Part shown: piece after piece, positions 1 to 64,000 of the stretch | Layout: every line of letters begins with the position of its first letter | How positions within the stretch are numbered: position 1 is the first letter of the stretch | Source of the DNA: Stieleria bergensis | GTDB lineage: Bacteria; Planctomycetota; Planctomycetia; Pirellulales; Pirellulaceae | Direction of reading: 5' to 3' | NCBI GenBank assembly: GCA_007745635.1 | Contig: CP036272.1 | Span: 2,089,900-2,153,899 of the forward strand | Length of the DNA stretch: 64,000 nt | The notes under the pieces: model-generated | Database searches by the model: none | Seen by the model: only the letters and a program-made list of their open reading frames with translations | What the model was told of the DNA's origin: nothing | Made by a program: the position numbers and the translations under genes

Positions 1-195
1 GCAATAAAGGGCCAGATCCGCATGCTCTCGTACTGCTGAAACGATGCAATCAATTCCATGAGTCATTCCAACTTGGCCGTGTGTTGACACGTTATCCATC
101 TCGATCGCATGATTCAGATTGCGACGACATCCATTCTGAGCCCCGGTTTTTGTGCTGACGATCACGCCGTTGCAACGGGTGGGTTTCGTTTCGAA

Positions 196-621
196 TCAGC
201 CAGCGAGTGAAGAGCGGAAGGGAAGGATTCGCGGTCCGTTGGATGGCTGATCGCTCTGCGTCGGCTGTTGTTCAGCGGGCGAGTTTCGCCGGGCCGCCGC
301 TTCGTCGATCAGTTGGCTGGTCAACGTCATCTTCAGTGCAGCCGCCTGGGCGTCGTCGACGGTGATGCGGCTTTGAGCAAACCAGCCAACGTGTGGTGAG
401 CGACTTTCTTGTTGCAGAACCAGTTGCGATTGACCCTCAGCGTTGGTCTCGCGGGCGAGGAGCAAACGCGAATCTTCATCGCTGCCCAAGAACACATTCA
501 ATACCTCGAAGTCTGGTTTGACTCCGGCAGACGCCGTGCTAGCAGGCGCTGTTCCAGCAGTCAGTGGTTGCTCGGTGGCACTGTTGTGGCATCGACTGTG
601 GCATTGGAGGGGAAGCATCAT
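196..621 (-). CDS. Small hypothetical protein
   Basis: Encodes 141 residues and is not assigned to a known family. Residues about 35-105 look like a folded segment with alternating hydrophobic and polar residues (LLLARE, QLVLQQES, RITVDDAQAAALKM). The first 30 residues are Ser/Thr/Ala-rich, and the tail is polar and Gln/Pro/Ser-rich, so both ends may be disordered. No signal peptide or membrane segment is evident. Two adjacent ATG codons open the frame and no Shine-Dalgarno site decides between them. The gene points away from csrA, and the 428-bp gap between them must hold both promoters. The opposite-strand frame over the same DNA is Arg/Ser-rich and less protein-like, which is why the minus strand was chosen. 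Confidence 0.55.
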   Translation of the reverse strand: MMLPLQCHSRCHNSATEQPLTAGTAPASTASAGVKPDFEVLNVFLGSDEDSRLLLARETNAEGQSQLVLQQESRSPHVGWFAQSRITVDDAQAAALKMTLTSQLIDEAAARRNSPAEQQPTQSDQPSNGPRILPFRSSLAG

Positions 622-1049
622 GGCGGATCGGCTCGTGCGAATGAAGGCCCGTCTGGGAAACCGTTGTTCAACCGGTTCCTCGGGAGGTTGCTAGCAAAGC
701 ACTGCGGAGTGCGAATGCTAATGAAAACCATTCTCAACAAGGCTTAGTCTAATGGATCTGACGGCGAAGTCAATCTTTCAATTTCTTGTAATCTTTTCCC
801 CGAGATTGGCCGAGGGCGGTGGGGCTGTCCGGTTTGGAAACTCTTTAAGTCCTTTTGTAGCAGCGGCTTAAGACGTTTCTTCAGGCAGTTCTGCAGGTTT
901 TGGCACGCTCAGTGCAATGGTACAAAGCCAACGAAAACGCTTTGGCGACCAAGGATCTTGCACCTCAGCCGGCTCCATTTCAGTCCCGCCAGTCTTGTTT
1001 TCGCTGACTCAACTTCAGTCTCTGCTCTCACGCGACAAAGGAATGTGCA
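622..1049. other. Divergent intergenic region upstream of csrA
   Basis: This 428-bp stretch lies between the minus-strand hypothetical gene and csrA. Short frames inside it do not look protein-like. The one recognisable element is the sigma-54-like site at 901-916. The rest is unremarkable, with a T-rich run near 775-800. Confidence 0.5.
901..916 (+). promoter_or_regulatory. Candidate sigma-54 (-24/-12) promoter for csrA
   Basis: The sequence TGGCACGCTCAGTGCA has the invariant GG-N10-GC spacing of RpoN promoters. The -24 half (TGGCACG) matches consensus fully and the -12 half (GTGC against TTGC) matches at three of four positions. It sits about 134 bp before the csrA start on the same strand. 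Whether an enhancer-binding site lies further upstream cannot be told by eye. Confidence 0.45.
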
Positions 1050-1625
1050 ATGTTGGTTCTCTCACGGAAAACAGACCAAACCATCAAGATTGGCGACCAG
1101 ATCACGTTGACCGTGGTCCGTCTGGATTCAGGCCGCGTTCGCATTGGCATCGACGCTCCGGATGAGATGAAGATCTTGCGGGGTGAAGTGCTGGCCAAGG
1201 CGTTGGACACCGCTCACGCCGAGGCGGTCAATGAGGCCTGGCAGCCCGGCGAGCGTGAAATGCCCTTCGCTCACCCTCAAGTCAGTTTGGCGGAGCAGCG
1301 CCGCAAACGTGAACGTGAGCGGGAGCGGGAATCGGGTGCCTTCGCATCGCCTGTTTTGTCGGCCAGCGCAGCTCCGCTGGCGAGCCGAACACAGCAATCA
1401 GAGACTCTTTCCAGTGATGTGAAGGGCACGTCAGTGACCCAGGGGGTGCCCCACGCCTCCATCACTGGAAGGAGCAGCGCTGGGATCCCAGCGGCAGTGC
1501 TTGCGCAGCGAAGTGGGCCGGATGCCGCTTCGTCTGCTACGCCTGTCTCCGCTGTTCGCGACGTTCATCGCAGCCAGAAAGAGTCCCAGGCCGTCCGCCC
1601 GTCCGCGTTTGTTTCAGCGACTTAG
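1050..1625 (+). CDS. csrA: Carbon storage regulator CsrA with long C-terminal extension
   Basis: The first 60 or so residues are a canonical CsrA/RsmA RNA-binding protein: it opens MLVLSRKTDQTIKIGD, followed by the ITLTVV strand, the RIGIDAP segment and a short helix. CsrA dimers bind GGA motifs in mRNA leaders and control translation and mRNA stability. Typical CsrA is 55-75 residues; this product is 191. The added 125-130 residues begin with a charged Arg/Glu alternating stretch (about 88-98) and become Ser/Ala/Pro-rich and low-complexity, so probably disordered. The ATG at 1050 follows an AAAGGA element at 1037-1042 at good spacing. A sigma-54-like site lies upstream. The function of the tail is unknown; whether it is an addition to a working regulator is inference. 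Confidence 0.9.
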   Translation: MLVLSRKTDQTIKIGDQITLTVVRLDSGRVRIGIDAPDEMKILRGEVLAKALDTAHAEAVNEAWQPGEREMPFAHPQVSLAEQRRKRERERERESGAFASPVLSASAAPLASRTQQSETLSSDVKGTSVTQGVPHASITGRSSAGIPAAVLAQRSGPDAASSATPVSAVRDVHRSQKESQAVRPSAFVSAT

Positions 1626-1626
1626 A

Positions 1627-1652
1627 GCGTGCAGCGGATCAGCGCTGCATGC
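1627..1652. terminator. Hairpin between convergent csrA and lipase-like genes
   Basis: GCGTGCAGCG and CGCTGCATGC form a 10-bp stem (one G-T pair) around a 6-nt loop, two bases after the csrA stop codon. There is no T-run on either side, so it may act as an mRNA 3' end or processing hairpin rather than a classical intrinsic terminator. Confidence 0.45.
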
Positions 1653-1680
1653 AGAAGAGACGTTAAAAGGGGACGCATGT

Positions 1681-3771
1681 CTAGGGTTGGTCTTGCAAGC
1701 TAATGCGTTCTTCCGGTTCGGCCGCGATCCGATCATTTGCGTCAATCTCCGCGAGGTGTTGCAGCAAGATGCGTCTGGTTTCGTAGATCGCCTGCCCGGT
1801 CATGTGAATCTTGGTGTGTTCCGCATTGACGATCAGTTCGCTTTCTGCGTCGGGCATCGTCGCGCTTTGATAGGCGACCACGCCGTCACCTCGACCCGTT
1901 TTCTTTTGGAACAGGTGAGGAGATTTGAGGATGCCAATGATGTTATGAAACTTCACTTCCCTGGAGTACTTGGCCTCGGACATCACTGTAAAAATGGGTG
2001 ATTCCGGATCCAATGAATCGATGGCTGTCGCAGTGGTCAGCAAGTCGGTGTTGTGGAACAGGTCCGGGTTTTCCTTGACCAACGCTTGAATGTTTTGCGC
2101 ATTGCGTTGCGGTAGCTTGATCACTTTGCCTGCAATCCAACGCGTGAAATTGTTAGCCAGTTTGCTGCCGCGATGAGGCGTGCCAATCGTGATCACACGA
2201 CGGACGGACTGATTGGGATTGAAGAACAAAGCGCTGACTAAGCGATTGCGTTGTTCCGGATCACCTTTCAGTTTCTCCTTGGGTTCTTTGCTGACGATGG
2301 ACCAAAAGTCTTCGCGGCTTTCAATCGTCTGCATCCGACTGATCAGGCCGCCCATGCTGTGGCCGACCAAGACCATTTGGTCCATTGGCGAGTGGCGGTG
2401 TCCAGGATCAAAATGGGATCGCACGGAGGCCAAGTCTTCGCGCATTTGTGTGGCGCTGATCCAGAACGGTTGCCCCGAGGGATACAGGTAGAACCAAAAC
2501 TGATAACGCTCGCGAATCTCTGGAAAGCTTCTCAGGTCATTGAACATGTCCATCCAAGTTCTTGGACTGGACCAAAGTCCGTGGACCATCAGCACTGGAA
2601 TCCGATCTGGATCATAAGGTTCCAACATATACAGCCCGCGATGCTTGGCCGTTTTCTGTGGGTTGATCAAGCCGACCGTTTCGCGATTCTGTTCCCGAAA
2701 CATCGGGGTGTCCAAAAAGAATGCCAGCGGCGTGGTCAGGTCGGTTTCCAGCGGGACCCATTGGTTGGCGAGCTCGACTTGATTGGCCTGCAGCGGATCA
2801 AAGAACTCCAACACGCAGACTTCTTGATCGGTCTCGGAATCGCTGAGTGTTTGGTGCACGTCACAGCGAATCATTGCTGTCACACTGCAGCTGATCTCTT
2901 TGGGGTAGTACTTGGCTGAGTCTGGATCGCTGGCGTGTGGTTTTCGCACCGCGATCATGGGCACTCCCAAGCCAAACGTGGTGTGTTTGCTGCGCAGCGT
3001 CTGGATCTCGTAGTCGCTGACAAATTCAAAGTGGTCGAACTCATCGTTATCCCAGTCACCACGCATTTGTGTATGGATCACGATTTCCGAATCGGCCGCT
3101 TGGATCGTATACGTTTGGTTGGGACGCATCATCTGCTCTTCGCACAGCAAACGCAGCGCATCTTCCAGCGCTTCGTTATACAGGTCGCAGGCGGAGCGAA
3201 ACTGAGGATCGTAGACGTTGCGTGATTCGGCAAATTCGGGGTTTAGCAGATAGTTGTAGCTGTTCAGGACGGTGGTCCCGTAGTGCCCTAAGGCCTCCGC
3301 CACGCTGCCTCGGTCTTGAGCACGACGGCCTTGCACATAGGAAAGCTCGGCCGCAGCGTAGATCAGTTCAGGATCACGGTTTTGGGCGATGCGATCGCTG
3401 ATCTGATCGATGCAGAACTGGGCGTCATCTTCGTATTCATCGACCAACGCATAGCGTCGCAGTGTGCCCCAAGTTCGTGGGCTCACCGAAGGGCCTTTGC
3501 GATTGAGCAAATGCAGTTTCAGAGTCAGCGGGTTTTCACGAATCCGTCGCTGATTGATGTATTCCGGAGTGCAGCCGGTCAGCAAGATCGAGCACACGAC
3601 GGTCGCGCACACCACGATCGCGAGGGGGGACAGCTGTTTCTCGCGTCCCCTTCGCAAGCGGGCCAGCATCCCACCGCCGATGACGAAGCCATGGCGCAGC
3701 ACCAGTGCGGCTCTGCGAGCGCGGAGCCAGCCAATGGCTGACGGTGTGGATGGGGGCGATTGAAGGTTCAC
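1681..3771 (-). CDS. Lipase-like alpha/beta-hydrolase lipoprotein
   Basis: A 696-residue protein with a hydrophobic segment at about 50-66 ending in a lipobox-like LLTGC, so probably a membrane-anchored lipoprotein. If so, the true start may be the internal Met at residue 35. The C-terminal half is an alpha/beta-hydrolase fold: VHGLWSSP (oxyanion region), then the nucleophile elbow GHSMGG with Ser about 472, then GTPHRGS, as in triacylglycerol lipases and PGAP1-like esterases. The acid and His may be the Asp of GRGDGVV and the His of NAEHTKIH. The first 300 residues carry no domain that I recognise. The gene converges on csrA. The substrate cannot be predicted; an ester or lipid is likely from the family. 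Confidence 0.75.
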   Translation of the reverse strand: MNLQSPPSTPSAIGWLRARRAALVLRHGFVIGGGMLARLRRGREKQLSPLAIVVCATVVCSILLTGCTPEYINQRRIRENPLTLKLHLLNRKGPSVSPRTWGTLRRYALVDEYEDDAQFCIDQISDRIAQNRDPELIYAAAELSYVQGRRAQDRGSVAEALGHYGTTVLNSYNYLLNPEFAESRNVYDPQFRSACDLYNEALEDALRLLCEEQMMRPNQTYTIQAADSEIVIHTQMRGDWDNDEFDHFEFVSDYEIQTLRSKHTTFGLGVPMIAVRKPHASDPDSAKYYPKEISCSVTAMIRCDVHQTLSDSETDQEVCVLEFFDPLQANQVELANQWVPLETDLTTPLAFFLDTPMFREQNRETVGLINPQKTAKHRGLYMLEPYDPDRIPVLMVHGLWSSPRTWMDMFNDLRSFPEIRERYQFWFYLYPSGQPFWISATQMREDLASVRSHFDPGHRHSPMDQMVLVGHSMGGLISRMQTIESREDFWSIVSKEPKEKLKGDPEQRNRLVSALFFNPNQSVRRVITIGTPHRGSKLANNFTRWIAGKVIKLPQRNAQNIQALVKENPDLFHNTDLLTTATAIDSLDPESPIFTVMSEAKYSREVKFHNIIGILKSPHLFQKKTGRGDGVVAYQSATMPDAESELIVNAEHTKIHMTGQAIYETRRILLQHLAEIDANDRIAAEPEERISLQDQP

Positions 3772-3983
3772 CAGGACGATGATGTTGGCAAGTGAGCTGG
3801 GGTGGGCGATGGTCGCGCCACTGACCTCTGGTTTACAAGGTGGTTGGCTAAACTAGAAATCTGCCAGCTCGCATGTCAACGTCGAACTGCGATCTGAAGG
3901 CCAATGTCGGGCCAAAAAGGGGGGCGGGCTGGCTGCTGGGCAAGAAATTTTCCTGTCCTGGTCGATTGCGACCTCAGGGCGGC

Positions 3984-4014
3984 TTGACGATTGACAGGCA
4001 ATCGCTGAAACTTT
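3984..4014 (+). promoter_or_regulatory. Possible promoter for tRNA-Leu(GAG)
   Basis: Two overlapping -35-like hexamers, TTGACG at 3984-3989 and a consensus TTGACA at 3991-3996, precede the tRNA. The only -10 candidate at 17-bp spacing from the first is GAAACT at 4007-4012, a weak match. The position relative to the tRNA start at 4031 is reasonable. Confidence 0.3.
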
Positions 4015-4030
4015 GCCCTTCACAAAACAG

Positions 4031-4114
4031 GCGGGCGTGGCGGAACTGGCAGACGCGCAACGTTGAGGTCGTTGTGGGGGTAACCCCTTGGAGGTTCAAA
4101 TCCTCTCGCCCGCA
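4031..4114 (+). tRNA. tRNA-Leu (anticodon GAG)
   Basis: A cloverleaf can be folded by hand. The acceptor GCGGGCG pairs with CGCCCGC, discriminator A at 4114. The anticodon stem CAACG/CGTTG encloses the loop TTGAGGT, giving anticodon GAG (reads CUC/CUU). A long variable arm (GGGGTAACCCC) marks the class II Leu type, and the T arm carries TTCAAAT. The 84-nt length fits tRNA-Leu. CCA is not encoded. Confidence 0.95.
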
Positions 4115-4200
4115 TTCTGTTTTTCTTGAGGGCCGTTCCTTCTGGGCCCACTTGTCGCTCAACCGAGAGTTGTGTGTTGAGGCGACGCTGACGTCCCCAG

Positions 4201-4260
4201 CAATGAAACGCGAGACGCAGTAATGAAGCGCGAGACGCAGCAATGAAACGCGAGACGCAG
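4201..4260. repeat. Three 20-bp tandem repeats
   Basis: CAATGAAACGCGAGACGCAG occurs exactly three times head to tail; the middle copy differs at two positions. It lies in the 245-bp gap between the tRNA and the 3' end of the glycosyltransferase gene. It belongs to the set of short tandem duplications seen across this window. Confidence 0.9.
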
Positions 4261-4359
4261 CGGGTACAGGCTGTGCTGCCCTGTGTGGGGCTCTGATCGC
4301 TCAGACCGCCTGGGCCTCGCGCCGGTTGACTAGGCCGATTTTCACACGCTGCAAAGCGG

Positions 4360-6270
4360 TTAGCGGCGGTCCGTTTCTGGGCGACTGGCCACGATGGTGC
4401 TCGTTTGTCGTCGCTTGAGTAACAGCAACTCTTGGTCGCCTTCCAAGAAAAACGGGACGGAATCGACGACTTCAATCGTGTCGTCGTCCAATAATTTGTA
4501 GCGTTTTGCGTTGCTCGATGAGGTCAGCAAGAAGCGGTCCCCCGCGGACTGCAAGAACGACTTGGCCTCCATTTCCGAGCTCTGCAGCAAATCAATCGGA
4601 TGGCCCGCGTAAAACACCCAGCTGCTCCGCAGGGTGCCTAGCGAGGCGATCGCGGGTTGCTCGCTTTGTTGGCCAGGAATCATGACCAATTGATCGGCTT
4701 GCTGTTGCTGGCTGACATGGCCCGTCGCCCAGCCGAACAGCATCAGGCTAAAGGCGAACGCGCACAGTCCACAACTAAGCACGCTGTGAGCGGCTTTGCC
4801 ACGGTACCAAAGTGTTCCCGAAATCAGTGCACCGGCAACAAGTCCGACGCCAATCAGGGTCAGCGGTTGCATGCCATCGACGAATTGTTCGGCGATGATG
4901 CCGGTGCCAATTGCGAATCCAATGCCCACCAGTAACAGCACGGCAAAGGAAGCATAGGGCCACCAGTTTGCCGATCGCTGCTTCCCAGCCATCAAACGAG
5001 CCAGGTAGTTGCCGAACAGCATTGCTGCAGCGGGGTGGCATGGCGAGATATAGCTGGGCAGTTTTGTACTTGCGAGCGAAAACAGCCCCACAATCACACA
5101 GACCCAGCACGCGACAAAGCAAAGCGGTGCATTGAACCGAACGCCGTGCTGAGCGGCATCGGCACTGCCTTCGCTGTCGGTTGGGTCTTTCAGTGATCGG
5201 ATGCCGTCTAGCAGCATGGGCAAGAAGAAAATCGACCAGGGAAACGTGCCCATCAAAAAACCGATGACATAGTAAAACGGTGTGCCTCCATGGCCTTCCA
5301 TTTCATTCACCGCTCGGCCGAGGTTGTGCTCCAGGAAGAAACCTCGGGTCCACACGCCGTCGGAACGAATCGTGACCCAGATGTACCACGGCAAGGCCAC
5401 CGCTAGGACGACCGTGATCAGCCAGCCCAGTCGCATCGACAGGCAGGTCTTGATGAAGTGCCATGGATTGAGGATGCCAATCGCTTGACGGATCAGGCCG
5501 GCGGCGGGCAGGGTTTCAGAACTAGCGGCGTCAGCGGCTGCATTCACCTGGCTGGCCGGAAGGCGGTAGATCAGCAAGAACATGCCAATCACCGCACAGG
5601 GCAGCAAAAAACCAATCGGCCCTTTGTCGAGTGACGCAAAACCCATCATGGTGAACATCAGCACCAAGGTCAGTTTGTTGGCCGGAAATCCTGTTGCCGA
5701 AACCGAGGCCTGGGCGTTCTGGCGTTCATCTTGCAGCCGAATCCATGGATAACGCAGGGAATAGCTCAGGGTTGGCCCGAACGCTGGCGTGCCCCACACA
5801 TACAGTGTTAATGCGGCGGTGATGAAAAAGATCAAGACCGAGTCTGGTGTGGCCGCTCGCGACGCCACGACGAACATCAGCATCGTACTGAGGCAGATTC
5901 CTGCCATCAGCCCGGCCATCTTGCCCAATAAGCGACGTCCCAGGGAGTACGTCATCAGCACCGTTAGGACTGACAGGGCAGCCGACCAAAAGCGAGCTGA
6001 AAACTCGTTGACGCCAAAGACCGAATAGGCGGCGATCATGAACCAGTACAACAACACCGGCTTGTGTGTTCGTACTTCAGCGTTGAAGTAAGGCACGACC
6101 CAGTCACCGCGTTGCATCATTTCGGCCGCACAGCCGGCGTTGCGCGGCTCGTCTTCGTCCCACAATTTGGCGGCACCCAGGTTGCAGAAGAACACGCTGC
6201 AAGAAAGCAGAATCAGGAGCGTGATTGTTTTGCTAGCATCCATGCTTGGTTCGTTTGGCTCGTCGGGCAA
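4360..6270 (-). CDS. ArnT-like glycosyltransferase (GT39/GT83 superfamily, membrane)
   Basis: A 636-residue polytopic membrane protein of the dolichyl/undecaprenyl-phosphate sugar mannosyltransferase and ArnT superfamily. The first helix is followed by the periplasmic acidic motif WDEDEPR (about residues 37-43), the site of the catalytic Asp in this fold, and by the THKPVLLYW motif (about 68-76). Roughly ten to twelve hydrophobic segments follow, then a soluble tail. Family members move a sugar from a polyprenyl phosphate carrier to lipid or protein on the outer face of the membrane. The start could equally be the second Met at residue 10. The divergent neighbour is a PAP2 phosphatase, which could recycle polyprenyl pyrophosphate; that link is inference. 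The acceptor is unknown. Confidence 0.85.
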   Translation of the reverse strand: MPDEPNEPSMDASKTITLLILLSCSVFFCNLGAAKLWDEDEPRNAGCAAEMMQRGDWVVPYFNAEVRTHKPVLLYWFMIAAYSVFGVNEFSARFWSAALSVLTVLMTYSLGRRLLGKMAGLMAGICLSTMLMFVVASRAATPDSVLIFFITAALTLYVWGTPAFGPTLSYSLRYPWIRLQDERQNAQASVSATGFPANKLTLVLMFTMMGFASLDKGPIGFLLPCAVIGMFLLIYRLPASQVNAAADAASSETLPAAGLIRQAIGILNPWHFIKTCLSMRLGWLITVVLAVALPWYIWVTIRSDGVWTRGFFLEHNLGRAVNEMEGHGGTPFYYVIGFLMGTFPWSIFFLPMLLDGIRSLKDPTDSEGSADAAQHGVRFNAPLCFVACWVCVIVGLFSLASTKLPSYISPCHPAAAMLFGNYLARLMAGKQRSANWWPYASFAVLLLVGIGFAIGTGIIAEQFVDGMQPLTLIGVGLVAGALISGTLWYRGKAAHSVLSCGLCAFAFSLMLFGWATGHVSQQQQADQLVMIPGQQSEQPAIASLGTLRSSWVFYAGHPIDLLQSSEMEAKSFLQSAGDRFLLTSSSNAKRYKLLDDDTIEVVDSVPFFLEGDQELLLLKRRQTSTIVASRPETDRR

Positions 6271-6467
6271 CGATGGTTTAGGAAGTTTGGTGTAGATTGC
6301 GTCTTTGTCGCATCTGCGTCGGTCAGGCTGCTATAGCAAACAGCGTCGACTACTACTAAGATTCCTTCATCCTTAAAATTCAGTTGATTTGTAACGTTTG
6401 TGGCAACCGATTGGCAAGATAGGTTTCCATTCCGATCCACTCTGTTGATGCTTTGGCTCGTTCAGAC

Positions 6468-7304
6468 ATGAATCAGGTCACTCCATCTTGTGCCCAGCAA
6501 GAAACATTGTCGACCATCGCGGTCGATTCGAACTCTCGAGCGCGTGAAGAGACCCCGTCGTCTTGGTCACGCTGGCTAGATAGCCGATTAACCGCGCAAT
6601 GGATTGCAGCGGCTTTAGTTTTGCTAGCAATTCCTTGTATGCTGGTTGATCCTTGGTTTGCGGCGTTGTTTCAGCGTGAGGCCTGGCCGGGCGAACTGAA
6701 GATCTTTTTGCATCGAGTCGAGCCTTTTGGTCACGGGTATGGTGTTGCGTTGATCGCTGCCACGGTGGTCATGCTCACTCAATTCCGTTGGTGTGTCTTC
6801 TACGGGATGTTGGCTTGCGCGTTGGGATCTGGATTGGCTGCCAATCTTGGCAAGCTATTCATTAACCGCGTTCGGCCTCACTCTTTGCCCGTGGACTTTA
6901 ACGGGAATTCCTTTGTCGGCATTCGTTCGCTTGGGCAGATGTTTGATTTCGAGCACTCGATGGTTTCGACAATGCAGTCGTTTCCCTCGGCTCACACTGC
7001 GACGGCGTTTGGTTTTGCAATTGCGTTGACGGCTTTGTTCCCCAAGGCTCGCAACTGGTTCTTTACCTTGGCCGTCCTGGTCGGTTTGCAGCGGGTGGTT
7101 CACGGCAGCCACCATCCAAGTGATGTGTTGATTGGTGCCGCGGTCGGTTTGGTCGCTGGTTCGTTCTTGCTGCATCGTGTTCAGCAGTGGGGCTGGATTG
7201 AGCCAGTCGTGGAACAGGACCAGCCATTGGTTTCTGTGCCAGTCTCACCGTTACCCGTCCAGCAGCAACCGGTCCCTGACCAGGAAATCGCCAAGGCTTC
7301 CTAG
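6468..7304 (+). CDS. PAP2-family phosphatase
   Basis: An integral membrane acid phosphatase of the PAP2 type, about 278 residues from the ATG at 6468. An upstream in-frame TTG at 6453 is possible, and no Shine-Dalgarno site separates them. The three signature blocks are present: K-x6-RP (KLFINRVRP, about 129-137), PSAH (about 173-176) and R-x5-H-x3-D (about 209-219). These form the phosphatase active site with a His nucleophile. Five to six hydrophobic segments surround them, and the C-terminus is Gln/Pro/Val-rich. Family substrates are phosphatidate, undecaprenyl pyrophosphate or similar lipid phosphates; which one applies here is unknown. It shares a divergent promoter region of about 200 bp with the ArnT-like gene. 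Confidence 0.85.
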   Translation: MNQVTPSCAQQETLSTIAVDSNSRAREETPSSWSRWLDSRLTAQWIAAALVLLAIPCMLVDPWFAALFQREAWPGELKIFLHRVEPFGHGYGVALIAATVVMLTQFRWCVFYGMLACALGSGLAANLGKLFINRVRPHSLPVDFNGNSFVGIRSLGQMFDFEHSMVSTMQSFPSAHTATAFGFAIALTALFPKARNWFFTLAVLVGLQRVVHGSHHPSDVLIGAAVGLVAGSFLLHRVQQWGWIEPVVEQDQPLVSVPVSPLPVQQQPVPDQEIAKAS

Positions 7305-7645
7305 GCTTTGATGCCGTTGCCAGAGCGGAATGCGTTGCCGGATGCTAGCGGGCCTCAGACGGCGCGCGTGCATTGCCAGGCATGCAGCCAGTCGTCATGA
7401 TCCTGTCGTTGGCAAGCGCGTTTCTGTTACAGTCCCGCTAACCGTCCGGGTTTGTCGCTGTTGACGCTTTGGCGAGCCTAAATCGTTGCAGAGAACGAGC
7501 GCTTTGAATCGATGGAACCAGACACAGCTAGAAAGTTGTTTGGGACGCGCATCGTTAGGATTGACCGATCTCGTTCCATTGCGGTGTGACCAACAGGCAG
7601 TCTGTTGGCTTGGTTCCACGGTTGATCTCTCTTGGATTGTCTACC
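7305..7645. other. Gene-free stretch before the DUF2513 gene
   Basis: 341 bp between PAP2 and the small DUF2513 gene. The short frames crossing it have no protein-like composition. I see no repeat or clear promoter. Confidence 0.4.
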
Positions 7646-7912
7646 ATGAAGCGCGACATGATTTTGGTCCGCAAGTTGCTGGACTTTGTTGAGGAAAACG
7701 GTGCTCGTCTCTATAAGGGATCGATTCAGATTCCGGGCTATGAACGCGATGCCGTGGTCCTGCACTTGTACCTTCTGGCTGATGGTGGGTTTGTTGAGTT
7801 AGGTGCGGAGACCTTGGAAAGCAAAGGTCCGCTGGTGTTGACATGGAAAGGCTGTGATTACATTGACCACCTCCGCGCCCAGGAACGCAAGCGCGCCGCA
7901 GCATCCCAGTGA
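7646..7912 (+). CDS. DUF2513-like small protein (winged-helix type)
   Basis: An 88-residue protein opening MKRDMILVRKLLDFVEENG, characteristic of the DUF2513 family of small proteins found in mobile and chromosomal contexts. The order is an N-terminal helix, a short strand pair (IQIPGYERDAVVLHLYLLADGGFVEL) and a C-terminal segment ending TWKGCDYIDHLR, a layout compatible with a winged helix. A longer frame begins at 7586, but the family N-terminus fixes the start at 7646. The function is not known; DNA binding is inference from the fold. Downstream, on the other strand, lies tRNA-Leu(CAG). Confidence 0.7.
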   Translation: MKRDMILVRKLLDFVEENGARLYKGSIQIPGYERDAVVLHLYLLADGGFVELGAETLESKGPLVLTWKGCDYIDHLRAQERKRAAASQ

Positions 7913-8065
7913 ACTCACCACCATCTGCGCCGCCTCGTTCATCACTTTTCAAGGCCCTCACTTTTCAAGCGCCGCACTGGGCTTTGTTCCAGTCTCTGCT
8001 GGTTCCCGGCGTAATGGCGCGCCCATCGCATTCTGGATCGTCGCCAGGCTTGGCGGTGTGCGCAT

Positions 8066-8103
8066 AAAAAAACGCCTGGCAGACGATTGCGTCAGCCGGG
8101 CGT
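8066..8103 (-). terminator. Intrinsic terminator of tRNA-Leu(CAG)
   Basis: Read on the minus strand just after the tRNA, ACGCCcGGCtGACG pairs with CGTCtGCCaGGCGT around a CAAT loop and is followed by a run of seven T. This is a classical Rho-independent terminator six bases past the tRNA 3' end. Confidence 0.9.
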
Positions 8104-8108
8104 CAAAG

Positions 8109-8192
8109 TGCGCGCGAGAGGATTCGAACCTCCACCCTATTGCTAGGACAGGTACCTGAAACCTGCGCGTCTGCCAGTTCCGCCACGCGCGC
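8109..8192 (-). tRNA. tRNA-Leu (anticodon CAG)
   Basis: On the minus strand the acceptor GCGCGCG pairs with CGCGCGC, discriminator A. The anticodon stem CAGGT/ACCTG encloses TTCAGGT, giving anticodon CAG. The variable arm is long (class II) and the T loop is TTCGAAT. The D-arm and T-arm are nearly identical to those of tRNA-Leu(GAG) at 4031, suggesting a common ancestor. CCA is not encoded. Confidence 0.95.
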
Positions 8193-8351
8193 GTTTTACT
8201 CAGGTATGGGACAGACCAAAGTCTGTGATGGATCAATGGTCCAATCCTTGGAGCGGGCCCACCGTTGGCAGGTTCGCTTCAAGAGGGCCAAAATGTAGCC
8301 AAGTTCAAAGCGTTCTGCAAGCGGGGATGCATGGAATTGCTTAACTCCCTG

Positions 8352-9629
8352 CTAGGGGAAGATGTAGCGGAACCAGTTGCGAATCCCCTGCTTGGGAACG
8401 TAGGCCACCGGTTGTCCCCACAAACCCTGGCCAACTTGGACCACGTTTCGTTCTTGGCCGAATGACACCAAGGCGCGGGCGGGAGCTTGCACTTGCCCTG
8501 GCTGTGTCACCAAGGGGGTGCGTGGGGGCAGCACTTGGACGGGGGAATTGAACCCTCGCGGTGGCGGAGCAACCGGAGTGGTGCAGTTGCTAGGGACCAC
8601 TGGCTGGCACACACCGTAAAACGTATGAGTCGACGGATGTGGAGTCGCGCCGGTGATCAGGCGGCAGTTGTCCATGTTGGCATGCGGCGAAATCGCGGGC
8701 TGCTCAATCTGGGAATAGTCGGTCGTCGGCGGCGAAGGGTATGTCTGTGACGGCAGCGGCTGTGAGGGGAATGTCTGTGACGGCAGGGGCTGTGACGGCA
8801 GGGGAGCTGGCAAGGTTGTGCTGGCCCCGCCAAGGCTGCCGGCCGCGCCACCTCCGCTGGGCAAGTTGTCGATCATCGAAGCCGGTGGCAACGTGGTGCC
8901 AGGTATCGAACTGCCGCCTGCCGGAGGCAAGCCAACAGCGGGCGCACTGGCCCCGCCACTCAATCCCGGAGGCAAGGCCATCGAACCGCCTGCGGCAGGC
9001 AGGTTGCTATTGGATGGCAACGAGCCCGGTGCAGGTGCAAACGTTCCCGGATCGGGCACCGAGATGGGATCCTGGAAGTAAACCGTACGCTGCACTGTCG
9101 GAATGTTCGAAGTGACTGGTGTGTCCGAAACCAGGGCCACCTGTCGATCGGTCGCGGCCCACGGCGTGCTTAAACCAACCACCGGTTTCACGGTGTTCTG
9201 ATGATCAGCGAATCCATTGCCAGTCCCTTCAGACACGATGTTTGCCTGATTGCTGGGCGGCTTCAAACTCATTTGCTGTGACGTGTTTGGCCGAACGGTT
9301 CGGTTGGATTCAGCGTCGCTCAATTCCGGTGCCACCCCTGAGGGTTCCAAGTAGACGGCGCGAGAAATCTTGGTGACTGCGGGCGCGGCAGCAGGCGCGT
9401 TGGTGTTCGAACCTTGCGACCAGAGGTTGCCCGCGTTGACAGGCCGCAGTCGAGCGGCGACCTCAGGCCGAACCGGAAGCGAATTTTGGAGCGGCACATA
9501 AACCGGCAAACCAACCGGAGTTCCCAGGGGCAATTGCTGAGGGGATTGCGCACCGGCGGGCAGTGCTGCCAAGGTAGCCAAGGCGGTCAGGGTAGCCAGC
9601 TGGCTGGAGCGAATGATGTTGGACTTCAT
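8352..9629 (-). CDS. Secreted proline-rich protein, function unknown
   Basis: About 425 residues from the ATG at 9629; a longer frame to 9701 exists but delays the signal peptide. Residues 1-28 form a typical Sec signal (MKSNIIRSSQLATL... ending ALPAGAQS). The mature protein is rich in Pro, Gly, Ser, Ala and Gln. A Gly/Pro-rich middle is followed by tandem LPSQ/FPSQ/YPS units before a Cys-containing segment. The last 35 residues (NVVQVGQGLWGQPVAYVPKQ, then RNWFRYIFP) look ordered and are the likeliest conserved part. No enzyme motif is visible. A cell-wall or surface role is inferred only from secretion and composition. Confidence 0.65.
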   Translation of the reverse strand: MKSNIIRSSQLATLTALATLAALPAGAQSPQQLPLGTPVGLPVYVPLQNSLPVRPEVAARLRPVNAGNLWSQGSNTNAPAAAPAVTKISRAVYLEPSGVAPELSDAESNRTVRPNTSQQMSLKPPSNQANIVSEGTGNGFADHQNTVKPVVGLSTPWAATDRQVALVSDTPVTSNIPTVQRTVYFQDPISVPDPGTFAPAPGSLPSNSNLPAAGGSMALPPGLSGGASAPAVGLPPAGGSSIPGTTLPPASMIDNLPSGGGAAGSLGGASTTLPAPLPSQPLPSQTFPSQPLPSQTYPSPPTTDYSQIEQPAISPHANMDNCRLITGATPHPSTHTFYGVCQPVVPSNCTTPVAPPPRGFNSPVQVLPPRTPLVTQPGQVQAPARALVSFGQERNVVQVGQGLWGQPVAYVPKQGIRNWFRYIFP

Positions 9630-10093
9630 AGCTTGTACGCAGAGTGTCTTGGAAGAGCTCCCGATAAAACCGCTGCAACCTTCCCTGGCACAGCGCCGCA
9701 TGGCAGACCGCCTATTCTACTCCAAAAGGGGTTGAAGTTGCAGCTGCTTTCATTTCCCCGAGACGCTCTCTGACAACTCATAGCAAGTTTGTTGCGTCCC
9801 AAACAATGTCTATGCAAGATTGATGCCGAACGCAGCCAGTAAAGTTGCTGGGCGCCTTCAGAAGGGGTGTTCTTAACCCGCCCTGCCCTATTCGCTGACT
9901 CATTTGCTGGGTTTGACACCGATGCCAAAAATCATGGGACTGGGAATCTTTTTTGATTTCGGCGTCTCATCAGGCAGCGGCCGGTGCATCGGTGTCGGCA
10001 GCTGGGAAAAAATTACAATCGCTGTCCTGTTGGTCGCGACAGCTTGTTGCCGATCGGCGCGGGCAGCGGCCGCGCTTGAGTGGCGTGATGCTG
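9630..10093. other. Gene-free stretch upstream of the secreted protein
   Basis: 464 bp running from the start of the proline-rich gene to the 14-bp repeat array. Frames inside it are short and unconvincing. The promoter of the minus-strand gene should lie in its left part, but no clear motif stands out. Confidence 0.4.
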
Positions 10094-10310
10094 CTTGGCG
10101 GCTAAGGCTTGGCGGCTAAGGCTTGGCGGCTAAGGCTTGGCGGCTAAGGCTTGGCGGCTAAGGCTTGGCGGCTAAGGCTTGGCGGCTAAGGCTTGGCGGC
10201 TAAGGCTTGGCGGCTAAGGCTGGGCGGCTAAGGCTGGGCGGCTAAGGCTGGGCGGCTAAGGCTGGGCGGCTAAGGCTGGGCGGCTAAGGCTGGGCGGCTA
10301 AGGCTGGGCG
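10094..10310. repeat. 14-bp tandem repeat array, 15 full copies plus a partial
   Basis: The unit CTTGGCGGCTAAGG is repeated head to tail 15 times, with a sixteenth partial copy at the right end. Copies 1-9 carry T at the third position (CTTGG) and copies 10-15 plus the partial carry G (CTGGG); otherwise the copies look identical. The right end overlaps the last codons and stop of the protease-fusion gene (10298). The unit length is not a multiple of three and the unit contains a stop codon, so translation cannot run through it. Confidence 0.97.
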
Positions 10311-12604
10311 CGTTCGATCAGTGCTTGCAAGGATTCTTTGAGCTGCAGCACATCGTTCTCTTCCAGCGGTGAAAGCGTTTGTTCTAGCAGCCAGTCAAAG
10401 TCTTCCATCGCCAAGTGGTGCCGGCCCGTCATGCCGCGCAGGCGTGCACGCAGGATTCTTCGCTGAAAGTCGTCTGGGGTGATCGCGACCAGTGCATCCG
10501 CGTAGGCCAGCATCGCTTCCCCATCGTTGCGTCGACCGGCAGCGCCGACCAAGTTGTTTAGCACGCGAGTCAAGATGGCAGTCACGTCTTGTGGCTCCAA
10601 GTCGCTTTCTTGTATCAGTCGTCCCGAGAAACGCAGCACAATGTCAGCGGCATCACGTCGTGAAAGCTCTTTGCCTCGATCAAAGGGGTCAACTAACTGA
10701 GGAGCCTTGGCGTCGGTTTGATCGCGGACGACAAAGTTGCCCGGCAGGCCAATGCCGACCACGTCCAAGCCAATGCGTTTGCCAAGTTCCATGTACAGGA
10801 TTGACAGCAGGATCGGCAGGCCCTCGCGGTCGTCCAGGACTCGATTCAAGTGGCTGTTGGCCGGGTGATAGTATTCGCTGCGACTGCCGTGAAATCCATT
10901 TTGTTCAAACAGATACTGGTGCAAGGTCTGTCGGCGAGTCTTTGTCTTGGCGTCCTTGGCAAGTGATTCGTTGATCTCCGCCGCCATGCGATCAATTTGC
11001 TGGACGTAGGCTTGGGGATCCAGATCGGGGTGGTCTAACATGGCGATCAGCAGCGCGCCTTGCAACAATCGTTGCGACGGCGGTGTGTCTTGCAGTGATT
11101 CAAGTTTTTGCAACGTCTTGCTGCGCCGCACATCTCGGGCAAGTTGTTCCAAGCGTTCGGCTTGCTCTTTCAAGCGAATCGCTTGACGGCTCAGTTCCTG
11201 TGCCGCAAGGGTGTCGCTGTCTGCCAGCAGTCGCAGCTGTTCTTGACCGATGTTTTCAAACGCGATCTCTGGCGTGCTTAATTCGTCCAGCACTGCGGAG
11301 GCTTGTTGGCTTAATTCTGGGTCTGCGATCGAGGGCCCGAATTCAAATTTGCGAAACTCGGGCTTGGTTGAGCGGAACTTGGCCAAGCCAATGCGACCGC
11401 TTTTGAATTGCTTGTCGGTTGATTCAATGACCACATGGCCATTGACGAAGCAGGTGATGCGATCGTCTTTGAGTCGCACTTTCAGCTGATTCCACTGGCC
11501 GGGGAGATAATACGGGGACGGGACGTCGTGTAGAACTTGCCAGGAAAACACCGAGGCGCCACGAAAGCAGGACAGTCGCAGGTTTCCAGCGCTGGGATAA
11601 AAGCCATAATGCTTGTCGTTGCCATCGCTGTGAAAGACAATCCCGGCTGCACCCGCTTCGTCGTCCAATCGTACTTGGACGGCGATCTCTAGAGGTTGTG
11701 CGTGTTGCTTGCTGCGTTGGAGCAACAGAGAGCGACCGCCGAAGGCATTGCCGCTACCGCTGGCCGATATCCTGCCCCCTTTCTGTTGCCAGGTCGCACC
11801 AAACAGCGGTTCCCAGGTTTCGAGATCAACTTCGGCCAGGCGAACCCAACGATCGATGCTGATCGAGTTGGGATTGTTTTTTAGTTCAACCAGTTTTTGC
11901 ACCGGAATGGCAAAGCCCAGATTGCTGTCCAGCAAGGACTTCATGTTCACGATGCCTAAGACAGCGCCCAGGCTGTCAACCAAGGGGCCGCCGCTATTGC
12001 CCGGTTCGATCGGCATGGCCAGCTGCAGCAGCGTCTGTCCTTCGATCTCTCGCCGCGCCGAAAGGATTCCATCCACGACGCTTTTTTCTAATCCTAACGG
12101 ATTGCCGAAGGCGAACACTCGCATGCCTTGTTTCGCGGTATCAGGATCGGCCAACGGCAAGGCGGGTAATGGAGAGTCGGCGAAATCAATTTGGATGATC
12201 GCCAGGTCAGCGGTGACGTCGGAAGCGTAAACGGCTGTCGCGGAGAGTTTGTTCCCTTGGTAGTCCGTGATGGTAAAAGCGCGGCCCTGACCGATCACAT
12301 GCATGTTGGTTGCGATCATGCCTGAATCATCAATCACAAATCCGGTGCCGATGCCTGATTCGGCGCCGTCGCGATCGGTGACTCGAATCGTGACCACTGA
12401 TTTGGAGACCTTGCTGACGAGCTGTTCAACGTTCAGCGGCTTGGTGGATGTCGAGTCCTTTGCGATCTCGGCTGACGCCAAGCTATCCTTGACTTGCTCT
12501 TGCCCTTGGCATGTCGAGCCCTGCAGGCAGCCGACAAACAATGCGAGGACGATCCAGGTTCGGGGCGCAAGCGGCGAGCGAAGCATTGGCAGGCGTTGAG
12601 TCAT
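10298..12604 (-). CDS. Secreted trypsin-like protease / laminin-G / SirB1 transglutaminase-like fusion
   Basis: A long multidomain protein; residue numbers here count from the GTG at 12637, while the first ATG is at 12604. A hydrophobic signal or anchor (about 26-40) is followed by an HtrA/DegP-type S1C protease domain with triad His113 (NMHVIG), Asp144 (ADLAII) and Ser215 (GNSGGPL). No PDZ domain follows. Instead residues about 265-435 form a DUF1080/laminin-G-like sandwich (HYGFYPSAGNLRLS, RITCFVNGHVVIES). After a helical linker, residues about 530-700 match the SirB1/Transglut_core2 pattern (GLPILLSILYMELGKRIGLDVV, then GIGLPGNFVVR) with TPR-like helices to the end. Protein quality control or turnover at the envelope is inferred. 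The gene ends inside a tandem repeat array. Confidence 0.85.
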   Translation of the reverse strand: MTQRLPMLRSPLAPRTWIVLALFVGCLQGSTCQGQEQVKDSLASAEIAKDSTSTKPLNVEQLVSKVSKSVVTIRVTDRDGAESGIGTGFVIDDSGMIATNMHVIGQGRAFTITDYQGNKLSATAVYASDVTADLAIIQIDFADSPLPALPLADPDTAKQGMRVFAFGNPLGLEKSVVDGILSARREIEGQTLLQLAMPIEPGNSGGPLVDSLGAVLGIVNMKSLLDSNLGFAIPVQKLVELKNNPNSISIDRWVRLAEVDLETWEPLFGATWQQKGGRISASGSGNAFGGRSLLLQRSKQHAQPLEIAVQVRLDDEAGAAGIVFHSDGNDKHYGFYPSAGNLRLSCFRGASVFSWQVLHDVPSPYYLPGQWNQLKVRLKDDRITCFVNGHVVIESTDKQFKSGRIGLAKFRSTKPEFRKFEFGPSIADPELSQQASAVLDELSTPEIAFENIGQEQLRLLADSDTLAAQELSRQAIRLKEQAERLEQLARDVRRSKTLQKLESLQDTPPSQRLLQGALLIAMLDHPDLDPQAYVQQIDRMAAEINESLAKDAKTKTRRQTLHQYLFEQNGFHGSRSEYYHPANSHLNRVLDDREGLPILLSILYMELGKRIGLDVVGIGLPGNFVVRDQTDAKAPQLVDPFDRGKELSRRDAADIVLRFSGRLIQESDLEPQDVTAILTRVLNNLVGAAGRRNDGEAMLAYADALVAITPDDFQRRILRARLRGMTGRHHLAMEDFDWLLEQTLSPLEENDVLQLKESLQALIERAQP

Positions 12605-12775
12605 TGATTGGGCCGTTGGAGAGAATCGCTGGAACACGCACGCATTCTAACGTTTGGTACGTCGCCCCTATTGTACTTGTCTTTGATTGTACGGCGGATG
12701 GAAGACTTCTGCAGCACTGCGAGTGCCCGCGCGCACTGGGGGCTGGCCGGACATGGCATCAGAGCGTGCCGGGAC

Positions 12776-13999
12776 TTACCGACCGCCGTCGCCTTGATTG
12801 AGGAAGGTCAATTCAAAGCAGGTGCCTTGGCCAGGTTCGCTGGTGATGTTGGCATCCACGTTATTCTTCTGTAGCAGTGCCATGCAGATTGAAAGCCCCA
12901 GCCCCATGCCATCGGATTTTGTCGAGAACAAGGGTTCGGTGATTTTGAGCAGATCCTCCGCAGTGATTCCCATGCCAGTGTCGATCAGACGCATGCGATG
13001 CGTGCTCGTTTCAATCACCAATTGGCCTCCGTCGGGCATCGCTTCGATGGCGTTTTGCAGCAGGTTGCGAAATACAATGGCCATTTGATTGGCATCAACG
13101 TCCGCGATCAGCTCCGGTTGCTCCAGTCGCTTTTCAAGCGAGATGGATGCTGGCACGGTGATGGAATCAATCACATCATCGAGTAGTTCGATCAAATCAC
13201 AGGCGGCTGAGTTGGGCTGCGGCCCTTTCGCAATGCTGGTCAACGTGCGAATCACTTTGTCAATCTTGGTGACTTGACGATCGATGCGTTGCAGATGCTC
13301 GGCCTGTTTTTGCGCCGTCGGCTGAGTGGCGTTCAGCAGGTAATAGATTGACGTTCGCACAGCATTGAGCGGATTGCGGACTTCATGGGCAATGCCACCG
13401 GAGATCTCCCCCAGCATCGCCAGTCGTTCAGCGCGAGCAAGCTGTGCTTCGATCTGCCGGAGCTGTTCGGTCCGTTCCCTCACGCGCTGTTCCAGCAAGC
13501 GATTCGATTCAGCCAGTTCCAGCTGGGCTTGTTTCAGATCCGAGATGTCGCGAACGATGCCCGCATAATACGTTTCGCTGCCGGTCTTGATTTCGCTGAC
13601 TGCTAAGTGGACGGGAAACAGAGTTCCGTCATGACGGCGCCCGGTGACTTCGCGACCCACGCCAATGATCTTTGCCTGGCGAGTGTCTTGATAGTGTTGT
13701 AGGTATCCATCGTGTTGGTCACGATCCGGTTGATCCATCAACAGGCTGACGTTTTGCCCGATCAGCTCTTCGCTGTCATAGCCAAACATCACTGCGGTTG
13801 CAGGGTTGAGATGAGAGATCTGGCCGCGGCGATTGATCACAATGATCGCGTCGACTGCCGTTTGCATGATCGCGCCGAGAAGTTCGTGCTGCTGTGGGCC
13901 GAGCGTTTCTGATGGCTTGGGGTCAGCAGAGGGTGATTCTCGATCCCGTGATTCATGATCGCTGGAAGCGGCGTGTGATTTCGAGTCGTGATCAGGCAT
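12776..13999 (-). CDS. PAS-domain sensor histidine kinase
   Basis: 407 residues, soluble. A charged N-terminal tail is followed by a FixL-like PAS domain (about 38-155; AVDAIIVINRRGQISHLN, then FGYDSEELIGQNV), a coiled linker, a HisKA domain with the phospho-acceptor His205 in GGIAHEVRNPLN, and an HATPase_c domain with the N box (NLLQNAIEAMPDGG) and the G boxes DTGMGI and GMGLGL. No transmembrane segment is seen, so a cytoplasmic signal is likely; a haem or other cofactor in PAS cannot be judged. It follows the receiver-PAS-kinase gene by 57 bp on the same strand and the two are probably co-transcribed. No DNA-binding response regulator is next to it. Confidence 0.9.
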   Translation of the reverse strand: MPDHDSKSHAASSDHESRDRESPSADPKPSETLGPQQHELLGAIMQTAVDAIIVINRRGQISHLNPATAVMFGYDSEELIGQNVSLLMDQPDRDQHDGYLQHYQDTRQAKIIGVGREVTGRRHDGTLFPVHLAVSEIKTGSETYYAGIVRDISDLKQAQLELAESNRLLEQRVRERTEQLRQIEAQLARAERLAMLGEISGGIAHEVRNPLNAVRTSIYYLLNATQPTAQKQAEHLQRIDRQVTKIDKVIRTLTSIAKGPQPNSAACDLIELLDDVIDSITVPASISLEKRLEQPELIADVDANQMAIVFRNLLQNAIEAMPDGGQLVIETSTHRMRLIDTGMGITAEDLLKITEPLFSTKSDGMGLGLSICMALLQKNNVDANITSEPGQGTCFELTFLNQGDGGR

Positions 14000-14056
14000 G
14001 AAAAGCAGTGGGCAGGAGTCCTTAAAGGGGACGGCGCATGGGGCGTGTTGATCAGA

Positions 14057-15727
14057 TCACGATGCCGAGGATTCCGAAAGAGCCCGAGGGTTGGCCTTCA
14101 CGGGGAGGCGGATCTCAAAGCAGGCACCGGATGCGGGTTGGTCGGCGGCCGGGGAGTTCTGGCGGATCGTGCCGCCATGGGCTTCAATGATCCGCTGGCA
14201 GATCGCAAGCCCCAGACCGGTGCCGGTGCTTTTCGTGGTGTAGAACGGTTCAAAGATTTTGTGTTGATGATCCAGGCCGATGCCTGGTCCGTTATCACGG
14301 AGTGTTAGAACAACAAATTCGTCTTCGACTTGCCATTGAATTTGCAATTCAAAAGGGTCGGGGCAAGCGGCAAGGGCATTTTCAATCAGGTTTCGAATCA
14401 CCTGTTCCATGCGAAAGACGTCGATGTGGACCTTCGGGCACTGATCGCAGTCAGCCGGTTCACGCAGTGTTGCGTCACGGTTGTTTCGCTGTAGTTTGAG
14501 GTCTGTCCAGACACGCTGCCAAACCGATGGGAGCGATTCGTCGTGACGCTGCAAATGAATGGGTGCAGCAAACGAACGCACTTCATCTAGCAGGCACGTT
14601 AAATCATTGCCTGCGCGGCGAATGGCATCCAAGTCTTGCATCGCGTGGGAGTCTTTTTCGATCTCAAGCTCCAACATGTCTGTTGCCGCCATGATCCGCT
14701 GCAGCGCGTTGCGACTTTCGTGTGCGAGCCCCGTCATGGTTTGACCGATCGCAGCCAAACGCTGAGCTTGCAATGCCTGTTGCTGGGCATCGATCAAGTC
14801 GCTGATGTCGACGCCGACGGCCAAGATGGATTGCGTCTTCGAGCCCGCGTCCAGGATTGCGGTATTGGACCAACGCACGTGAATGTGTTCGCCATTCTTG
14901 CAGGCAACTTCCGTCACTGTTTCTGGGCCATTGGCTGGCCGCGTCGTTGGCGCGAAAATTGATCGCGCAACGTCTTGCTGGGCGGGCGGAATGCATTGCT
15001 GGAACCAGTTGGTGCCCTTGAGTTCTTCCGCTGACCAGCCTGTGGTTTGAGTTAAATAGGGGTTGAACTGCAGGATTGTTCCCTCGGGATCGAGCACCAA
15101 AACAATCGCCTCGGCGGTGTTGAGAATCATCTCCGCGAAGGCGTGTTCTTTGTCAAATGCGGATTGCAGTTGGCGCCGCTCAGCAATCCGGCGCACGGTC
15201 CCTCGCAGGTCATCGGGGATGATGGGTTTAATGACATAATCCGAGGCACCACCGCGGAACGCAGCAATGGTGCTGTCGACATCCCCGAAACCTGTGAAAA
15301 CAACGAATTCGCTTTGTGGCATTCGCGCGGTCAGCTGCGGAAGAAAGTCTTCGACCATGCCATCGGGTAGCTTGCGATCGGTCAAGGTGATCGCATATCC
15401 ATCGGGGTTTGGCACCGCCAGAGCTTTTTGCAAACTGTCCACACCATGAACTTCGTGCCCATCGATTTCCAGAATGTCCAGCAGGTTGGCCAGCGAATCC
15501 TGATCGTCCTCGATGACAAGGATGCGAAGTCGATGCCCATTTGCCGACTGGGAATGCTGATCGATCGCGGGTGAGAGTTGATGCACGATAAAGCGGTGTC
15601 GGTGGGAGTTGACGTCCAAGGAGCGTCGCGGAAGAAGCCGTTGCAAGGTGTCGTCGCGATGGCATGATCGCAATGGCTGATCGCAATGGCTGATCGCAAT
15701 GGCTGATCGCAATGGCTGGCGCTGCAT
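14057..15727 (-). CDS. Hybrid receiver-PAS-histidine kinase
   Basis: Domain order is receiver, PAS, HisKA, HATPase. The receiver (about 67-180) has the acidic pair Asp74/Asp75, phospho-acceptor Asp117 in TDRKLPDG and Lys167. The PAS domain spans about 197-315. The HisKA His336 lies in GLAHESRNALQ, and the HATPase carries NLIENALAACPD, DNGPGIG and GTGLGLAIC. With the receiver in front, the protein probably takes phosphate from, or is modulated by, another kinase, perhaps its neighbour. The first 24 residues come from a 13-bp tandem repeat, so the real start may be the in-frame GTG at 15586. No output domain other than the kinase is present. Confidence 0.85.
   Translation of the reverse strand: MQRQPLRSAIAISHCDQPLRSCHRDDTLQRLLPRRSLDVNSHRHRFIVHQLSPAIDQHSQSANGHRLRILVIEDDQDSLANLLDILEIDGHEVHGVDSLQKALAVPNPDGYAITLTDRKLPDGMVEDFLPQLTARMPQSEFVVFTGFGDVDSTIAAFRGGASDYVIKPIIPDDLRGTVRRIAERRQLQSAFDKEHAFAEMILNTAEAIVLVLDPEGTILQFNPYLTQTTGWSAEELKGTNWFQQCIPPAQQDVARSIFAPTTRPANGPETVTEVACKNGEHIHVRWSNTAILDAGSKTQSILAVGVDISDLIDAQQQALQAQRLAAIGQTMTGLAHESRNALQRIMAATDMLELEIEKDSHAMQDLDAIRRAGNDLTCLLDEVRSFAAPIHLQRHDESLPSVWQRVWTDLKLQRNNRDATLREPADCDQCPKVHIDVFRMEQVIRNLIENALAACPDPFELQIQWQVEDEFVVLTLRDNGPGIGLDHQHKIFEPFYTTKSTGTGLGLAICQRIIEAHGGTIRQNSPAADQPASGACFEIRLPVKANPRALSESSAS
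15666..15717. repeat. Four perfect 13-bp tandem repeats
   Basis: GATCGCAATGGCT is repeated four times without a mismatch. It lies at the 5' end of the hybrid kinase frame. Because 13 is not a multiple of three, the repeat is unlikely to be real coding sequence and casts doubt on the first start codon of that gene. Confidence 0.95.
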
Positions 15728-16017
15728 GTCGATGCGGTGCCTCCAATCGTTTGCTCGCTCGGCTTCTAGTCTAACAGGTTGTCACCTTGGCTGGAATTGG
15801 TTGCCCGACTTCGTTGGGGGGATGGCAAGGAGTGGTTGGGGGAGCGTGATGCTTGGCAACGTGGTACCGCACGCCTCACAACGCCGCTTTCTGGTTTGAA
15901 TCGAGTCTTGTTCACCCGGCGGTTGCTGTCAGGGGTTCGCCCTTGGGTTATGCTGTAATGTTGCCCTGCACAGACGGGGCGGTCCTGACGTTTTGAACTG
16001 ACTGAGTGGAGATTGGT

Positions 16018-17130
16018 GTGACACGATTTGCATTGATTGGTGGTTTTTTGGGTGCCGGTAAGACAACCTTGATTGGCGAATTGGCGAGCCGCTATGTCGC
16101 TCAGGGCAAGCGCATTGGAATCATTACCAACGATCAGGCAGCTGATTTGGTCGACACTCAGAACTTGCGTGCACAGGGATTTGCTGTCGGCGAAGTGGCT
16201 GGGGCTTGTTTCTGTTGCAGCTTTGATGAGATGGTGGCTGCCGCCAAAGAACTTGGTGCCGATGCGGCTCCGGATCTGTTACTGGCCGAACCGGTTGGCA
16301 GTTGCACGGATCTTGTGGCCACGATCATCTTGCCTCTGCAGCAGTTATTGGGGGAGCAGTTTCAGCTGGCTCCCTTTGGCGTCATGCTCAAGCCCGGTCA
16401 TGGGCGACGCATTTTGGCCGGTGGTGACTCGCAAACGGCACTCAGCGGTTTTTCTCCGCAGGCGGAGTACATTTTCCGCAAGCAGCTTGAAGAAGCCGAT
16501 TACTTGATGATCGGTCGAGCGGACACCATGGACCAGCAGCAGATTGATGAACTCAAACAACGCTTGTCTGAAGTCGCCCCGGATGTCCCCGTGATCGCCG
16601 TCAGCCCTCGCAGTGGTCAAGGGGTTGACGAAGTGATGCAGATGATGCTGTCGGACCTGCCAGCTGGTCAGCGTTTGCTTGACATTGATTATGACACCTA
16701 CGCTGATGGAGAAGCAGAGCTCGGCTGGGTGAACTTGGCAACCTCCGTGCAAAGCATGGCACCGATCGACTTGAATGAAGTGGCCGAAGCGCTGGTCCGT
16801 CACATTGGTCGTCAGATCGTTCAGCAGTCCGCTGGAGCGATCGCCCACGTCAAAGCCTCGGTGTCCGGCGATGGCACTCATGCGGTGGCGAACTTGGTGG
16901 ATAACTTTGGTGACGTCGAAGTCGGTTTGGAAGCTGGGCACGCAGTCAAAGGCGTGATTGAGATCGTGATCAACGCCCGGGTGGCACTCGATCCGCAAAC
17001 ACTTCAGCAGTTCTGTGAGAACGCTTTGCAAGGCGTCGCTGCCGATCAAGGCTGGCCGATTGAGTCCATCAATGCGCGTTCATTGCGTCCCGGACGCCCC
17101 ACGCCAACACACCGAGTGACTCAAGCCTAA
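16018..17130 (+). CDS. G3E-family GTPase (CobW/YjiA type metallochaperone)
   Basis: About 370 residues. The N-terminus has the P-loop GGFLGAGKTT, and the switch region carries a Cys-x-Cys-Cys metal-binding motif (GACFCCSF), diagnostic of COG0523 G3E GTPases that deliver metals such as Zn or Co to target enzymes. The C-terminal third is a CobW_C-like domain. The start was set at the GTG at 16018, five bases after GGAGA (16008-16012); another GTG sits at 16006. The stop codon overlaps the ATG of the SGNH gene by one base, suggesting translational coupling. The metal is unknown and no Zur-like operator was seen. Confidence 0.85.
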   Translation: MTRFALIGGFLGAGKTTLIGELASRYVAQGKRIGIITNDQAADLVDTQNLRAQGFAVGEVAGACFCCSFDEMVAAAKELGADAAPDLLLAEPVGSCTDLVATIILPLQQLLGEQFQLAPFGVMLKPGHGRRILAGGDSQTALSGFSPQAEYIFRKQLEEADYLMIGRADTMDQQQIDELKQRLSEVAPDVPVIAVSPRSGQGVDEVMQMMLSDLPAGQRLLDIDYDTYADGEAELGWVNLATSVQSMAPIDLNEVAEALVRHIGRQIVQQSAGAIAHVKASVSGDGTHAVANLVDNFGDVEVGLEAGHAVKGVIEIVINARVALDPQTLQQFCENALQGVAADQGWPIESINARSLRPGRPTPTHRVTQA

Positions 17131-18254
17131 TGGGCTGGCCGAGAGTGCTGCGAAATTGGATCCTTGGTTCCCTTGTCGGCGTGTGCTTGTTGACCGTCAC
17201 GTCGCCAATCTTCTTGCGCAGTTATCAGACGCGCCAGATTGACCCGATCCGGGGCGTACTGGTGTTGGAAACGGGGACGCACTATCGCTGGCGAAGCGAA
17301 GGTTACGCGACGACGACGATCGGGCCCTTGGGGATGCCGGGACAGAACCGGTATCGTTCCAAAATCGATCCGGTGCCCGGCAACGTCAACCAGCCAGCCG
17401 ACGCGCGGGTTGCCGATCGGCAAGTCATCTTGTGGGGCGATTCGCAGCTGGAAGGCGTTTGTGTCGCTGACCGCGATAAAATCGCCCCTCAGGTCCTCCG
17501 TCAGTCACGGGGACGAATCAATGCGTTGCCATTTGCCAGCAGTGGAGACAACTGCAACGACTGGTTGTTTCAAATCCGGCATTTGGAATCCTTAGATCCT
17601 GCAGCCGGCCAAACGGCGCCCGCCGTCGATGCACACGTGTTCTTGGTCACCGAAATCTCCGACTGGACCGTGCCCGTCGAACGCCGTCTTGAGTTTGCGT
17701 TACGACCGGGCGAGCGCGTGTTCGATCGCGTGCCGGCGGTCGTCCTACAAGCGGCACGCAACCTTTGGCAAGATCCGCTGACTGGCCAGCGACGCCGTTT
17801 GAGATTCATGCCATGCTGGAACAGCACAGCTGATCGGGGCGAGTTGCTGACGTCTGGCCGCGGTGATTCAAAGGGCTCGTTCGGTGAGCGGACTGATTGG
17901 CTGGCCAAGCAACTGGCTGAGTTGAACACGATCACCAAGCAACCGTGCTGTTTCGTCTACGCCCCCAAGAGCCCCGCAATCATCGAGGGACAACTGAAGT
18001 CCGCCGATGACTGGGCTGCCGAGTTTGTCCTGTTTAGCGCGATCTGCGACCGCTACGGTTGGCCGGTTGTTGACCTGCGTGATCTCATGCAGCAATCGGT
18101 CGCGCAAGGCGCGTGGCCGCGCGGCTTTGATAACGGTCAGTTTGGCGTGGGGCACTACAATCAGCTTGGCAATCAAATCATCGCCCAGGCGATCGTGGAA
18201 CAACTGGAAACCGAGCTGTTCAGCCAGGCAGTGAACACTCAGGCAAAGGATTGA
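17130..18254 (+). CDS. SGNH-hydrolase-like protein paired with MBOAT acyltransferase
   Basis: 374 residues with an N-terminal membrane anchor (about 10-28). The block I motif LWGDSQLEGV puts the candidate nucleophile at Ser105, and the C-terminal GVGHYNQLGN places the His at about 342, as in SGNH/AlgX/AlgJ-like esterases and acetyltransferases. Such proteins take acyl groups passed across the membrane by an MBOAT protein and place them on a polysaccharide or other acceptor. Its start overlaps the GTPase stop in TAATG, and an MBOAT gene follows six bases after its stop, so the three are one operon. The acceptor is not known. Confidence 0.8.
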   Translation: MGWPRVLRNWILGSLVGVCLLTVTSPIFLRSYQTRQIDPIRGVLVLETGTHYRWRSEGYATTTIGPLGMPGQNRYRSKIDPVPGNVNQPADARVADRQVILWGDSQLEGVCVADRDKIAPQVLRQSRGRINALPFASSGDNCNDWLFQIRHLESLDPAAGQTAPAVDAHVFLVTEISDWTVPVERRLEFALRPGERVFDRVPAVVLQAARNLWQDPLTGQRRRLRFMPCWNSTADRGELLTSGRGDSKGSFGERTDWLAKQLAELNTITKQPCCFVYAPKSPAIIEGQLKSADDWAAEFVLFSAICDRYGWPVVDLRDLMQQSVAQGAWPRGFDNGQFGVGHYNQLGNQIIAQAIVEQLETELFSQAVNTQAKD

Positions 18255-18260
18255 TCTGCG

Positions 18261-19688
18261 ATGATCTTTACACAGCTTGAATTTCTGTTGTTTCTGGGCG
18301 TCATCTTGGCGGCGACTTGGGCCTGTCGCAGTCTGCGTCAGCGGCACGCGTTGTTGCTGGTGGCCAGTTATTATTTTTATGCATACTGGGACGCTCGTTT
18401 CTGCGGGCTGCTGCTGTTTTCAACCGTCGTGGATTACGTGGCGGCGCGTCGTATTGCCAGTGCTAAGGGTGCCGGTAAACGTTGGTGGTTGGGCATTAGT
18501 CTGGGCAGCAATTTGGGGCTGCTGGGATTCTTTAAATACTGCAACTTCTTTGTGGAATCAGCTGCGGAGTTGTTGGGGCCGTTGGGACTTTCCACAGGCA
18601 CGCTCAACATTATTTTGCCGGTAGGGATTTCGTTTTACACGTTCCAAACGCTTAGCTATACGCTGGACGTGTTTCGTGGCAAATTGAAGCCAGAGAGGAA
18701 CTTCGTCACCTTCGCTTTGTACGTGGCCTTCTTTCCTCAGTTGGTTGCTGGGCCGATTGTGCGGGCCAGTGAATTGTTGCCGCAATTTAGCCGGATGCCA
18801 ACGCGGTCTGGTCGACGGTTTTACTCCGGTAGCCAATGTGTGCTGCGCGGCTTGGTCAAGAAGGTTCTGTTGGCCGATCGACTTGGCGAATTTGTCGACA
18901 TCGTCTTCGCGGGTCCCGAGCTCTATGATTCGACCACCTTGTGGCTGGCAACGTTGGCCTATGCAGGGCAAATTTACTATGACTTTTCCGGCTACACCGA
19001 CATTGCGATCGGTGTGGCAAAAATGCTGGGCTATCGGTTCCCGCGAAACTTTCGACATCCGTATTTGGCAACCAGTCCGGCTCAGTTTTGGCATCGCTGG
19101 CACATGACGCTTTCTCGCTGGCTTCGTGATTACCTGTACATTCCCTTGGGGGGCAGTCGGTGCGGTGCGCTCCGGACGCAGTTCAATCTGACCTTGACGA
19201 TGTTCTTAGGCGGCCTTTGGCATGGAGCGGCTTGGCACTTTGCCTTTTGGGGACTGTGGCATGGGATGGCACTTTCCCTGGGCCGCGCTGGCGCGTGGTT
19301 TCGCAAGAAGCAGGAGCGGCAGGCAGCTGCATCGGAAACAAAATCACTTCCCGCGATCTTGTTCACGCGAGTGATCGGTTGGCTGCTGACCATGCTGGTG
19401 GTGTCGCTCGGCTGGGTGCTGTTTCGAGCAACCAGCCTGGACCAAGCCTTGCAGATGCTGTTGCGAATGGTCGCAGGTGGCGACGGCATTCATTGGATGC
19501 CGCCATTGGTGCTTGGCGTGCTGGCGTTGATGGTGGTCGAGCACCTTGTTTGGGCGACCCGTTGGCGACGAGCGATGCGTTTACCCATTGATCAGTGGTA
19601 CAGCCCAGTGGCCACCACGCTGTTGATTGGTGCCTTGATCTTGTACGCACCGCGTGGTTTTTCTCCTTTTGTGTACTTTCAGTTTTGA
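18261..19688 (+). CDS. MBOAT-family O-acyltransferase (AlgI-like)
   Basis: 475 residues with about ten hydrophobic segments. It opens with the AlgI-type N-terminus (FLLFLGVILAATWACRSL, later YYFYAYWD) and contains FPQLVAGPIVRASEL, the DFSGYTDIAIG block and HRWHMTLSRWLRDYLYIPLGG. The conserved catalytic His lies in FLGGLWHGAAWHF. MBOAT proteins such as AlgI and PatA move acyl groups, usually acetate, across the membrane for O-acylation of exopolysaccharide or peptidoglycan. The SGNH protein directly upstream is its likely partner. The gene converges with the giant surface protein, with only 8 bp between the two stop codons and no clear hairpin. Confidence 0.92.
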   Translation: MIFTQLEFLLFLGVILAATWACRSLRQRHALLLVASYYFYAYWDARFCGLLLFSTVVDYVAARRIASAKGAGKRWWLGISLGSNLGLLGFFKYCNFFVESAAELLGPLGLSTGTLNIILPVGISFYTFQTLSYTLDVFRGKLKPERNFVTFALYVAFFPQLVAGPIVRASELLPQFSRMPTRSGRRFYSGSQCVLRGLVKKVLLADRLGEFVDIVFAGPELYDSTTLWLATLAYAGQIYYDFSGYTDIAIGVAKMLGYRFPRNFRHPYLATSPAQFWHRWHMTLSRWLRDYLYIPLGGSRCGALRTQFNLTLTMFLGGLWHGAAWHFAFWGLWHGMALSLGRAGAWFRKKQERQAAASETKSLPAILFTRVIGWLLTMLVVSLGWVLFRATSLDQALQMLLRMVAGGDGIHWMPPLVLGVLALMVVEHLVWATRWRRAMRLPIDQWYSPVATTLLIGALILYAPRGFSPFVYFQF

Positions 19689-19696
19689 TCTGCCGT

Positions 19697-22600
19697 CTAG
19701 CGACGCACTAAATCAGAGAGCTCTTCGCCGGCTTCATCCATGGAAGCTCGATAGGCCGTTAGGACGGCGGTTGGATCGATGATTCGCCACGCAGGAAGTC
19801 CCGCAGCAAGAATGGACACGACCACGCCACCGCGAAGTGCCCACATCACGTAGCCGATAGAAAAGAACCCAGCGGCTAGGCCTGCGGTCCCAATCACCAT
19901 TGCGACGGGGTCATCGCTTGCGCTCCACTGTTTCGAGTCCCACATGTCCCACAAAATGGCTTGGCGAAGATCATTGGCGAGCGTTAACTCAAGGTCATGC
20001 AGGTTGTTCTTGATTTCGGCAATGTCCAGCATGTTCTCCGTTGGATTCAGCAACAGCGTTTCCAAGACGAGTTCCAAGGCGTTCGCTTGGGCGACCTCGA
20101 AACCGGCTTTGAATGGGCCATCGCTGGAACCTTGGCTACTGACGTTGGCTTGCCAGCTCCACGCTGGTCGCGACATGGGACGCTCAAGCGATTCGTTGGA
20201 ATCACTGTCAGATTCGTTTCGGCTGGTGTCGCCCGCGTTGGAATCGCCAGGGTCCAGGCTGGGCGAATCGAAGTCAAAGGGCGCGTCCATCGGTGGCTGT
20301 GGACCAGGCACGACGGGAGCTGGATTGCCTGGGGGGGGAGCCAATGGGGGTGCTGGTGGTGCGCTGCCAGTGTCGACCCGGCGATTGGCGATGTCGATCG
20401 TGACCGTGGCCAGATTGCTTTGCAACGCTCCGTCATCGGCCACATAGGTGAACGAGTCGCCGCCATGAAAGCCGCGGTCTGGGCGATACACGATCGTGCC
20501 GTCGATCAGCGTGATCAGCGTGCCGTTGGTTGGCGTGTTGATGACGGTCACCGTCAGCGGATCGTTTTCCAGATCACGATCGTTTGCAGTCAGTTCAGCG
20601 GGGCCAACAACAATGTCTCGATTGATTCTGCCGCTGAACTGATCGTCGACAGCAGTCGGTGCAGTGTTCGCAGCACCCGGAATGCTGATGTTGATGCGGG
20701 TGTTTTCAAACGACCCATCTGCTGAGATTGCACGAACAACAATGGTGCGTGTCGTGCCGGCCTCAGATGCAGTGAAGGATTGCGCCGTTCGCACTTCGCC
20801 GGAGTTGCGATCGATGGTGAAACGGACTGTGTCACTGTTTAATAGCTGATAGGTGATCTGTGAATTGGTGATGTCAGCATCGCTGGCACTGACGGTGACG
20901 CCGACGGTCGATCCAATCACGGTGGGATCAGCCACAACATTTGCAGACGCGTCGATGTCTCTGATCCCCGAAACATCAAATTCATCCTGGTCGATGATCG
21001 ACACTGTCAAGGTTTGAGTGTCTTGTCGTGTGCCATCGCTGGCCGCAACGATCACTTCATAGGTGCCATCGCGATTGGCATCCAACGGTGTTTCGGCATC
21101 AGGTGCTGGGAAGAACGACAGTTCGCCGGTACCCGAGTCCATGATGAATTCGTCGCGATCAGCACCACCGACAATGCTGTACTGAATGGCCTGGGCAGGC
21201 AGATCGCCATCGGTCGCGGTGACGGTGGTCACAAGGGTTGTGTTTTCCAAAACCGCTAGCAATGCAGTCGCGTCGCCGCCGTTGGAACCGATGATCGGCG
21301 TCTGGTCATTGACGGGGTTGATGCTGATGTTCACGGTCGCCGGAGCCAGCGTGTTGGCGCCATCGCTCAGTTGCACCGTGAACTGATCGCCATTTGTTTC
21401 ACTGTCATTGTGCAGGTAGCTGACTCGGCCCGCTTCCAGTTGCTCTTGTGTGAACGAAGTCGCTGGAAGTCCGTCAACCAACAGCACGCCTTGCCGCGGT
21501 TGGGACGTGATGTTGTAACGCAGTTCATCCGCGGCAGAATCCGGGTCGCTGGCACTGAGTTGAGCGGCCGTCAAAATGAACTCGGCTCCTTCGTCCACAT
21601 TGATTGATCCCGCTGTCAGTGTCGGTGGATCGAGTTGTTCAGCGACCGTGACAGTAAACGCCATGTCGCTGAAAGCCCCCAAGGGGTCCGTGACACGCAC
21701 TGTGATGATCGCTGTTCCGTTCTCTTCGGCGGCAAAGACCAGTGTTAATGTATCAGCGTCCTGATCCAAATTGGTCGCCGTGACCAAGGTCGTGTTGGAG
21801 TTGGCAATGATTTGATACGTCAGTTCGCTATCAGCATGATTCGCGTCACTGACCACGGCCGCAAGATCGATCACCAACGGCGCCGAGTCCTCCAGCACGT
21901 TGACGTCGGCGATGTTGCCGCTGGGGAGATCGTTCAGGCTAAGATTCAACGAACCCGCGAGATCATCGTATTGCAAGTTTGCGTCGACACCCAAGGCATC
22001 GTTGTCCAGTCGGAACGTTGTGAAACTTCCTGTGCGACTGCCGTACTGAATCAGCCCATTGCGATCTTCGCTGGTGGTCACGCCTGTCAAATCAGCCGCC
22101 AGGGTGGCTCCACTTGCCAGTGAGACGTTTCCGCTGACTTGAAGCTGGTCAAATCCACCCGGGGCTAAACTGTCGATTGCCAGGGCTACTTCCGCTGCCC
22201 CACCGACGGCCAAGTCACCGACAATCGCCCCATAGCCGGTCAGGACGCCGCCATTGAGCGTCAGGCCGTTGGTGATGGTTAGTTGCTGGCCGGAAAGCCC
22301 GAGCGTGCCATTGTCCAAAATCAAGTCCTGGTCTGTCGCGTCGAGTTCTAGGTCGCCTGCGATCGTGACCTGGCCACTGATTTTGTCGATGATCACATCA
22401 CCGCTATGAAAGTGGTTTCCAGAAAGCACTTGGTCTCCGGTACCGATTAGTTGAATGGTGGTGTTGCCCGTTGACGATCGGAACGCCGTGCTCAGCACAT
22501 CGCCGGTTACCAAGATGGAACCGCCATTGAATGAGCTGGCGTTCTGAAGCAAGAGGTCTCCATCAACGTGCATGTCTCCGGTGATCGTGGTCACCGAAAA

Positions 22601-25600
22601 GATATCAAACGCCACATCACCCCAGACGTGTGCGCCACTATCGATGCTCACCCCCGTTGATTCAAAGGTGATCAAGGCTGAAGCCGTGTCAAAGTCGCCC
22701 GCGACATAGGTGAACGCTCGTGTTAGACGCAGATCGTCGACCACCATCGCAGTGCCACCGGTCTTGTTCACCGTTAGGTTTCGAAGTGAGCCGGCGCTGC
22801 CCTCGGTGGTGATGGACTGATCGTTGCTGCCAGCGAGTTCAAAGGTCGCTGAACCAGTGTAACGCGTGTCAATCGCCTGAACATCACCGAACGCTTGCAG
22901 GGTCCCTCGGGCCAGGGAGGACACATTCGCAAGCGTCGTCGTCCCTAAGACCTGCAAGGTGTTTTGAATCGTGATGGCGAACGTCGAATCAATCCGCAGT
23001 GAAGCGATGGGACCGATGTCGCCGTCAATAGAGAGACCGGAGGTCGGCGACAATCGCAAGTCCATGGTGCTGGCATCGATGGTGCCAGCAGTCACCGAAA
23101 CATTGCCATCGAGGGAAAAGTCATCGACCCAAGTCAGCGTCCCACCGGATTTGTTGATCGTGAGATTCGGTAACAACGAGCTCCCGCCAGCAGCGGACAG
23201 AGTTTGATTGTTTCCTCCCACCATGGTGAAGTCCGACGTGGCCGTCCAAGCATCATCATGGATCGTTAAGTCACCTTCAATCAGCAACGCGTCGCCATTG
23301 ATGGCATTGGCATCTTGAATCACCACATCGCCGGCAATTGACGCGTCCCCGTTGACCGTTACCGTTCCGCTGGTATTGACGTTGATCGTCCCCAGTGCTG
23401 AACCAGCGGTCTGAATGACTCGGTCTTGGGTGCCGGTCAAGTTGACTTCATTTCCGGCAAAGTCCAGCGTGCCGCCGTTGGCAATCAAGTCCCCGGTCAG
23501 TTGCACATCGCTTAAGACGTTAATGGATCCAGCGGAATCAAAATGAAGATGATTCAGCGTTTGAGTGGTTTCAAGTGATTGCGTTCCCACGCCGTCGAGC
23601 GTCAGCGTCGAATTGTCGGCCAGAACATTTGTAAGCAATTGCACATCGCCGCCCACCAGGACCTGGGAGTCCGTCATGTTCAAGGTGCCGCCATTGACCG
23701 TTAAGTCCCCGTCGATGTCCAGGGCATTGCTGGCTGTGGTCCAGGTGCCATTGGCGAGTGTCAGATCAGAACCAACGCTGAGGTCGACCTGTTGTGCGAT
23801 CTGCCCCGTGTAACCGGCGGTCACGACCACCGAACTGACACTGCCAGCGAAGGCAGCATCGACCTGTGAATCGCTCAGGCTCGTCGTGTTGAAAATCACA
23901 GTGTCGTTGGCGTCGGGCGTCAAATCGAGGTCCCAGTTCAACGGGTCAGACCAATCGTCGGTCGCACCGCCGCCGTCCCAGACCATGGTGAAGACACCCG
24001 AGTTCATGTTCATGTCCACGGTGTCGTTGCTGACCGTGTTGCCATCATCAATTGCGATGTTCAGCACGATGGTGCCGATCGTCGCCACGTCAGGTGTCAC
24101 CGTTAGCAGATCCAGGGTCGCGTTGATGTCGTCCTGGGAGCCACTGAATTGCAGCGTGCCATCGGTTCCATCAGCGTCAATCATCGTCACGCCGGGCGTT
24201 GCGACAATCGCCAGTTCAGTATCCGTTGCACTCAACGAAACCGTGATCGTTGCATCTTCTTCGTCAAACACACTGATCGAGCCATCGCCAGCGGGGCCAA
24301 ACTGAATGGTGCTCCCTTGGACGGACTGGAGTGATTCGGTGGCGGTGATCACAACCGGATCGTCTTGCAGGACCACGTTGATCGCCAGTGAACCTTGAGT
24401 GGTCGTTCCCGCTCCGTCGTCCACTGAAAAGGAGAATTGATCTGCGGTCACGGGTTCTCCGTGATTGGCGTAACTGACGAGACCCGCGTTGAGATCGGCT
24501 TGGGTGAAACGACCGCCGAGGTTCACTTCTGCACCGTTCAGAAACAGTTGGCCTTGAGCGACATCGCCGGTGACCGTGTAAATGATTTCGCTGGCGGATT
24601 GTTCGATATCGGTGGTGGACAGGTTCGCCGTCGTGATCGTGGTTGTGGCCCCTTCGTTGACCGTCACGGCAGTTGTTGGAGCGAGCGTTTGTTCAGTATT
24701 AACGTCCGTGATTTGAATCTGGAACGTGCGTTGAAAGGTATCGCCGTTGACATCAGTGGCTTCGACTTGCACGGCGTGCGTGGCAAGCAGGCTGGCGTCG
24801 AGCAAGCTGCCGTCGGCAACCACAATCGTGCCTGTCGTTAGGTCGATCGCAAAGGCGCCTGTGACCGTTTGCGACGTGATCTGGTAGGTCAAAGCTTGCG
24901 TTTGGTCCAGGACTTCATCGGCATCCCATTGAATCAGAATTGCTGCGGAGTCATTGTTGGCTTGGTCCCGCCACAATCCGGTGCTGCCATCGAGTTGCAA
25001 GTAATCTTGATCGCCTAGATTGTCTGGCTGGCCGGCGGCGAAGTTGTTGTAGGCGTCGTTGACCGGTGAACTGCCGCTGTACCAAACGTCCGAGTCGCCA
25101 CTTTGCGAGTCCCAGCGAAACTGGCCTTCAATGGCTTCATCCGTACCAGCCAGCCAAACGTTGCCCGAGGCTGCTGAGGCGATGTTGGCGACGATTTGGT
25201 TTTCAAGAGATGATTCAACCGCAACCAAGTCTCCGGCAATGGACTGCAGGCTGGTCGAGTTGGCGGTGGATTGAGCGTCCGTCCAGTCGGTCGCGGTGTC
25301 GACAAGTTGATAGAACTTGCCGGTTTCCTCTGAATAGTGCAGATCCGGATCGGCGGCAAGCAGCGCGCTGATCTGTGCTTCGCGATCGGCGTCCGATGCA
25401 GTGACTTGGCCAACAACGGTGCCATCGTCAGAGAGCGATTGCACACTCAGGGACAGGTCCGATTGATCCAGATACAAAGGTGGCGACGTATCCAATCGTG
25501 TCAAATGCATGTCACCAACGGCATCCAGGATGGTGCCATCGCTGGTTTGTTGATCGAATCGCCAGTTGGCAATCAAGCCTTGTGTTTGCCGATCAAGCGT

Positions 25601-26968
25601 TACATTCTGGTTGCTGGCAATTTCGGTTGGCGTTCGCAGGTCATCGAACAGTCGAGCGTCATACAGAGTGCCGACAAAGCGTTCATCGAGTTGATAGCCG
25701 CCTGACTCGCTGTCTTGTTCCTGACCAAAGACCAGCGTTCCACCCGCTTGTACGACCTGTCCAGCTTGATAGCCGGAGCCCGAATCAATCAACGCTCCGT
25801 CAATGTAAATCTGCCAATCACCCGCAGTGTTGTCCCAGTTAATGCTTAACATGTGGACTTGCCCGTCCAGCAACGCATTGGTGTAATCGATCTGGGAAGA
25901 TTCAACGGTGCCGCCAGCACCAATGTCTAGCACCAGGTTGTTCGTGCTGTGATCGATGGTGAACGTCAGTTGGTCTTCGCCCGAGACGTTGTAGGAAAGG
26001 AACGTTTCGGATCCCGATGTCGGAGAACCCGAGAAAGTCAGTTCGTAGGTGAAGCGATCCAGGTCGGATGGAATGGATGCGGCAGCTTCAAAAACGGTGT
26101 CGGGGCCTGAGGTGTTGACCGTGACTCCACCATCAGTGGTTTCAGTCACAGTGATCTCATCGGGGCTGGCCAGTGTGTTGCGCCAAGACAGTTGTGCAGC
26201 AGCTGAGATGGCGATGTCGGTTTCGATCTGTCCGACTTGGTATTCCAGGTCCCAGTCACCGCCCAGGTCACGATGGCCGGTCACGTCAGTGCTGGCTGCA
26301 ACATCGCAGTCGCAAAGTGTCGCGATTGAATCAAGCAGGAAGCGGCCAGAGTCGCTTTGGGCCAGATCGCAGCCATAGATCAGGAGGTCCGCCTCAGGTG
26401 ACAGTGCCGCGCCCCAGGAAGCAAGTTGCCCCGCGTAACCGTTGATGCTGGTCTGATTCAGTGCGGTGTTGCCGAGCTGAAACGAACCGTCATCTCCATG
26501 GCTCAAAATGTGCAACGCATCGACATCCATCATCGGCTGCAGCAATTCAGTGATCTGTTGCACGCCATCGACGCTGCCGTCCAGATGGAGAACCACCCAC
26601 TGCGTGTCAGCGTCGGCTTCAAGTTGCAAGCCATCGATGAGGGTTTCCCAGCCATCGACCCCCGCATCCACAATGATCAGTTCAGTCCGAGTGATGGACG
26701 CATCGCTGCTGTCGGCTTCGGGAACGGGGTGCTGAGAGTCGTCTTCGTCAAGCCTGTCGCGGTCAACGTTCGTGTCGCGATCGAGCGCTTGCTGGGCGGT
26801 TTGGCCGAACAGCGGATCGTCGTGAAGTTGAGACTCGAGGTTGGCGATCAAATTGAGATGCGGATCGGGAACCACATCTGTCGAGCCATCCAAGCCATCA
26901 CCACTCAGGAGGATGCGATCTTCGAGAAGATAAAAGTCAAAGACTCGTGACTTGGGGTGAGTGCTCAC
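19697..26968 (-). CDS. Giant surface adhesin-like protein (LEPR-XLL, DUF4347, LamG, C-type lectin, cadherin-like repeats)
   Basis: 2423 residues. The N-terminus YLLEDRILLS (about 13-22) is a LEPR-XLL-type motif, typical of very large planctomycete surface proteins. A DUF4347 domain follows (about 90-250) with HILSHGDDG and LLIYGCDLA. Next are a laminin-G-like sandwich (about 285-440), a C-type-lectin-like domain (about 545-680; FYQLVDTATDWTDAQ, then NNFAAGQPDNLGDQDYL), cadherin-like repeats, a long beta-helix-like stretch of short hydrophobic/Asp/Gly repeats (about 1000-1620), more cadherin/Ig-like repeats with an NDRDLENDPLTV linker and a Pro-rich hinge. One or two hydrophobic segments near the C-terminus (GYVMWALRGG, then VVVSILAAGLPAW) suggest membrane anchoring. 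A role in attachment is inferred from the domains. Confidence 0.92.
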   Translation of the reverse strand: MSTHPKSRVFDFYLLEDRILLSGDGLDGSTDVVPDPHLNLIANLESQLHDDPLFGQTAQQALDRDTNVDRDRLDEDDSQHPVPEADSSDASITRTELIIVDAGVDGWETLIDGLQLEADADTQWVVLHLDGSVDGVQQITELLQPMMDVDALHILSHGDDGSFQLGNTALNQTSINGYAGQLASWGAALSPEADLLIYGCDLAQSDSGRFLLDSIATLCDCDVAASTDVTGHRDLGGDWDLEYQVGQIETDIAISAAAQLSWRNTLASPDEITVTETTDGGVTVNTSGPDTVFEAAASIPSDLDRFTYELTFSGSPTSGSETFLSYNVSGEDQLTFTIDHSTNNLVLDIGAGGTVESSQIDYTNALLDGQVHMLSINWDNTAGDWQIYIDGALIDSGSGYQAGQVVQAGGTLVFGQEQDSESGGYQLDERFVGTLYDARLFDDLRTPTEIASNQNVTLDRQTQGLIANWRFDQQTSDGTILDAVGDMHLTRLDTSPPLYLDQSDLSLSVQSLSDDGTVVGQVTASDADREAQISALLAADPDLHYSEETGKFYQLVDTATDWTDAQSTANSTSLQSIAGDLVAVESSLENQIVANIASAASGNVWLAGTDEAIEGQFRWDSQSGDSDVWYSGSSPVNDAYNNFAAGQPDNLGDQDYLQLDGSTGLWRDQANNDSAAILIQWDADEVLDQTQALTYQITSQTVTGAFAIDLTTGTIVVADGSLLDASLLATHAVQVEATDVNGDTFQRTFQIQITDVNTEQTLAPTTAVTVNEGATTTITTANLSTTDIEQSASEIIYTVTGDVAQGQLFLNGAEVNLGGRFTQADLNAGLVSYANHGEPVTADQFSFSVDDGAGTTTQGSLAINVVLQDDPVVITATESLQSVQGSTIQFGPAGDGSISVFDEEDATITVSLSATDTELAIVATPGVTMIDADGTDGTLQFSGSQDDINATLDLLTVTPDVATIGTIVLNIAIDDGNTVSNDTVDMNMNSGVFTMVWDGGGATDDWSDPLNWDLDLTPDANDTVIFNTTSLSDSQVDAAFAGSVSSVVVTAGYTGQIAQQVDLSVGSDLTLANGTWTTASNALDIDGDLTVNGGTLNMTDSQVLVGGDVQLLTNVLADNSTLTLDGVGTQSLETTQTLNHLHFDSAGSINVLSDVQLTGDLIANGGTLDFAGNEVNLTGTQDRVIQTAGSALGTINVNTSGTVTVNGDASIAGDVVIQDANAINGDALLIEGDLTIHDDAWTATSDFTMVGGNNQTLSAAGGSSLLPNLTINKSGGTLTWVDDFSLDGNVSVTAGTIDASTMDLRLSPTSGLSIDGDIGPIASLRIDSTFAITIQNTLQVLGTTTLANVSSLARGTLQAFGDVQAIDTRYTGSATFELAGSNDQSITTEGSAGSLRNLTVNKTGGTAMVVDDLRLTRAFTYVAGDFDTASALITFESTGVSIDSGAHVWGDVAFDIFSVTTITGDMHVDGDLLLQNASSFNGGSILVTGDVLSTAFRSSTGNTTIQLIGTGDQVLSGNHFHSGDVIIDKISGQVTIAGDLELDATDQDLILDNGTLGLSGQQLTITNGLTLNGGVLTGYGAIVGDLAVGGAAEVALAIDSLAPGGFDQLQVSGNVSLASGATLAADLTGVTTSEDRNGLIQYGSRTGSFTTFRLDNDALGVDANLQYDDLAGSLNLSLNDLPSGNIADVNVLEDSAPLVIDLAAVVSDANHADSELTYQIIANSNTTLVTATNLDQDADTLTLVFAAEENGTAIITVRVTDPLGAFSDMAFTVTVAEQLDPPTLTAGSINVDEGAEFILTAAQLSASDPDSAADELRYNITSQPRQGVLLVDGLPATSFTQEQLEAGRVSYLHNDSETNGDQFTVQLSDGANTLAPATVNISINPVNDQTPIIGSNGGDATALLAVLENTTLVTTVTATDGDLPAQAIQYSIVGGADRDEFIMDSGTGELSFFPAPDAETPLDANRDGTYEVIVAASDGTRQDTQTLTVSIIDQDEFDVSGIRDIDASANVVADPTVIGSTVGVTVSASDADITNSQITYQLLNSDTVRFTIDRNSGEVRTAQSFTASEAGTTRTIVVRAISADGSFENTRINISIPGAANTAPTAVDDQFSGRINRDIVVGPAELTANDRDLENDPLTVTVINTPTNGTLITLIDGTIVYRPDRGFHGGDSFTYVADDGALQSNLATVTIDIANRRVDTGSAPPAPPLAPPPGNPAPVVPGPQPPMDAPFDFDSPSLDPGDSNAGDTSRNESDSDSNESLERPMSRPAWSWQANVSSQGSSDGPFKAGFEVAQANALELVLETLLLNPTENMLDIAEIKNNLHDLELTLANDLRQAILWDMWDSKQWSASDDPVAMVIGTAGLAAGFFSIGYVMWALRGGVVVSILAAGLPAWRIIDPTAVLTAYRASMDEAGEELSDLVRR

Positions 26969-27390
26969 GGTGGTGATCCCAGATGACAGGCTGCGGGCTA
27001 ATTTTCAGGCACTCGCACCGTCAGTTTTTGACGTGTGGTGCAAGTGATTGCAGCAACTGACCGAGGGGAACCGGACAACTCTGCAATGAAAATTAGCTCA
27101 AATCCATACCTCCGCATGAGAAATGCCACGGATTACTAAGGACTGGTCCCTCGAAGAATTGACACAGTCGTTGCAACCGGATCGTTGCCCCATCAGCAGA
27201 GTGGTGTTGATGGCCAGGGATTTGGAAAGCAGTCGCAGAGCAGACGGCCAGAGTCCGTGTCGGTACACGGTTGTTCCTGCCTGCCGTGGGGTGGTCTTGC
27301 CAGAGGGCAGCTGGGCGAAGCACACTCGCTTCGCCCGCCACGTTTGTCAGGTGGCTGTCGCAGAATCAGCCACTTTGCGAATGCCTGCCT
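26969..27390. other. Intergenic region upstream of the adhesin gene
   Basis: 422 bp from the adhesin start to the 3' end of the next minus-strand gene. Frames on both strands are Arg/Ser/Cys-rich and contradict each other, so none is called. The adhesin promoter should lie in its left part. Confidence 0.4.
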
Positions 27391-28134
27391 CTAGTGCAAC
27401 GAGATGGCTTGCTGAAGGGGACGCAGGACGGCATCGACAAGGTATTCATCAATCAAGTCGCGGCAGAGACCCGAAAGACGTACAAACTCCTTTTCAAAGG
27501 ACTCGTTGGGACCCAAGCTGTCGAAGCGGCGGACCGTCATGTAGACACTTAATTGCTCCTCGCCGAAGTCTCCGGTGCGCACCTGGTAGGCAGTCGTGCG
27601 TGATTCAAAGCTAATGCGGCACTGTGTGCGGCACTCTTCATCCAAGGCAAATTGGATCGCAGGTTCATTGGAAAGCACTTTTCCGTAGGGTAACGCGGTG
27701 AAGCGTTCCAGCCCTGGCGCGATCCCGATCGCCTGAGTCAGCAAGTCGTTGTGATTGCCGCTGAAGTTGAAATCAAACCCCGCCATCACGCTGAGTGATT
27801 CACAATCAAGCGGAGTGATCGACAGCTCATAGGGCACAAGTTCGAGCACCCGGCGATGCTGTTCCACTGCAGCGTCAAACGATTCCGGATTGACGCTACC
27901 GCTGGTCAGGCGGCGAGGCTCAACGGTGACCCAGCGATAAGCTCCGTTTTCTTTTTCTTCCTCCAGCACAAACTCGGACTTTTCCCGAGCATAGAAGTTC
28001 ATGAGTTCAGGATAGCGACGACGCACCTGTTCAAAGTAATGCAGAACCGATTCGCGATTCTGCGGTAAATCCATCTCCGTGGCCAGGTTCATGTTTAAGT
28101 AGTAGTCATCGCTGAACATGCCATAACCGCTCAT
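27391..28134 (-). CDS. Conserved-looking hypothetical protein
   Basis: 247 residues, soluble, no signal peptide, and not assigned to a named family. It opens MSGYGMFSDDYYLNMNLATEMDLPQ and shows well-formed alternating secondary structure, for example YELSITPLDCESLSVMAGFDFNFSGN and LSVYMTVRRFDSLG. A stretch around FALDEECRTQCRISFESRTTAYQVR contains two nearby Cys. The composition is clearly that of a real globular protein, acidic overall. It stands alone: 422 bp separate it from the adhesin gene and 689 bp from the next gene. No function is proposed. Confidence 0.75.
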   Translation of the reverse strand: MSGYGMFSDDYYLNMNLATEMDLPQNRESVLHYFEQVRRRYPELMNFYAREKSEFVLEEEKENGAYRWVTVEPRRLTSGSVNPESFDAAVEQHRRVLELVPYELSITPLDCESLSVMAGFDFNFSGNHNDLLTQAIGIAPGLERFTALPYGKVLSNEPAIQFALDEECRTQCRISFESRTTAYQVRTGDFGEEQLSVYMTVRRFDSLGPNESFEKEFVRLSGLCRDLIDEYLVDAVLRPLQQAISLH

Positions 28135-28823
28135 TGCCGGTAACTCCTGAATGGGTTGATTTGATCGGACGCAGCGGGCTTTCCCGACGCGTGGCCATGA
28201 TTCAAGTGCAATGCAAAGATTGCAGTCTTCCTGTGGGGCGATAAAGCGGACGCTTAATGCTTGACCATTCAGAGTCTCCCGAAAACAAAGGGGAACCGAA
28301 CGCTCGCGTTCTCTATTGTAGCCGCGGTTGTTCTGTCAGTGTGGAAGTTGTCTTTTAGCCGACGCCATCATGTTTCTGAATCCTGTCCGTTGACCAGTCC
28401 ATGTCGGTTTGCAGACGTGATGTGAACGGGGCGAATCACGAGCGATCTATTCATTCACTTTATCGCCCAGGCAACTGGATGTGTGGAAGTAATGTGTCGG
28501 TGCGCAGGATTGACGGGAAGCCGTGTCGGCAAATTGGATTTGTGCAAATTGGATTTGTTTTGCATCGTAAGGGGATTGCTTTCACGCTGAGGCTTCTCGG
28601 TCGTCGCCCGCGCTTGCACCCGTTCGTTGAGACCAACGCTGAGGGATGCAGTGCTGAGGGATGCAGCGCTGGAACGTGCGGGGGCGTCGTGCGGGGGCGG
28701 GCGTTGAAGAGGTGTGACCGATTCACACAGACACCAGCCTCCTTCGCCACCGTGTGTCGGTTTGAGGATCTGTCTGCGTGAGCGGCCGGTCGGTCAGTGA
28801 TGTCGATGCAGGTAAAACGCAGC
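28135..28823. other. Gene-free 689-bp region with two short duplications
   Basis: No convincing gene on either strand; the longest frames are low-complexity Arg/Pro/Cys-rich. It contains two perfect or near-perfect 15-bp tandem duplications: GCAAATTGGATTTGT at 28529-28558 and GCTGAGGGATGCAG(T/C) at 28638-28667. The left part should carry the promoter of the hypothetical gene. Confidence 0.6.
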
Positions 28824-29549
28824 CTACCGTTTGCGGATCACGATCTCGTCAAAAGCATTCAGATCATCAAACGATCCGATGCCGATTCGTCCCTTGGTGA
28901 ACGTTTTGTCGGTGACGCTCATGTGTGGCTTGCTCATGTCATCAAAGTAGATTTCAATTTTGCCGCTGGCTGCATCGCGAACGACTTTGACTTGATGCCA
29001 CTGACTGTCCCAGGGAGTTTCGTTTTTGTTCTCTGTCAAGTTCTTTCGTGCAGCTTCGTTGACCACCATGATCTGACCGCTGTTGGGGTCAGGCCGAGCG
29101 CCTAGGTGGGCATAGTAGAAGTGCTGGTTGTCGCTGTAGTTGAAGAACACGCAACAGTCACGATGATTGCCCGTGTCCTTGGTGCTTTTGACTTTGAAGG
29201 TCATTTCAAAGCTTTCCAGCGTCAAGTCCTTGATCAGTGCAATGTGTAGGGGACTGCGATGCGGTGGCTTGTATTCGCTGGAACGCGCCGTGATCTCGAG
29301 AGTCATCGAGCCGTCACGTTTACTGAGTTTCCAGGTCTTCGGATCCAACACTTCCCAGCGTTCGATGCCATTTTCGAAGTTCTCTTCAAAGACCACGGAT
29401 TGATCCGCTGATTCATCGGCTGGTTCGGCGCCATCACTGGGCACGGCGACGACCGTCGAGACAATCCCCAGGGCGGCCAACGCCAAGGGACGCATGAAAG
29501 GACGCAGTGGGTTCAGCAGAGAACAATTGGCTAGGTTCATCGAGGACAT
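28824..29549 (-). CDS. Secreted DUF1080/laminin-G-like protein
   Basis: About 241 residues from the ATG at 29549; a longer frame begins at 29600. A signal peptide (residues about 15-42, ending VPSDGAEP) is followed by an acidic linker and a single concanavalin-like sandwich: FEENFENGIERWEVLD, FEMTFKVKSTKDTGNHRD, CCVFFNYSDNQHFYYAHLG, WHQVKVVRDAASGKIEIYFDD and RIGIGSFDDLNAFDEIVI. Planctomycetes carry many such 3-keto-disaccharide-hydrolase-like proteins, most of unknown substrate. Binding or cleavage of a carbohydrate is inferred from the family. A related sandwich sits inside the protease fusion at 10298-12604. Confidence 0.8.
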   Translation of the reverse strand: MSSMNLANCSLLNPLRPFMRPLALAALGIVSTVVAVPSDGAEPADESADQSVVFEENFENGIERWEVLDPKTWKLSKRDGSMTLEITARSSEYKPPHRSPLHIALIKDLTLESFEMTFKVKSTKDTGNHRDCCVFFNYSDNQHFYYAHLGARPDPNSGQIMVVNEAARKNLTENKNETPWDSQWHQVKVVRDAASGKIEIYFDDMSKPHMSVTDKTFTKGRIGIGSFDDLNAFDEIVIRKR

Positions 29550-29948
29550 GATCTTCTTTTGGATCCTTGTTTCTGTGCCTGGAGCCGAGGTGGCAAGCAT
29601 GGACTGGAGGGAGGTGAAAGCAAGACGCAGTCAGCACAACTGATTGGGACTAAACATTCCACCCGCTGTCGACATTCTAAACGAAATCGAGTCGTCAATT
29701 TGGCAGCGGCGGCCAAAACAATTTGTTTTTCAATTTAGCTGAAAATCGCTTGCTTTTCCTCTTCCCCACGTGCCCGTGAAACACCAGATTGGGGTTGGTG
29801 GATGACGCATCAAAGGCGGTTGCCAGGGGTGCTCGTTCTGTTTGCCAGAACCTCGTATACTAAAACCAGATCAGTCACCGCTTTGAGTCACCGCTTAACG
29901 CTGATCAGTCAGACTGCCCGTGGACGTTTCTCAGCAATAGGAATCTAA
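29550..29948. other. Divergent intergenic region upstream of recQ
   Basis: 399 bp between the DUF1080-like gene and recQ. It is AT-richer than its surroundings near 29660-29760. It holds the palindrome and -10-like hexamer listed separately, and a 13-bp near-perfect duplication (AGTCACCGCTT-based) at 29873-29898. Confidence 0.5.
29835..29861 (+). promoter_or_regulatory. Candidate operator and -10 element upstream of recQ
   Basis: GTTCTG-N5-CAGAAC (29835-29851) is a perfect 6-bp palindrome placed just before TATACT (29856-29861), a near-consensus -10 box. The palindrome would overlap the promoter spacer, a usual repressor position. The resemblance to GTTC/GAAC-type SOS boxes is suggestive only; no matching -35 is obvious. 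Confidence 0.35.
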
Positions 29949-32936
29949 ATGAACGAAATGATGGTTGATCCTGAATCTCTGTTACCTCAATTTGGGCTGT
30001 CTGATTTTCGCCCGGGGCAACGTCAGGTCATCGATCGTCTTGCCGCCGGGGATGATGTGCTTTGCGTGATGCCAACCGGTGGTGGTAAAAGCTTGTGTTA
30101 CCAGTTGCCCGCGCTGGCTAGGCCGGGGACCACGCTAGTGGTTTCCCCGTTGATTGCGTTGATGAAAGATCAGGTTGACGGTCTGAAAGCACAAGGGATT
30201 GCTGCGGAGTTAATCAATTCGACGCTGACCCCGGCTCAGCAAGAGCAAGTCATGGCGGCGATGGCGGCGGGCGAATACAAGCTGGTTTACATCGCGCCTG
30301 AACGCCTGCGAAACGGCAGGTTCCTGGAAGCCCTGGGCAGCGCGCAGGTGACGTTGCTGGCTGTTGATGAGGCGCACTGCGTCAGCGAATGGGGCCATGA
30401 CTTTCGTCCCGACTATGCCCGTCTGGGGCAAGTGCGAAAACGCTACCTGCCCTCGGTGCAAACCATCGCGCTGACTGCGACCGCCACGCCGATGGTGCGC
30501 GATGACGTTTGTCAGCTGTTGCAGCTTGATGATCCAAAAGTATTTGTGACCGGGTTTGCACGCACCAATCTGCGATTTGGCGTCACACAGTGTAAAACCG
30601 ACTCTGATAAGCAAGAAGCCTTGGTCCGGTACATTGCCAAGCAACAAGGTGCGGGAATCATCTACGCAGCGACTCGAAAAGCTTGCGAAGAGATCGGACA
30701 CCTGTTGCCCGGACTGACCAAACGCAAAGTCGGTGTGTACCACGGCGGGATGGACTCGGAGCACCGCCGACAGGTCCAGGAACAGTTCATGGGCGGTGAT
30801 TTGGACGCGATCGTGGCCACCAACGCGTTTGGAATGGGAATCGACAAGTCCAATATCCGTTACGTTGCCCACTACAATATGCCCGGGACCTTGGAGGCTT
30901 ACTATCAGGAAGCTGGCCGTGCGGGACGAGATGGCGGCGATAGCGATTGCCGCATGTTCTTTGCCTATCAGGATCGCTACATCCAAGGATTCTTCATCGA
31001 GAATCGCTATCCTTCAAAGGAAGTGGTCAAAGAGGTTTACGAGTTTTTGCTCTCACGTCCCGAAGACCCCATTGAACTGACGCTGGAACAAGTGCGCCGG
31101 GCCATCGACGCGGATAGCACTGAAGCCATCGGGACCGCTGAGACTCTGTTGTCCAAAGCCGACGTCCTCAGACGTTTGGACAGCAGCAGTAATCAGATGA
31201 TCTTGCGAATTGATCATGAACATCCAGACGTGGTGTCGTTTTTGCCGAAAAGTTCAAAACTACGTCGACGCGTTCTGGGCGTGATTCAAGAACTGGTTGG
31301 CAAACGCCGCTTCGATGATGTCTATGTTCGCCCCCAGCGGTTGATGGACAAGGCCGAGGTGAGCCGCGAACAACTCAGTCGCGTCTTGCGTGAACTGAAA
31401 CGCTTGCAGTGCTTCGATTACGTTCCCCCGTTTCGCGGCCGAGCAGTGCATGTTGTTCGTCGAGACCTGAAGTTCCATCAATTGGACATTGACTTTGAAG
31501 AACTCGCTCGCCGCAAAGCAGCTGAGTTTGCCAAGCTGGATGCCGTGATTGGATTCGCTAGGTCCGGTGGTTGCAGACAGAAAGTGATCCTGGATTACTT
31601 TGGCGATCCCGCGGCTTCAGATTGCAAACGCTGCGATCGTTGTGTGCCCGAAGAGGCTTCGTCAACGGGGACAGCACTCTGGAAAAAGGAGCTCAACGAA
31701 CGACAGGTCGACAATCTCTTTCGCGGTCTGCGGGTTATCTTGAGCGGAATCACTCGCATGCATGGTCGCTTCGGGATCAGTCTGGTCGCACAAATGTTGT
31801 CTGGATCGAACAATAAAAAAGTCATGCAGTGGAAATTGAATCGGCTCAGCACCTATGGCCTGCTCTCCGGACTTAAACAGTCTCAGTTGTCAAAGATCCT
31901 TACGACGATGATTGAACATGGCTTGGTCGTTCAAAAAGAAGTTGATCAGCGACGCCCAACGGTAGAAATCAGTGAATTGGGAAAATCAGTGATGCACCTG
32001 CAGACCCCATTGCCCAATAGCTTTTTGCTGCCGCGCCCACTGGCCTACGGATTGGCCGCCGCCGCAGCTCACATTGAATCGGGCGATGTCTCCACAGCGG
32101 AACGCCCTGCAGAGGACGTGTCCGATCCCGAGCAACGCCAGGTCGTCCAGCCAACCGTCACGGACACCTCCAGCCCAGCCGTTGAACAAAGTTCACCAAC
32201 GCTTGATTCAATTCAACAGGACCAGGCGGATCCAAACGCCGACGATGCAGACAAGGGCGTCGTCAACGTGACGTTAGAAGCGTTAATCAGTCCCGAGCAG
32301 CAATTGTTGACCGAGGCTCGAGATGCACTCAAACGCTGGCGCAGACGCGCCTCTGCTGCACATGGCTTGCCTGCGTTCCGCGTTCTAAGCAACGCCACCA
32401 TTGATCGCTTGGCGGAGCTGCGTCCGAAAGCTAGCTCGGAGCTGGAGGTGATCAAAGGCATTGGCCCGGCGACCTTGGAGCAATTTGGTTATGACATCCT
32501 GGAAGTCATTCAAAAGGTGGTAGAGCAACAGGGTGACGAGGCCGCAGCCAGTTCGTCCCCTCCACCTGAACAGCCGTCTGCCAACGAGCCGCCTGCCAAC
32601 GAGCCGCCACCTGACCAGCCGCCACCTGACCAGCCGTCTGCCAACGAGCCGTCTGCGGCTGAAGCACTGACTTCAGAGGCACTTCCTGCTGAAACCCCAT
32701 TCGCAGCCGTCGATGAAGCGGTGCTTGAGGCGGTACAACAGCCCGATGCAGCCGTGGAGACCGATTCGGAGCTCGGCGATGATGATCAAGCCTATTGGAC
32801 GTGGCGGTTGTTCAGCGAGGGCTATCAGCTGGAGGAAGTGGTGCAGGTGCGCCGTTTGACGGTCCAACAAGTGTTCGACCATCTGCGCGCGGCGGAAGCC
32901 TCCGGTCGAGAGGTCCAATCGCATTGGCGACGCTAA
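29949..32936 (+). CDS. recQ: ATP-dependent DNA helicase RecQ with extended C-terminus
   Basis: 995 residues; typical RecQ has 600-750. Helicase motifs are clear: Walker A MPTGGGKS (41-48), DEAH box VDEAHC (139-144), motif VI-like QEAGRAGRDG, then the four-Cys zinc site (CRQ...DCKRCDRC), a winged-helix RQC region, and an HRDC domain (about 780-860). RecQ unwinds DNA 3' to 5' in recombination and fork repair. After HRDC comes a Pro/Glu/Ala-rich linker with in-frame repeats (PSANEP, PPPDQP) and a final helical segment (YWTWRLFSEGYQLEEVV, then QQVFDHL) like the HTH_40 tail of some RecQs. The start at 29949 follows an AGGAA element. Confidence 0.95.
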   Translation: MNEMMVDPESLLPQFGLSDFRPGQRQVIDRLAAGDDVLCVMPTGGGKSLCYQLPALARPGTTLVVSPLIALMKDQVDGLKAQGIAAELINSTLTPAQQEQVMAAMAAGEYKLVYIAPERLRNGRFLEALGSAQVTLLAVDEAHCVSEWGHDFRPDYARLGQVRKRYLPSVQTIALTATATPMVRDDVCQLLQLDDPKVFVTGFARTNLRFGVTQCKTDSDKQEALVRYIAKQQGAGIIYAATRKACEEIGHLLPGLTKRKVGVYHGGMDSEHRRQVQEQFMGGDLDAIVATNAFGMGIDKSNIRYVAHYNMPGTLEAYYQEAGRAGRDGGDSDCRMFFAYQDRYIQGFFIENRYPSKEVVKEVYEFLLSRPEDPIELTLEQVRRAIDADSTEAIGTAETLLSKADVLRRLDSSSNQMILRIDHEHPDVVSFLPKSSKLRRRVLGVIQELVGKRRFDDVYVRPQRLMDKAEVSREQLSRVLRELKRLQCFDYVPPFRGRAVHVVRRDLKFHQLDIDFEELARRKAAEFAKLDAVIGFARSGGCRQKVILDYFGDPAASDCKRCDRCVPEEASSTGTALWKKELNERQVDNLFRGLRVILSGITRMHGRFGISLVAQMLSGSNNKKVMQWKLNRLSTYGLLSGLKQSQLSKILTTMIEHGLVVQKEVDQRRPTVEISELGKSVMHLQTPLPNSFLLPRPLAYGLAAAAAHIESGDVSTAERPAEDVSDPEQRQVVQPTVTDTSSPAVEQSSPTLDSIQQDQADPNADDADKGVVNVTLEALISPEQQLLTEARDALKRWRRRASAAHGLPAFRVLSNATIDRLAELRPKASSELEVIKGIGPATLEQFGYDILEVIQKVVEQQGDEAAASSSPPPEQPSANEPPANEPPPDQPPPDQPSANEPSAAEALTSEALPAETPFAAVDEAVLEAVQQPDAAVETDSELGDDDQAYWTWRLFSEGYQLEEVVQVRRLTVQQVFDHLRAAEASGREVQSHWRR

Positions 32937-33709
32937 TGCATCAACCTCCGCACCGTTGTTTGCTGAGGGCACCGTTGTTTGCTGAGGGGGGCCCCGAGCA
33001 TGGTTCCCGATGGGATCGGGCCAATGTCAGCCCTGATTTGACTTGCAGAACCCAGATGTCTCGCAGTGGAGGTCACCCAGAGGCCAGTCAACCAGAGGCC
33101 AGTCAAAAAAAGGCAGAAGCCTAGGGTCGACCCGGCACCAAGTGATCTTTTCTAGCTTCAAGTGACTTTTGCTCGGGCTCAATGCGTGGCTCAGTGTGTT
33201 CCGCCGCGCTTGGGAGAATGCTCGGGCACAATGCTGCCCCCCAGCGAGACGGTGGCGAAGCAAAGGTTTGTATTCCGCTGAATTGTTATAACCCGAACCG
33301 GGGAGCCGCTTAGCGGCAGGAATTGACCAAGGCCAACCATTCGAACGCTTTTGATGAACGAAGAGTTTCGACGGTGGAGACTGGATTGTAGTTGGACTTT
33401 GACTGACCGCTACGATTCTCCAGAGATCTGCTTGTTGATGCCAGACGCACCGTGTCGCAACGCATGCCCTCTGCCCGAAAAAAGAAACCCGGTGGAAAAC
33501 GTCCACGCAGTGCGGTTTGATCCCTGCGGAAAATGGCTAAAATTGGAGGCGAGGGCCTTCACTGAATGCCTTTGGACGGTCCCTGGACCGATCATCACAA
33601 CGAATCTTCAGCTGCCAGGATGCGATCATTGCGATCGCAGGATGGTGGGATGGCGGTTTAGCCCATAACTTTCGCCGCTTTCAGGCGACTCCTTCGATCG
33701 AAATTCACT
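32937..33709. other. Gene-free 773-bp region between recQ and ftsH, with short duplications
   Basis: No frame here looks protein-like. Fifteen bases after the recQ stop lies a 19-bp perfect tandem duplication (CACCGTTGTTTGCTGAGGG, 32951-32988), and at 33077-33106 a 15-bp duplication (CCAGAGGCCAGTCAA) that runs into an A-tract. The ftsH promoter should lie in the right part; I see no clear -35/-10 pair. The length is unusual for a gap in this window. Confidence 0.6.
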
Positions 33710-35737
33710 ATGGAAAATAATCGCGAAGAACCGGACGCGAAAAACACCCCGCCTCGGCGACACAATAGCTTTTTGATCTTGGCCGTCTTGATGATGGTTT
33801 TGATGCTGTTGTTTGTCAGGTCAGGAGAAACCGGATCGAAGATCACCACCAGCCAGTTCTACGAACAGCTGGACAAGAACAACATCGCCAGTGTGTCCAT
33901 CGACACCAGCCAGCAGCGCGTGACCGGTACGTTCAACGATCCACCTGATGCCACCAAGCTAGAGAAAGGCGTCGTCACCGTCCAAAAAGACAGTGACGGA
34001 AAAGCCATCAAGCTAAACAAGGACTTCTACTTCAACGTTCAGTCCGATCAGTACATTACGCGCATTCAAGAGAAGCTCGAAGAGACCGATGTGCAGTGGG
34101 GGGAAACTCCTCCCGACACGACCCAGCAGATCATCAGTTTGCTCATCTTTGTCGGTTTGCCGATCGGCATTTTGGTCTTCGTCTTCCTGATGATCCGTCG
34201 CACGCGAAACGACATCATGGGCGGTGGATTCCTGTCAGGGTTCGGCAAGAGCCCTGCCAAGCGATTTGAAGCTCACGAAAAAACGGTCTCATTCAAAGAC
34301 GTTGCAGGATTGGAAGGTGTTAAGGCCGACCTCCAGGAAATCGTTGACTTCCTAAAGACCCCTGAGAAATTCCGCAAGCTTGGCGGACGGGTGCCCAAAG
34401 GGGTGCTGCTCAATGGCTCTCCAGGGACCGGTAAAACTCTGCTCGCCAGAGCGGTTGCCGGTGAAGCAGAGGTGCCGTTCTTCTCCGTCAATGGGAGTGA
34501 ATTCATCCAAATGTTCGTTGGCGTGGGGGCCAGCCGAGTTCGCGATTTATTCCAAACTGCGAAACAGCAAAGTCCCAGCATCATCTTCATTGATGAAATC
34601 GACGCCGTCGGTCGTCAGCGTGGTGCTGGATTAGGTGGCGGTCATGATGAACGTGAGCAGACCTTGAACCAAATTCTTGGTGAAATGGACGGCTTCACGC
34701 CCAGCCAGGCGGTGATTGTGATCGCCGCGACCAACCGCCCCGATGTCTTGGACCCTGCTCTGCTGCGTCCCGGTCGCTTTGACCGTCACATCACAGTCAA
34801 TCGGCCAACGTTGAAAGGCCGCGAAGAGATCTTCAAGGTTCACGTTCGCGAAGTGCCTTTGGCGGATGACGTCAAGCTTGATCGTTTGGCTGCTGGAACC
34901 ATTGGTCTGACCGGTGCAGACATCCAAAACATGGTGAATGAAGCGGCGCTCTGGGCGGCCCGTCATGATAAGAAAGAAGTCAGCATGGAAGACTTTGACA
35001 ATGCTCATGACAAAATCTTGATGGGTGCCAAACGCGAGGAGGTGCTGCGTGGAATCGAAAAGGAAAAAACGGCCTATCACGAAGCCGGTCACACCCTGAC
35101 TGCCTGGCACTTAGACGGCGCGCACACGGTGCACAAAGTCACCATCATTCCACGTGGCCGTGCCTTAGGCGTCACCCAGTATGTGCCCAATGAAGATCGC
35201 CTGAACATCAGTAAGAAGGAACTGGAACACCAGCTGATCGTCTTGCTCGGTGGTCGAGCTGCTGAACAAATCATTTACGATGAGCCCACCGTTGGCGCAG
35301 AGAATGATTTGGAACGTGCCACCAGCATCGCCCGCCGTATGGTGACGCAGTGGGGCATGAGCGACAAACTTGGGCCGGTCTGCTACAAAACTTCTGAAGA
35401 AGATCCGTTTTTGGGACGCGAAATGCACCAGTCGCGGCAGTTCAGCGAGCACACCCAAGAACTGATCGATGCCGAGGTCGCGGCGATTCTCATGGAGGCC
35501 GACAAGAAAGCCATCGATCTGCTCTCGAAGTATCGGGACGACTTGGAAACGTTGACCCGTTGCCTGATCGAGAAGGAAGAGCTCAATGAGGAAGAGATTT
35601 GCGACCTGATCGGCCCTTCGATCCAAAGACTGATGGCCGAAAAGGAAAAGGCAGCACAGGACGAAGCTTCGCCAGAGAGCTCTGCCGTTGATCCAACGGA
35701 AGAAGATCAAGCAGACCAAAGCAGCAGCGTCTCATGA
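33710..35737 (+). CDS. ftsH: ATP-dependent zinc metalloprotease FtsH
   Basis: 675 residues, inner-membrane AAA+ protease that removes damaged or regulated membrane and soluble proteins. Two transmembrane segments (about 21-37 and 142-161) bracket the periplasmic domain. The AAA module has Walker A GSPGTGKT (236-243), pore motif FVG, Walker B IIFIDE (291-296) and the second region of homology ([18 protein letters not shown]). The M41 protease site is HEAGH (457-461), with a third ligand probably the Asp of ENDLERAT. The C-terminus is acidic. It follows a 773-bp gene-free region and is followed by a strong hairpin before the ferredoxin-like gene. No key residue is missing. Confidence 0.97.
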
Positions 35738-35759
35738 TCGATCGTTCCTGATTTTCTCA

Positions 35760-35789
35760 AGCCGGTTCCAAGTGTCCCTTGGGCCGGCT
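35760..35789 (+). terminator. Strong hairpin after ftsH
   Basis: AGCCGG-TT-CCAAG pairs with CTTGG-G-CCGGCT around a five-base loop, 11 paired bases with a small asymmetric bulge, 23 nt past the ftsH stop. There is no T-run, so termination may need Rho, or the hairpin may simply protect the 3' end. The following gene is only 28 nt further on. Confidence 0.5.
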
Positions 35790-35816
35790 CGTCGTCTCCC
35801 AAGTTCTTGGCTGGTG

Positions 35817-36248
35817 ATGACCGGCGTTCCCCTACACGTTGTCGATTTCATGAGTAGAAACCGGGCTACTGAGGTGTCGCTCAAACGAGCCGCTGCCAAA
35901 GCAGACAAGCTTGGGTTCGGTCAAGGGAATTATACCTTGGTGGTTTGCATGGATCGCAAGAAGGAAAAGTGCTGCTCCGAAGACTGCATGTCGAGGACAT
36001 GGAACTATCTCAAAAAACGCAGCAAGCTGTGGCAAAAGACCGGGCATCCGTCGGTCGTCAAAATCAAAACCCAGTGCTTAGATATCTGTAAAGCGGGGCC
36101 CATCGTCGGCGTCTTGCCCGATGATATTTGGTATGGAGCCTGCACTCCGGACGTCATCGATCGAATCTTTGACGAACACATCGCCAAGGGTAACGTCGTC
36201 ACCGATCATCAGATCGCTGGTCCAATCTCTGGGCCAATCGACGCGTAA
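35817..36248 (+). CDS. Thioredoxin-like [2Fe-2S] ferredoxin domain protein
   Basis: About 143 residues from the ATG at 35817 (MTGVPLHVVDFM; a second ATG is at 35850). The longer frame from 35688 overlaps the ftsH 3' end and is unlikely. The pattern VVCMDRKKEKCCSEDC ... TQCLDICKAGPIVGV matches the thioredoxin-fold (2Fe-2S) ferredoxins, in which the first Cys, a Cys 8-12 residues on, and the C-x3-C pair bind the cluster. The WYGACTPDVIDRIFDEHI end is also typical. It could act in electron transfer or redox sensing; the partner is unknown. It may be co-transcribed with ftsH if the intervening hairpin is leaky. Confidence 0.82.
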   Translation: MTGVPLHVVDFMSRNRATEVSLKRAAAKADKLGFGQGNYTLVVCMDRKKEKCCSEDCMSRTWNYLKKRSKLWQKTGHPSVVKIKTQCLDICKAGPIVGVLPDDIWYGACTPDVIDRIFDEHIAKGNVVTDHQIAGPISGPIDA

Positions 36249-36671
36249 CATCGGACGCTCGAATGAAGACGCCCTCGTCCGTGATTTGTCGCCGCTGCGG
36301 AAATCACCCTGCGGAAATCATGTCCCCGTCCTCTGTTTCACTGTTGCACCGTTCTCCTGTGCGGGAACGAATGTGCGGTAGGGTGTCTGCGTGATTGGTT
36401 GAGGCATGCACCCTGCGATGGCAGAATTGTCCAGGTGCCAAATCGACGGTGTTGCAATCATTACTGGGACAAAACGCTAGGCAAACAACAGGGGCAACTG
36501 GCTCGCAAACTGTTTCTCTGTCTTGACGCTTGCTAATCGCCTCTGGCCAGACGCGAACCGTGTTTCGTGTGACCTGGGCAGCGAGCCACCGTCATCCTGC
36601 TGCGAAGGGGATGTTATGATGATCGGTTGTGCCTACTGATCCCATCTTCTGTTGCTACTCAACGACGCGCC
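36249..36671. other. Gene-free stretch upstream of the FkbM gene
   Basis: 423 bp. It contains a 14-bp tandem duplication based on CTGCGGAAATCA at 36294-36321, 46 bases after the ferredoxin stop. An in-frame TTG at 36627 could extend the next gene, but the ATG at 36672 is preferred. No promoter is obvious. Confidence 0.45.
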
Positions 36672-37454
36672 ATGTTTCCCACGATCAATCGTATCAAGGA
36701 ATGTCGCCATGGAACCATGGTGTACAACATTCACGACATGTACATCGGTCGATCGTTGGACCTGTACGGAGAGTTCTCTGAGGGCGAGATTGCTCTGTTT
36801 TCACAGTTCATTCGACCCGGCCACGTGATTGTCGAGGCCGGCGCCAACATGGGAGCACACACGGTTTGGTTTGGAAAGCAAGTGGGCCCGCAGGGCGCGG
36901 TCCTGGCGTTCGAACCGCAACGCATCATCTTTCAGTTGCTAAATGCCAACATCGCACTCAATCAACTAACCAACGTGCATGCCATGTGGGCTGCCCTTGG
37001 GCAACGCCCTGGGCTCACCGTGGTACCTCAACTGGATTATGGCAAACAGAATAACTTCGGCGGCTTGTCGCTCGGCGAGTTTCAAAACGGACAGTCTGTC
37101 GAGGTTCGGACCATTGATCGTCTGAATTTGCCTCAGTGTGACTTTATCAAGGTGGATGTGGAAGGCATGGAGCAGGACGTTTTGGCCGGAGCAACCCAGA
37201 CCATCGCCAAGCATCAACCGGCGCTGTACGTGGAAAACGATCGTGAGGATAAAGCCAGGGCACTGACGCAATTCATCGACGCCTTGGGTTACAACATGTA
37301 TTGGCACACGCCATTGCTGTTTAGCAGCAACAACTTCGCTGGGAATCCGCAGAACGTGTTCGGCGGCATCCTGAGTCGCAACATGCTGTGTTTGCCCAAA
37401 TCCAGGAAGCAGCAAATCAGTGGACTCAAGCCGGTCGAGGTCGTCACTGACTAA
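36672..37454 (+). CDS. FkbM-family methyltransferase
   Basis: About 260 residues from the ATG at 36672. SAM-binding motif I is VEAGANMGAHTVWF; motif II ends in the acidic FEP; the FkbM-type IKVDVEGMEQDVLAGA block follows. The order and spacing are those of the FkbM/Methyltransf_21 family, class I SAM-dependent O-methyltransferases acting on sugars, polyketides or small molecules. The substrate is not predictable. No glycosyltransferase or biosynthesis cluster surrounds it: upstream is the ferredoxin, downstream is the repeat island. The isolated position next to repeats is compatible with transfer, but the codon use was not measured. Confidence 0.85.
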   Translation: MFPTINRIKECRHGTMVYNIHDMYIGRSLDLYGEFSEGEIALFSQFIRPGHVIVEAGANMGAHTVWFGKQVGPQGAVLAFEPQRIIFQLLNANIALNQLTNVHAMWAALGQRPGLTVVPQLDYGKQNNFGGLSLGEFQNGQSVEVRTIDRLNLPQCDFIKVDVEGMEQDVLAGATQTIAKHQPALYVENDREDKARALTQFIDALGYNMYWHTPLLFSSNNFAGNPQNVFGGILSRNMLCLPKSRKQQISGLKPVEVVTD

Positions 37455-37529
37455 AGATCAAGTCAAGCGACAATGTTGCTCCGTCGGCTGTGCCCCATTT
37501 GATGGTTGTGCGAGAGAGGCCGCTGGATC

Positions 37530-37822
37530 GACGTGGTGAAAGTGCGTTTGATTGACCCGGTGGATTGAAATGGCTTGGTTTTGAGGGCTTTAGATTTGGT
37601 AATGGCATGCCGCTAGCCGGATCGAGTTTGAACGTCTCGATTTTTCTGCCCATCGGTCGTGGCCCCGTTGTTGTCAATCATGGGGGTGGCCGCTGGTGTG
37701 ATTGCCGCTTGTGCGGAGTAAATTGGTGCGTGCAAACACAGCACCCTACGATTCTCGTCGAGCAATTCCAACGTTTATTGTGACCTCCTCCTTCGTGCTC
37801 TTCGCGTCCTTCGTGGTTTATT
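37530..37822. repeat. Dispersed repeat A, copy 1 (293 bp)
   Basis: Nearly identical to 39017-39309, with about six single-base differences by eye (about 98% identity) and no indel. The differences include one that changes the encoded residue in the longest shared frame, giving no sign of coding constraint. The right end is the 35-bp motif shared with a third site at 38366-38400. Confidence 0.95.
37786..37820. repeat. 35-bp HEGHE-type motif, copy 1
   Basis: TCCTCCTTCGTGCTCTTCG then (C/T)GTCCTTCGTGGTTTA; on the minus strand it reads as an ACCACGAAGGACACGAAG-type string. Further copies are at 38366-38400 and 39273-39307. The same string is one I recall from intergenic DNA of many unrelated environmental bacteria (memory, not checked). 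Confidence 0.85.
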
Positions 37823-37978
37823 GCCGGCTTTGCGACGATTGCAAGTTTCGGTGGACTGTCCCCGGCAGATTATCAGCGTTTGCATTGCCAGCGGCGCTGG
37901 TGTCAGTTTTCTAGTGCAAGGGATTGGGCGAGAAGCCTTGGCGTTCCGTGCATTCCAAGCGGCTCTCCCGAATCCGTT

Positions 37979-38078
37979 GTAGAACACCTACGGCGTTCGG
38001 AGAGGGTGTGCATGGGGCCTGTCCCTAGGGTGCGCTGCGCGACCCTGGGCTATGGGGTAGAACACCTTCGGCGTTCGG
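37979..38078. repeat. 22-bp motif B, copies 1 and 2 (inverted orientation)
   Basis: GTAGAACACCTACGGCGTTC at 37979 and GTAGAACACCTTCGGCGTTC at 38057, one mismatch. They are the reverse complement of the copies at 38179, 38255 and 39371. Each sits next to a hairpin-forming sequence (38024-38049 lies between these two). Confidence 0.9.
38024..38049. repeat. Inverted repeat between motif B copies
   Basis: CCTAGGGT and ACCCTGGG, one G-T pair, flank a GC-rich loop GCGCTGCGCG. It is close in structure to the hairpin at 38209-38234. Confidence 0.8.
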
Positions 38079-38178
38079 AACTCTGGATGCGATTGTGAAA
38101 GCCACCGCCTTGGCTTTGGCAGGTTACTTGGGCGTGTTTCTCTGATCATGTGGTTCGAAGGAACGTCAGCTTGGCCTG

Positions 38179-38276
38179 CCGAACGCCGTAGGTGTTCCAT
38201 TTTCACAGCCCAAGGTCGCGAAGCGCACCTTGGGTCACTGGAACCATCAAATCTCCGAACGCCGTAGGTGTTCTAC
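38179..38276. repeat. 22-bp motif B, copies 3 and 4 (direct orientation)
   Basis: CGAACGCCGTAGGTGTTC at 38180 and the full CGAACGCCGTAGGTGTTCTA at 38256, in the opposite orientation to copies 1 and 2. Between them lies the hairpin 38209-38234. Copy 4 is part of a 68-bp duplication (38239-38306 with 39355-39422). Confidence 0.9.
38209..38234. repeat. Perfect inverted repeat between motif B copies 3 and 4
   Basis: CCCAAGGT and ACCTTGGG form a perfect 8-bp stem around CGCGAAGCGC, which can itself pair. It has the same layout as 38024-38049. Confidence 0.85.
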
Positions 38277-38306
38277 ATGCGGTTTGGGGCACACCGACCA
38301 GAGAGC
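38239..38306. repeat. 68-bp duplication, copy 1
   Basis: Matches 39355-39422 with three mismatches, offset 1116 bp. It includes motif B copy 4 and a GGGGCACACCGACC tail. In both places a GGAGGATGATTG string follows after a variable spacer. Confidence 0.9.
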
Positions 38307-38365
38307 AAGTGTTCTGTGCTGCACATGGACGCTTCGGGGACAGTCCAGGGAGGATGATTGTGTCC

Positions 38366-38400
38366 TCCTCCTTCGTGCTCTTCGTGTCCTTCGTGGTTTA
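38366..38400. repeat. 35-bp HEGHE-type motif, copy 2
   Basis: One base differs from the copies at 37786 and 39273 (GTGTCC against GCGTCC). Here it is not attached to the rest of repeat A, showing that the module moves or is copied independently. Confidence 0.85.
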
Positions 38401-39016
38401 TTCCTCACTGGACCACAATTGCCAGGTGACGCAACCTTTCGTCGCTACCCGCTATGGGGGACGCTTCCACACCATCGATGAATTGGGGGATGTCCCATCT
38501 GTTGTTAAAATTCTTGATGGTCATCTCTGATGATGACTTGATGGACCTTGCAGGGGCGAAGCCGATCAGGCGCCGACGTCCCCGGGACGTCCAGAACTGT
38601 GATCAAGGCCGAGAGTGGCTGGTGACCAACAATCTTGCGGAAGCTCTTTTTAGCGTTGGGCAATGGGGACGGTGGAATGTCCCGTTTCGATCAGTGGCTC
38701 ACGCTGCCCCCATGCTTCACGCTCGTCGTACAAGAGACGGAGTGTTCGACGTCTCGAATCGGGAACACTAATAGGCACTCATTTCCACTAATTGATTAGT
38801 GCTGATAAGTGCTGATTAGCGTTCTCCATTTCCAGCAATTGCCACCATTCGCATTCGAGGCTGTGGACTTGACTTAACAAGCCATCAACCGAGTTCTGAT
38901 GTGGAGACGGATTTTGAGCCTTGATGGGTTGCCTGGTGTTACTTGGGTGTCCAAGGCGTTTTTGAATGGGCGGCTGTGCTAGAAGGGCCGTGCGTTTGAC
39001 GGCTTGGCAGTGTGTT

Positions 39017-39309
39017 GACGCGGTGAGAGTGCGTTTGATTGACCCGGTGGATTGAAATGGCTTGGTTTTGAGGGCTTTAGATTTGGTAATGGCATGCCGC
39101 AAGCCGGATCGAGTTTGAACGTCTCGATTTTTCTGCCCATCGGTCGTGGCCCCGTTGTTGTCAATCATGGGGGTGGTCGCTGGTGTGATTGCCGCTTGTG
39201 CGGAGTAAATTGGTGCGCGCAAGCACAGCACCCTACGATTCTCGTCGAGCAATTCCAACGTTTATTGTGACCTCCTCCTTCGTGCTCTTCGCGTCCTTCG
39301 TGGTTTATT
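39017..39309. repeat. Dispersed repeat A, copy 2 (293 bp)
   Basis: Second copy of the element at 37530-37822, same orientation, 1487 bp away. It ends in copy 3 of the 35-bp motif (39273-39307). Confidence 0.95.
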
Positions 39310-39354
39310 CCTGGTTTCCGTTACGATTGCAGACAGACGCGATCATCAAGTCAT

Positions 39355-39422
39355 TGGAACCATCAAACCTCCGAACGCCGTAGGTGTTCTACATGCAGTT
39401 TGGGGCACACCGACCGGAGAGC
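39355..39422. repeat. 68-bp duplication, copy 2, with motif B copy 5
   Basis: Pairs with 38239-38306. Motif B (CGAACGCCGTAGGTGTTCTA) is at 39371-39392. The flanks differ from those of copy 1, so the boundaries of the duplicated unit are sharp. Confidence 0.9.
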
Positions 39423-39668
39423 TTTCCCCGGAGGATGATTGGGATTCCCTTCTTCGGGAGCACGCCAGTGAGGCAGAGTGAATTTTGCTGCTTGGCCGTC
39501 GCGTTTGCACGGCTTGTTCGTTGACTGCGCAGCAGCGAACATTTGATCTTTGGCAATTCGGCCCGTAACAGATTAAGCGCCGCCGATCGACCTGTCGGAA
39601 TGAGAGGCTGGTGATGCTATGATGTGGCTTGATTGATTCACTGCCACAACATGGGATAATTCCGAGCG

Positions 39669-40445
39669 ATGGAAATTAAAGGAAAAGCCGCTGTAGTTAC
39701 CGGAGCCAGTCGCGGAGTGGGGCAAGCGACGGCCATTGAATTGGCGACCCAGGGCTGTGATTTGGTCTTAGTGCATCGCAATTCGGAGTCGGATGCAGAA
39801 GCAACTGCGCAGCAGGCTCGTGCATTGGGCGTCCAGGCATTTGTTGTTCAAGCCGACGTCAGCCAAGATCAGGACTGCCGCCGAATTGCCGACACAGCAC
39901 AGCAGCAGATTGGTCATTTAGAGATCGTCGTCAATAACGCCGGCACGACCAAGTTCATTCATCACCACGATGTCGAATCGGTTTGCGTCGATGATTGGCA
40001 CCGCATGATGGATGTCAACGTGATGGGGCCTTTTCAAGTGTTCCGTGCTTGTTTGCCTTTGTTGCAGGCAGCAGACTCAGCCGAAGTGGTGAACGTAGCC
40101 AGTATTGCGGGGCTCACTTTTCCCGGCAGTTCGATTCCCTATGGAGCGTCCAAGGCAGCGCTGATCAATCTGACACTTTCATTGGCCCGGGCGTTTGGAC
40201 CGGATCAAATCAGAGTCAATGCGATTGCCCCTGGTTTCATAGACGGGCAATGGTTGCAGCAAGGTTTGGGGGAACGTTTTTCGGAGATCAAGCAGGCCGT
40301 GGTGCAGTCCAATCCCTTGCAAGCGGTTTGCCAGCCGGCCGATGTGGCCGCAGCGATTCTGTCGGTGATTCAGGGTTCGGATTTAATGACCGGCGCCACG
40401 TTGACCGTCGACGGGGGCCAGATCCTGGGCAGCCCTGTTTTGTAA
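39669..40445 (+). CDS. SDR-family oxidoreductase (FabG-like)
   Basis: 258 residues, classical short-chain dehydrogenase. The cofactor motif is TGASRGVG (11-18), NNAG at 89-92, and the catalytic tetrad is Asn117, Ser145, Tyr158 and Lys162 (SSIPYGASKAAL). The C-terminal AIAPGFIDGQWL and SDLMTGATLTVDGGQ blocks are standard. An Arg at 37 in the VHRNSE loop after beta-2 suggests a preference for NADP(H). It resembles 3-oxoacyl-ACP reductases, but no fatty-acid genes are near, so the substrate is open. It converges with the giant AAA+ gene across 71 bp that contain the dispersed 21-bp motif at 40467. Confidence 0.9.
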   Translation: MEIKGKAAVVTGASRGVGQATAIELATQGCDLVLVHRNSESDAEATAQQARALGVQAFVVQADVSQDQDCRRIADTAQQQIGHLEIVVNNAGTTKFIHHHDVESVCVDDWHRMMDVNVMGPFQVFRACLPLLQAADSAEVVNVASIAGLTFPGSSIPYGASKAALINLTLSLARAFGPDQIRVNAIAPGFIDGQWLQQGLGERFSEIKQAVVQSNPLQAVCQPADVAAAILSVIQGSDLMTGATLTVDGGQILGSPVL

Positions 40446-40466
40446 TCCCCGTTGGTGTGTGTGCCC

Positions 40467-40487
40467 ATCAGCCGTTTTGGCGTTCGC
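40467..40487. repeat. Dispersed 21-bp motif, copy 1
   Basis: TCAGCCGTTTTGGCGTTCGC (preceded by A) recurs at 51958-51978, and both are followed by an ACGGTT. Both copies lie in gaps next to gene ends. It resembles a dispersed repeat that I recall from Rhodopirellula-type genomes; that comparison is from memory. Confidence 0.7.
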
Positions 40488-40516
40488 ACGGTTTGGGGAC
40501 TGGGGAGTTTGCGGAA

Positions 40517-43500
40517 TCATGACGGGGTTGCTGGCGGCGGTGGCGGCGCTGGGGCGCCGTCGGGAGCGGCCGATAGCAGGGAACTCTCCATGCTTTTGCA
40601 CTGCTCCTCAAAGGCCTCCAGCTGCTCACGCAACCGACTGAGGTCTTTTCCAGTGTCCAGCGATTCGTCCAGAATCGGGCGCAACCATTCCTGCATCAAG
40701 TGGAATTGTCCTTTGACCAAATCGACTAACACGCGCGGTACCTTGTGCTGCACAAAGACACGTTGATCTGGGGGCTCCTGCGTCGCTTGTTGTTTGCCCA
40801 GTTGCTCGATCTGCTGACCGGTCGAACGCAGCGTGTCGGTAATCTCGGTAGCGGATGAACTCAGGCTATGGCGCAAGGCGTCCATTCGCTGGTCCATTCG
40901 TTCTTCGGTCGCGTCTCGGCCGATGGCAACTGCTTTGGAGATCACGGCGCGGATGGATTCCAAGCCATCTCGCATCGACGCCAATTGACGCATCAGCTGA
41001 CCTGCCTGGTCGTCACTGTCCATGCCTTGCATGCGAGTCGATTCGACGAAGGAGTACTTGATGCTATCCCAGCGTTCTTGCTCTTCGGCGGTCAGGATGC
41101 CCATCAGTTCTTTGAACTTCAGCACATTGGCTTCGTTGTCGGTTGTCAGCGTTTGAGCGTCCTGTTCGTAGCTGCTGACGATCAGTGATTGCAACTCTTG
41201 TTGATTCATCACACCGGCAACCTTCTCGGCGATACGATTCATATTCCGATAGCTACCCTGCAGCTTAAACGGTGGTTCGGTCCGATAGGCGTCGGCTTGG
41301 GCAGCGCTGCGAATGTAGGCTCGGTTGACACGCAGCACCACGTCACGGACCTGCATCAGTTTGCGCATCACTTCAAACATGTCTCGGACTTGGTCCATCG
41401 ACAGGTTGCTTTTGATCTCAATGCCTTCCATGGTGTCACGTTGTGCAGCGCGAATGATGGCACGAGCATCTTCAGGGGCGGCTGATGAGAGCGGCGCGAG
41501 TGTGACGTTGCTGGTCAGGCAGTTTTCCAGGTAACTCATTTCGAAGGCGTCGGAGCTGTCGCCGATGATTTCACCCAGGTTATACACGTCGGCTCGGTTG
41601 GACAGCATGTCGGGGATCTGAAATCGCTCGCCGCTTTCAGTGTAGGGGTTACCCGCCATGACGACAGCGACGCGACGGCCACGCAGGTCATAGGTTCGCG
41701 TGCGACCTTTGTTGACACCTTCGATCTTTCGTGTCGCGTCACAGAGCGAAATGAACTTCTGCAAAAACTCAGGGTGCGTGTGCTGGATATCGTCCAGATA
41801 CAGCATCACATTATCGCCCATTTCTAAGGCCAAATTCAATCGTTCGACTTCTTCTTTGGCAGCCGCGTTGGGGGCCTCGGCAGGGTCGAGCGAGGTGACT
41901 TGGTGTCCAATCGCGGGGCCATTGATTTTCATGAACACCAAACCAAGTCGGTTGGCGATGTATTCCATCAACGTTGTTTTGCCGTAACCCGGTGGGCTGA
42001 TCAGCAACAGCAAACCCATGCGGTCGGTGCGTTTGTTTTCGCCTGCGGCGCCCATTTGTTTGGCAAGGTTGTCACCGATTAAGGGCAGGTAGACTTCGTC
42101 CAGCAACAGGTTCCGCACAAAGCTGGTCAAGACACGGGGCTTGAACTCGTCCAGTCGCATTTCATCACGAGACTGATCGACCAAGTGATTCTTGGTTTTA
42201 TGCAAGGCTCTAAAGCGAGGCACAACATCTTGCCGGTATTCGTTGAGGCGTTGTGACAGTTGATGGTAGTGAACCACCATCTTGCCCTGCTCAATGCGTG
42301 GATGGCTGCCCACTAATCCTTCCAATTGAATGGCGGTCTGCGATTCGATCGTCTTGGTGTTCGTCGTGCCACCGATCAGGATGATCCAGGCGAGTTCATT
42401 CAAATAGAGTTCGGGTGGATCAATCGCATCGGGCTGGCCATGTGAATCCAGATAAGCCTGCGCCCAGTTGCGCGCCAAGACAAAGGACTTGGTGATGTCG
42501 GACGACGTGGTTTTTAGAGCGGCATCGAGTAGGGTTTGGCGATCGCTGGTTGCCACCGAATCCAGGAAGTCTTGGAATAACTCGGTGGCCCGTTTGCTGA
42601 TCGCCGTCTTGCGGCCAGAGCTGATCAGTTCTTCGAACAGGTAATCGGCGATGCCCTGTTCTGTCACCGACGCATCGAACAGTGTTTGCCACTGATCGCG
42701 ATCATCTGCGGCAAGTCGAGTCAGGCGATCGCGGAAGTCCTGGGCTGGTTTGGCTTTGGGATAGGCTTTGGCCAGTTTTGCGAAGCCGGCGATCCAGTCC
42801 GACATCGCCTTACGAGTCTTGGGGATCAGGATTTTGTTGAACCATAGCAAGGCGGCAACGCGCGTCGTCGCAGGATGGCTTAGCAGGCTCATCGTTTCAT
42901 CGATCTGCGCCATCGCCTTCAAGATCATTGCCGCGTCGTGGTCGTGCACCCCTTTGGCGTAGCCTTCGTCGAAGCGTCCGCCCCATTGCGACTGAACCCA
43001 AGCGGCATCAATTTGATCGGCTTTGGGAAGCGTGCCAGCGTTGCCAGCGGACAGGAACAAGTCGCCGGCCAGGTATTCAGCCCGATAGAGCGAACTGTTC
43101 TCGCTGACCAGTTCTTGGTCCCAAAGATCCTTGGCTTCGGTCAGCGCGGGATCGACCAGGGGCTCGAAGAACTGCGTCCCCGTTAAGTGCAAGCAAATCT
43201 GGCCGTCACGCAAGACGGTAGTTAAATCCAAGGGTTGCGTGTTGACAGCGAAACGTTGCTTGCCCAGACGGATGATGTCTCCGCCGTCTTCGTACAGCTC
43301 TTGACGGTCCTTGAGCTGTCGCAGTGAGTCTTCGCGAATGGTTTTGAGGCGGCTTTGCAAGTCTCCGACACGAACGGCGTCATCCATCTCTTGCAATTGG
43401 TCGATGATGTCACGGACCTTTTCGACCATCAAGTCGCCGGCGAAGTAGGCGGCGATATCATCCGCTGAATCCATGGCGCGAACGCGATTGTCGATTCCTT

Positions 43501-45799
43501 TTAGGATGCGACTGGCGGCCGAGGCCAGCGACTCTGCGCGGCGGTTGCGTTTTTCGATCAGCTGGACTTTGCGTGATTCAAAGGCAGCATAGACCTCTTC
43601 GCGGCGGACGGCGATTTTCTCCAAAAAGTCATCGAACTCGGCGAACCGACCTTCGAGATCTTCCAGCTGGACCATGATCTTGGTCAGGTATTCGTCACAG
43701 CGTTCGGGAGTTTCGCTGACGTCGAGGTAGCCAGCGGTGGTTTGTTCCAAGAGCTTCAATTGCGAGGCGAACTCTGCCCTGCCCTCAGCGCCGACCAGTT
43801 CCGTGGTGCGCGCCTTAAGTGAACTGCGGACGCGATTCACGCTGGCGAACACTTCGCCAATGGCGTCGATGATTTCCGTTCGTTTGGTGGCGTCGTCGAT
43901 CCGCAGGTTGCTGACGGTTTCGGTCAGCATTTCCAATTGAGATGCAGCGGCATCGATCTTTTCGCCAAGCGTTTTGGATTCAGTGGCGGTGCCAACGGTT
44001 GCGACTTGTTGGGAGGCTTCTTCGACTCGTTGAATGTAGGGATCTAGCGATCCTGGTGTGAGCAGGAAGTCGACGCAGCGGCGGCTGAGACGTTCGCTGC
44101 GTTCAGCGGTTTCCGTTTCCAGTTGCTCGGCCAGCGTCTCGTCAACGTAACGCAGTTCCCTCAAGCCTAAGGCGTGTCCGCGTTGCTGACGTAACTGCGC
44201 CAGCATGTCGACGAAGTCATCGATACTTTCGAAGCGACTGCGTTCGATTTGTTTAAACAGGTCCGCAATCGTTTTCTGGACGTGCTTGGTTTGCGATTCT
44301 GTTTCCCGCCGAACACGAACGACTTTGTCAAATTCTTCGACCGCTGCGTTAGAGGCATCGCGAATCTTGGCAACGGGAACGGCCAGCGCGCCGGCTTCCT
44401 CTTTCTCAATCCAGAAGTAGCTGTCGAGGATGTCGGAGGTTTTCTTGCCCAGGTCGACGTACAGCCCTTCGTAGCTGTCGTCTTTATCAATCAGTTGTAA
44501 GACTTCGCTGCATTCTGCCATCCCTTGGACGATTTCTTTGTTGCCAATTTTGAACAACATGGAATCGGTTTGATTTTCGGCAACGTAGTTTGGCCCGGTA
44601 AACGGGGTCTGCCAGATCTGAACGGCATGATGCTTTTGTGGATCTTCTTGAGCTCGAAAGCAGACCATTTCGCCTTTTTCAAAAAACGTCTGCCCGTGGC
44701 AGATCAAGGGCGTGTCAACGGTCTGATTGATCAAGTTGTAACGCAGTTGGACGTAGATGCCAGACTTCTGCGAATAGAACACGTACAGAAAATCTTCGCC
44801 ATTGGACGCGGCGATGGTGCGCTGATAGCGCATATCATTCATGCCGGTGTCAAAGCGTTTGAATTCGCCGGTCTGCAAGTAGTAGCCACCGGGAAAGATC
44901 AGGCCTTGGTCGCCGGGCAGCATCACGCAGGCATCGGCGATTTCGTCAAGTCGAATGGCTTGCTGAATCTTGCGGTTGTAAACCAAGTACCGCGTTTGGG
45001 TTTCTTGATAAGGCGTGATCTTGAACAGGACCAAGTTACCAAGAATCGCGTAGTGGATCTCGGCATCGTCAAGTTTCTGATCAGGGTTGTCGACCGGTTC
45101 AGCATAGATGCCTTCGCCGGAACCCGTGTTGTTTTCGACCTTGATCGTCAAGTCACCGCCGACGGTTTCAACAAAGACGATGTCGTCGATGGAAATGTGC
45201 GGGTGGTCACCGTAGCGATGCTGGTCACGATTGGTTCTTAGCCAGCGGAATTCGTGCTGCGGTGGTTGTTTGACTTCATGCTCACTGCGATTGTCGAGGT
45301 ATTCGATTGCAGTTGGTGAGACCCGCCATTTGAAGGTTTTGATATCGCGTTCGGTTTTTCCAACTTGAAAAACCATGTGCAACATCGGGCCCGCTCGAAA
45401 GAATCGCAGGAACCGAGTGTCTTTGTAAAAGCGATACAGTTCGCCGAAGTCATTGTGGAATCGGTCGTCGCCCACTAAGTCCAGCGATTCGGTGTGGAAC
45501 TGATTATCGGAGAAGCGATACGCCGAGAAAACGTCGCGGAGCCCAATCTCCGTTTTCAGGCCAAACTGGACGTTGTAACCAAAAAGAAAATGATCTCCGA
45601 TCGAGACGATATCACGCGGGATACAGTTGTGTTCTGTGGTGACGCGCTCGGTCGCGATCAGCTTGGTTTCAATATTGCCGAAGACATCGGCGCGAGATTG
45701 ATTCAAGGTGCCGATTCGCTGACGCAAATCGTCTGCTGCATCACGCAATCGATTGCGTAAGACTTCGTAGGTGCCGGCAGCAAGTTGGGAATCAGTCAT
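40517..45799 (-). CDS. Giant AAA+ ATPase (DUF3686, 'DNA repair ATPase' family) of the flotillin operon
   Basis: 1760 residues. The N-terminal third matches the DUF3686-type proteins (LAAGTYEVLRNRLRDA, then RADVFGNIETKLIATERVTTEHNC, then FGYNVQFGLK). A central part of about 500-900 is mostly helical with coiled coil. An AAA+ domain follows with Walker A SPPGYGKT (about residue 1271), Walker B VMLYLDDIQH (about 1330) and MAGNPYTESGERFQIPDMLSNRAD as the sensor region. The C-terminus is again helical and ends Pro-rich. Databases name this family a DNA repair ATPase, a label with little evidence; its constant neighbours are flotillin and NfeD/YqiJ-like genes, suggesting membrane stress or remodelling. 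The start at 45799 is 277 bp from the flotillin stop. Confidence 0.8.
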   Translation of the reverse strand: MTDSQLAAGTYEVLRNRLRDAADDLRQRIGTLNQSRADVFGNIETKLIATERVTTEHNCIPRDIVSIGDHFLFGYNVQFGLKTEIGLRDVFSAYRFSDNQFHTESLDLVGDDRFHNDFGELYRFYKDTRFLRFFRAGPMLHMVFQVGKTERDIKTFKWRVSPTAIEYLDNRSEHEVKQPPQHEFRWLRTNRDQHRYGDHPHISIDDIVFVETVGGDLTIKVENNTGSGEGIYAEPVDNPDQKLDDAEIHYAILGNLVLFKITPYQETQTRYLVYNRKIQQAIRLDEIADACVMLPGDQGLIFPGGYYLQTGEFKRFDTGMNDMRYQRTIAASNGEDFLYVFYSQKSGIYVQLRYNLINQTVDTPLICHGQTFFEKGEMVCFRAQEDPQKHHAVQIWQTPFTGPNYVAENQTDSMLFKIGNKEIVQGMAECSEVLQLIDKDDSYEGLYVDLGKKTSDILDSYFWIEKEEAGALAVPVAKIRDASNAAVEEFDKVVRVRRETESQTKHVQKTIADLFKQIERSRFESIDDFVDMLAQLRQQRGHALGLRELRYVDETLAEQLETETAERSERLSRRCVDFLLTPGSLDPYIQRVEEASQQVATVGTATESKTLGEKIDAAASQLEMLTETVSNLRIDDATKRTEIIDAIGEVFASVNRVRSSLKARTTELVGAEGRAEFASQLKLLEQTTAGYLDVSETPERCDEYLTKIMVQLEDLEGRFAEFDDFLEKIAVRREEVYAAFESRKVQLIEKRNRRAESLASAASRILKGIDNRVRAMDSADDIAAYFAGDLMVEKVRDIIDQLQEMDDAVRVGDLQSRLKTIREDSLRQLKDRQELYEDGGDIIRLGKQRFAVNTQPLDLTTVLRDGQICLHLTGTQFFEPLVDPALTEAKDLWDQELVSENSSLYRAEYLAGDLFLSAGNAGTLPKADQIDAAWVQSQWGGRFDEGYAKGVHDHDAAMILKAMAQIDETMSLLSHPATTRVAALLWFNKILIPKTRKAMSDWIAGFAKLAKAYPKAKPAQDFRDRLTRLAADDRDQWQTLFDASVTEQGIADYLFEELISSGRKTAISKRATELFQDFLDSVATSDRQTLLDAALKTTSSDITKSFVLARNWAQAYLDSHGQPDAIDPPELYLNELAWIILIGGTTNTKTIESQTAIQLEGLVGSHPRIEQGKMVVHYHQLSQRLNEYRQDVVPRFRALHKTKNHLVDQSRDEMRLDEFKPRVLTSFVRNLLLDEVYLPLIGDNLAKQMGAAGENKRTDRMGLLLLISPPGYGKTTLMEYIANRLGLVFMKINGPAIGHQVTSLDPAEAPNAAAKEEVERLNLALEMGDNVMLYLDDIQHTHPEFLQKFISLCDATRKIEGVNKGRTRTYDLRGRRVAVVMAGNPYTESGERFQIPDMLSNRADVYNLGEIIGDSSDAFEMSYLENCLTSNVTLAPLSSAAPEDARAIIRAAQRDTMEGIEIKSNLSMDQVRDMFEVMRKLMQVRDVVLRVNRAYIRSAAQADAYRTEPPFKLQGSYRNMNRIAEKVAGVMNQQELQSLIVSSYEQDAQTLTTDNEANVLKFKELMGILTAEEQERWDSIKYSFVESTRMQGMDSDDQAGQLMRQLASMRDGLESIRAVISKAVAIGRDATEERMDQRMDALRHSLSSSATEITDTLRSTGQQIEQLGKQQATQEPPDQRVFVQHKVPRVLVDLVKGQFHLMQEWLRPILDESLDTGKDLSRLREQLEAFEEQCKSMESSLLSAAPDGAPAPPPPPATPS

Positions 45800-45940
45800 C
45801 GTTGTTGGCAGGCATGGGAATGTCTGTGCGGTGGATTGCCCGGCGGTTCAACTTGATGGATGAACGGCCTGCGGACAAACGCCTGGGCACATGAATCTCG
45901 CCAAGTGGTAGCGTGCGATCCAGTGCCCAGTGCTGTGAAT

Positions 45941-45980
45941 GGGGAGCCAGTGCTGTGAATGGGGAGCCAGTGCTGTGAAT
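45941..45980. repeat. 20-bp tandem duplication between flotillin and AAA+ genes
   Basis: GGGGAGCCAGTGCTGTGAAT occurs twice in a row; the preceding 20 bases (45921-45940) are a degenerate third copy that keeps the second half. It sits in the 277-bp gap and may mark the flotillin 3' end. Confidence 0.9.
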
Positions 45981-46076
45981 GGGCTGTCCCCGAGGGTCGG
46001 TGCCAGTGACCGACCTTTCAATGTCGGGCGGCGGTTCCATTCACGGTGGAATGGAACCGTTACCTGTTAGCCGGTT

Positions 46077-48200
46077 TTAGGCCTTTGGTGGAGGCGATAA
46101 AAGCGTGCCAGCTTTCTGCTGCGTGATGCCAGCGGTGGAGGCCATGCTGAGCAAGCTGGAGAGCTGCGAGCGGACGTCATCGGTGTTGGCCAGACCCAGC
46201 ATCTTGGCAATCAGAGCCGCGATGGAAAGGTCTTTCACGCTATCGCTATCCATGTTGAAGCTGCCCATCAATTCGTTCAGAGAATTGCTGAAGTACTCCG
46301 AGTTGCCATCAAAGAAGGTGTCTTTGATGTCGGTTGCCACGCGGCTGTTGTAAACGAACCGGTCGATGGCTTTACCGCCCTTGACCGCAGAGGTGATCTG
46401 GTCGAAGAACTCGCCGTCGCCACCGACGATGTCGATCCGAGCAGCTTTGAGTGCTTCGCTGACCACACCGGCTTGGCTTTCGGCAATGCCGCGTTGGGCA
46501 TCGATGGCTGCAATTTCGACGTCCTTTTCTTTGTTGAGTTGCAGCTTGAATTCTTCGTGTTCTTTGCCGACGCCGTCGAGAACTTTCATCGCTTCGGCCT
46601 TCTCGGTGATTCCCTTTGCTTCGCTGCGGTACTTTTCCAAGTCGACGTTGGCTTCGGCCAAACCTTGCTTTTCAATGGCACCGGCTTTCGCTTCAATGCC
46701 CTTGGCTTCCGCGACAGCCTTGGCTTGCAAGACGGTTGCTTCGGCGGAGCCTTCTTTTTCCAAGCTGACAGCTTTTGCTTCTTGGACGCGAGCTTCGGCT
46801 AGACCGGAAGCGGCGGCCTTGGCCGATTCTGCTTCGGCCAACATCTTGGTTGCAGCGGTTTCTTTCTCCGCAGCATCCTTTTGTGCCTCGGCTTCGATGC
46901 GAACCTTTTCAGCGAGTTGTTCAGACGCTTCTTTCTCGGCTTGAGCAGCCTTGGTCTGACGGATCAAGCCTTCTTCGGCTTCCATTTCAGCCGCGGTGAT
47001 TTGAACTTTCTTCAAACGATCCGCTTGCGCGATTTCTTCGGTGTCTTTGATGCGTTCCTTCTCTTCGACAACCGCACGTTCGACAGCGACACGCTCGCGA
47101 ATCACTTCTTGAATGTTGCGTTTTTCGACTTCGATGGCCTTTTCCTTTTCGACATCGGCGACGCCGACGACACGCATCCGCTCGGTGGCTTCCAAGTCAC
47201 GATCACGGGCAACACGTTCCAGTTCCACCGCGTCGGTTTTCTCTTTGTTTCGCTGTGCGACCAAGATCTGGCGGTCTTTATTTTCGTTTGCGACGCCCAA
47301 TTCTTCGTCGGTGGCAATGCGAGCCCGTTCCGCTTCCAGGCGTTGCTCTTCCTGGACCTTCTTGGCCGATGCACGTTCGCGAGCGGAAATTTCACTGATT
47401 TCACGCTGCTGCTTTTCAACGGCTTCAACACGTTGCCGTTCCAGTGCCAAGATCGTTTCCTCGGCTTCGACGTCTTGCTTTTTCAGCGTCTTTTCTTTGT
47501 CACGCGTAAACTGGTTTTCCTTGACCTTCTCTTGGGAGGTCAATTCGGTGATCTTCTTGATCCCTTCGGCGTCCAAAATGTTGGTTGGCGAAAGCAATTC
47601 GATCGGGGTTTGTTCCAGATAATCGATCGCGGCATCGTCTAGTTTGTAACCGTTTAGATCGGTACCGATAACCTTGAGGATCTCTGCCTTAAACTTGTCG
47701 CGTTCGTTGTACAGTTCGACGAAGTCAAATTGCTTACCAACGGTCTTCAGTGCTTCAGAGAACTTGGCGTCGAACAGTTCACGCAGCGTGTCGATTTCTG
47801 AACAGCGACGAGCACCGATCGAGGCCGCGACCTCAGCCATCTCTTCGAGCGAGCTGTCAACACGGATGAAGAAGGCAACCTTGATGTCGGCGCGAATGTT
47901 GTCGCGACAAATCAACCCTTCACTGCCTTGTCGCGAGATTTCAAAGCTCTTGAGCGACAAGTCCATGCGTTCAACCCGTTGGATCACCGGGACAACCATC
48001 ATGCCGCCACCAGTGACGACCTTTAGCTTGCCATAGCCGGTTCGCACGATGGCTTTGTCGGGACCGACAACCATGAAGCACTTCTTGATCATGCCCACGG
48101 CACCAAGAGCCAGCACAATGATGATGCCACCTCCCATTGCGTAATCTTGCACGTCGAGCGCAAGCAACGGACTAGCGGATAGGTCCAATAGAAGATTCAC
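46077..48200 (-). CDS. Flotillin / YqiK-like SPFH-domain protein
   Basis: 707 residues starting at a GTG. One N-terminal transmembrane segment (about 21-38, GGGIIIVLALGAVGM) is followed by an SPFH/PHB domain (about 45-230; MVVGPDKAIVRTGYG, then MDLSLKSFEISRQG), then a very long Glu/Lys/Ala coiled coil (about 235-590) and a short C-terminal domain ending in a Leu/Ser-rich segment. Flotillins oligomerise on the membrane and organise lipid domains; bacterial YqiK is the closest namesake. The GTG start overlaps the stop of the NfeD/YqiJ-like gene as GTGA, so the two are translationally coupled. The giant ATPase follows. Confidence 0.92.
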   Translation of the reverse strand: MNLLLDLSASPLLALDVQDYAMGGGIIIVLALGAVGMIKKCFMVVGPDKAIVRTGYGKLKVVTGGGMMVVPVIQRVERMDLSLKSFEISRQGSEGLICRDNIRADIKVAFFIRVDSSLEEMAEVAASIGARRCSEIDTLRELFDAKFSEALKTVGKQFDFVELYNERDKFKAEILKVIGTDLNGYKLDDAAIDYLEQTPIELLSPTNILDAEGIKKITELTSQEKVKENQFTRDKEKTLKKQDVEAEETILALERQRVEAVEKQQREISEISARERASAKKVQEEQRLEAERARIATDEELGVANENKDRQILVAQRNKEKTDAVELERVARDRDLEATERMRVVGVADVEKEKAIEVEKRNIQEVIRERVAVERAVVEEKERIKDTEEIAQADRLKKVQITAAEMEAEEGLIRQTKAAQAEKEASEQLAEKVRIEAEAQKDAAEKETAATKMLAEAESAKAAASGLAEARVQEAKAVSLEKEGSAEATVLQAKAVAEAKGIEAKAGAIEKQGLAEANVDLEKYRSEAKGITEKAEAMKVLDGVGKEHEEFKLQLNKEKDVEIAAIDAQRGIAESQAGVVSEALKAARIDIVGGDGEFFDQITSAVKGGKAIDRFVYNSRVATDIKDTFFDGNSEYFSNSLNELMGSFNMDSDSVKDLSIAALIAKMLGLANTDDVRSQLSSLLSMASTAGITQQKAGTLLSPPPKA

Positions 48201-48976
48201 GATTCAGTCTCCGGAGTAATCTCGACGACGGTATAGATCCGATTAGATGGGTCAAAGTCTATAATCCGCACTTTCGTTCCTTTCAGTAGTTCTGGACCGT
48301 TGGTGCGGATGTTCAGCAGTAGGGGAGCGGTATCCGTAGCAAACTTAGCTTGTCCGAAGGCGGACGAAGCATGGTGTGATGAAATAGTGCAGGTTTGACC
48401 CATCAGCCGTCTACTGTCGTAGTTGGGTGGTGGATTGAATTTGTCAGCCAGCGGCAATGTGAGGTATTTGGTGGCGACGACGGCGATCACAAAATTGCGA
48501 ATCGATAGTAGCGCCGATGGGAGCAACGTCGCTTCGTAACGACTGGCATCAAATTCATGCCAAATCACATACGAGGCCAACCAGAACATGAAGCTGAAGA
48601 TCCCCATCCAGATCACCATCGGCACGCGACCAAAGTTGGTCCAACGAACCGTGGTAGCCATGATGCCCGAGATGAATTCCAGCGTGCCAGGCTGAGCCAG
48701 GTCGATGTCAGGGCCGCCCATGTCCACCGTTCCTGCTTCCAGGTCCGGTGTGAATCCATCAGCGTCCAGCGACATGTCGCCGTCAATAGCGAGGTCTGCA
48801 TCCATGCCAAAATCAGCATCGACCGACATGTCCGCGTCGGGTGCGTTCATGTCCAAGTCGACTAGCCCTAACATGGCGATCAATGAATAAATCACCATCA
48901 AGCTAATCAACAGAGATGCTGGCCACACCGGGCCAACAAACATCCGCTCAAGCAACTCGTTCAGGGTTTCAGTCAC
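48197..48976 (-). CDS. YqiJ/NfeD-like membrane protein with OB-fold, upstream of flotillin
   Basis: About 259 residues from the GTG at 48976, chosen because a GGAACGAG element precedes it and because the protein then begins VTETLNELLERMFVGPVWPASLL, like YqiJ-type proteins. The frame continues upstream to 49300, but that part is not protein-like. The order is TM segment 1 (about 15-37), an acidic Asp/Met-rich insert (DADMSVDADFGMDADLAIDG and on, about 40-90), two or more TM segments, then an OB-fold with the RLMGQTCTISS block and the final KVRIIDFDPSNRIYTVVEI. NfeD/YqiJ proteins pair with flotillin at the membrane. The coding end overlaps the flotillin start by four bases. Confidence 0.8.
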   Translation of the reverse strand: MTETLNELLERMFVGPVWPASLLISLMVIYSLIAMLGLVDLDMNAPDADMSVDADFGMDADLAIDGDMSLDADGFTPDLEAGTVDMGGPDIDLAQPGTLEFISGIMATTVRWTNFGRVPMVIWMGIFSFMFWLASYVIWHEFDASRYEATLLPSALLSIRNFVIAVVATKYLTLPLADKFNPPPNYDSRRLMGQTCTISSHHASSAFGQAKFATDTAPLLLNIRTNGPELLKGTKVRIIDFDPSNRIYTVVEITPETES

Positions 48977-49289
48977 AGTTCTCGTTCCAGTGTGGTTGCC
49001 AAATCTTGAAGTTCCAACGAAACCGCCTCTGGTGAGGTGATTTTGCGGGAACCCAATTCGAGACGCCTCGAAGTCGTCTGCGTCGGCTTGATAGCCTATG
49101 GCATTTTCCGAGTGCTTTTGGGGCGCGACCACCCAGATTTTGACCGTTTTGGTTCCTTTTGCACCCACCAACGTTCCAAGCAAGGCCCTGTAGGGTGCGT
49201 GCTTCCCCAAGAAATAACGCAACGTCGAACCATTTGTGCACGGCACCCATCGAACCTTGCCCCATGGAGAGCGCGCGCAATGCGGGCTG
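48977..49289. other. Promoter region of the flotillin operon
   Basis: 313 bp between the M50 protease stop and the YqiJ-like start. The minus-strand reading frame stays open here but has no family character. On the minus strand a GGAACTT string about 35 bp before the GTG recalls ECF-sigma -35 elements, but no -10 partner is found, so no promoter is called. Confidence 0.4.
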
Positions 49290-50570
49290 CTAAGGATCAA
49301 GCTGTTTCAGGATCGCGATGCGGGCCGTCAACGAACTCATGTCGATCACCCCAACCAATTGCCGATAGTAATTGGTGACCGCAAACACCGCTTGTTTGGC
49401 CTGTGCACCGGCCAGGACATCGCTTAGCAAATCATCGGGGGCCAGGATCACAGCCTTGCGGTCAACCAGCTCACCGACCGATGGGATTTCGACTCGACTT
49501 ACGGGGCGATCCGTGGGCGAAAACGGGGTGTGCTCCTCCGTCGATTGATCGGCAGTTCGTCCCGAATGTGGTGCCTGCGGATCGGCCGGTGATGACGGGT
49601 TGTCGAGTGCCGTGTTGTTGTTTGTGGCGTTCGCTAGCGTTTTTGCCGTGGCAATTGCTTGCGCGATGGCGTCCAGGCTAAGCATGCCGACGACGCGTTC
49701 GTGGTGATCGACCACCGGGAACTGCGCCAGTGGCATTCGAGCGACCTGCTGGGCAAGTTCATGTCCCTGAGTTGATTCGCGCATGGACGGAGGTTCCCGC
49801 ATCATCACATCGCTGACTCGCAGTCCAACGATGGCATCGGTGAAACCCACTTGCCGCGCTTCGTTCTGCCCGGCGAATGCGATGAAGACGGCGATGATTG
49901 CCAAGATAAACAAGCCCTGTGTGATCGCATACGCACCAAGCAGGCAGGCTAGGAAGAAACCGATTCGCGCTGCCAAGTTGGTGGCGCGCCGATAGTCCAT
50001 GTTCATGGCTAGCACGCTGCGCAAGACTCGCCCGCCATCCATCGGAAAGGCGGGGATCAGATTGAACAAGATCATGATCATGTTCACCGCCAGCAGGTTA
50101 AAGGCGAATGCAAATGCGGTGGTGTCATTCAGGGCCAACATCAAGGGGCTGGTCGCGTCATTGGCTTGGTCCCAGGCCGTCTCGGGGTCAATTGGCAACT
50201 TGACAAAGAGCCCCATCAGGAACGAAATTGCAAACACCAGCACGACGTTCACCGCTGGTCCGGCAACGGCGATGATCAGCTCCTGGCGTGGCTTGCGGGG
50301 GATCTTTTCCAGTCGGGCAACACCACCGATTGGATACAGCGTGATGTCAACCGTCTTGATGCCATAACGAGCCGCGGCAAGCGCGTGGCCGTATTCGTGC
50401 AGTGTCACGCAGAGATAAACTGCCGCCAGCAGCCCGAGGTTAAAGAGCACGCGGTCGATCCCCATCGGGGCGGACAAGATTAGCAGATAGCCAACCAAAA
50501 GCCCAAACGACCAGTGGACGAAGACCCCGATGTTAAAGTAAGTTCCCAGGCTGAGTCGTTTCTGCCACAC
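49290..50570 (-). CDS. M50-family site-2 protease with CBS domains
   Basis: 426 residues. Intramembrane zinc protease of the SpoIVFB type: TM segments from the N-terminus, HEYGH (58-62) in the third hydrophobic region, and the NLIPAFPMDGGRV block that supplies the Asp ligand. Two CBS-like halves at the C-terminus (VSDVMMREPPSMRE and FPVVDHHERVVGML; then VILAPDDLLSDVLAGAQ) are joined by a disordered Pro/Thr-rich linker. CBS domains bind adenosyl ligands and may gate the protease by energy state. Family members release regulators from the membrane. The target here is unknown. It lies upstream of the flotillin set on the same strand, 313 bp apart. Confidence 0.9.
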   Translation of the reverse strand: MWQKRLSLGTYFNIGVFVHWSFGLLVGYLLILSAPMGIDRVLFNLGLLAAVYLCVTLHEYGHALAAARYGIKTVDITLYPIGGVARLEKIPRKPRQELIIAVAGPAVNVVLVFAISFLMGLFVKLPIDPETAWDQANDATSPLMLALNDTTAFAFAFNLLAVNMIMILFNLIPAFPMDGGRVLRSVLAMNMDYRRATNLAARIGFFLACLLGAYAITQGLFILAIIAVFIAFAGQNEARQVGFTDAIVGLRVSDVMMREPPSMRESTQGHELAQQVARMPLAQFPVVDHHERVVGMLSLDAIAQAIATAKTLANATNNNTALDNPSSPADPQAPHSGRTADQSTEEHTPFSPTDRPVSRVEIPSVGELVDRKAVILAPDDLLSDVLAGAQAKQAVFAVTNYYRQLVGVIDMSSLTARIAILKQLDP

Positions 50571-50711
50571 GTTACGATTTAATCCTCTTGAAAATGGGTG
50601 CGCATCGATGTGCAGGACTAAAGCCTACTTCCGATTTGCCTGACGCTGAATGGCGCTTTGCGTGTTCACAGTGTGCTAAGGCAACACCATCGTTTCTTTG
50701 GTATTTAACAG

Positions 50712-51155
50712 ATGTTACGTCATAAACTTATTCATCCACAGATCAGCTCAATTCTTGCCGCTGCCGGCCACCACAGTTCGATTCTTATCGCTGATGGAAA
50801 TTACCCTGCGTCCAGCAAACGCGGGCCGCGTGCAGAATTGGTTAGCCTCAACTTAATGCCGGGAATTCCTACTTGTAATCAAGTCTTGGAAGCGGTGCTC
50901 TCTGCGGTCCCCATTGAAGCGGTCCAGACGATGAAGACCGAAACGGAAGGACCTTATGCTTTGGATGGTGATCCGCCGGTTTGGAATGATTATCGTCAAA
51001 CCATTCAGACCGAAGGCCTTGATCTTGAGCTTGAGCCGATCGAAAAATGGGATTTTTATAAGGCTGTTGGCACCGAAGATCATGTGTTAACCATTCAAAC
51101 CGCCGATCAACAGCGCTATGCAAACATACTGTTGCACGTCGGCGTGCGAATGTAA
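50712..51155 (+). CDS. RbsD/FucU-family sugar mutarotase
   Basis: 147 residues. MLRHKLIHPQISSILAAAGH is the family N-terminus; the catalytic His20 and Asp28 (ILIADGNYPAS), the KRGPRAELVSLNLMPGIPT block and the final YANILLHVGVRM all fit. RbsD and FucU interconvert sugar anomers (ribose pyranose, fucose) to feed uptake or catabolism. No ribose or fucose operon is next to it, so the sugar is unknown. The stop codon lies within the first unit of a 17-bp tandem repeat array. It diverges from the M50 protease gene across 141 bp. Confidence 0.9.
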   Translation: MLRHKLIHPQISSILAAAGHHSSILIADGNYPASSKRGPRAELVSLNLMPGIPTCNQVLEAVLSAVPIEAVQTMKTETEGPYALDGDPPVWNDYRQTIQTEGLDLELEPIEKWDFYKAVGTEDHVLTIQTADQQRYANILLHVGVRM

Positions 51156-51228
51156 TCGGTGTGCGAATGTAATCGGTGTGCGAATGGAATCGGTGTGCGA
51201 ATGGAATCGGTGTGCGAATGGAATCGGT
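51144..51228. repeat. 17-bp tandem repeat, five copies, starting on the mutarotase stop
   Basis: GTGCGAATGTAATCGGT is repeated five times in register; copies 3-5 carry GGAATC in place of GTAATC. The gene's final Arg-Met-stop is coded by the first copy, so the array grew from the gene's own 3' end. Confidence 0.95.
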
Positions 51229-51251
51229 GCTCTTTGCATCTGATGGGCGAA

Positions 51252-51914
51252 TCACTGTCGCCAGATCCATTGTTGGAACTGGTCCAGGATTTCTTGCTGG
51301 TTTTGGAACGATGTCCAAAGGCACCAACTGGCTAACACCGATGCGGTGATCAGCATGCCAAAGCCTTGTCGAGGCTTTGACGCGTCGCTCTGCTGGGTCG
51401 TGTTGCGCAAGTGTCCCAGCAAAGCATCCCAAAACTCGAAGGACAACACGGGACGAAAGGATTCAATCGTTGTGCTGTCTTTCTGGGTGGAGCCTGCTGG
51501 CCGTAACATGATGCTTTTTGATGGCAAAGCGACCTGGCCCAGTTTGCGATCACAGGTTGCCTGGGGATCAATTAGTAACGCCGCCTGATAGAGTGGTTCC
51601 AGCATGGCAGCCGGATCGCGACCAAAGACCACAATTCTGGGCCGCGATAACAACCCCGCCAAGCAGACAATCAGGCTGTAGAACGACAGCAGCGCCAGCC
51701 AGACCCAAGCGCCAAAGGTTCCCGCAGCAGCCTTGGGGAAAAATAATTCGCCAGGGCCGACAGCGATCAAGCCAGAAATCGCAAAGCCTAATGCGGCAAT
51801 GTCGCGACCACCGCTGGTGATCAACACGCGTCCCGAGACTCGGATCAAGCCCAGAACCATCAAGTAGGCAATCAATGGGAACAGGGCGACAATCAGGTAA
51901 AACGGTTCAATCAA
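51252..51914 (-). CDS. Hypothetical membrane protein
   Basis: 220 residues, no family recognised. Three hydrophobic segments occupy the N-terminal half (FYLIVALFPLIAYLMVLGLI; LGFAISGLIAVGPGELFF; WVWLALLSFYSLIVCLAGLL), and a fourth lies near the C-terminus (GMLITASVLASWCLW). A soluble loop of about 100 residues, with LEPLYQAALLIDPQATCDRKLG and FRPVLSFEFWDALLGHL, lies between. The gene is isolated, with the repeat array downstream and a 517-bp gene-free region upstream. The composition and frame are convincing; the role is unknown. Confidence 0.7.
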   Translation of the reverse strand: MIEPFYLIVALFPLIAYLMVLGLIRVSGRVLITSGGRDIAALGFAISGLIAVGPGELFFPKAAAGTFGAWVWLALLSFYSLIVCLAGLLSRPRIVVFGRDPAAMLEPLYQAALLIDPQATCDRKLGQVALPSKSIMLRPAGSTQKDSTTIESFRPVLSFEFWDALLGHLRNTTQQSDASKPRQGFGMLITASVLASWCLWTSFQNQQEILDQFQQWIWRQ

Positions 51915-52431
51915 TGTCTTCTCGTCGGTCGTTGGCCACGGTTCGTTGTGTTGTTCTATCAGCCGTTTTGGCGTTCGCCACGGTTACCATGACTTTCAGC
52001 GGGATCCAGGCCGGCGGCTCGCGCCGAATCCGCTAACCACCTGCGGTTCCGTCAGTCGAGGTTCGGTCACGGCTAAATCACAGTCCGGCAACAAAACGCC
52101 ACTTGGTTAGCTTAGTACCCTAACGCTGGTTCCGCCATGCCCCGCTGGTTGGTTGTACGCGGATTGCAGGGCCTGGGATCATTGAAAACCGATGAAAATC
52201 CATGGCAACAACTGGGCACTGCATCGCCCTGGGCTTGATCTGAGCAGCGGTCGAATCAGACGTTTTCCATCTCAGCGTGTTCTCCCCGGCTTCATCTAGC
52301 TTGCAGAATCCGATTCGATGCTTGTCCGAGTGCCCTCAGAGTGGCCGTTTGCAGCAATCCCTGTTTGAGCCCGCGATGGATTGGATCCGAACCAACTGTC
52401 AAACGACATTCTCTCTTCCACGGATGCACCA
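51915..52431. other. Gene-free region between divergent genes
   Basis: 517 bp. Copy 2 of the dispersed 21-bp motif (see 40467) is at 51958-51978. I see no other repeat, and no convincing frame. Promoters for both flanking genes must be here. Confidence 0.45.
51958..51978. repeat. Dispersed 21-bp motif, copy 2
   Basis: Identical over 21 bp to 40467-40487 and followed by (C)ACGGTT. It lies 44 bp beyond the start of the hypothetical membrane gene. Confidence 0.7.
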
Positions 52432-53559
52432 ATGTTATCATTCTGCAAAACCAAGTCTCGCGCGCTGGGAAAGATCTTCCTTGGCGTCTCCTGTCTTTTG
52501 GTTTCACTGAATCAAGCCGCCGACGTTGACGCTGTCCACCATGGTGATGACGCCGATCAGACTCCTGAAGTGTTAATGCTTGGCGACGGAGGCCTGTTGC
52601 AGCCGCAGGTTTTGGTGCGAGGCTCGCGGATCTTCTACATGGCGACTCACGCGTGGAAGGCTGGCGAGAACAATCCTGTGTTACCGACCGATCGCTTTAG
52701 TTTTCAAATCAATTCATTGCAAAACGTGGCAACGGGTCGTTCAGGAGCTGGTACTCGAACGGACGCCATTCAAGAGTTCCGCTTTCTTGCTGAGAAAACT
52801 CTCTTCGATGGCAACGTCTCCGTCGAGCTGTTGTTGCCGTTTTACAATACGACTCTTTACGAATCCAGTTCCCAGGCCGATTTCTCTCTGGGCAGTCAAA
52901 TCGACACGCAGTTTGGTGACTTGGGTTTTGGGGTCAAAGGGTTGTTGTTTAGCAATGGGAGTTCCGCGGTCAGTGCAGGTTTGCGAGTGGAAACACCGAC
53001 CAAAGATGACTATCGCATTTGGGATGATGTGCGTTCGGACGACAGCGTCTGGCACTTCACGCCCTACATCTCAGGACGCTGGGACAATCGCGAGAACTGG
53101 TTCGCCTCTGGCGTTCTCTCGTACCGCCTGAACGATAGCCCCTTTCGATCCTACGTGGTTGGTACCAGCAACGATGTGCTGCTGCGTGAGCCAGAGTACT
53201 TGGCGCTCGATGGCGCCTTAGGTTGCTGGTTGTGCAAACGAAACCATGGCAGTGGGCTGGCTGACGTCGCGGCCATGTTTGAAGTGCATTACACGTCGGC
53301 CAGTACCAGGCAGTCCAATCGTCCGGCGGGGGCATTGCAAGGCATTCCCACGAACAACAGCGACCTTGGCTACACTGACTATTTGAATCTAACGATTGGT
53401 TGCGCAGCCTACTTCGATGGCGGGCTGGAATATTCAGGCGGCTTTGCCTTCCCACTGCGCGACACGTTGACGCCGAGCGGTTCGGGAACGTCGTACATTT
53501 CCAGCACTGATCGCAGTTATAGCTGGGCGTTTGTTTCTAACGTTGGATGGCGATTCTAA
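52432..53559 (+). CDS. Outer-membrane beta-barrel protein
   Basis: 375 residues from the ATG at 52432; the frame opens earlier at a TTG (52381) without support. A Sec signal (about 1-28, ending LNQAADV) is followed by a chain of alternating amphipathic strands typical of barrels: FRFLAEKTLFDGNVSVELLLPF, FGVKGLLFSNGSSAVSAGLRVE, HFTPYISGRWDNREN, LADVAAMFEVHY, YLNLTIGCAAYFDGG, and a last strand WAFVSNVGWRF with the terminal aromatic residue used for outer-membrane insertion. Two Cys (CWLC) occur mid-way. A transport or porin role is likely; the solute is unknown. A shared hairpin separates it from the M13 peptidase. Confidence 0.8.
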   Translation: MLSFCKTKSRALGKIFLGVSCLLVSLNQAADVDAVHHGDDADQTPEVLMLGDGGLLQPQVLVRGSRIFYMATHAWKAGENNPVLPTDRFSFQINSLQNVATGRSGAGTRTDAIQEFRFLAEKTLFDGNVSVELLLPFYNTTLYESSSQADFSLGSQIDTQFGDLGFGVKGLLFSNGSSAVSAGLRVETPTKDDYRIWDDVRSDDSVWHFTPYISGRWDNRENWFASGVLSYRLNDSPFRSYVVGTSNDVLLREPEYLALDGALGCWLCKRNHGSGLADVAAMFEVHYTSASTRQSNRPAGALQGIPTNNSDLGYTDYLNLTIGCAAYFDGGLEYSGGFAFPLRDTLTPSGSGTSYISSTDRSYSWAFVSNVGWRF

Positions 53560-53692
53560 ATCCACTGAGGCAGGGATGGAGAGTCTTGTGCGCACCCTTG
53601 GTCTCCGATCGAGAGCGATGACAGGGCAGTTCCATGCGGGCGAGCGAGTCCAATCGGTGACAGGTTGCTGGTAAAGCAAGTTCTATCACGAC

Positions 53693-53730
53693 GAAGTGCG
53701 TGCAAGCGTTTGATTGCTTGCACGCACTTC
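53693..53730. terminator. Perfect 15-bp stem between convergent genes
   Basis: GAAGTGCGTGCAAGC and GCTTGCACGCACTTC pair without a mismatch around an 8-nt GTTTGATT loop. It lies between the barrel gene stop and the M13 peptidase stop, 25 bp from the latter. It is the most stable hairpin seen in the window and would end transcripts from both sides. There is no T-run. Confidence 0.75.
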
Positions 53731-53754
53731 GGTGGGATTTAGCGGCGGGTTGGT

Positions 53755-55818
53755 TTACCAGATCCGCACGCGCTCGTCTTCTTTCAAGTACAGCTTGTCG
53801 CCATCTTTGATGTCAAAGGCTTTGTACCAGGCGTCCATGTTGCGGACGATGCCGTTGACACGGTATTGGCTGGGGCTGTGTGGATCGACAATCAGCCTGC
53901 GCAACAGTTCTTGTTCCCGATACAAGCGCCGCCAGTTTTGCGACCAAGCGAGGAAGAAGCGTTGATCGCCGGTCAAGCCATCGATCACGTCGGCGGGCTT
54001 GCCATCGAGCGAGATTTGATAGGCAGCGTAGGCAACGCTCAGGCCGCCCAAGTCGCCGATGTTTTCTCCCAGCGTAAGCTTGCCGTTGACGAAATTACCT
54101 TCGACCGGTTCGTACTCGTTGTATTGTTCGACAAGGCCTTCGGCACGCTCTTCAAAGGCATCGCGATCTTCTTGAGTCCACCACATGCGCAGATTGCCAT
54201 TGCCATCGTACTTGCTGCCTTTGTCATCAAAACCATGGCTGAACTCGTGGCCGATCACGGCACCGATGCCTCCATAGTTGACCGCATCATCGGCTTCCAT
54301 GTTGAAGAACGGAGGTTGCAGAATCGCAGCTGGGAAGACAATCTCGTTCATCGTGGGATTGTAATAGGCATTGATCGTTTGCGGTGTCATGTGCCATTCA
54401 TCGCGATCGATCGGTCCGTTCAGTTTGTCCAAGTTGTATTGGTATTCAAACTCTGCGGAGGCAATCAGGTGATCGCCCAAAACGCCTTTGCCGATCGTTA
54501 GTTTGCTGTAATCTTTCCATTTGTCGGGATAGCCGATCTTGGCGGTGAACTTGGAAAGTTTCTCCATCGCTTGCTTTTTGGTGCCTTTGCCCATCCAAGG
54601 CAAGGTCTGGATTCGAGCTTTGAAGGCCAGTTTAAGATTGTCGACCAACTGCTGCATGCGTTCTTTGGCGGCTGGCTTGAAGTGTTCTTCGACATAAAGT
54701 TGGCCGACCAATTCACCGAGCACGCTGCCGGTGACGTTGACGCCACGTTTCCACAGGGGTTGTTGTTCGGTGACGCCTGAGACGGCTGTGTCGTGGAAAT
54801 TAAAGTGACGCTTTTCCAGCGTTTCAGTCAGTCCGGAGGCATAGGCGTCCAAGGTGTGGAACGTCAGGTAGTCTTGCCACTGCTGGATGCTTGTTTCAGC
54901 GAAAACCGTGGCCAACGCTTCGGCGTAGGTCGGTTGACGAACAATCAGTTCCTTCTGCGTCATCAAGTCAGCGGCTTCAGCGAAGGCGTACCAGTTGAAC
55001 GAGCCCGTCATGGCGTCGACTTCAGCTGGTGTGCGTTTGTTGTAGGTTGCGATGGGGTCGCGGTTCTCTGTTTTGCTCCAGTGGATCTTGGCGATCTTGG
55101 TTTCCAAATCCAGAATCGTCTTGGCTGCTCGCTCGGGATCTTCGTGGTCGATCAGAGTCAGCATGTCTTTGACATACTCTCCAAGCTTTTGGCGTAATTC
55201 GATGTAACGCTCTTCGTCTTCTAAGTAATAATCGCGGTCGGGCAGCGTTAGACCGGACTGTGACAGGTAGACGGTGTACTGATCACTGTTCTTGGCATCG
55301 ACCGATACATAGGGGATCAGCGGCGCTGCAACACCGGCCTGGCGGAGTGTGCCCATGATGGCTGCAAGCTCATCGGCACGTTTGATTTCGGCAACGTCAG
55401 CCAGCAACCCTTGAATCGGTTTGATGCCAGCGGCGTTTCGAGCCGAGACGTCAAGCACGCTGCGATAGAGGTCACCGACTTTCTGAGCCGCAGAGCCGGG
55501 AGTGCCTTTCAATTCGGCAGAGCTCTCAATCAGCGCACGGACTTGCTTCCGCGTTTGATCGTCCAGGACAGTGAAAATCCCGTAGTTGGATTTGTCTGCA
55601 GGGATCTCGGTCTTTTCCAGCCACTTCTCATTGGCATACAGATAGAAGTCGTCACCGGGAGAGAGCGTGTCGCTGAGCACAGCGGTGTCGATGCCGGAAA
55701 TCTTTCCAGCTGATGAGCCCTTGCCAGACTCTTGTGCAGTCGCGGCCGAAGCGAGGGTTGCGCTCGCCGCGATAGTCAGTAGTGAACGGGTGAGCACTCG
55801 TGCAGCAAACCTTCGCAT
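53755..55818 (-). CDS. M13-family zinc metallopeptidase (neprilysin/PepO-like)
   Basis: 687 residues from the ATG at 55818, chosen because AAGGAG sits seven bases upstream and a signal peptide (MRRFAARVLTRSLL..., ending SAATAQES) follows. The longer frame to 55947 lacks this. The N-terminal Peptidase_M13_N part (SPGDDFYLYANEKWLEKTEIP) leads to the catalytic domain with HEFSH (524-528; IGHEFSHGFDD), the third ligand Glu in GENIGDLGGLSVAY, and the NAYYNP substrate motif. Such secreted peptidases cleave oligopeptides in the periplasm or outside. All key residues are present. The gene converges with the barrel protein. Confidence 0.95.
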   Translation of the reverse strand: MRRFAARVLTRSLLTIAASATLASAATAQESGKGSSAGKISGIDTAVLSDTLSPGDDFYLYANEKWLEKTEIPADKSNYGIFTVLDDQTRKQVRALIESSAELKGTPGSAAQKVGDLYRSVLDVSARNAAGIKPIQGLLADVAEIKRADELAAIMGTLRQAGVAAPLIPYVSVDAKNSDQYTVYLSQSGLTLPDRDYYLEDEERYIELRQKLGEYVKDMLTLIDHEDPERAAKTILDLETKIAKIHWSKTENRDPIATYNKRTPAEVDAMTGSFNWYAFAEAADLMTQKELIVRQPTYAEALATVFAETSIQQWQDYLTFHTLDAYASGLTETLEKRHFNFHDTAVSGVTEQQPLWKRGVNVTGSVLGELVGQLYVEEHFKPAAKERMQQLVDNLKLAFKARIQTLPWMGKGTKKQAMEKLSKFTAKIGYPDKWKDYSKLTIGKGVLGDHLIASAEFEYQYNLDKLNGPIDRDEWHMTPQTINAYYNPTMNEIVFPAAILQPPFFNMEADDAVNYGGIGAVIGHEFSHGFDDKGSKYDGNGNLRMWWTQEDRDAFEERAEGLVEQYNEYEPVEGNFVNGKLTLGENIGDLGGLSVAYAAYQISLDGKPADVIDGLTGDQRFFLAWSQNWRRLYREQELLRRLIVDPHSPSQYRVNGIVRNMDAWYKAFDIKDGDKLYLKEDERVRIW

Positions 55819-56082
55819 CCGATTCTCCTTGGACGAAATGGTGGAAACGTACCTCATCCAGTTTATGCGACAGTTCAAGTGGGTGGCTAGTGCTGTGCAA
55901 GCCCATGACTGACGGTTTCGCCGCTTGGCAATCAATGGTTTCGCCATTGCTCCATAGAGCCCATCACCGCTGGAGGCACTGGTTTCACCCGTCCCACCGC
56001 ATCAGGCCGTTGCCGCTCACACAGTCGAGTTCCGGACCGATGGATGATTGCAGTCAACGCCGCCGCCCACCAGAGCGATCGC

Positions 56083-57516
56083 TTAGCGGTATTCGGCACA
56101 CCAATCCTTGGTGTGCACACCGCTACGAATCCGCCACTCACGCAATTCGCCCAGCAGGCGTTGCTTGTGCAAGTCAGCGTCTGGGTGATCCCAAAGATTG
56201 TTTGCTTCATTGGGGTCGGTAACCAAGTCAAATAGTTGCCCGTGCGGTTCGTCCAGATAATGGATCAATTTATGTGTTTGATCGCGAACCATGGTCATGA
56301 ATTTGCAATCGGTGAGCACTGCATCTTGAACTTGTTCGCAATAAACATAGTCACGCCCCGAAAAGTTGTCAGGGTCGGTGAGTGCTGGGGCCAGTGTCTC
56401 CGCTTCCCAGTCGCTTGGTGGTTCGATGCCAGCCCACTGTAGAATCGTCGGCCCCAGATCCATCTGCAGCACCAAGCCATCGATCTGTTGTCCACCCGCA
56501 AAGCGATTGGGAGCCCAAACGATTAGTGGCACGCGTGTGATTTGTTCATACATGGTCCATTTCTGGCTTTGGCCATGATCGGTCAGACAGTCACCATGGT
56601 CGCTTGTGAAGATGATGATCGAGTTGTCTGCATAACCATTTTCTTCGAGAGCGGCCATGATGTCACCGACCTTCTGATCGATCATCGTGACATTGGCCAA
56701 GTAATAGGCTCGCTGCCGATGGCGTTGTTCGTCCGTCGGTTGCAACGGCATGATGATGGAGTCATGATCGATCTTTGAATTGTGATCACGCAACTCTTTT
56801 AACGCGGGGGGCAATCCGGCCAATTCCTGCTGCGTCACCGGCAGCAGCGGCAAGTCTTTTTCCAGATACGGTTTGCTGTAACTGGGGGTGGGATCATACG
56901 GTGGGTGGGGGCCCGGAAAGCCGATCTGTAAGAACAGTGGGTGTTGCGGCGGTTTCGCGTTGATCCACCATTTTGCCATGTCGCCGACAAACATGTCGGG
57001 ATGCGTGTCCTCGGGCAGCAACCAATCGAAGGCGCCCAATGACTGGTTGTAATCAGGGAGTTGGCGATACTGTTCGCGCTGTTGCTTGACCATGCCACGG
57101 TAACGCAGCGCTTTGTCCCATTCGTCAAAGAAGTATCGCCCTTCCAGATAACGGTCTTTGTTTTCGACGACAAAGCGTTCATGAAAGCCCAGTTCTGTCT
57201 GAAACGGCCAGCTATGCATCTTGCCAATGTTGGTGCAGTGATAGCCCGCGTCGTTAAGCAACTGGATCCAGCTCCGACGCCAAGAGTCGGCATTTTTTAA
57301 GATTCCAGTGGTGTGTGGATAGTAGCCTTTGAACAAACTGGCGCGAGCCGCAGCACAAGAGGCCGCCGAAACATGGCACTGGTTAAACGTCACACCCTCG
57401 TTGACCAATCGGTCCAGATGGGGCGTGTCCATGTAGTCATAGCCCAGCGCGGCGATGGTGTCAAAACGCTGCTGGTCGGTGATGATAAAAATGATGTTGG
57501 GGCGAGAATCAGACAC
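56083..57516 (-). CDS. Sulfatase (type I, Cys-type)
   Basis: 477 residues. The N-terminus NIIFIITDQQRFDTIAALG has the metal ligand Asp14, and the signature SCAAARAS has Cys54 and Arg58, the C-x-A-x-R motif in which the Cys becomes formylglycine. Later metal and active-site elements include TSDHGD and the HDSIIMP region. No signal peptide is evident, so it may be cytoplasmic or exported another way. Planctomycetes carry many sulfatases for sulfated algal polysaccharides; the DQQR type is close to choline-sulfatase and heparan-type enzymes, but the substrate is not assigned. It runs divergent to the PPIase gene; no sulfatase-maturating enzyme is in the window. Confidence 0.92.
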   Translation of the reverse strand: MSDSRPNIIFIITDQQRFDTIAALGYDYMDTPHLDRLVNEGVTFNQCHVSAASCAAARASLFKGYYPHTTGILKNADSWRRSWIQLLNDAGYHCTNIGKMHSWPFQTELGFHERFVVENKDRYLEGRYFFDEWDKALRYRGMVKQQREQYRQLPDYNQSLGAFDWLLPEDTHPDMFVGDMAKWWINAKPPQHPLFLQIGFPGPHPPYDPTPSYSKPYLEKDLPLLPVTQQELAGLPPALKELRDHNSKIDHDSIIMPLQPTDEQRHRQRAYYLANVTMIDQKVGDIMAALEENGYADNSIIIFTSDHGDCLTDHGQSQKWTMYEQITRVPLIVWAPNRFAGGQQIDGLVLQMDLGPTILQWAGIEPPSDWEAETLAPALTDPDNFSGRDYVYCEQVQDAVLTDCKFMTMVRDQTHKLIHYLDEPHGQLFDLVTDPNEANNLWDHPDADLHKQRLLGELREWRIRSGVHTKDWCAEYR

Positions 57517-57859
57517 GACAAACAGTTGCTTGAGAGGGAAGAGAGTGAAGAGTCGGCAGTCGCATGTTCGCAGGCTTGCGTTCGCTTAGCCGCTTGATTG
57601 GCTTGTTAGTAGGATACGCCGCAGGATGCCTTCTGTATATCCGAGGGCGGTCCATGTGGGGGGCAGATTGGCGGAGTGACCTTGCATCCACCGGCGGCCC
57701 CGGATCTTTACCGATTCATCTTGAGGCGAAACGGGAATTTTCCTACGGTTGTCGTTCAATCTTTTGGGCCAGCACAGTTGTTGGCCTGATTTGAACCCAT
57801 CCCGCATGTCTCGCACGCCCCAAAAACGCGTGTGTGCACGATTCAAAGGAGTGATCGTC
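57517..57859. other. Divergent promoter region between sulfatase and PPIase
   Basis: 343 bp. An in-frame ATG at 57749 could extend the PPIase, but AAGGAG at 57846-57851 fixes the start at 57860. No repeat or clear operator is seen. Confidence 0.45.
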
Positions 57860-59641
57860 ATGGCAATCCGGACTCGGTATCGCCTGCAGAAAATTTGTCT
57901 TCTGGCGGCCTGTACGGCTTTTTCTCTGCTTCCTAACATTGCCTCCGCTCAAGGCAACGAGGGCAATACCACCGTTGCAGTGGTCAATGCTGACCCCATC
58001 AATCGACAAATGCTCGCGGACGCAGCGCTGCAGCGCTACGGTCACAGTGTTCTGGATAACGTGATCATCAACCGCCAATTGATCCTGCAGGCCTGTCAGG
58101 AAAAAGGCGTTGGGATCTCTGAACAGGAAGTCAGCGAGGAAATCGGTCGCTTGGCAACGAAGTTCGGCTTCGATGTGCCGACTTACCTGAAGCTGCTGAA
58201 GGACGAACGCGACATCGATCCAGGTCGCTACAGTCGCGAAATCATTTGGCCGATGTTGGCACTGCGAAAGCTTGTCGCCGATCAAGTGGAGCCGACTCCC
58301 GAAGAATTCAGCCAAGCGATGGCGTCGGAGTATGGTGAATCAATCAAGTGCCGCATCTTTGTCGCCAACACCAAGGAAGAGGCTCAAAAGTACTTGCAGC
58401 AAGCGCAAGCGAATCCAGCCAACTTCGAGGATCTGGTGAAGCAGGCAAGTGTGGACGAAGCCAGCGCCAGCGTCGGGGGGTTGATTCCACCGATTCGTCG
58501 CTACACCGGCGACACTCGCTTGGAAGAAGCAGCCTTCGCGCTGAAAGATGGCCAGATCTCGCAAATCCTGCCCATTGCCAATCAGTTTGTCTTCTTGCAA
58601 GCCGTGGGACGCATTCCAGCGTACACACCACCGGGCGAAGCCATGCCCGCGATTCGTGAAACCATCACGGATCGAATTCGCAACAAAAAACTAAAGGTCG
58701 CCGCTTCAGACCTGTTCGAAGAACTGCAGCGGAAGGCCAACTTGGTCAAAGTGCTTGGCAATCCTGAACTCACCAAGCAACATCCTGGCGTCGCTGCAAT
58801 CATCAATGGACAGCCCATCACGTTGGCAACCGTTGCCGCGGAGTGCGTGAAGCGTCATGGCGACGAAGTCCTGGAAGGCGAAATCAATCGCAAGCTGCTT
58901 TCGCATGCACTTAGAGCTGCCAGTAAGACCATCAATCAAGAAGACCTGAACTCCGAAATGGCTCGCGCTGCGGCCACCTATGGCTTTCTGAAAGCCGATG
59001 GAAGCACGGATCTACAAGGCTGGGTTGAGTACGTCACCAAGGAAAACGACACCCCTTATGAAATCTACTTGTCCGATGCAGTCTGGCCCAGCGTGGCGCT
59101 GCGGAAACTGGTCGAAGACAAAGTGACCGTCACCCAAGAAGATTTGGATCGCGGCTTCGAAGGCAGTTACGGCAAACGCGTTGAAATCTTGGCCTGTGTG
59201 CTCAGTGATCAGCGGACCGCTCAGAAGATCTGGCAAATGGCCCGAGACAATCCCTCGGAAGAATTCTTCGGCCGTTTGGCGGCTCAATACAGCATTGAAC
59301 CGGTTTCGGCCAGCAACAGCGGTAAAGTGCCACCGATTCGCAAGTACAGCGGCCAACCCGCCTTGGAACGCGAGGCATTTCGGTTGAAGCCCGGCGAGCT
59401 AAGCGGCATTGTCGCCGTCGGCGACAAGTACATCCTGCTGAAATGCCAAGGGCATACCAAGCCATTGGTCAGTGACATCGAGGCGGTGGAACCCGAATTG
59501 CGTCGCGATCTGACCGAAAAGAAGTTCGCCATTGCGATGGCTCAGGAGCTCGATCGCTTGAAAGCAAACTCCGAGGTCGAAAACTTCTTTACAGCCGCCA
59601 AGGAAATCGCCAAAGCCGTCCCAGCCCAGCAAACGCGTTAA
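57860..59641 (+). CDS. Duplicated parvulin/SurA-like peptidyl-prolyl isomerase
   Basis: 593 residues from the ATG at 57860, with AAGGAG nine bases upstream. A Sec signal (about 1-29, ending NIASAQG) is followed by two tandem copies of a SurA-like unit, about 35-255 and 300-555. Each has a helical N-domain (INRQLILQAC / INRKLLSHAL), the anchor WPMLALRKLVADQVEPT / WPSVALRKLVEDKVTVT, and a PpiC-like rotamase fold ending GGLIPPIRRYTGDTRLEEAAFALKDG / GKVPPIRKYSGQPALEREAFRLKPG. It would assist folding of secreted or outer-membrane proteins. A strong terminator follows. The function of the second copy and the activity of both are not proven by sequence. Confidence 0.85.
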   Translation: MAIRTRYRLQKICLLAACTAFSLLPNIASAQGNEGNTTVAVVNADPINRQMLADAALQRYGHSVLDNVIINRQLILQACQEKGVGISEQEVSEEIGRLATKFGFDVPTYLKLLKDERDIDPGRYSREIIWPMLALRKLVADQVEPTPEEFSQAMASEYGESIKCRIFVANTKEEAQKYLQQAQANPANFEDLVKQASVDEASASVGGLIPPIRRYTGDTRLEEAAFALKDGQISQILPIANQFVFLQAVGRIPAYTPPGEAMPAIRETITDRIRNKKLKVAASDLFEELQRKANLVKVLGNPELTKQHPGVAAIINGQPITLATVAAECVKRHGDEVLEGEINRKLLSHALRAASKTINQEDLNSEMARAAATYGFLKADGSTDLQGWVEYVTKENDTPYEIYLSDAVWPSVALRKLVEDKVTVTQEDLDRGFEGSYGKRVEILACVLSDQRTAQKIWQMARDNPSEEFFGRLAAQYSIEPVSASNSGKVPPIRKYSGQPALEREAFRLKPGELSGIVAVGDKYILLKCQGHTKPLVSDIEAVEPELRRDLTEKKFAIAMAQELDRLKANSEVENFFTAAKEIAKAVPAQQTR

Positions 59642-59675
59642 GCGGTTGCCAGGGGATTTACGGAAAGCTACGATG

Positions 59676-59711
59676 CGCTACATCGAAATTGTTTCGGTGT
59701 AGCGTTTTTTT
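59676..59711 (+). terminator. Rho-independent terminator after the PPIase
   Basis: CGCTACATCGAAA and TTTCGGTGTAGCG form a 13-bp stem (one G-T pair) around a TTG loop, followed by seven T. It lies 34 bp past the stop codon. Confidence 0.97.
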
Positions 59712-59823
59712 ACAGGCATTCTCGGCGGAAACGATTCGTCTTGAGTGCTGTGGAAAAGGCTTGTTGCAAGCTTGTCGACACACCGTGCGTGTCGGTGCAG
59801 ATTTCCTAGAATAGCGAACGTTT

Positions 59824-61224
59824 ATGTCTGATCAGTGGACTGACCTAGCGCATCGCTGCCGCACGATCGGGCGTGTGGCTGGTTTGGTTTGTCAACGTTC
59901 CGATGATTTCATTGCCGCTTGCACCAGTGAGCAGCGGACTGACCCGGTCGAAACCGTGACGGGGGAGCTGATTCCGTTCTGTGCCGGGTTACAGTTTCTT
60001 CGGAAAAGGGGGCGGAGCATCCTGGTGCCCCGGCGTTTCGGGTTGCGAGGGCGGCCTCTTTGGCTGTGGGGCCTGCGTTCCAACGTGCAGCGGGTTGCCT
60101 TAGGACGCGTCCTGATCTTGGGGACGTGGAACTACCCGGTGTTGCTCAGCGGCGCTCAGATTGCTCAAGCCTTGGTCGCAGGCAACCAAGTCCATCTCAA
60201 ACCGGCGCCGGGAACCGAGGAGTCGGCAGCGCTGCTGTGCGGTGTCTTTTACGATGCCGGCGTGCCCAGCGATCAGTTAGAACTGTTGGATTCAAGTGTC
60301 GCTGCTGCGACGCAGGCGATTGCAAGTGGCCCCGATCTGATTGTGTTGACCGGTGCTGCGGGGACCGGCAAAAAGGTGCTCCAAGCAGCCGCCGAGAGCC
60401 TGAGCCAATGCATCATGGAACTCAGTGGATGCGATGCGGTGGTCGTGCTTGATGGAGCTGATCGAAAACGACTGGTGGCCGCAATTCGCTTTGGTCTGCA
60501 ATTCAATTCCGGAGCCACTTGCATCGGTCCGCGACGGCTGATGCTTTCCCGTGATGATCAGGAGACCCAAGACCTGATTGCCAGCGAATTACGATTGATG
60601 CCAGAGGTCACCGTGCATCCGGCCGCTCGGGCTGGCGTGCTGGAGGCGTTGCAGCAAGCCTTTGCATCCGGCGCTGAAGACGTGTTGGGGCGGTTCGATT
60701 TGCAGGCCTTTCGGCAGACGGGCAAGATGGCGCCCGTCATGCTTGCGGGCGTGACGGCCGATCAGCCGATTGCCCAAGCCGATTTGTTTGCGCCGGTGAT
60801 TTCGGTGATTCGCTACGAGCGACCAGACGAGGTCGTCCGCTGGGTGAATGATTGCCCGTATCGCTTGGCGGCCAGTCTTTTCGGGCAGCGTGATCAGGCA
60901 ATCCGGCTCGCAGAGCAGTTTAGCGTCGGATCTGTGGTCATTAACGACTTGATTGCCCCGACGGCCGATCCGCGTTTGCCTTTTGGTGGGCGAGGCAGCA
61001 GCGGTTTTGGTGTGACGCGAGGAGCGGAAGGTTTATTGTCGATGACGACGCCAAAAGTCATTAGCGTGCGGAAAGGAAAATTGTTGCCTCATTTGCAACC
61101 GCGACGTCCTGGCGACCTTGCTCGACTACACGGCTTGCTACACTTTCTGCATGCAGACTCGTTGGCTGCGAAGTGCAAAGCGATTCTGCGGATGGCCGGA
61201 CGAGGCAAGGATGAGCCGCGATGA
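59824..61224 (+). CDS. Aldehyde dehydrogenase of the carotenoid cluster (CrtNc/AldH-like)
   Basis: 466 residues. The fold is that of the ALDH superfamily, short N-terminus. NAD-binding elements GTWNYP (100-105) and LKPAPGTEE (125-133, Lys126), the general base Glu199 in MELSGCD, and the catalytic Cys233 in NSGATCIGPRR are all present. The C-terminal LPFGGRGSSGFG block is standard. Next to a CrtN/CrtP-like enzyme it is expected to oxidise the terminal aldehyde of a C30 carotenoid to the acid, as CrtNc and AldH do in the staphyloxanthin-type pathway. The role is inference from neighbours and family. Start: the ATG at 59824 after a strong terminator, so the cluster has its own promoter. Confidence 0.82.
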   Translation: MSDQWTDLAHRCRTIGRVAGLVCQRSDDFIAACTSEQRTDPVETVTGELIPFCAGLQFLRKRGRSILVPRRFGLRGRPLWLWGLRSNVQRVALGRVLILGTWNYPVLLSGAQIAQALVAGNQVHLKPAPGTEESAALLCGVFYDAGVPSDQLELLDSSVAAATQAIASGPDLIVLTGAAGTGKKVLQAAAESLSQCIMELSGCDAVVVLDGADRKRLVAAIRFGLQFNSGATCIGPRRLMLSRDDQETQDLIASELRLMPEVTVHPAARAGVLEALQQAFASGAEDVLGRFDLQAFRQTGKMAPVMLAGVTADQPIAQADLFAPVISVIRYERPDEVVRWVNDCPYRLAASLFGQRDQAIRLAEQFSVGSVVINDLIAPTADPRLPFGGRGSSGFGVTRGAEGLLSMTTPKVISVRKGKLLPHLQPRRPGDLARLHGLLHFLHADSLAAKCKAILRMAGRGKDEPR

Positions 61225-61350
61225 CGATGGTCGCCAAACACGCATCGCTTGCTGCTCACTGCCATTTAACTCACTGCCAAATTCACCGTTTCGATCATCC
61301 AATGTTGGTCAATACGAGCGTCGAATTAACTTTAGGGAACTGATCCAAGC

Positions 61351-62922
61351 ATGATCAAAGCGAATTCGGATGGCTTGAACGTCATCGTTGTTGGTGCCGG
61401 TTTGGCTGGACTGTCCAGCGCCTGTGTGCTTGCGGCCCGCGGTCATCAAGTGACACTGCTGGATAAGAATGAATGGGTGGGCGGCAAGGCTGCCCAGCAA
61501 GAAGCCGAAGGGTTTCGCTTCGACATGGGACCGACGATCTTAACGCTGCCCAGCGTCTTGAAGCGAGTGTTTGAGGAAGCGGGGCGAAAACTCGAAGACT
61601 ACATCGAGATGATTCGTTTGGATCCCCAGTGGCGTTGCTTCTTCGAAAGCGACGGCAAAGGTGGCGCCGCCGACAACACCGTGCTTGATCTGGTGGAAAA
61701 CATGCCTCAGATGAAGGAAACCCTGCGTCAATTCACTGGCGGCGATGTCAACGCCAATGGATATGAAAACTTCATGGGGTTAAGCGAGCACCTGCATGGT
61801 GTGTCAGATCGTTTCTTCTTCTGGCGTTCAATTGGTGGGCTCGCTGATACGATGGAAGTCAGTGGTGCGTTCTCGATCAACGTGCTCAAAGACGTGCTCT
61901 CGTTACGAATGGGCAAAAGCGTCGCCTCAATCGTGCGTTCGCATGTGCCTGATGCACGTGTGGCTCAGATGATGGATCACTTCACTCAGTATGTCGGTTC
62001 TTCGCCTTATGCTTCGCCCGCAGTGCTGTGCAGTATCGCGCACATGCAAACCGAAGAAGGGATCTGGTATCCGATGGGCGGCACGCGCGCCGTCCCAGAG
62101 GCGTTAGCCAAACTGGCGCAAGACCTGGGTGTCGAAATCCGTACCAGCACCGATGTCAAGCAAATTGAAACGCGCGGCGGCCGAGTCGTCGGAGTGATCA
62201 CAACGGATGATGAGTCTCTGCCCTGTGACGCGGTGGTCAGTAACTGTGACGCCGTGCGAACCTATACCGAATTGCTCAAGGGCACCCCGCAGTCACAGCG
62301 CTTTGAAAAGAAAAACAAACACATCCCGGCGTGTAGCGGTGTTGTGTTGTATTTGGGTCTGAATCGTCGTTATGAGCAACTGTTGCACCATAACTTTGTC
62401 TTTTCGAAAGATCCCGAGGCCGAGTTCCGAAGCATTTATGATCTTGGCAAACCCGCCGATGATCCGACCGCCTACGTGTGTGCTCCGGCGATCAGCGAGC
62501 CGGGAGTGGCACCGGAGGGCGGCGAGGCCCTTTACATTCTGGTCCACACGCCTTACCTGCGTCCGGATCACGACTGGTCGGAAATGCTTCCCAAGTACCG
62601 TGAGGTGATCTTGGATAAAATGGAATCCTGTGCCGGGACCAAGGGCATTCGTGACGCGATTGTTTATGAATCAGCGCTGACCCCCGAGGGCATCCACAAA
62701 CGCTATCGAGTCTTGAATGGGGCGATCTATGGCTTGGCCAGTCACGGCAAGTATCTGGGAGCTTTCAAGCCCGGAAACCGTCGCAAAGATCTCTCCGGTT
62801 TGTATCTCGCAGGCGGGGCAGCGCACCCTGGCCCCGGAATGCCGATGGTGATGATGAGCGGTTGGATCGCGGCCGATTCGTTGGATAGCGACGTGCGATC
62901 TGGAAAGCTCCAGTCGCAGTGA
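61351..62922 (+). CDS. Carotenoid desaturase/oxygenase (CrtN/CrtP-like, C30 type)
   Basis: 523 residues, FAD-dependent phytoene desaturase family. The dinucleotide motif is VVGAGLAGLSSA (13-24), then LLDKNEWVGGKAAQ and DMGPTILTLP. The C-terminal YLAGGAAHPGPGMPMVMMSGW is the family signature. In bacteria this family covers diapophytoene desaturase (CrtN) and diapolycopene oxygenase (CrtNb/CrtP); sequence alone cannot separate them by eye. The adjacent ALDH favours the CrtP/CrtNb role, making a terminal aldehyde. The gap to the ALDH is 126 bp and the acyltransferase follows at 89 bp, all on one strand, likely one transcription unit. Confidence 0.88.
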   Translation: MIKANSDGLNVIVVGAGLAGLSSACVLAARGHQVTLLDKNEWVGGKAAQQEAEGFRFDMGPTILTLPSVLKRVFEEAGRKLEDYIEMIRLDPQWRCFFESDGKGGAADNTVLDLVENMPQMKETLRQFTGGDVNANGYENFMGLSEHLHGVSDRFFFWRSIGGLADTMEVSGAFSINVLKDVLSLRMGKSVASIVRSHVPDARVAQMMDHFTQYVGSSPYASPAVLCSIAHMQTEEGIWYPMGGTRAVPEALAKLAQDLGVEIRTSTDVKQIETRGGRVVGVITTDDESLPCDAVVSNCDAVRTYTELLKGTPQSQRFEKKNKHIPACSGVVLYLGLNRRYEQLLHHNFVFSKDPEAEFRSIYDLGKPADDPTAYVCAPAISEPGVAPEGGEALYILVHTPYLRPDHDWSEMLPKYREVILDKMESCAGTKGIRDAIVYESALTPEGIHKRYRVLNGAIYGLASHGKYLGAFKPGNRRKDLSGLYLAGGAAHPGPGMPMVMMSGWIAADSLDSDVRSGKLQSQ

Positions 62923-63011
62923 TTTAGTAGCTGCGGCTTGTCGGTGTTGCTTGCGATGAACGCCGATGCTTGGCAGAACTGAACGAAGCGATCGCTATCC
63001 TCTGATTCAAC

Positions 63012-63836
63012 ATGACATCATCTGAGCAACGACGGAATCGAGCATCTGATTGGCAGCCAAAGCCACCAGCGAAGTGGTTCTATGCCGGCTTTCAGACGTT
63101 TCTAAAACGTTTCTTGCGGAAGAATTTTCACGGTGTGGTTCTGGCTAAGGACAGTTCGCTTGACGTCAGTCTCGCCGCTGGCCGGCCGATCATCATTTAT
63201 GTGAATCATCCCTCGTGGTGGGATCCCTTGATCGCTCACTTTTTGAATCAGCGTTTGTTTCCCGAACGCGACTTCTTTGCGCCCATTGATGCCGAAGCGC
63301 TTGCCAAGTATCGTGTGTTTGCCCGGCTGGGTTTTTTTGGCGTGCAGCTTTCAAGTACCTCTGGCACGGCTCAGTTTCTGTCGCGAAGCGCCGCCGTTTT
63401 GGAACGTTCCAACGCTGCCTTGTGGTTGACTCCCGAAGGTCGTTTCGCTGATTCGCGAGACCGTACGGCTGAACTGATGCCGGGACTGGCTCATCTTTGT
63501 CGCAAACATGATTCACCCTTGGTCGTGCCGATGGCAATGGAATACGCGTTTTGGAATGAGCGTTTACCGATGTGCTTTGCGGCTTTTGGTAAGTTCATTG
63601 ATTGCCAACAGCACCCCGATTGGGACAAGGCAACTTGGCATCAAAACCTGACCACTGCGTTGCGAGGCACGCAGCAGCACTTGGAGTCCTTGGTCATTCA
63701 ACGCTGTGATACGAACTTTCAATCTGTTCTGCAGGGCGATGTGGGGGGAGGAGCCGTGTACGACTCGTTCCGGCGCGTCAAAGCCATGCTCACAGGCAAG
63801 CAATTCGAAGGCCAGCACGGAGAACACTTTCAATGA
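63012..63836 (+). CDS. Lysophospholipid-type acyltransferase of the carotenoid cluster
   Basis: 274 residues. PlsC-like acyltransferase fold: block I VNHPSWWDPLI with the H-x4-D catalytic pair (His66, Asp71), and block III LTPEGRF. A basic, amphipathic N-terminus (KWFYAGFQTFLKRFLRK) may bind the membrane. Among neighbours that finish a C30 carotenoid, this could be the CrtO-like step that adds a fatty acyl group, although CrtO of staphylococci is of another sequence type; a glycerolipid role is the alternative. The stop overlaps the ATG of the next gene as ATGA. Confidence 0.8.
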   Translation: MTSSEQRRNRASDWQPKPPAKWFYAGFQTFLKRFLRKNFHGVVLAKDSSLDVSLAAGRPIIIYVNHPSWWDPLIAHFLNQRLFPERDFFAPIDAEALAKYRVFARLGFFGVQLSSTSGTAQFLSRSAAVLERSNAALWLTPEGRFADSRDRTAELMPGLAHLCRKHDSPLVVPMAMEYAFWNERLPMCFAAFGKFIDCQQHPDWDKATWHQNLTTALRGTQQHLESLVIQRCDTNFQSVLQGDVGGGAVYDSFRRVKAMLTGKQFEGQHGEHFQ

Positions 63837-64000
63837 TCTTGGCGCTTGCTTGTCTGGCTTTGCTGCTCTGTGCCCTGCCCTTGTTGATGTTCGTCAAGAA
63901 CATGCCTCTGTTTTGTGATCCGATCGAACAGTTGGATGTTCAAGCCAAGCAGCATCAACCCGGAGTCTCGCTGTTGATTCCGGCTCGCGACGAACAGGCA
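63833..64000 (+). CDS. Glycosyltransferase family 2, N-terminal part (CrtQ-like), cut by the window edge
   Basis: 56 codons with no stop before the edge, starting at the ATG that overlaps the acyltransferase stop (ATGA). A hydrophobic N-terminal anchor (residues about 2-21) is followed by GVSLLIPARDEQA, the first beta strand and Asp/Glu-rich loop of a GT-A glycosyltransferase. Given the gene order it may be the CrtQ-type glucosyltransferase of a C30 carotenoid. The catalytic part is outside the window. Confidence 0.65.
   Translation, partial: MILALACLALLLCALPLLMFVKNMPLFCDPIEQLDVQAKQHQPGVSLLIPARDEQA

What the first reader, a model, noticed from the sequence alone, without database searches (positions are those of the whole stretch)
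40517..48976. NfeD/YqiJ, flotillin and giant AAA+ ATPase form a coupled membrane module
Seen: the OB-fold membrane protein and flotillin overlap as GTGA, and the 1760-residue AAA+ ATPase follows on the same strand. Known: YqiJ and YqiK pair in enterobacteria, and flotillin/NfeD pairs organise membrane domains. The ATPase family is labelled DNA repair without firm evidence. Inference: this is a three-part machine in which a cytoplasmic AAA+ protein remodels or senses a flotillin raft. The ATPase may be misnamed. An M50 protease just upstream could be regulated with it.
Basis: partly seen in the sequence, partly recalled or inferred. Interest (0 to 1): 0.75.

Follow-up and report, generated by a model that had tools for sequence, protein, structure and literature searches.

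The report
Flotillin operon with dedicated AAA+ ATPase
A planctomycete carries a conserved three-gene set - a small membrane protein, a flotillin scaffold and a giant AAA+ ATPase labelled 'DNA repair' without visible support - that stays together in the relatives examined and most likely maintains the cell membrane under stress; the gene set is already in print, but how it works is untested.

Summary
On the minus strand lie a YqiJ-type membrane protein (48197-48976), a flotillin (46077-48200, GTGA overlap) and a 1760-residue DUF3686 AAA+ ATPase (40517-45799). It is one flotillin class: in 294 planctomycete genomes 41 gave it, 39 have the ATPase and in 2 the contig ends there; 14 genomes gave the other class, none with the ATPase. 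I found no support for 'DNA repair'; envelope-stress genes flank 5 of 11 plasmid loci. The M50 protease is not part of the unit (8/84 loci).

The operon is not new: an mSystems 2024 paper (PMC11237479) describes band-7/flotillin + YqiJ + an AAA+ ATPase with coiled coil and beta-propeller, with or without PspA. Added here: pairing of the ATPase with one flotillin clade, an invariant Asp-Asp Walker B, YqiJ kept elsewhere when it leaves the operon, no recognisable PspA in this genome. Best reading: an ATP-driven flotillin assembly that remodels or clears membrane-bound clients; inferred. Fold comparison could not be run.

The parts
40517..45799 (-). AAA+ ATPase with N-terminal DUF3686, helical/coiled-coil middle and C-terminal AAA+ core (1760 aa)
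   Evidence: SPPGYGKT, the two Walker B Asp, GNPY and the RA of NRAD invariant in 74 of 74 aligned sequences
44414..45730 (-). DUF3686 region (residues 24-462); predicted beta-rich, residues 46-397
   Evidence: Pfam PF12458 1e-191; AlphaFold2 model of residues 1-900, mean pLDDT 71.5, pTM 0.34
41783..42010 (-). AAA+ P-loop core matched by Pfam AAA (residues 1264-1339)
   Evidence: motifs SPPGYGKT from residue 1268 and LYLDDIQ from residue 1333
45927..45986 (.). three 20-bp tandem repeats in the 277-nt gap between flotillin and ATPase
46077..48200 (-). flotillin with SPFH/Band_7 domain, class A (707 aa)
   Evidence: tree; class-specific residues
48197..48976 (-). YqiJ-type membrane protein with three hydrophobic stretches (259 aa, GTG start)
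   Evidence: N-terminal MFVGPVWPAS shared with relatives L033, L037, L040
49290..50570 (-). M50 peptidase with CBS domain, upstream neighbour; judged NOT part of the unit
   Evidence: single-sequence profile matched in only 8 of 84 loci

Best explanation
The three genes make one membrane-maintenance machine. The flotillin assembles an SPFH scaffold on the inner face of the cytoplasmic membrane, the YqiJ-type protein anchors or seals it, and the AAA+ ATPase is that flotillin's dedicated ATP-driven partner: its N-terminal beta-rich domain and long helices dock on the scaffold or clients, and its AAA+ ring hydrolyses ATP to remodel, extract or release membrane-bound clients under envelope stress. 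It works like SPFH-AAA+ pairs such as HflKC-FtsH (recalled), without a protease domain. Shown: gene set, linkage in all testable loci, matching flotillin class, conserved ATPase motifs, envelope-stress neighbours in part of the loci. Inferred: physical complex, docking, ATP-driven remodelling.
For: Flotillin upstream of the ATPase, same strand, in 27/27, 11/11 and 38/38 loci with at least 2.5 kb upstream. Class-A flotillin in 41 of 294 planctomycete genomes: 39 with the ATPase, 2 whose contigs end within 270 bases of the flotillin match; 14 genomes gave class B only, 0 with ATPase. In the plasmid collection the 12 best of 311 flotillin records are the 12 ATPase records. A flotillin tree separates A (60 rows) from B (14 rows) by one branch, SH-aLRT 100. 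Four relatives lacking an adjacent YqiJ keep one elsewhere, 40-43% identical, with no flotillin match in the fetched flanks. ATPase motifs invariant in 74/74. ATPase and flotillin distances correlate, 0.79 over 47 loci, though shared descent alone would give some of this. Envelope-stress genes beside 5 of 11 plasmid loci: 'molecular chaperone Tir' and PspA, YjfI and PspA, TelA in two, PLD in one of these, TPM and LemA in one. FloA-NfeD of S. aureus holds unfolded proteins without ATP (PMC11222466, abstract read).
Against: No direct evidence of interaction, localisation or activity. Linkage is counted on related genomes, and outside Planctomycetota on 11 loci only. In 6 of those 11 I recognised no envelope-stress neighbour, though 2 of the 6 had no annotation and their frames were only read by eye, nor did I recognise one among the scanned window neighbours. 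The Streptomyces globosus locus has no YqiJ upstream, and I did not seek one elsewhere in it. The 277-nt gap leaves room for a separate ATPase promoter (none found by the sigma-70 scan, which may not suit this phylum). The N-terminal fold has moderate confidence and was not compared with known folds. Walker B has Asp where AAA+ motors usually have Glu (recalled), so hydrolysis could be slow or regulatory.
Confidence: 0.55

Rival explanations
1. PspA accessory module: the trio is the membrane-recruiting arm of a phage-shock-type response, and the ATPase remodels PspA (ESCRT-III-like) polymers at flotillin domains, as Vps4 does for ESCRT-III.
For: PspA is annotated beside the trio in Hymenobacter and pQBR103, and in 7 of 38 planctomycete loci PspA and/or its bis-AAA-type partner lies close by. 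Genomes with the ATPase have PspA by either profile in 33 of 39 cases against 51 of 255 others. PMC11237479 proposes that short operons may work with PspA encoded elsewhere.
Against: The window's own single-contig genome (96.47% complete) has no PspA over cut-off; its best PF04012 hit, 19.6 bits, is a frame with a lipoprotein-like start, the divergent-PspA profile found nothing at 1e-6 and the bis-AAA profile nothing at 1e-30, with 4 of 21 candidates scored. Co-occurrence partly follows families: in family f3 all 9 genomes with and all 7 without the ATPase that one search lists have PspA over cut-off. Class-B flotillins without the ATPase also lie near PspA in 6 of 14 genomes, one of them below cut-off.
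Confidence: 0.25
2. ATP switch rather than motor: the ATPase binds ATP and reports the membrane state held by the flotillin scaffold; slow hydrolysis resets it.
For: Walker B is Asp-Asp in 74 of 74; an Asp-Asp Walker B is, from memory, typical of DnaA, a slow switch ATPase. The large N-terminal domain and helices could be sensory.
Against: Sequence is nearest to p97/Rix7/NVL over the P-loop region; the other motifs look complete. A switch would need an output partner, and none is established.
Confidence: 0.15
3. DNA-repair ATPase as labelled.
For: Pfam description 'ATPase involved in DNA repair'; weak RuvB-type P-loop similarity; a LexA-family regulator lies upstream of the operon on the opposite strand in Hymenobacter, and two loci are from Deinococcus.
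Against: Beside a flotillin in every testable locus; no repair gene recognised by eye among the 14 largest neighbour clusters printed or, apart from that LexA-family gene, in the annotated plasmid loci; similarity to RuvB is limited to the P-loop stretch and far below the family cut-off (22.7 of 282 bits).
Confidence: 0.03

Closest known systems
Band-7/flotillin + YqiJ/YuaF + beta-propeller/coiled-coil AAA+ operons of PMC11237479 (mSystems 2024; Ravi et al., author name recalled)
   Same: same three gene products in one operon; the short form without PspA is described as more widely distributed
   Different: here the ATPase is seen to go with one flotillin clade; this genome has no recognisable PspA
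E. coli YqiJ-YqiK
   Same: YqiJ-type gene followed by flotillin gene, same order
   Different: YqiK falls in class B, is shorter (559-residue frame) and no ATPase gene is annotated next to it
HflK/HflC-FtsH (recalled)
   Same: SPFH assembly paired with a AAA+ ATPase at the membrane
   Different: no M41 protease match and no hydrophobic segment in the ATPase here
S. aureus FloA-NfeD (PMC11222466, abstract read)
   Same: flotillin-NfeD pair at membrane microdomains
   Different: reported as ATP-independent; the abstract names no AAA+ partner

Membership tests
Flotillin/YqiJ/beta-propeller-AAA+ operon (PMC11237479) | membrane-anchored Band-7 plus coiled-coil/flotillin protein | tested here: met
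   Band_7 2.3e-11, N-terminal hydrophobic stretch
Flotillin/YqiJ/beta-propeller-AAA+ operon (PMC11237479) | YqiJ/YuaF-type 3TM protein in the operon | tested here: met
   YqiJ_N 23.7 bits against cut-off 23 (marginal); three hydrophobic stretches
Flotillin/YqiJ/beta-propeller-AAA+ operon (PMC11237479) | AAA+ ATPase with N-terminal coiled coil | tested here: met
   Pfam AAA 31.2 bits, cut-off 21.2; long helices between 414 and 838 in the model
Flotillin/YqiJ/beta-propeller-AAA+ operon (PMC11237479) | beta-propeller at the N-terminus | tested here: inconclusive
   24 strands in residues 46-397 of a moderate model; no PDB sequence match up to E 10; fold search never ran
Flotillin/YqiJ/beta-propeller-AAA+ operon (PMC11237479) | CesT/Tir-PspA dyad (long form only) | tested here: not met
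   no such match among the nine window proteins scanned and no PspA over cut-off in the genome; the short form does not need it
DNA-repair ATPase | repair gene neighbourhood or repair-enzyme domain | tested here: not met
   5 of 11 unannotated; 14 largest clusters, read by eye; one LexA-family neighbour in Hymenobacter
HflKC-FtsH | M41 protease domain on the AAA+ partner | tested here: not met
   no M41 match
NfeD1b (ClpP-type NfeD) | ClpP-like protease domain on the NfeD partner | tested here: not met
   only YqiJ_N matched

The most novel reading that the evidence does not exclude
A separate clade of bacterial flotillins is an obligate ATP-driven machine: each has its own captive AAA+ ATPase and YqiJ partner, inherited and transferred as a unit across at least five phyla, and able to work without PspA, so that flotillin function splits into scaffolds without a motor (class B) and motor-driven ones (class A).
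Probability: 0.35. Interest if true: 0.7.

Novelty: new member of a known kind. Interest (0 to 1): 0.42.

Why it matters
What bacterial flotillins do is unsettled, and the one mechanism that I read of (S. aureus FloA, PMC11222466 abstract) is ATP-independent. A flotillin clade that is not seen without its own AAA+ ATPase would make ATP-dependent flotillin function directly testable, would correct a 'DNA repair ATPase' name used in annotation, and would give SPFH scaffolds a second AAA+ pairing beside FtsH.

Tried and rejected
M50 protease as a fourth member: its profile matched in 8 of 84 loci, all among the 35 close relatives and 0 of the 49 other loci; 7 of the 8 also share rbsD, so local synteny explains it. 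PspA independence as first drafted: my first profiles missed divergent PspA proteins; changed the count from 27 to 33 of 39 genomes. A recurring FtsH neighbour: the first cluster mixed a true FtsH (L095) with bis-AAA-type proteins, so FtsH is not a general neighbour. PADLOC hits (LmuB 3.9e-5 over residues 487-846, AbiEi 0.033) taken as coiled-coil cross-matches, by judgement. Phage carriage: no match in 50,697 phage records. E. coli carriage: no match by distant DNA search with 3,900 bases of the Proteus gene, which sees only DNA above roughly 65-70% identity. Rfam at gathering thresholds: only one tRNA in the window. Counts outside Planctomycetota rest on the plasmid collection only: a class-wide search around E. 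coli was not possible. Some of those 'plasmid' records are chromosome-sized.

Limits: loci sets overlap (L044 and L094 appear to be the same contig; L085 and L086 are nearly identical) and genomes are related, so counts are not independent. Of the 35 close relatives 8 have under 2.5 kb upstream: 2 of these (L036, L038) show the flotillin, 6 cannot be judged. Adjacency had no distance cap; it was measured between stop-to-stop frames and the largest gaps are 2651 (L040, where the ATPase frame is split) and 1402 (L083). L082, L105, L108, L113 and L114 hold partial ATPase frames. One search scored only the best 3 candidates per genome, so a genome could hold a further flotillin. The tree is a quick search with 8 of 29 close-relative flotillins; B is 13 planctomycete rows plus E. 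coli YqiK; L128, whose frame is broken by a stop, was left out; the tool warned that long branches meet in it, the A-B join included.
Full report
WHAT IS THERE. The window lies in a 7.1-Mb single-contig genome; its flotillin is closest to that of Planctomycetes bacterium TBK1r, 83% identical, among Pirellulaceae rows. Three minus-strand genes are confirmed: YqiJ-type protein 48197-48976, flotillin 46077-48200, DUF3686 AAA+ ATPase 40517-45799. The 4-base GTGA overlap is real, and an in-frame NTGA overlap is in 19 of 22 close relatives with an adjacent YqiJ, so translational coupling of these two is likely within this group; it is seen in 5 of 38 wider planctomycete loci and 0 of 10 plasmid loci. 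The ATPase starts 277 nt after the flotillin stop; the gap holds three 20-bp tandem repeats. The genome has one DUF3686 gene and four Band_7 matches, this flotillin among them.

DOES IT HOLD TOGETHER ELSEWHERE. It does not. I fetched 35 close relatives, 11 of 12 plasmid-collection hits (the twelfth is a second Proteus record) and flanks of all 38 other DUF3686 genomes found in the phylum sample. With at least 2.5 kb upstream, the flotillin was found on the same strand in 27 of 27, 11 of 11 and 38 of 38. With at least 3.3 kb upstream, the YqiJ-type gene was found in 22 of 26, 10 of 11 and 36 of 36. The plasmid-collection records belong to Bacteroidota, Actinomycetota, Pseudomonadota and Deinococcota. 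In the four close relatives without an adjacent YqiJ, a 40-43% identical YqiJ gene is present elsewhere in the genome, with no flotillin profile match in the fetched surroundings. For the one plasmid locus without YqiJ (L075) I did not look further.

THE FLOTILLIN IS A CLASS OF ITS OWN. Searching 294 planctomycete genomes with the window flotillin (E 1e-10, best 3 candidates per genome scored) gave 55 genomes in two well separated groups. Forty-one have a best match of 47% identity or more; these include all 39 DUF3686 genomes, and in the remaining two the contig ends 266 and 66 bases after the match, so the ATPase cannot be judged. Fourteen genomes gave only 28-33% matches; none has DUF3686, all 14 have a YqiJ-type gene beside the flotillin, and in 6 a PF04012 match lies close by on the same contig, one of these below cut-off. 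In the plasmid collection the 12 best flotillin records (33.6-51.6% identity) are the 12 ATPase records; the other 299 of 311, of which 48 were listed (28.8%), are not among the ATPase records. A quick tree of 74 flotillins puts 60 class-A and 14 class-B rows (13 planctomycete plus E. coli YqiK) on opposite sides of one branch, SH-aLRT 100; the tool warned of long branches meeting, the A-B join included. In class A the block FSEALKTVGK in the SPFH domain is kept in 90% or more of rows at each position, and a stretch near residues 465-530 is mostly gapped in class B. These are candidate contact sites for the ATPase, by inference only.

THE ATPASE. Over 74 aligned sequences (the window and others of at least 1480 aa) SPPGYGKT, the two Walker B aspartates, GNPY and the RA of NRAD are invariant; its D, and each letter of GSYR, are kept in 73. 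The second acidic residue of Walker B is Asp in all 74; that the usual residue is Glu, and that DnaA also has Asp-Asp, is recalled. By sequence the core is nearest to Rix7, NVL and p97, then RuvB, over the P-loop stretch. AlphaFold2 models from 29 close sequences give a beta-rich region at 46-397 (24 strands), helices from 414 to 838, a further helical region and the AAA+ part, at moderate confidence (mean pLDDT 71.5 and 72.8, pTM 0.34 and 0.44). This agrees with the beta-propeller and coiled coil named in PMC11237479, but the propeller was not verified: no PDB sequence match, and the fold search was busy throughout.

THE NAME. 'DNA repair' is Pfam's description of DUF3686, and 'DNA repair ATPase' or 'DNA repair protein' appears in plasmid annotation. 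I found little to support it: weak RuvB-type P-loop similarity and one LexA-family gene upstream on the other strand in Hymenobacter. Envelope-stress genes lie beside 5 of 11 plasmid loci: 'molecular chaperone Tir' and PspA in Hymenobacter, YjfI-PspA-DUF2491-DUF350-glutathionylspermidine synthase on pQBR103, PLD and TelA in Vibrio, TelA in Photobacterium, and LemA and TPM on the other strand near the Proteus copy. In the other six (two Streptomyces, two Deinococcus, Nonomuraea, Halomonas) I recognised none; the Streptomyces loci have cation/proton antiporters nearby.

PSPA. At genome level PspA over the Pfam cut-off is in 27 of 39 DUF3686 genomes and 48 of 255 others. Clustering the neighbours exposed divergent PspA-like proteins (PF04012 13-16 bits in 3 of 4 scanned, no match in the fourth) next to a protein with a C-terminal AAA domain, apparently the two-AAA-domain partner that PMC11237479 mentions. 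Adding these gives 33 of 39 against 51 of 255; the sixth addition, G040, is a weaker match. PspA and/or the bis-AAA-type gene lie near the trio in 7 of 38 planctomycete loci. Against a strict need for PspA: the window's genome has none by either profile; its best PF04012 hit (19.6 bits) is a frame with a lipoprotein-like start. Part of the co-occurrence follows family membership.

LITERATURE. PMC11237479 (mSystems 2024; sections 19 and 20 and found passages read; supplements not seen) describes this operon, including the short form 'in some cases' with the ATPase, and suggests that the short form might work with PspA encoded elsewhere. In what I read I saw no statement that the ATPase tracks one flotillin clade. 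Searches for DUF3686, YqiJ+YqiK+ATPase and 'DNA repair ATPase'+flotillin found no paper; a further one found only PMC11237479. NfeD-SPFH operon pairing is in PMC2636767 (passages read). Passages of PMC13086221 on P. aeruginosa SPFH genes hold the word ATPase 0 times. The library holds open-licence papers only.

VERDICT. Observation confirmed; three-part unit strongly supported by comparative genomics; mechanism inferred; gene set already described. The value added is the flotillin-class/ATPase pairing and the case without recognisable PspA, both testable.

Noticed in passing
window 45927-45986: Three 20-bp tandem repeats between flotillin and ATPase; a 17-base core has no other match in the window with up to 2 mismatches.
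   Followed up: partly
window 33710-35737: An FtsH-like gene (recognised by eye from the translation, not run against Pfam) lies on the plus strand about 4.8 kb from the ATPase end; no match to it showed in the 35 close-relative loci.
   Followed up: partly
L096, L098, L104, L114, L106 (flanks of the trio): Divergent PspA-like proteins below the Pfam cut-off beside a bis-AAA-type ATPase; in L106 (G288) the PspA was found by profile.
   Followed up: yes
L145 (G142:C89): Trio with an FtsH gene and three PF04012 matches around it in a 2.8-Mb planctomycete genome.
   Followed up: partly
L041, L042, L061, L063: YqiJ gene is not in the operon but elsewhere in four Rhodopirellula-type genomes, without a flotillin match in the fetched flanks.
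   Followed up: yes
L072, L074: TelA (toxic anion resistance) downstream of the ATPase in Photobacterium and Vibrio, with a PLD-like gene between in Vibrio.
   Followed up: partly
L066 4583-5368: LexA-family regulator divergent from the Tir-PspA-YqiJ-flotillin-ATPase operon in Hymenobacter.
   Followed up: no
window 51252-51914 and 52381-53559: Two neighbouring ORFs with no Pfam or NCBIfam match; the first has matches in 5 of the 35 close-relative loci.
   Followed up: no
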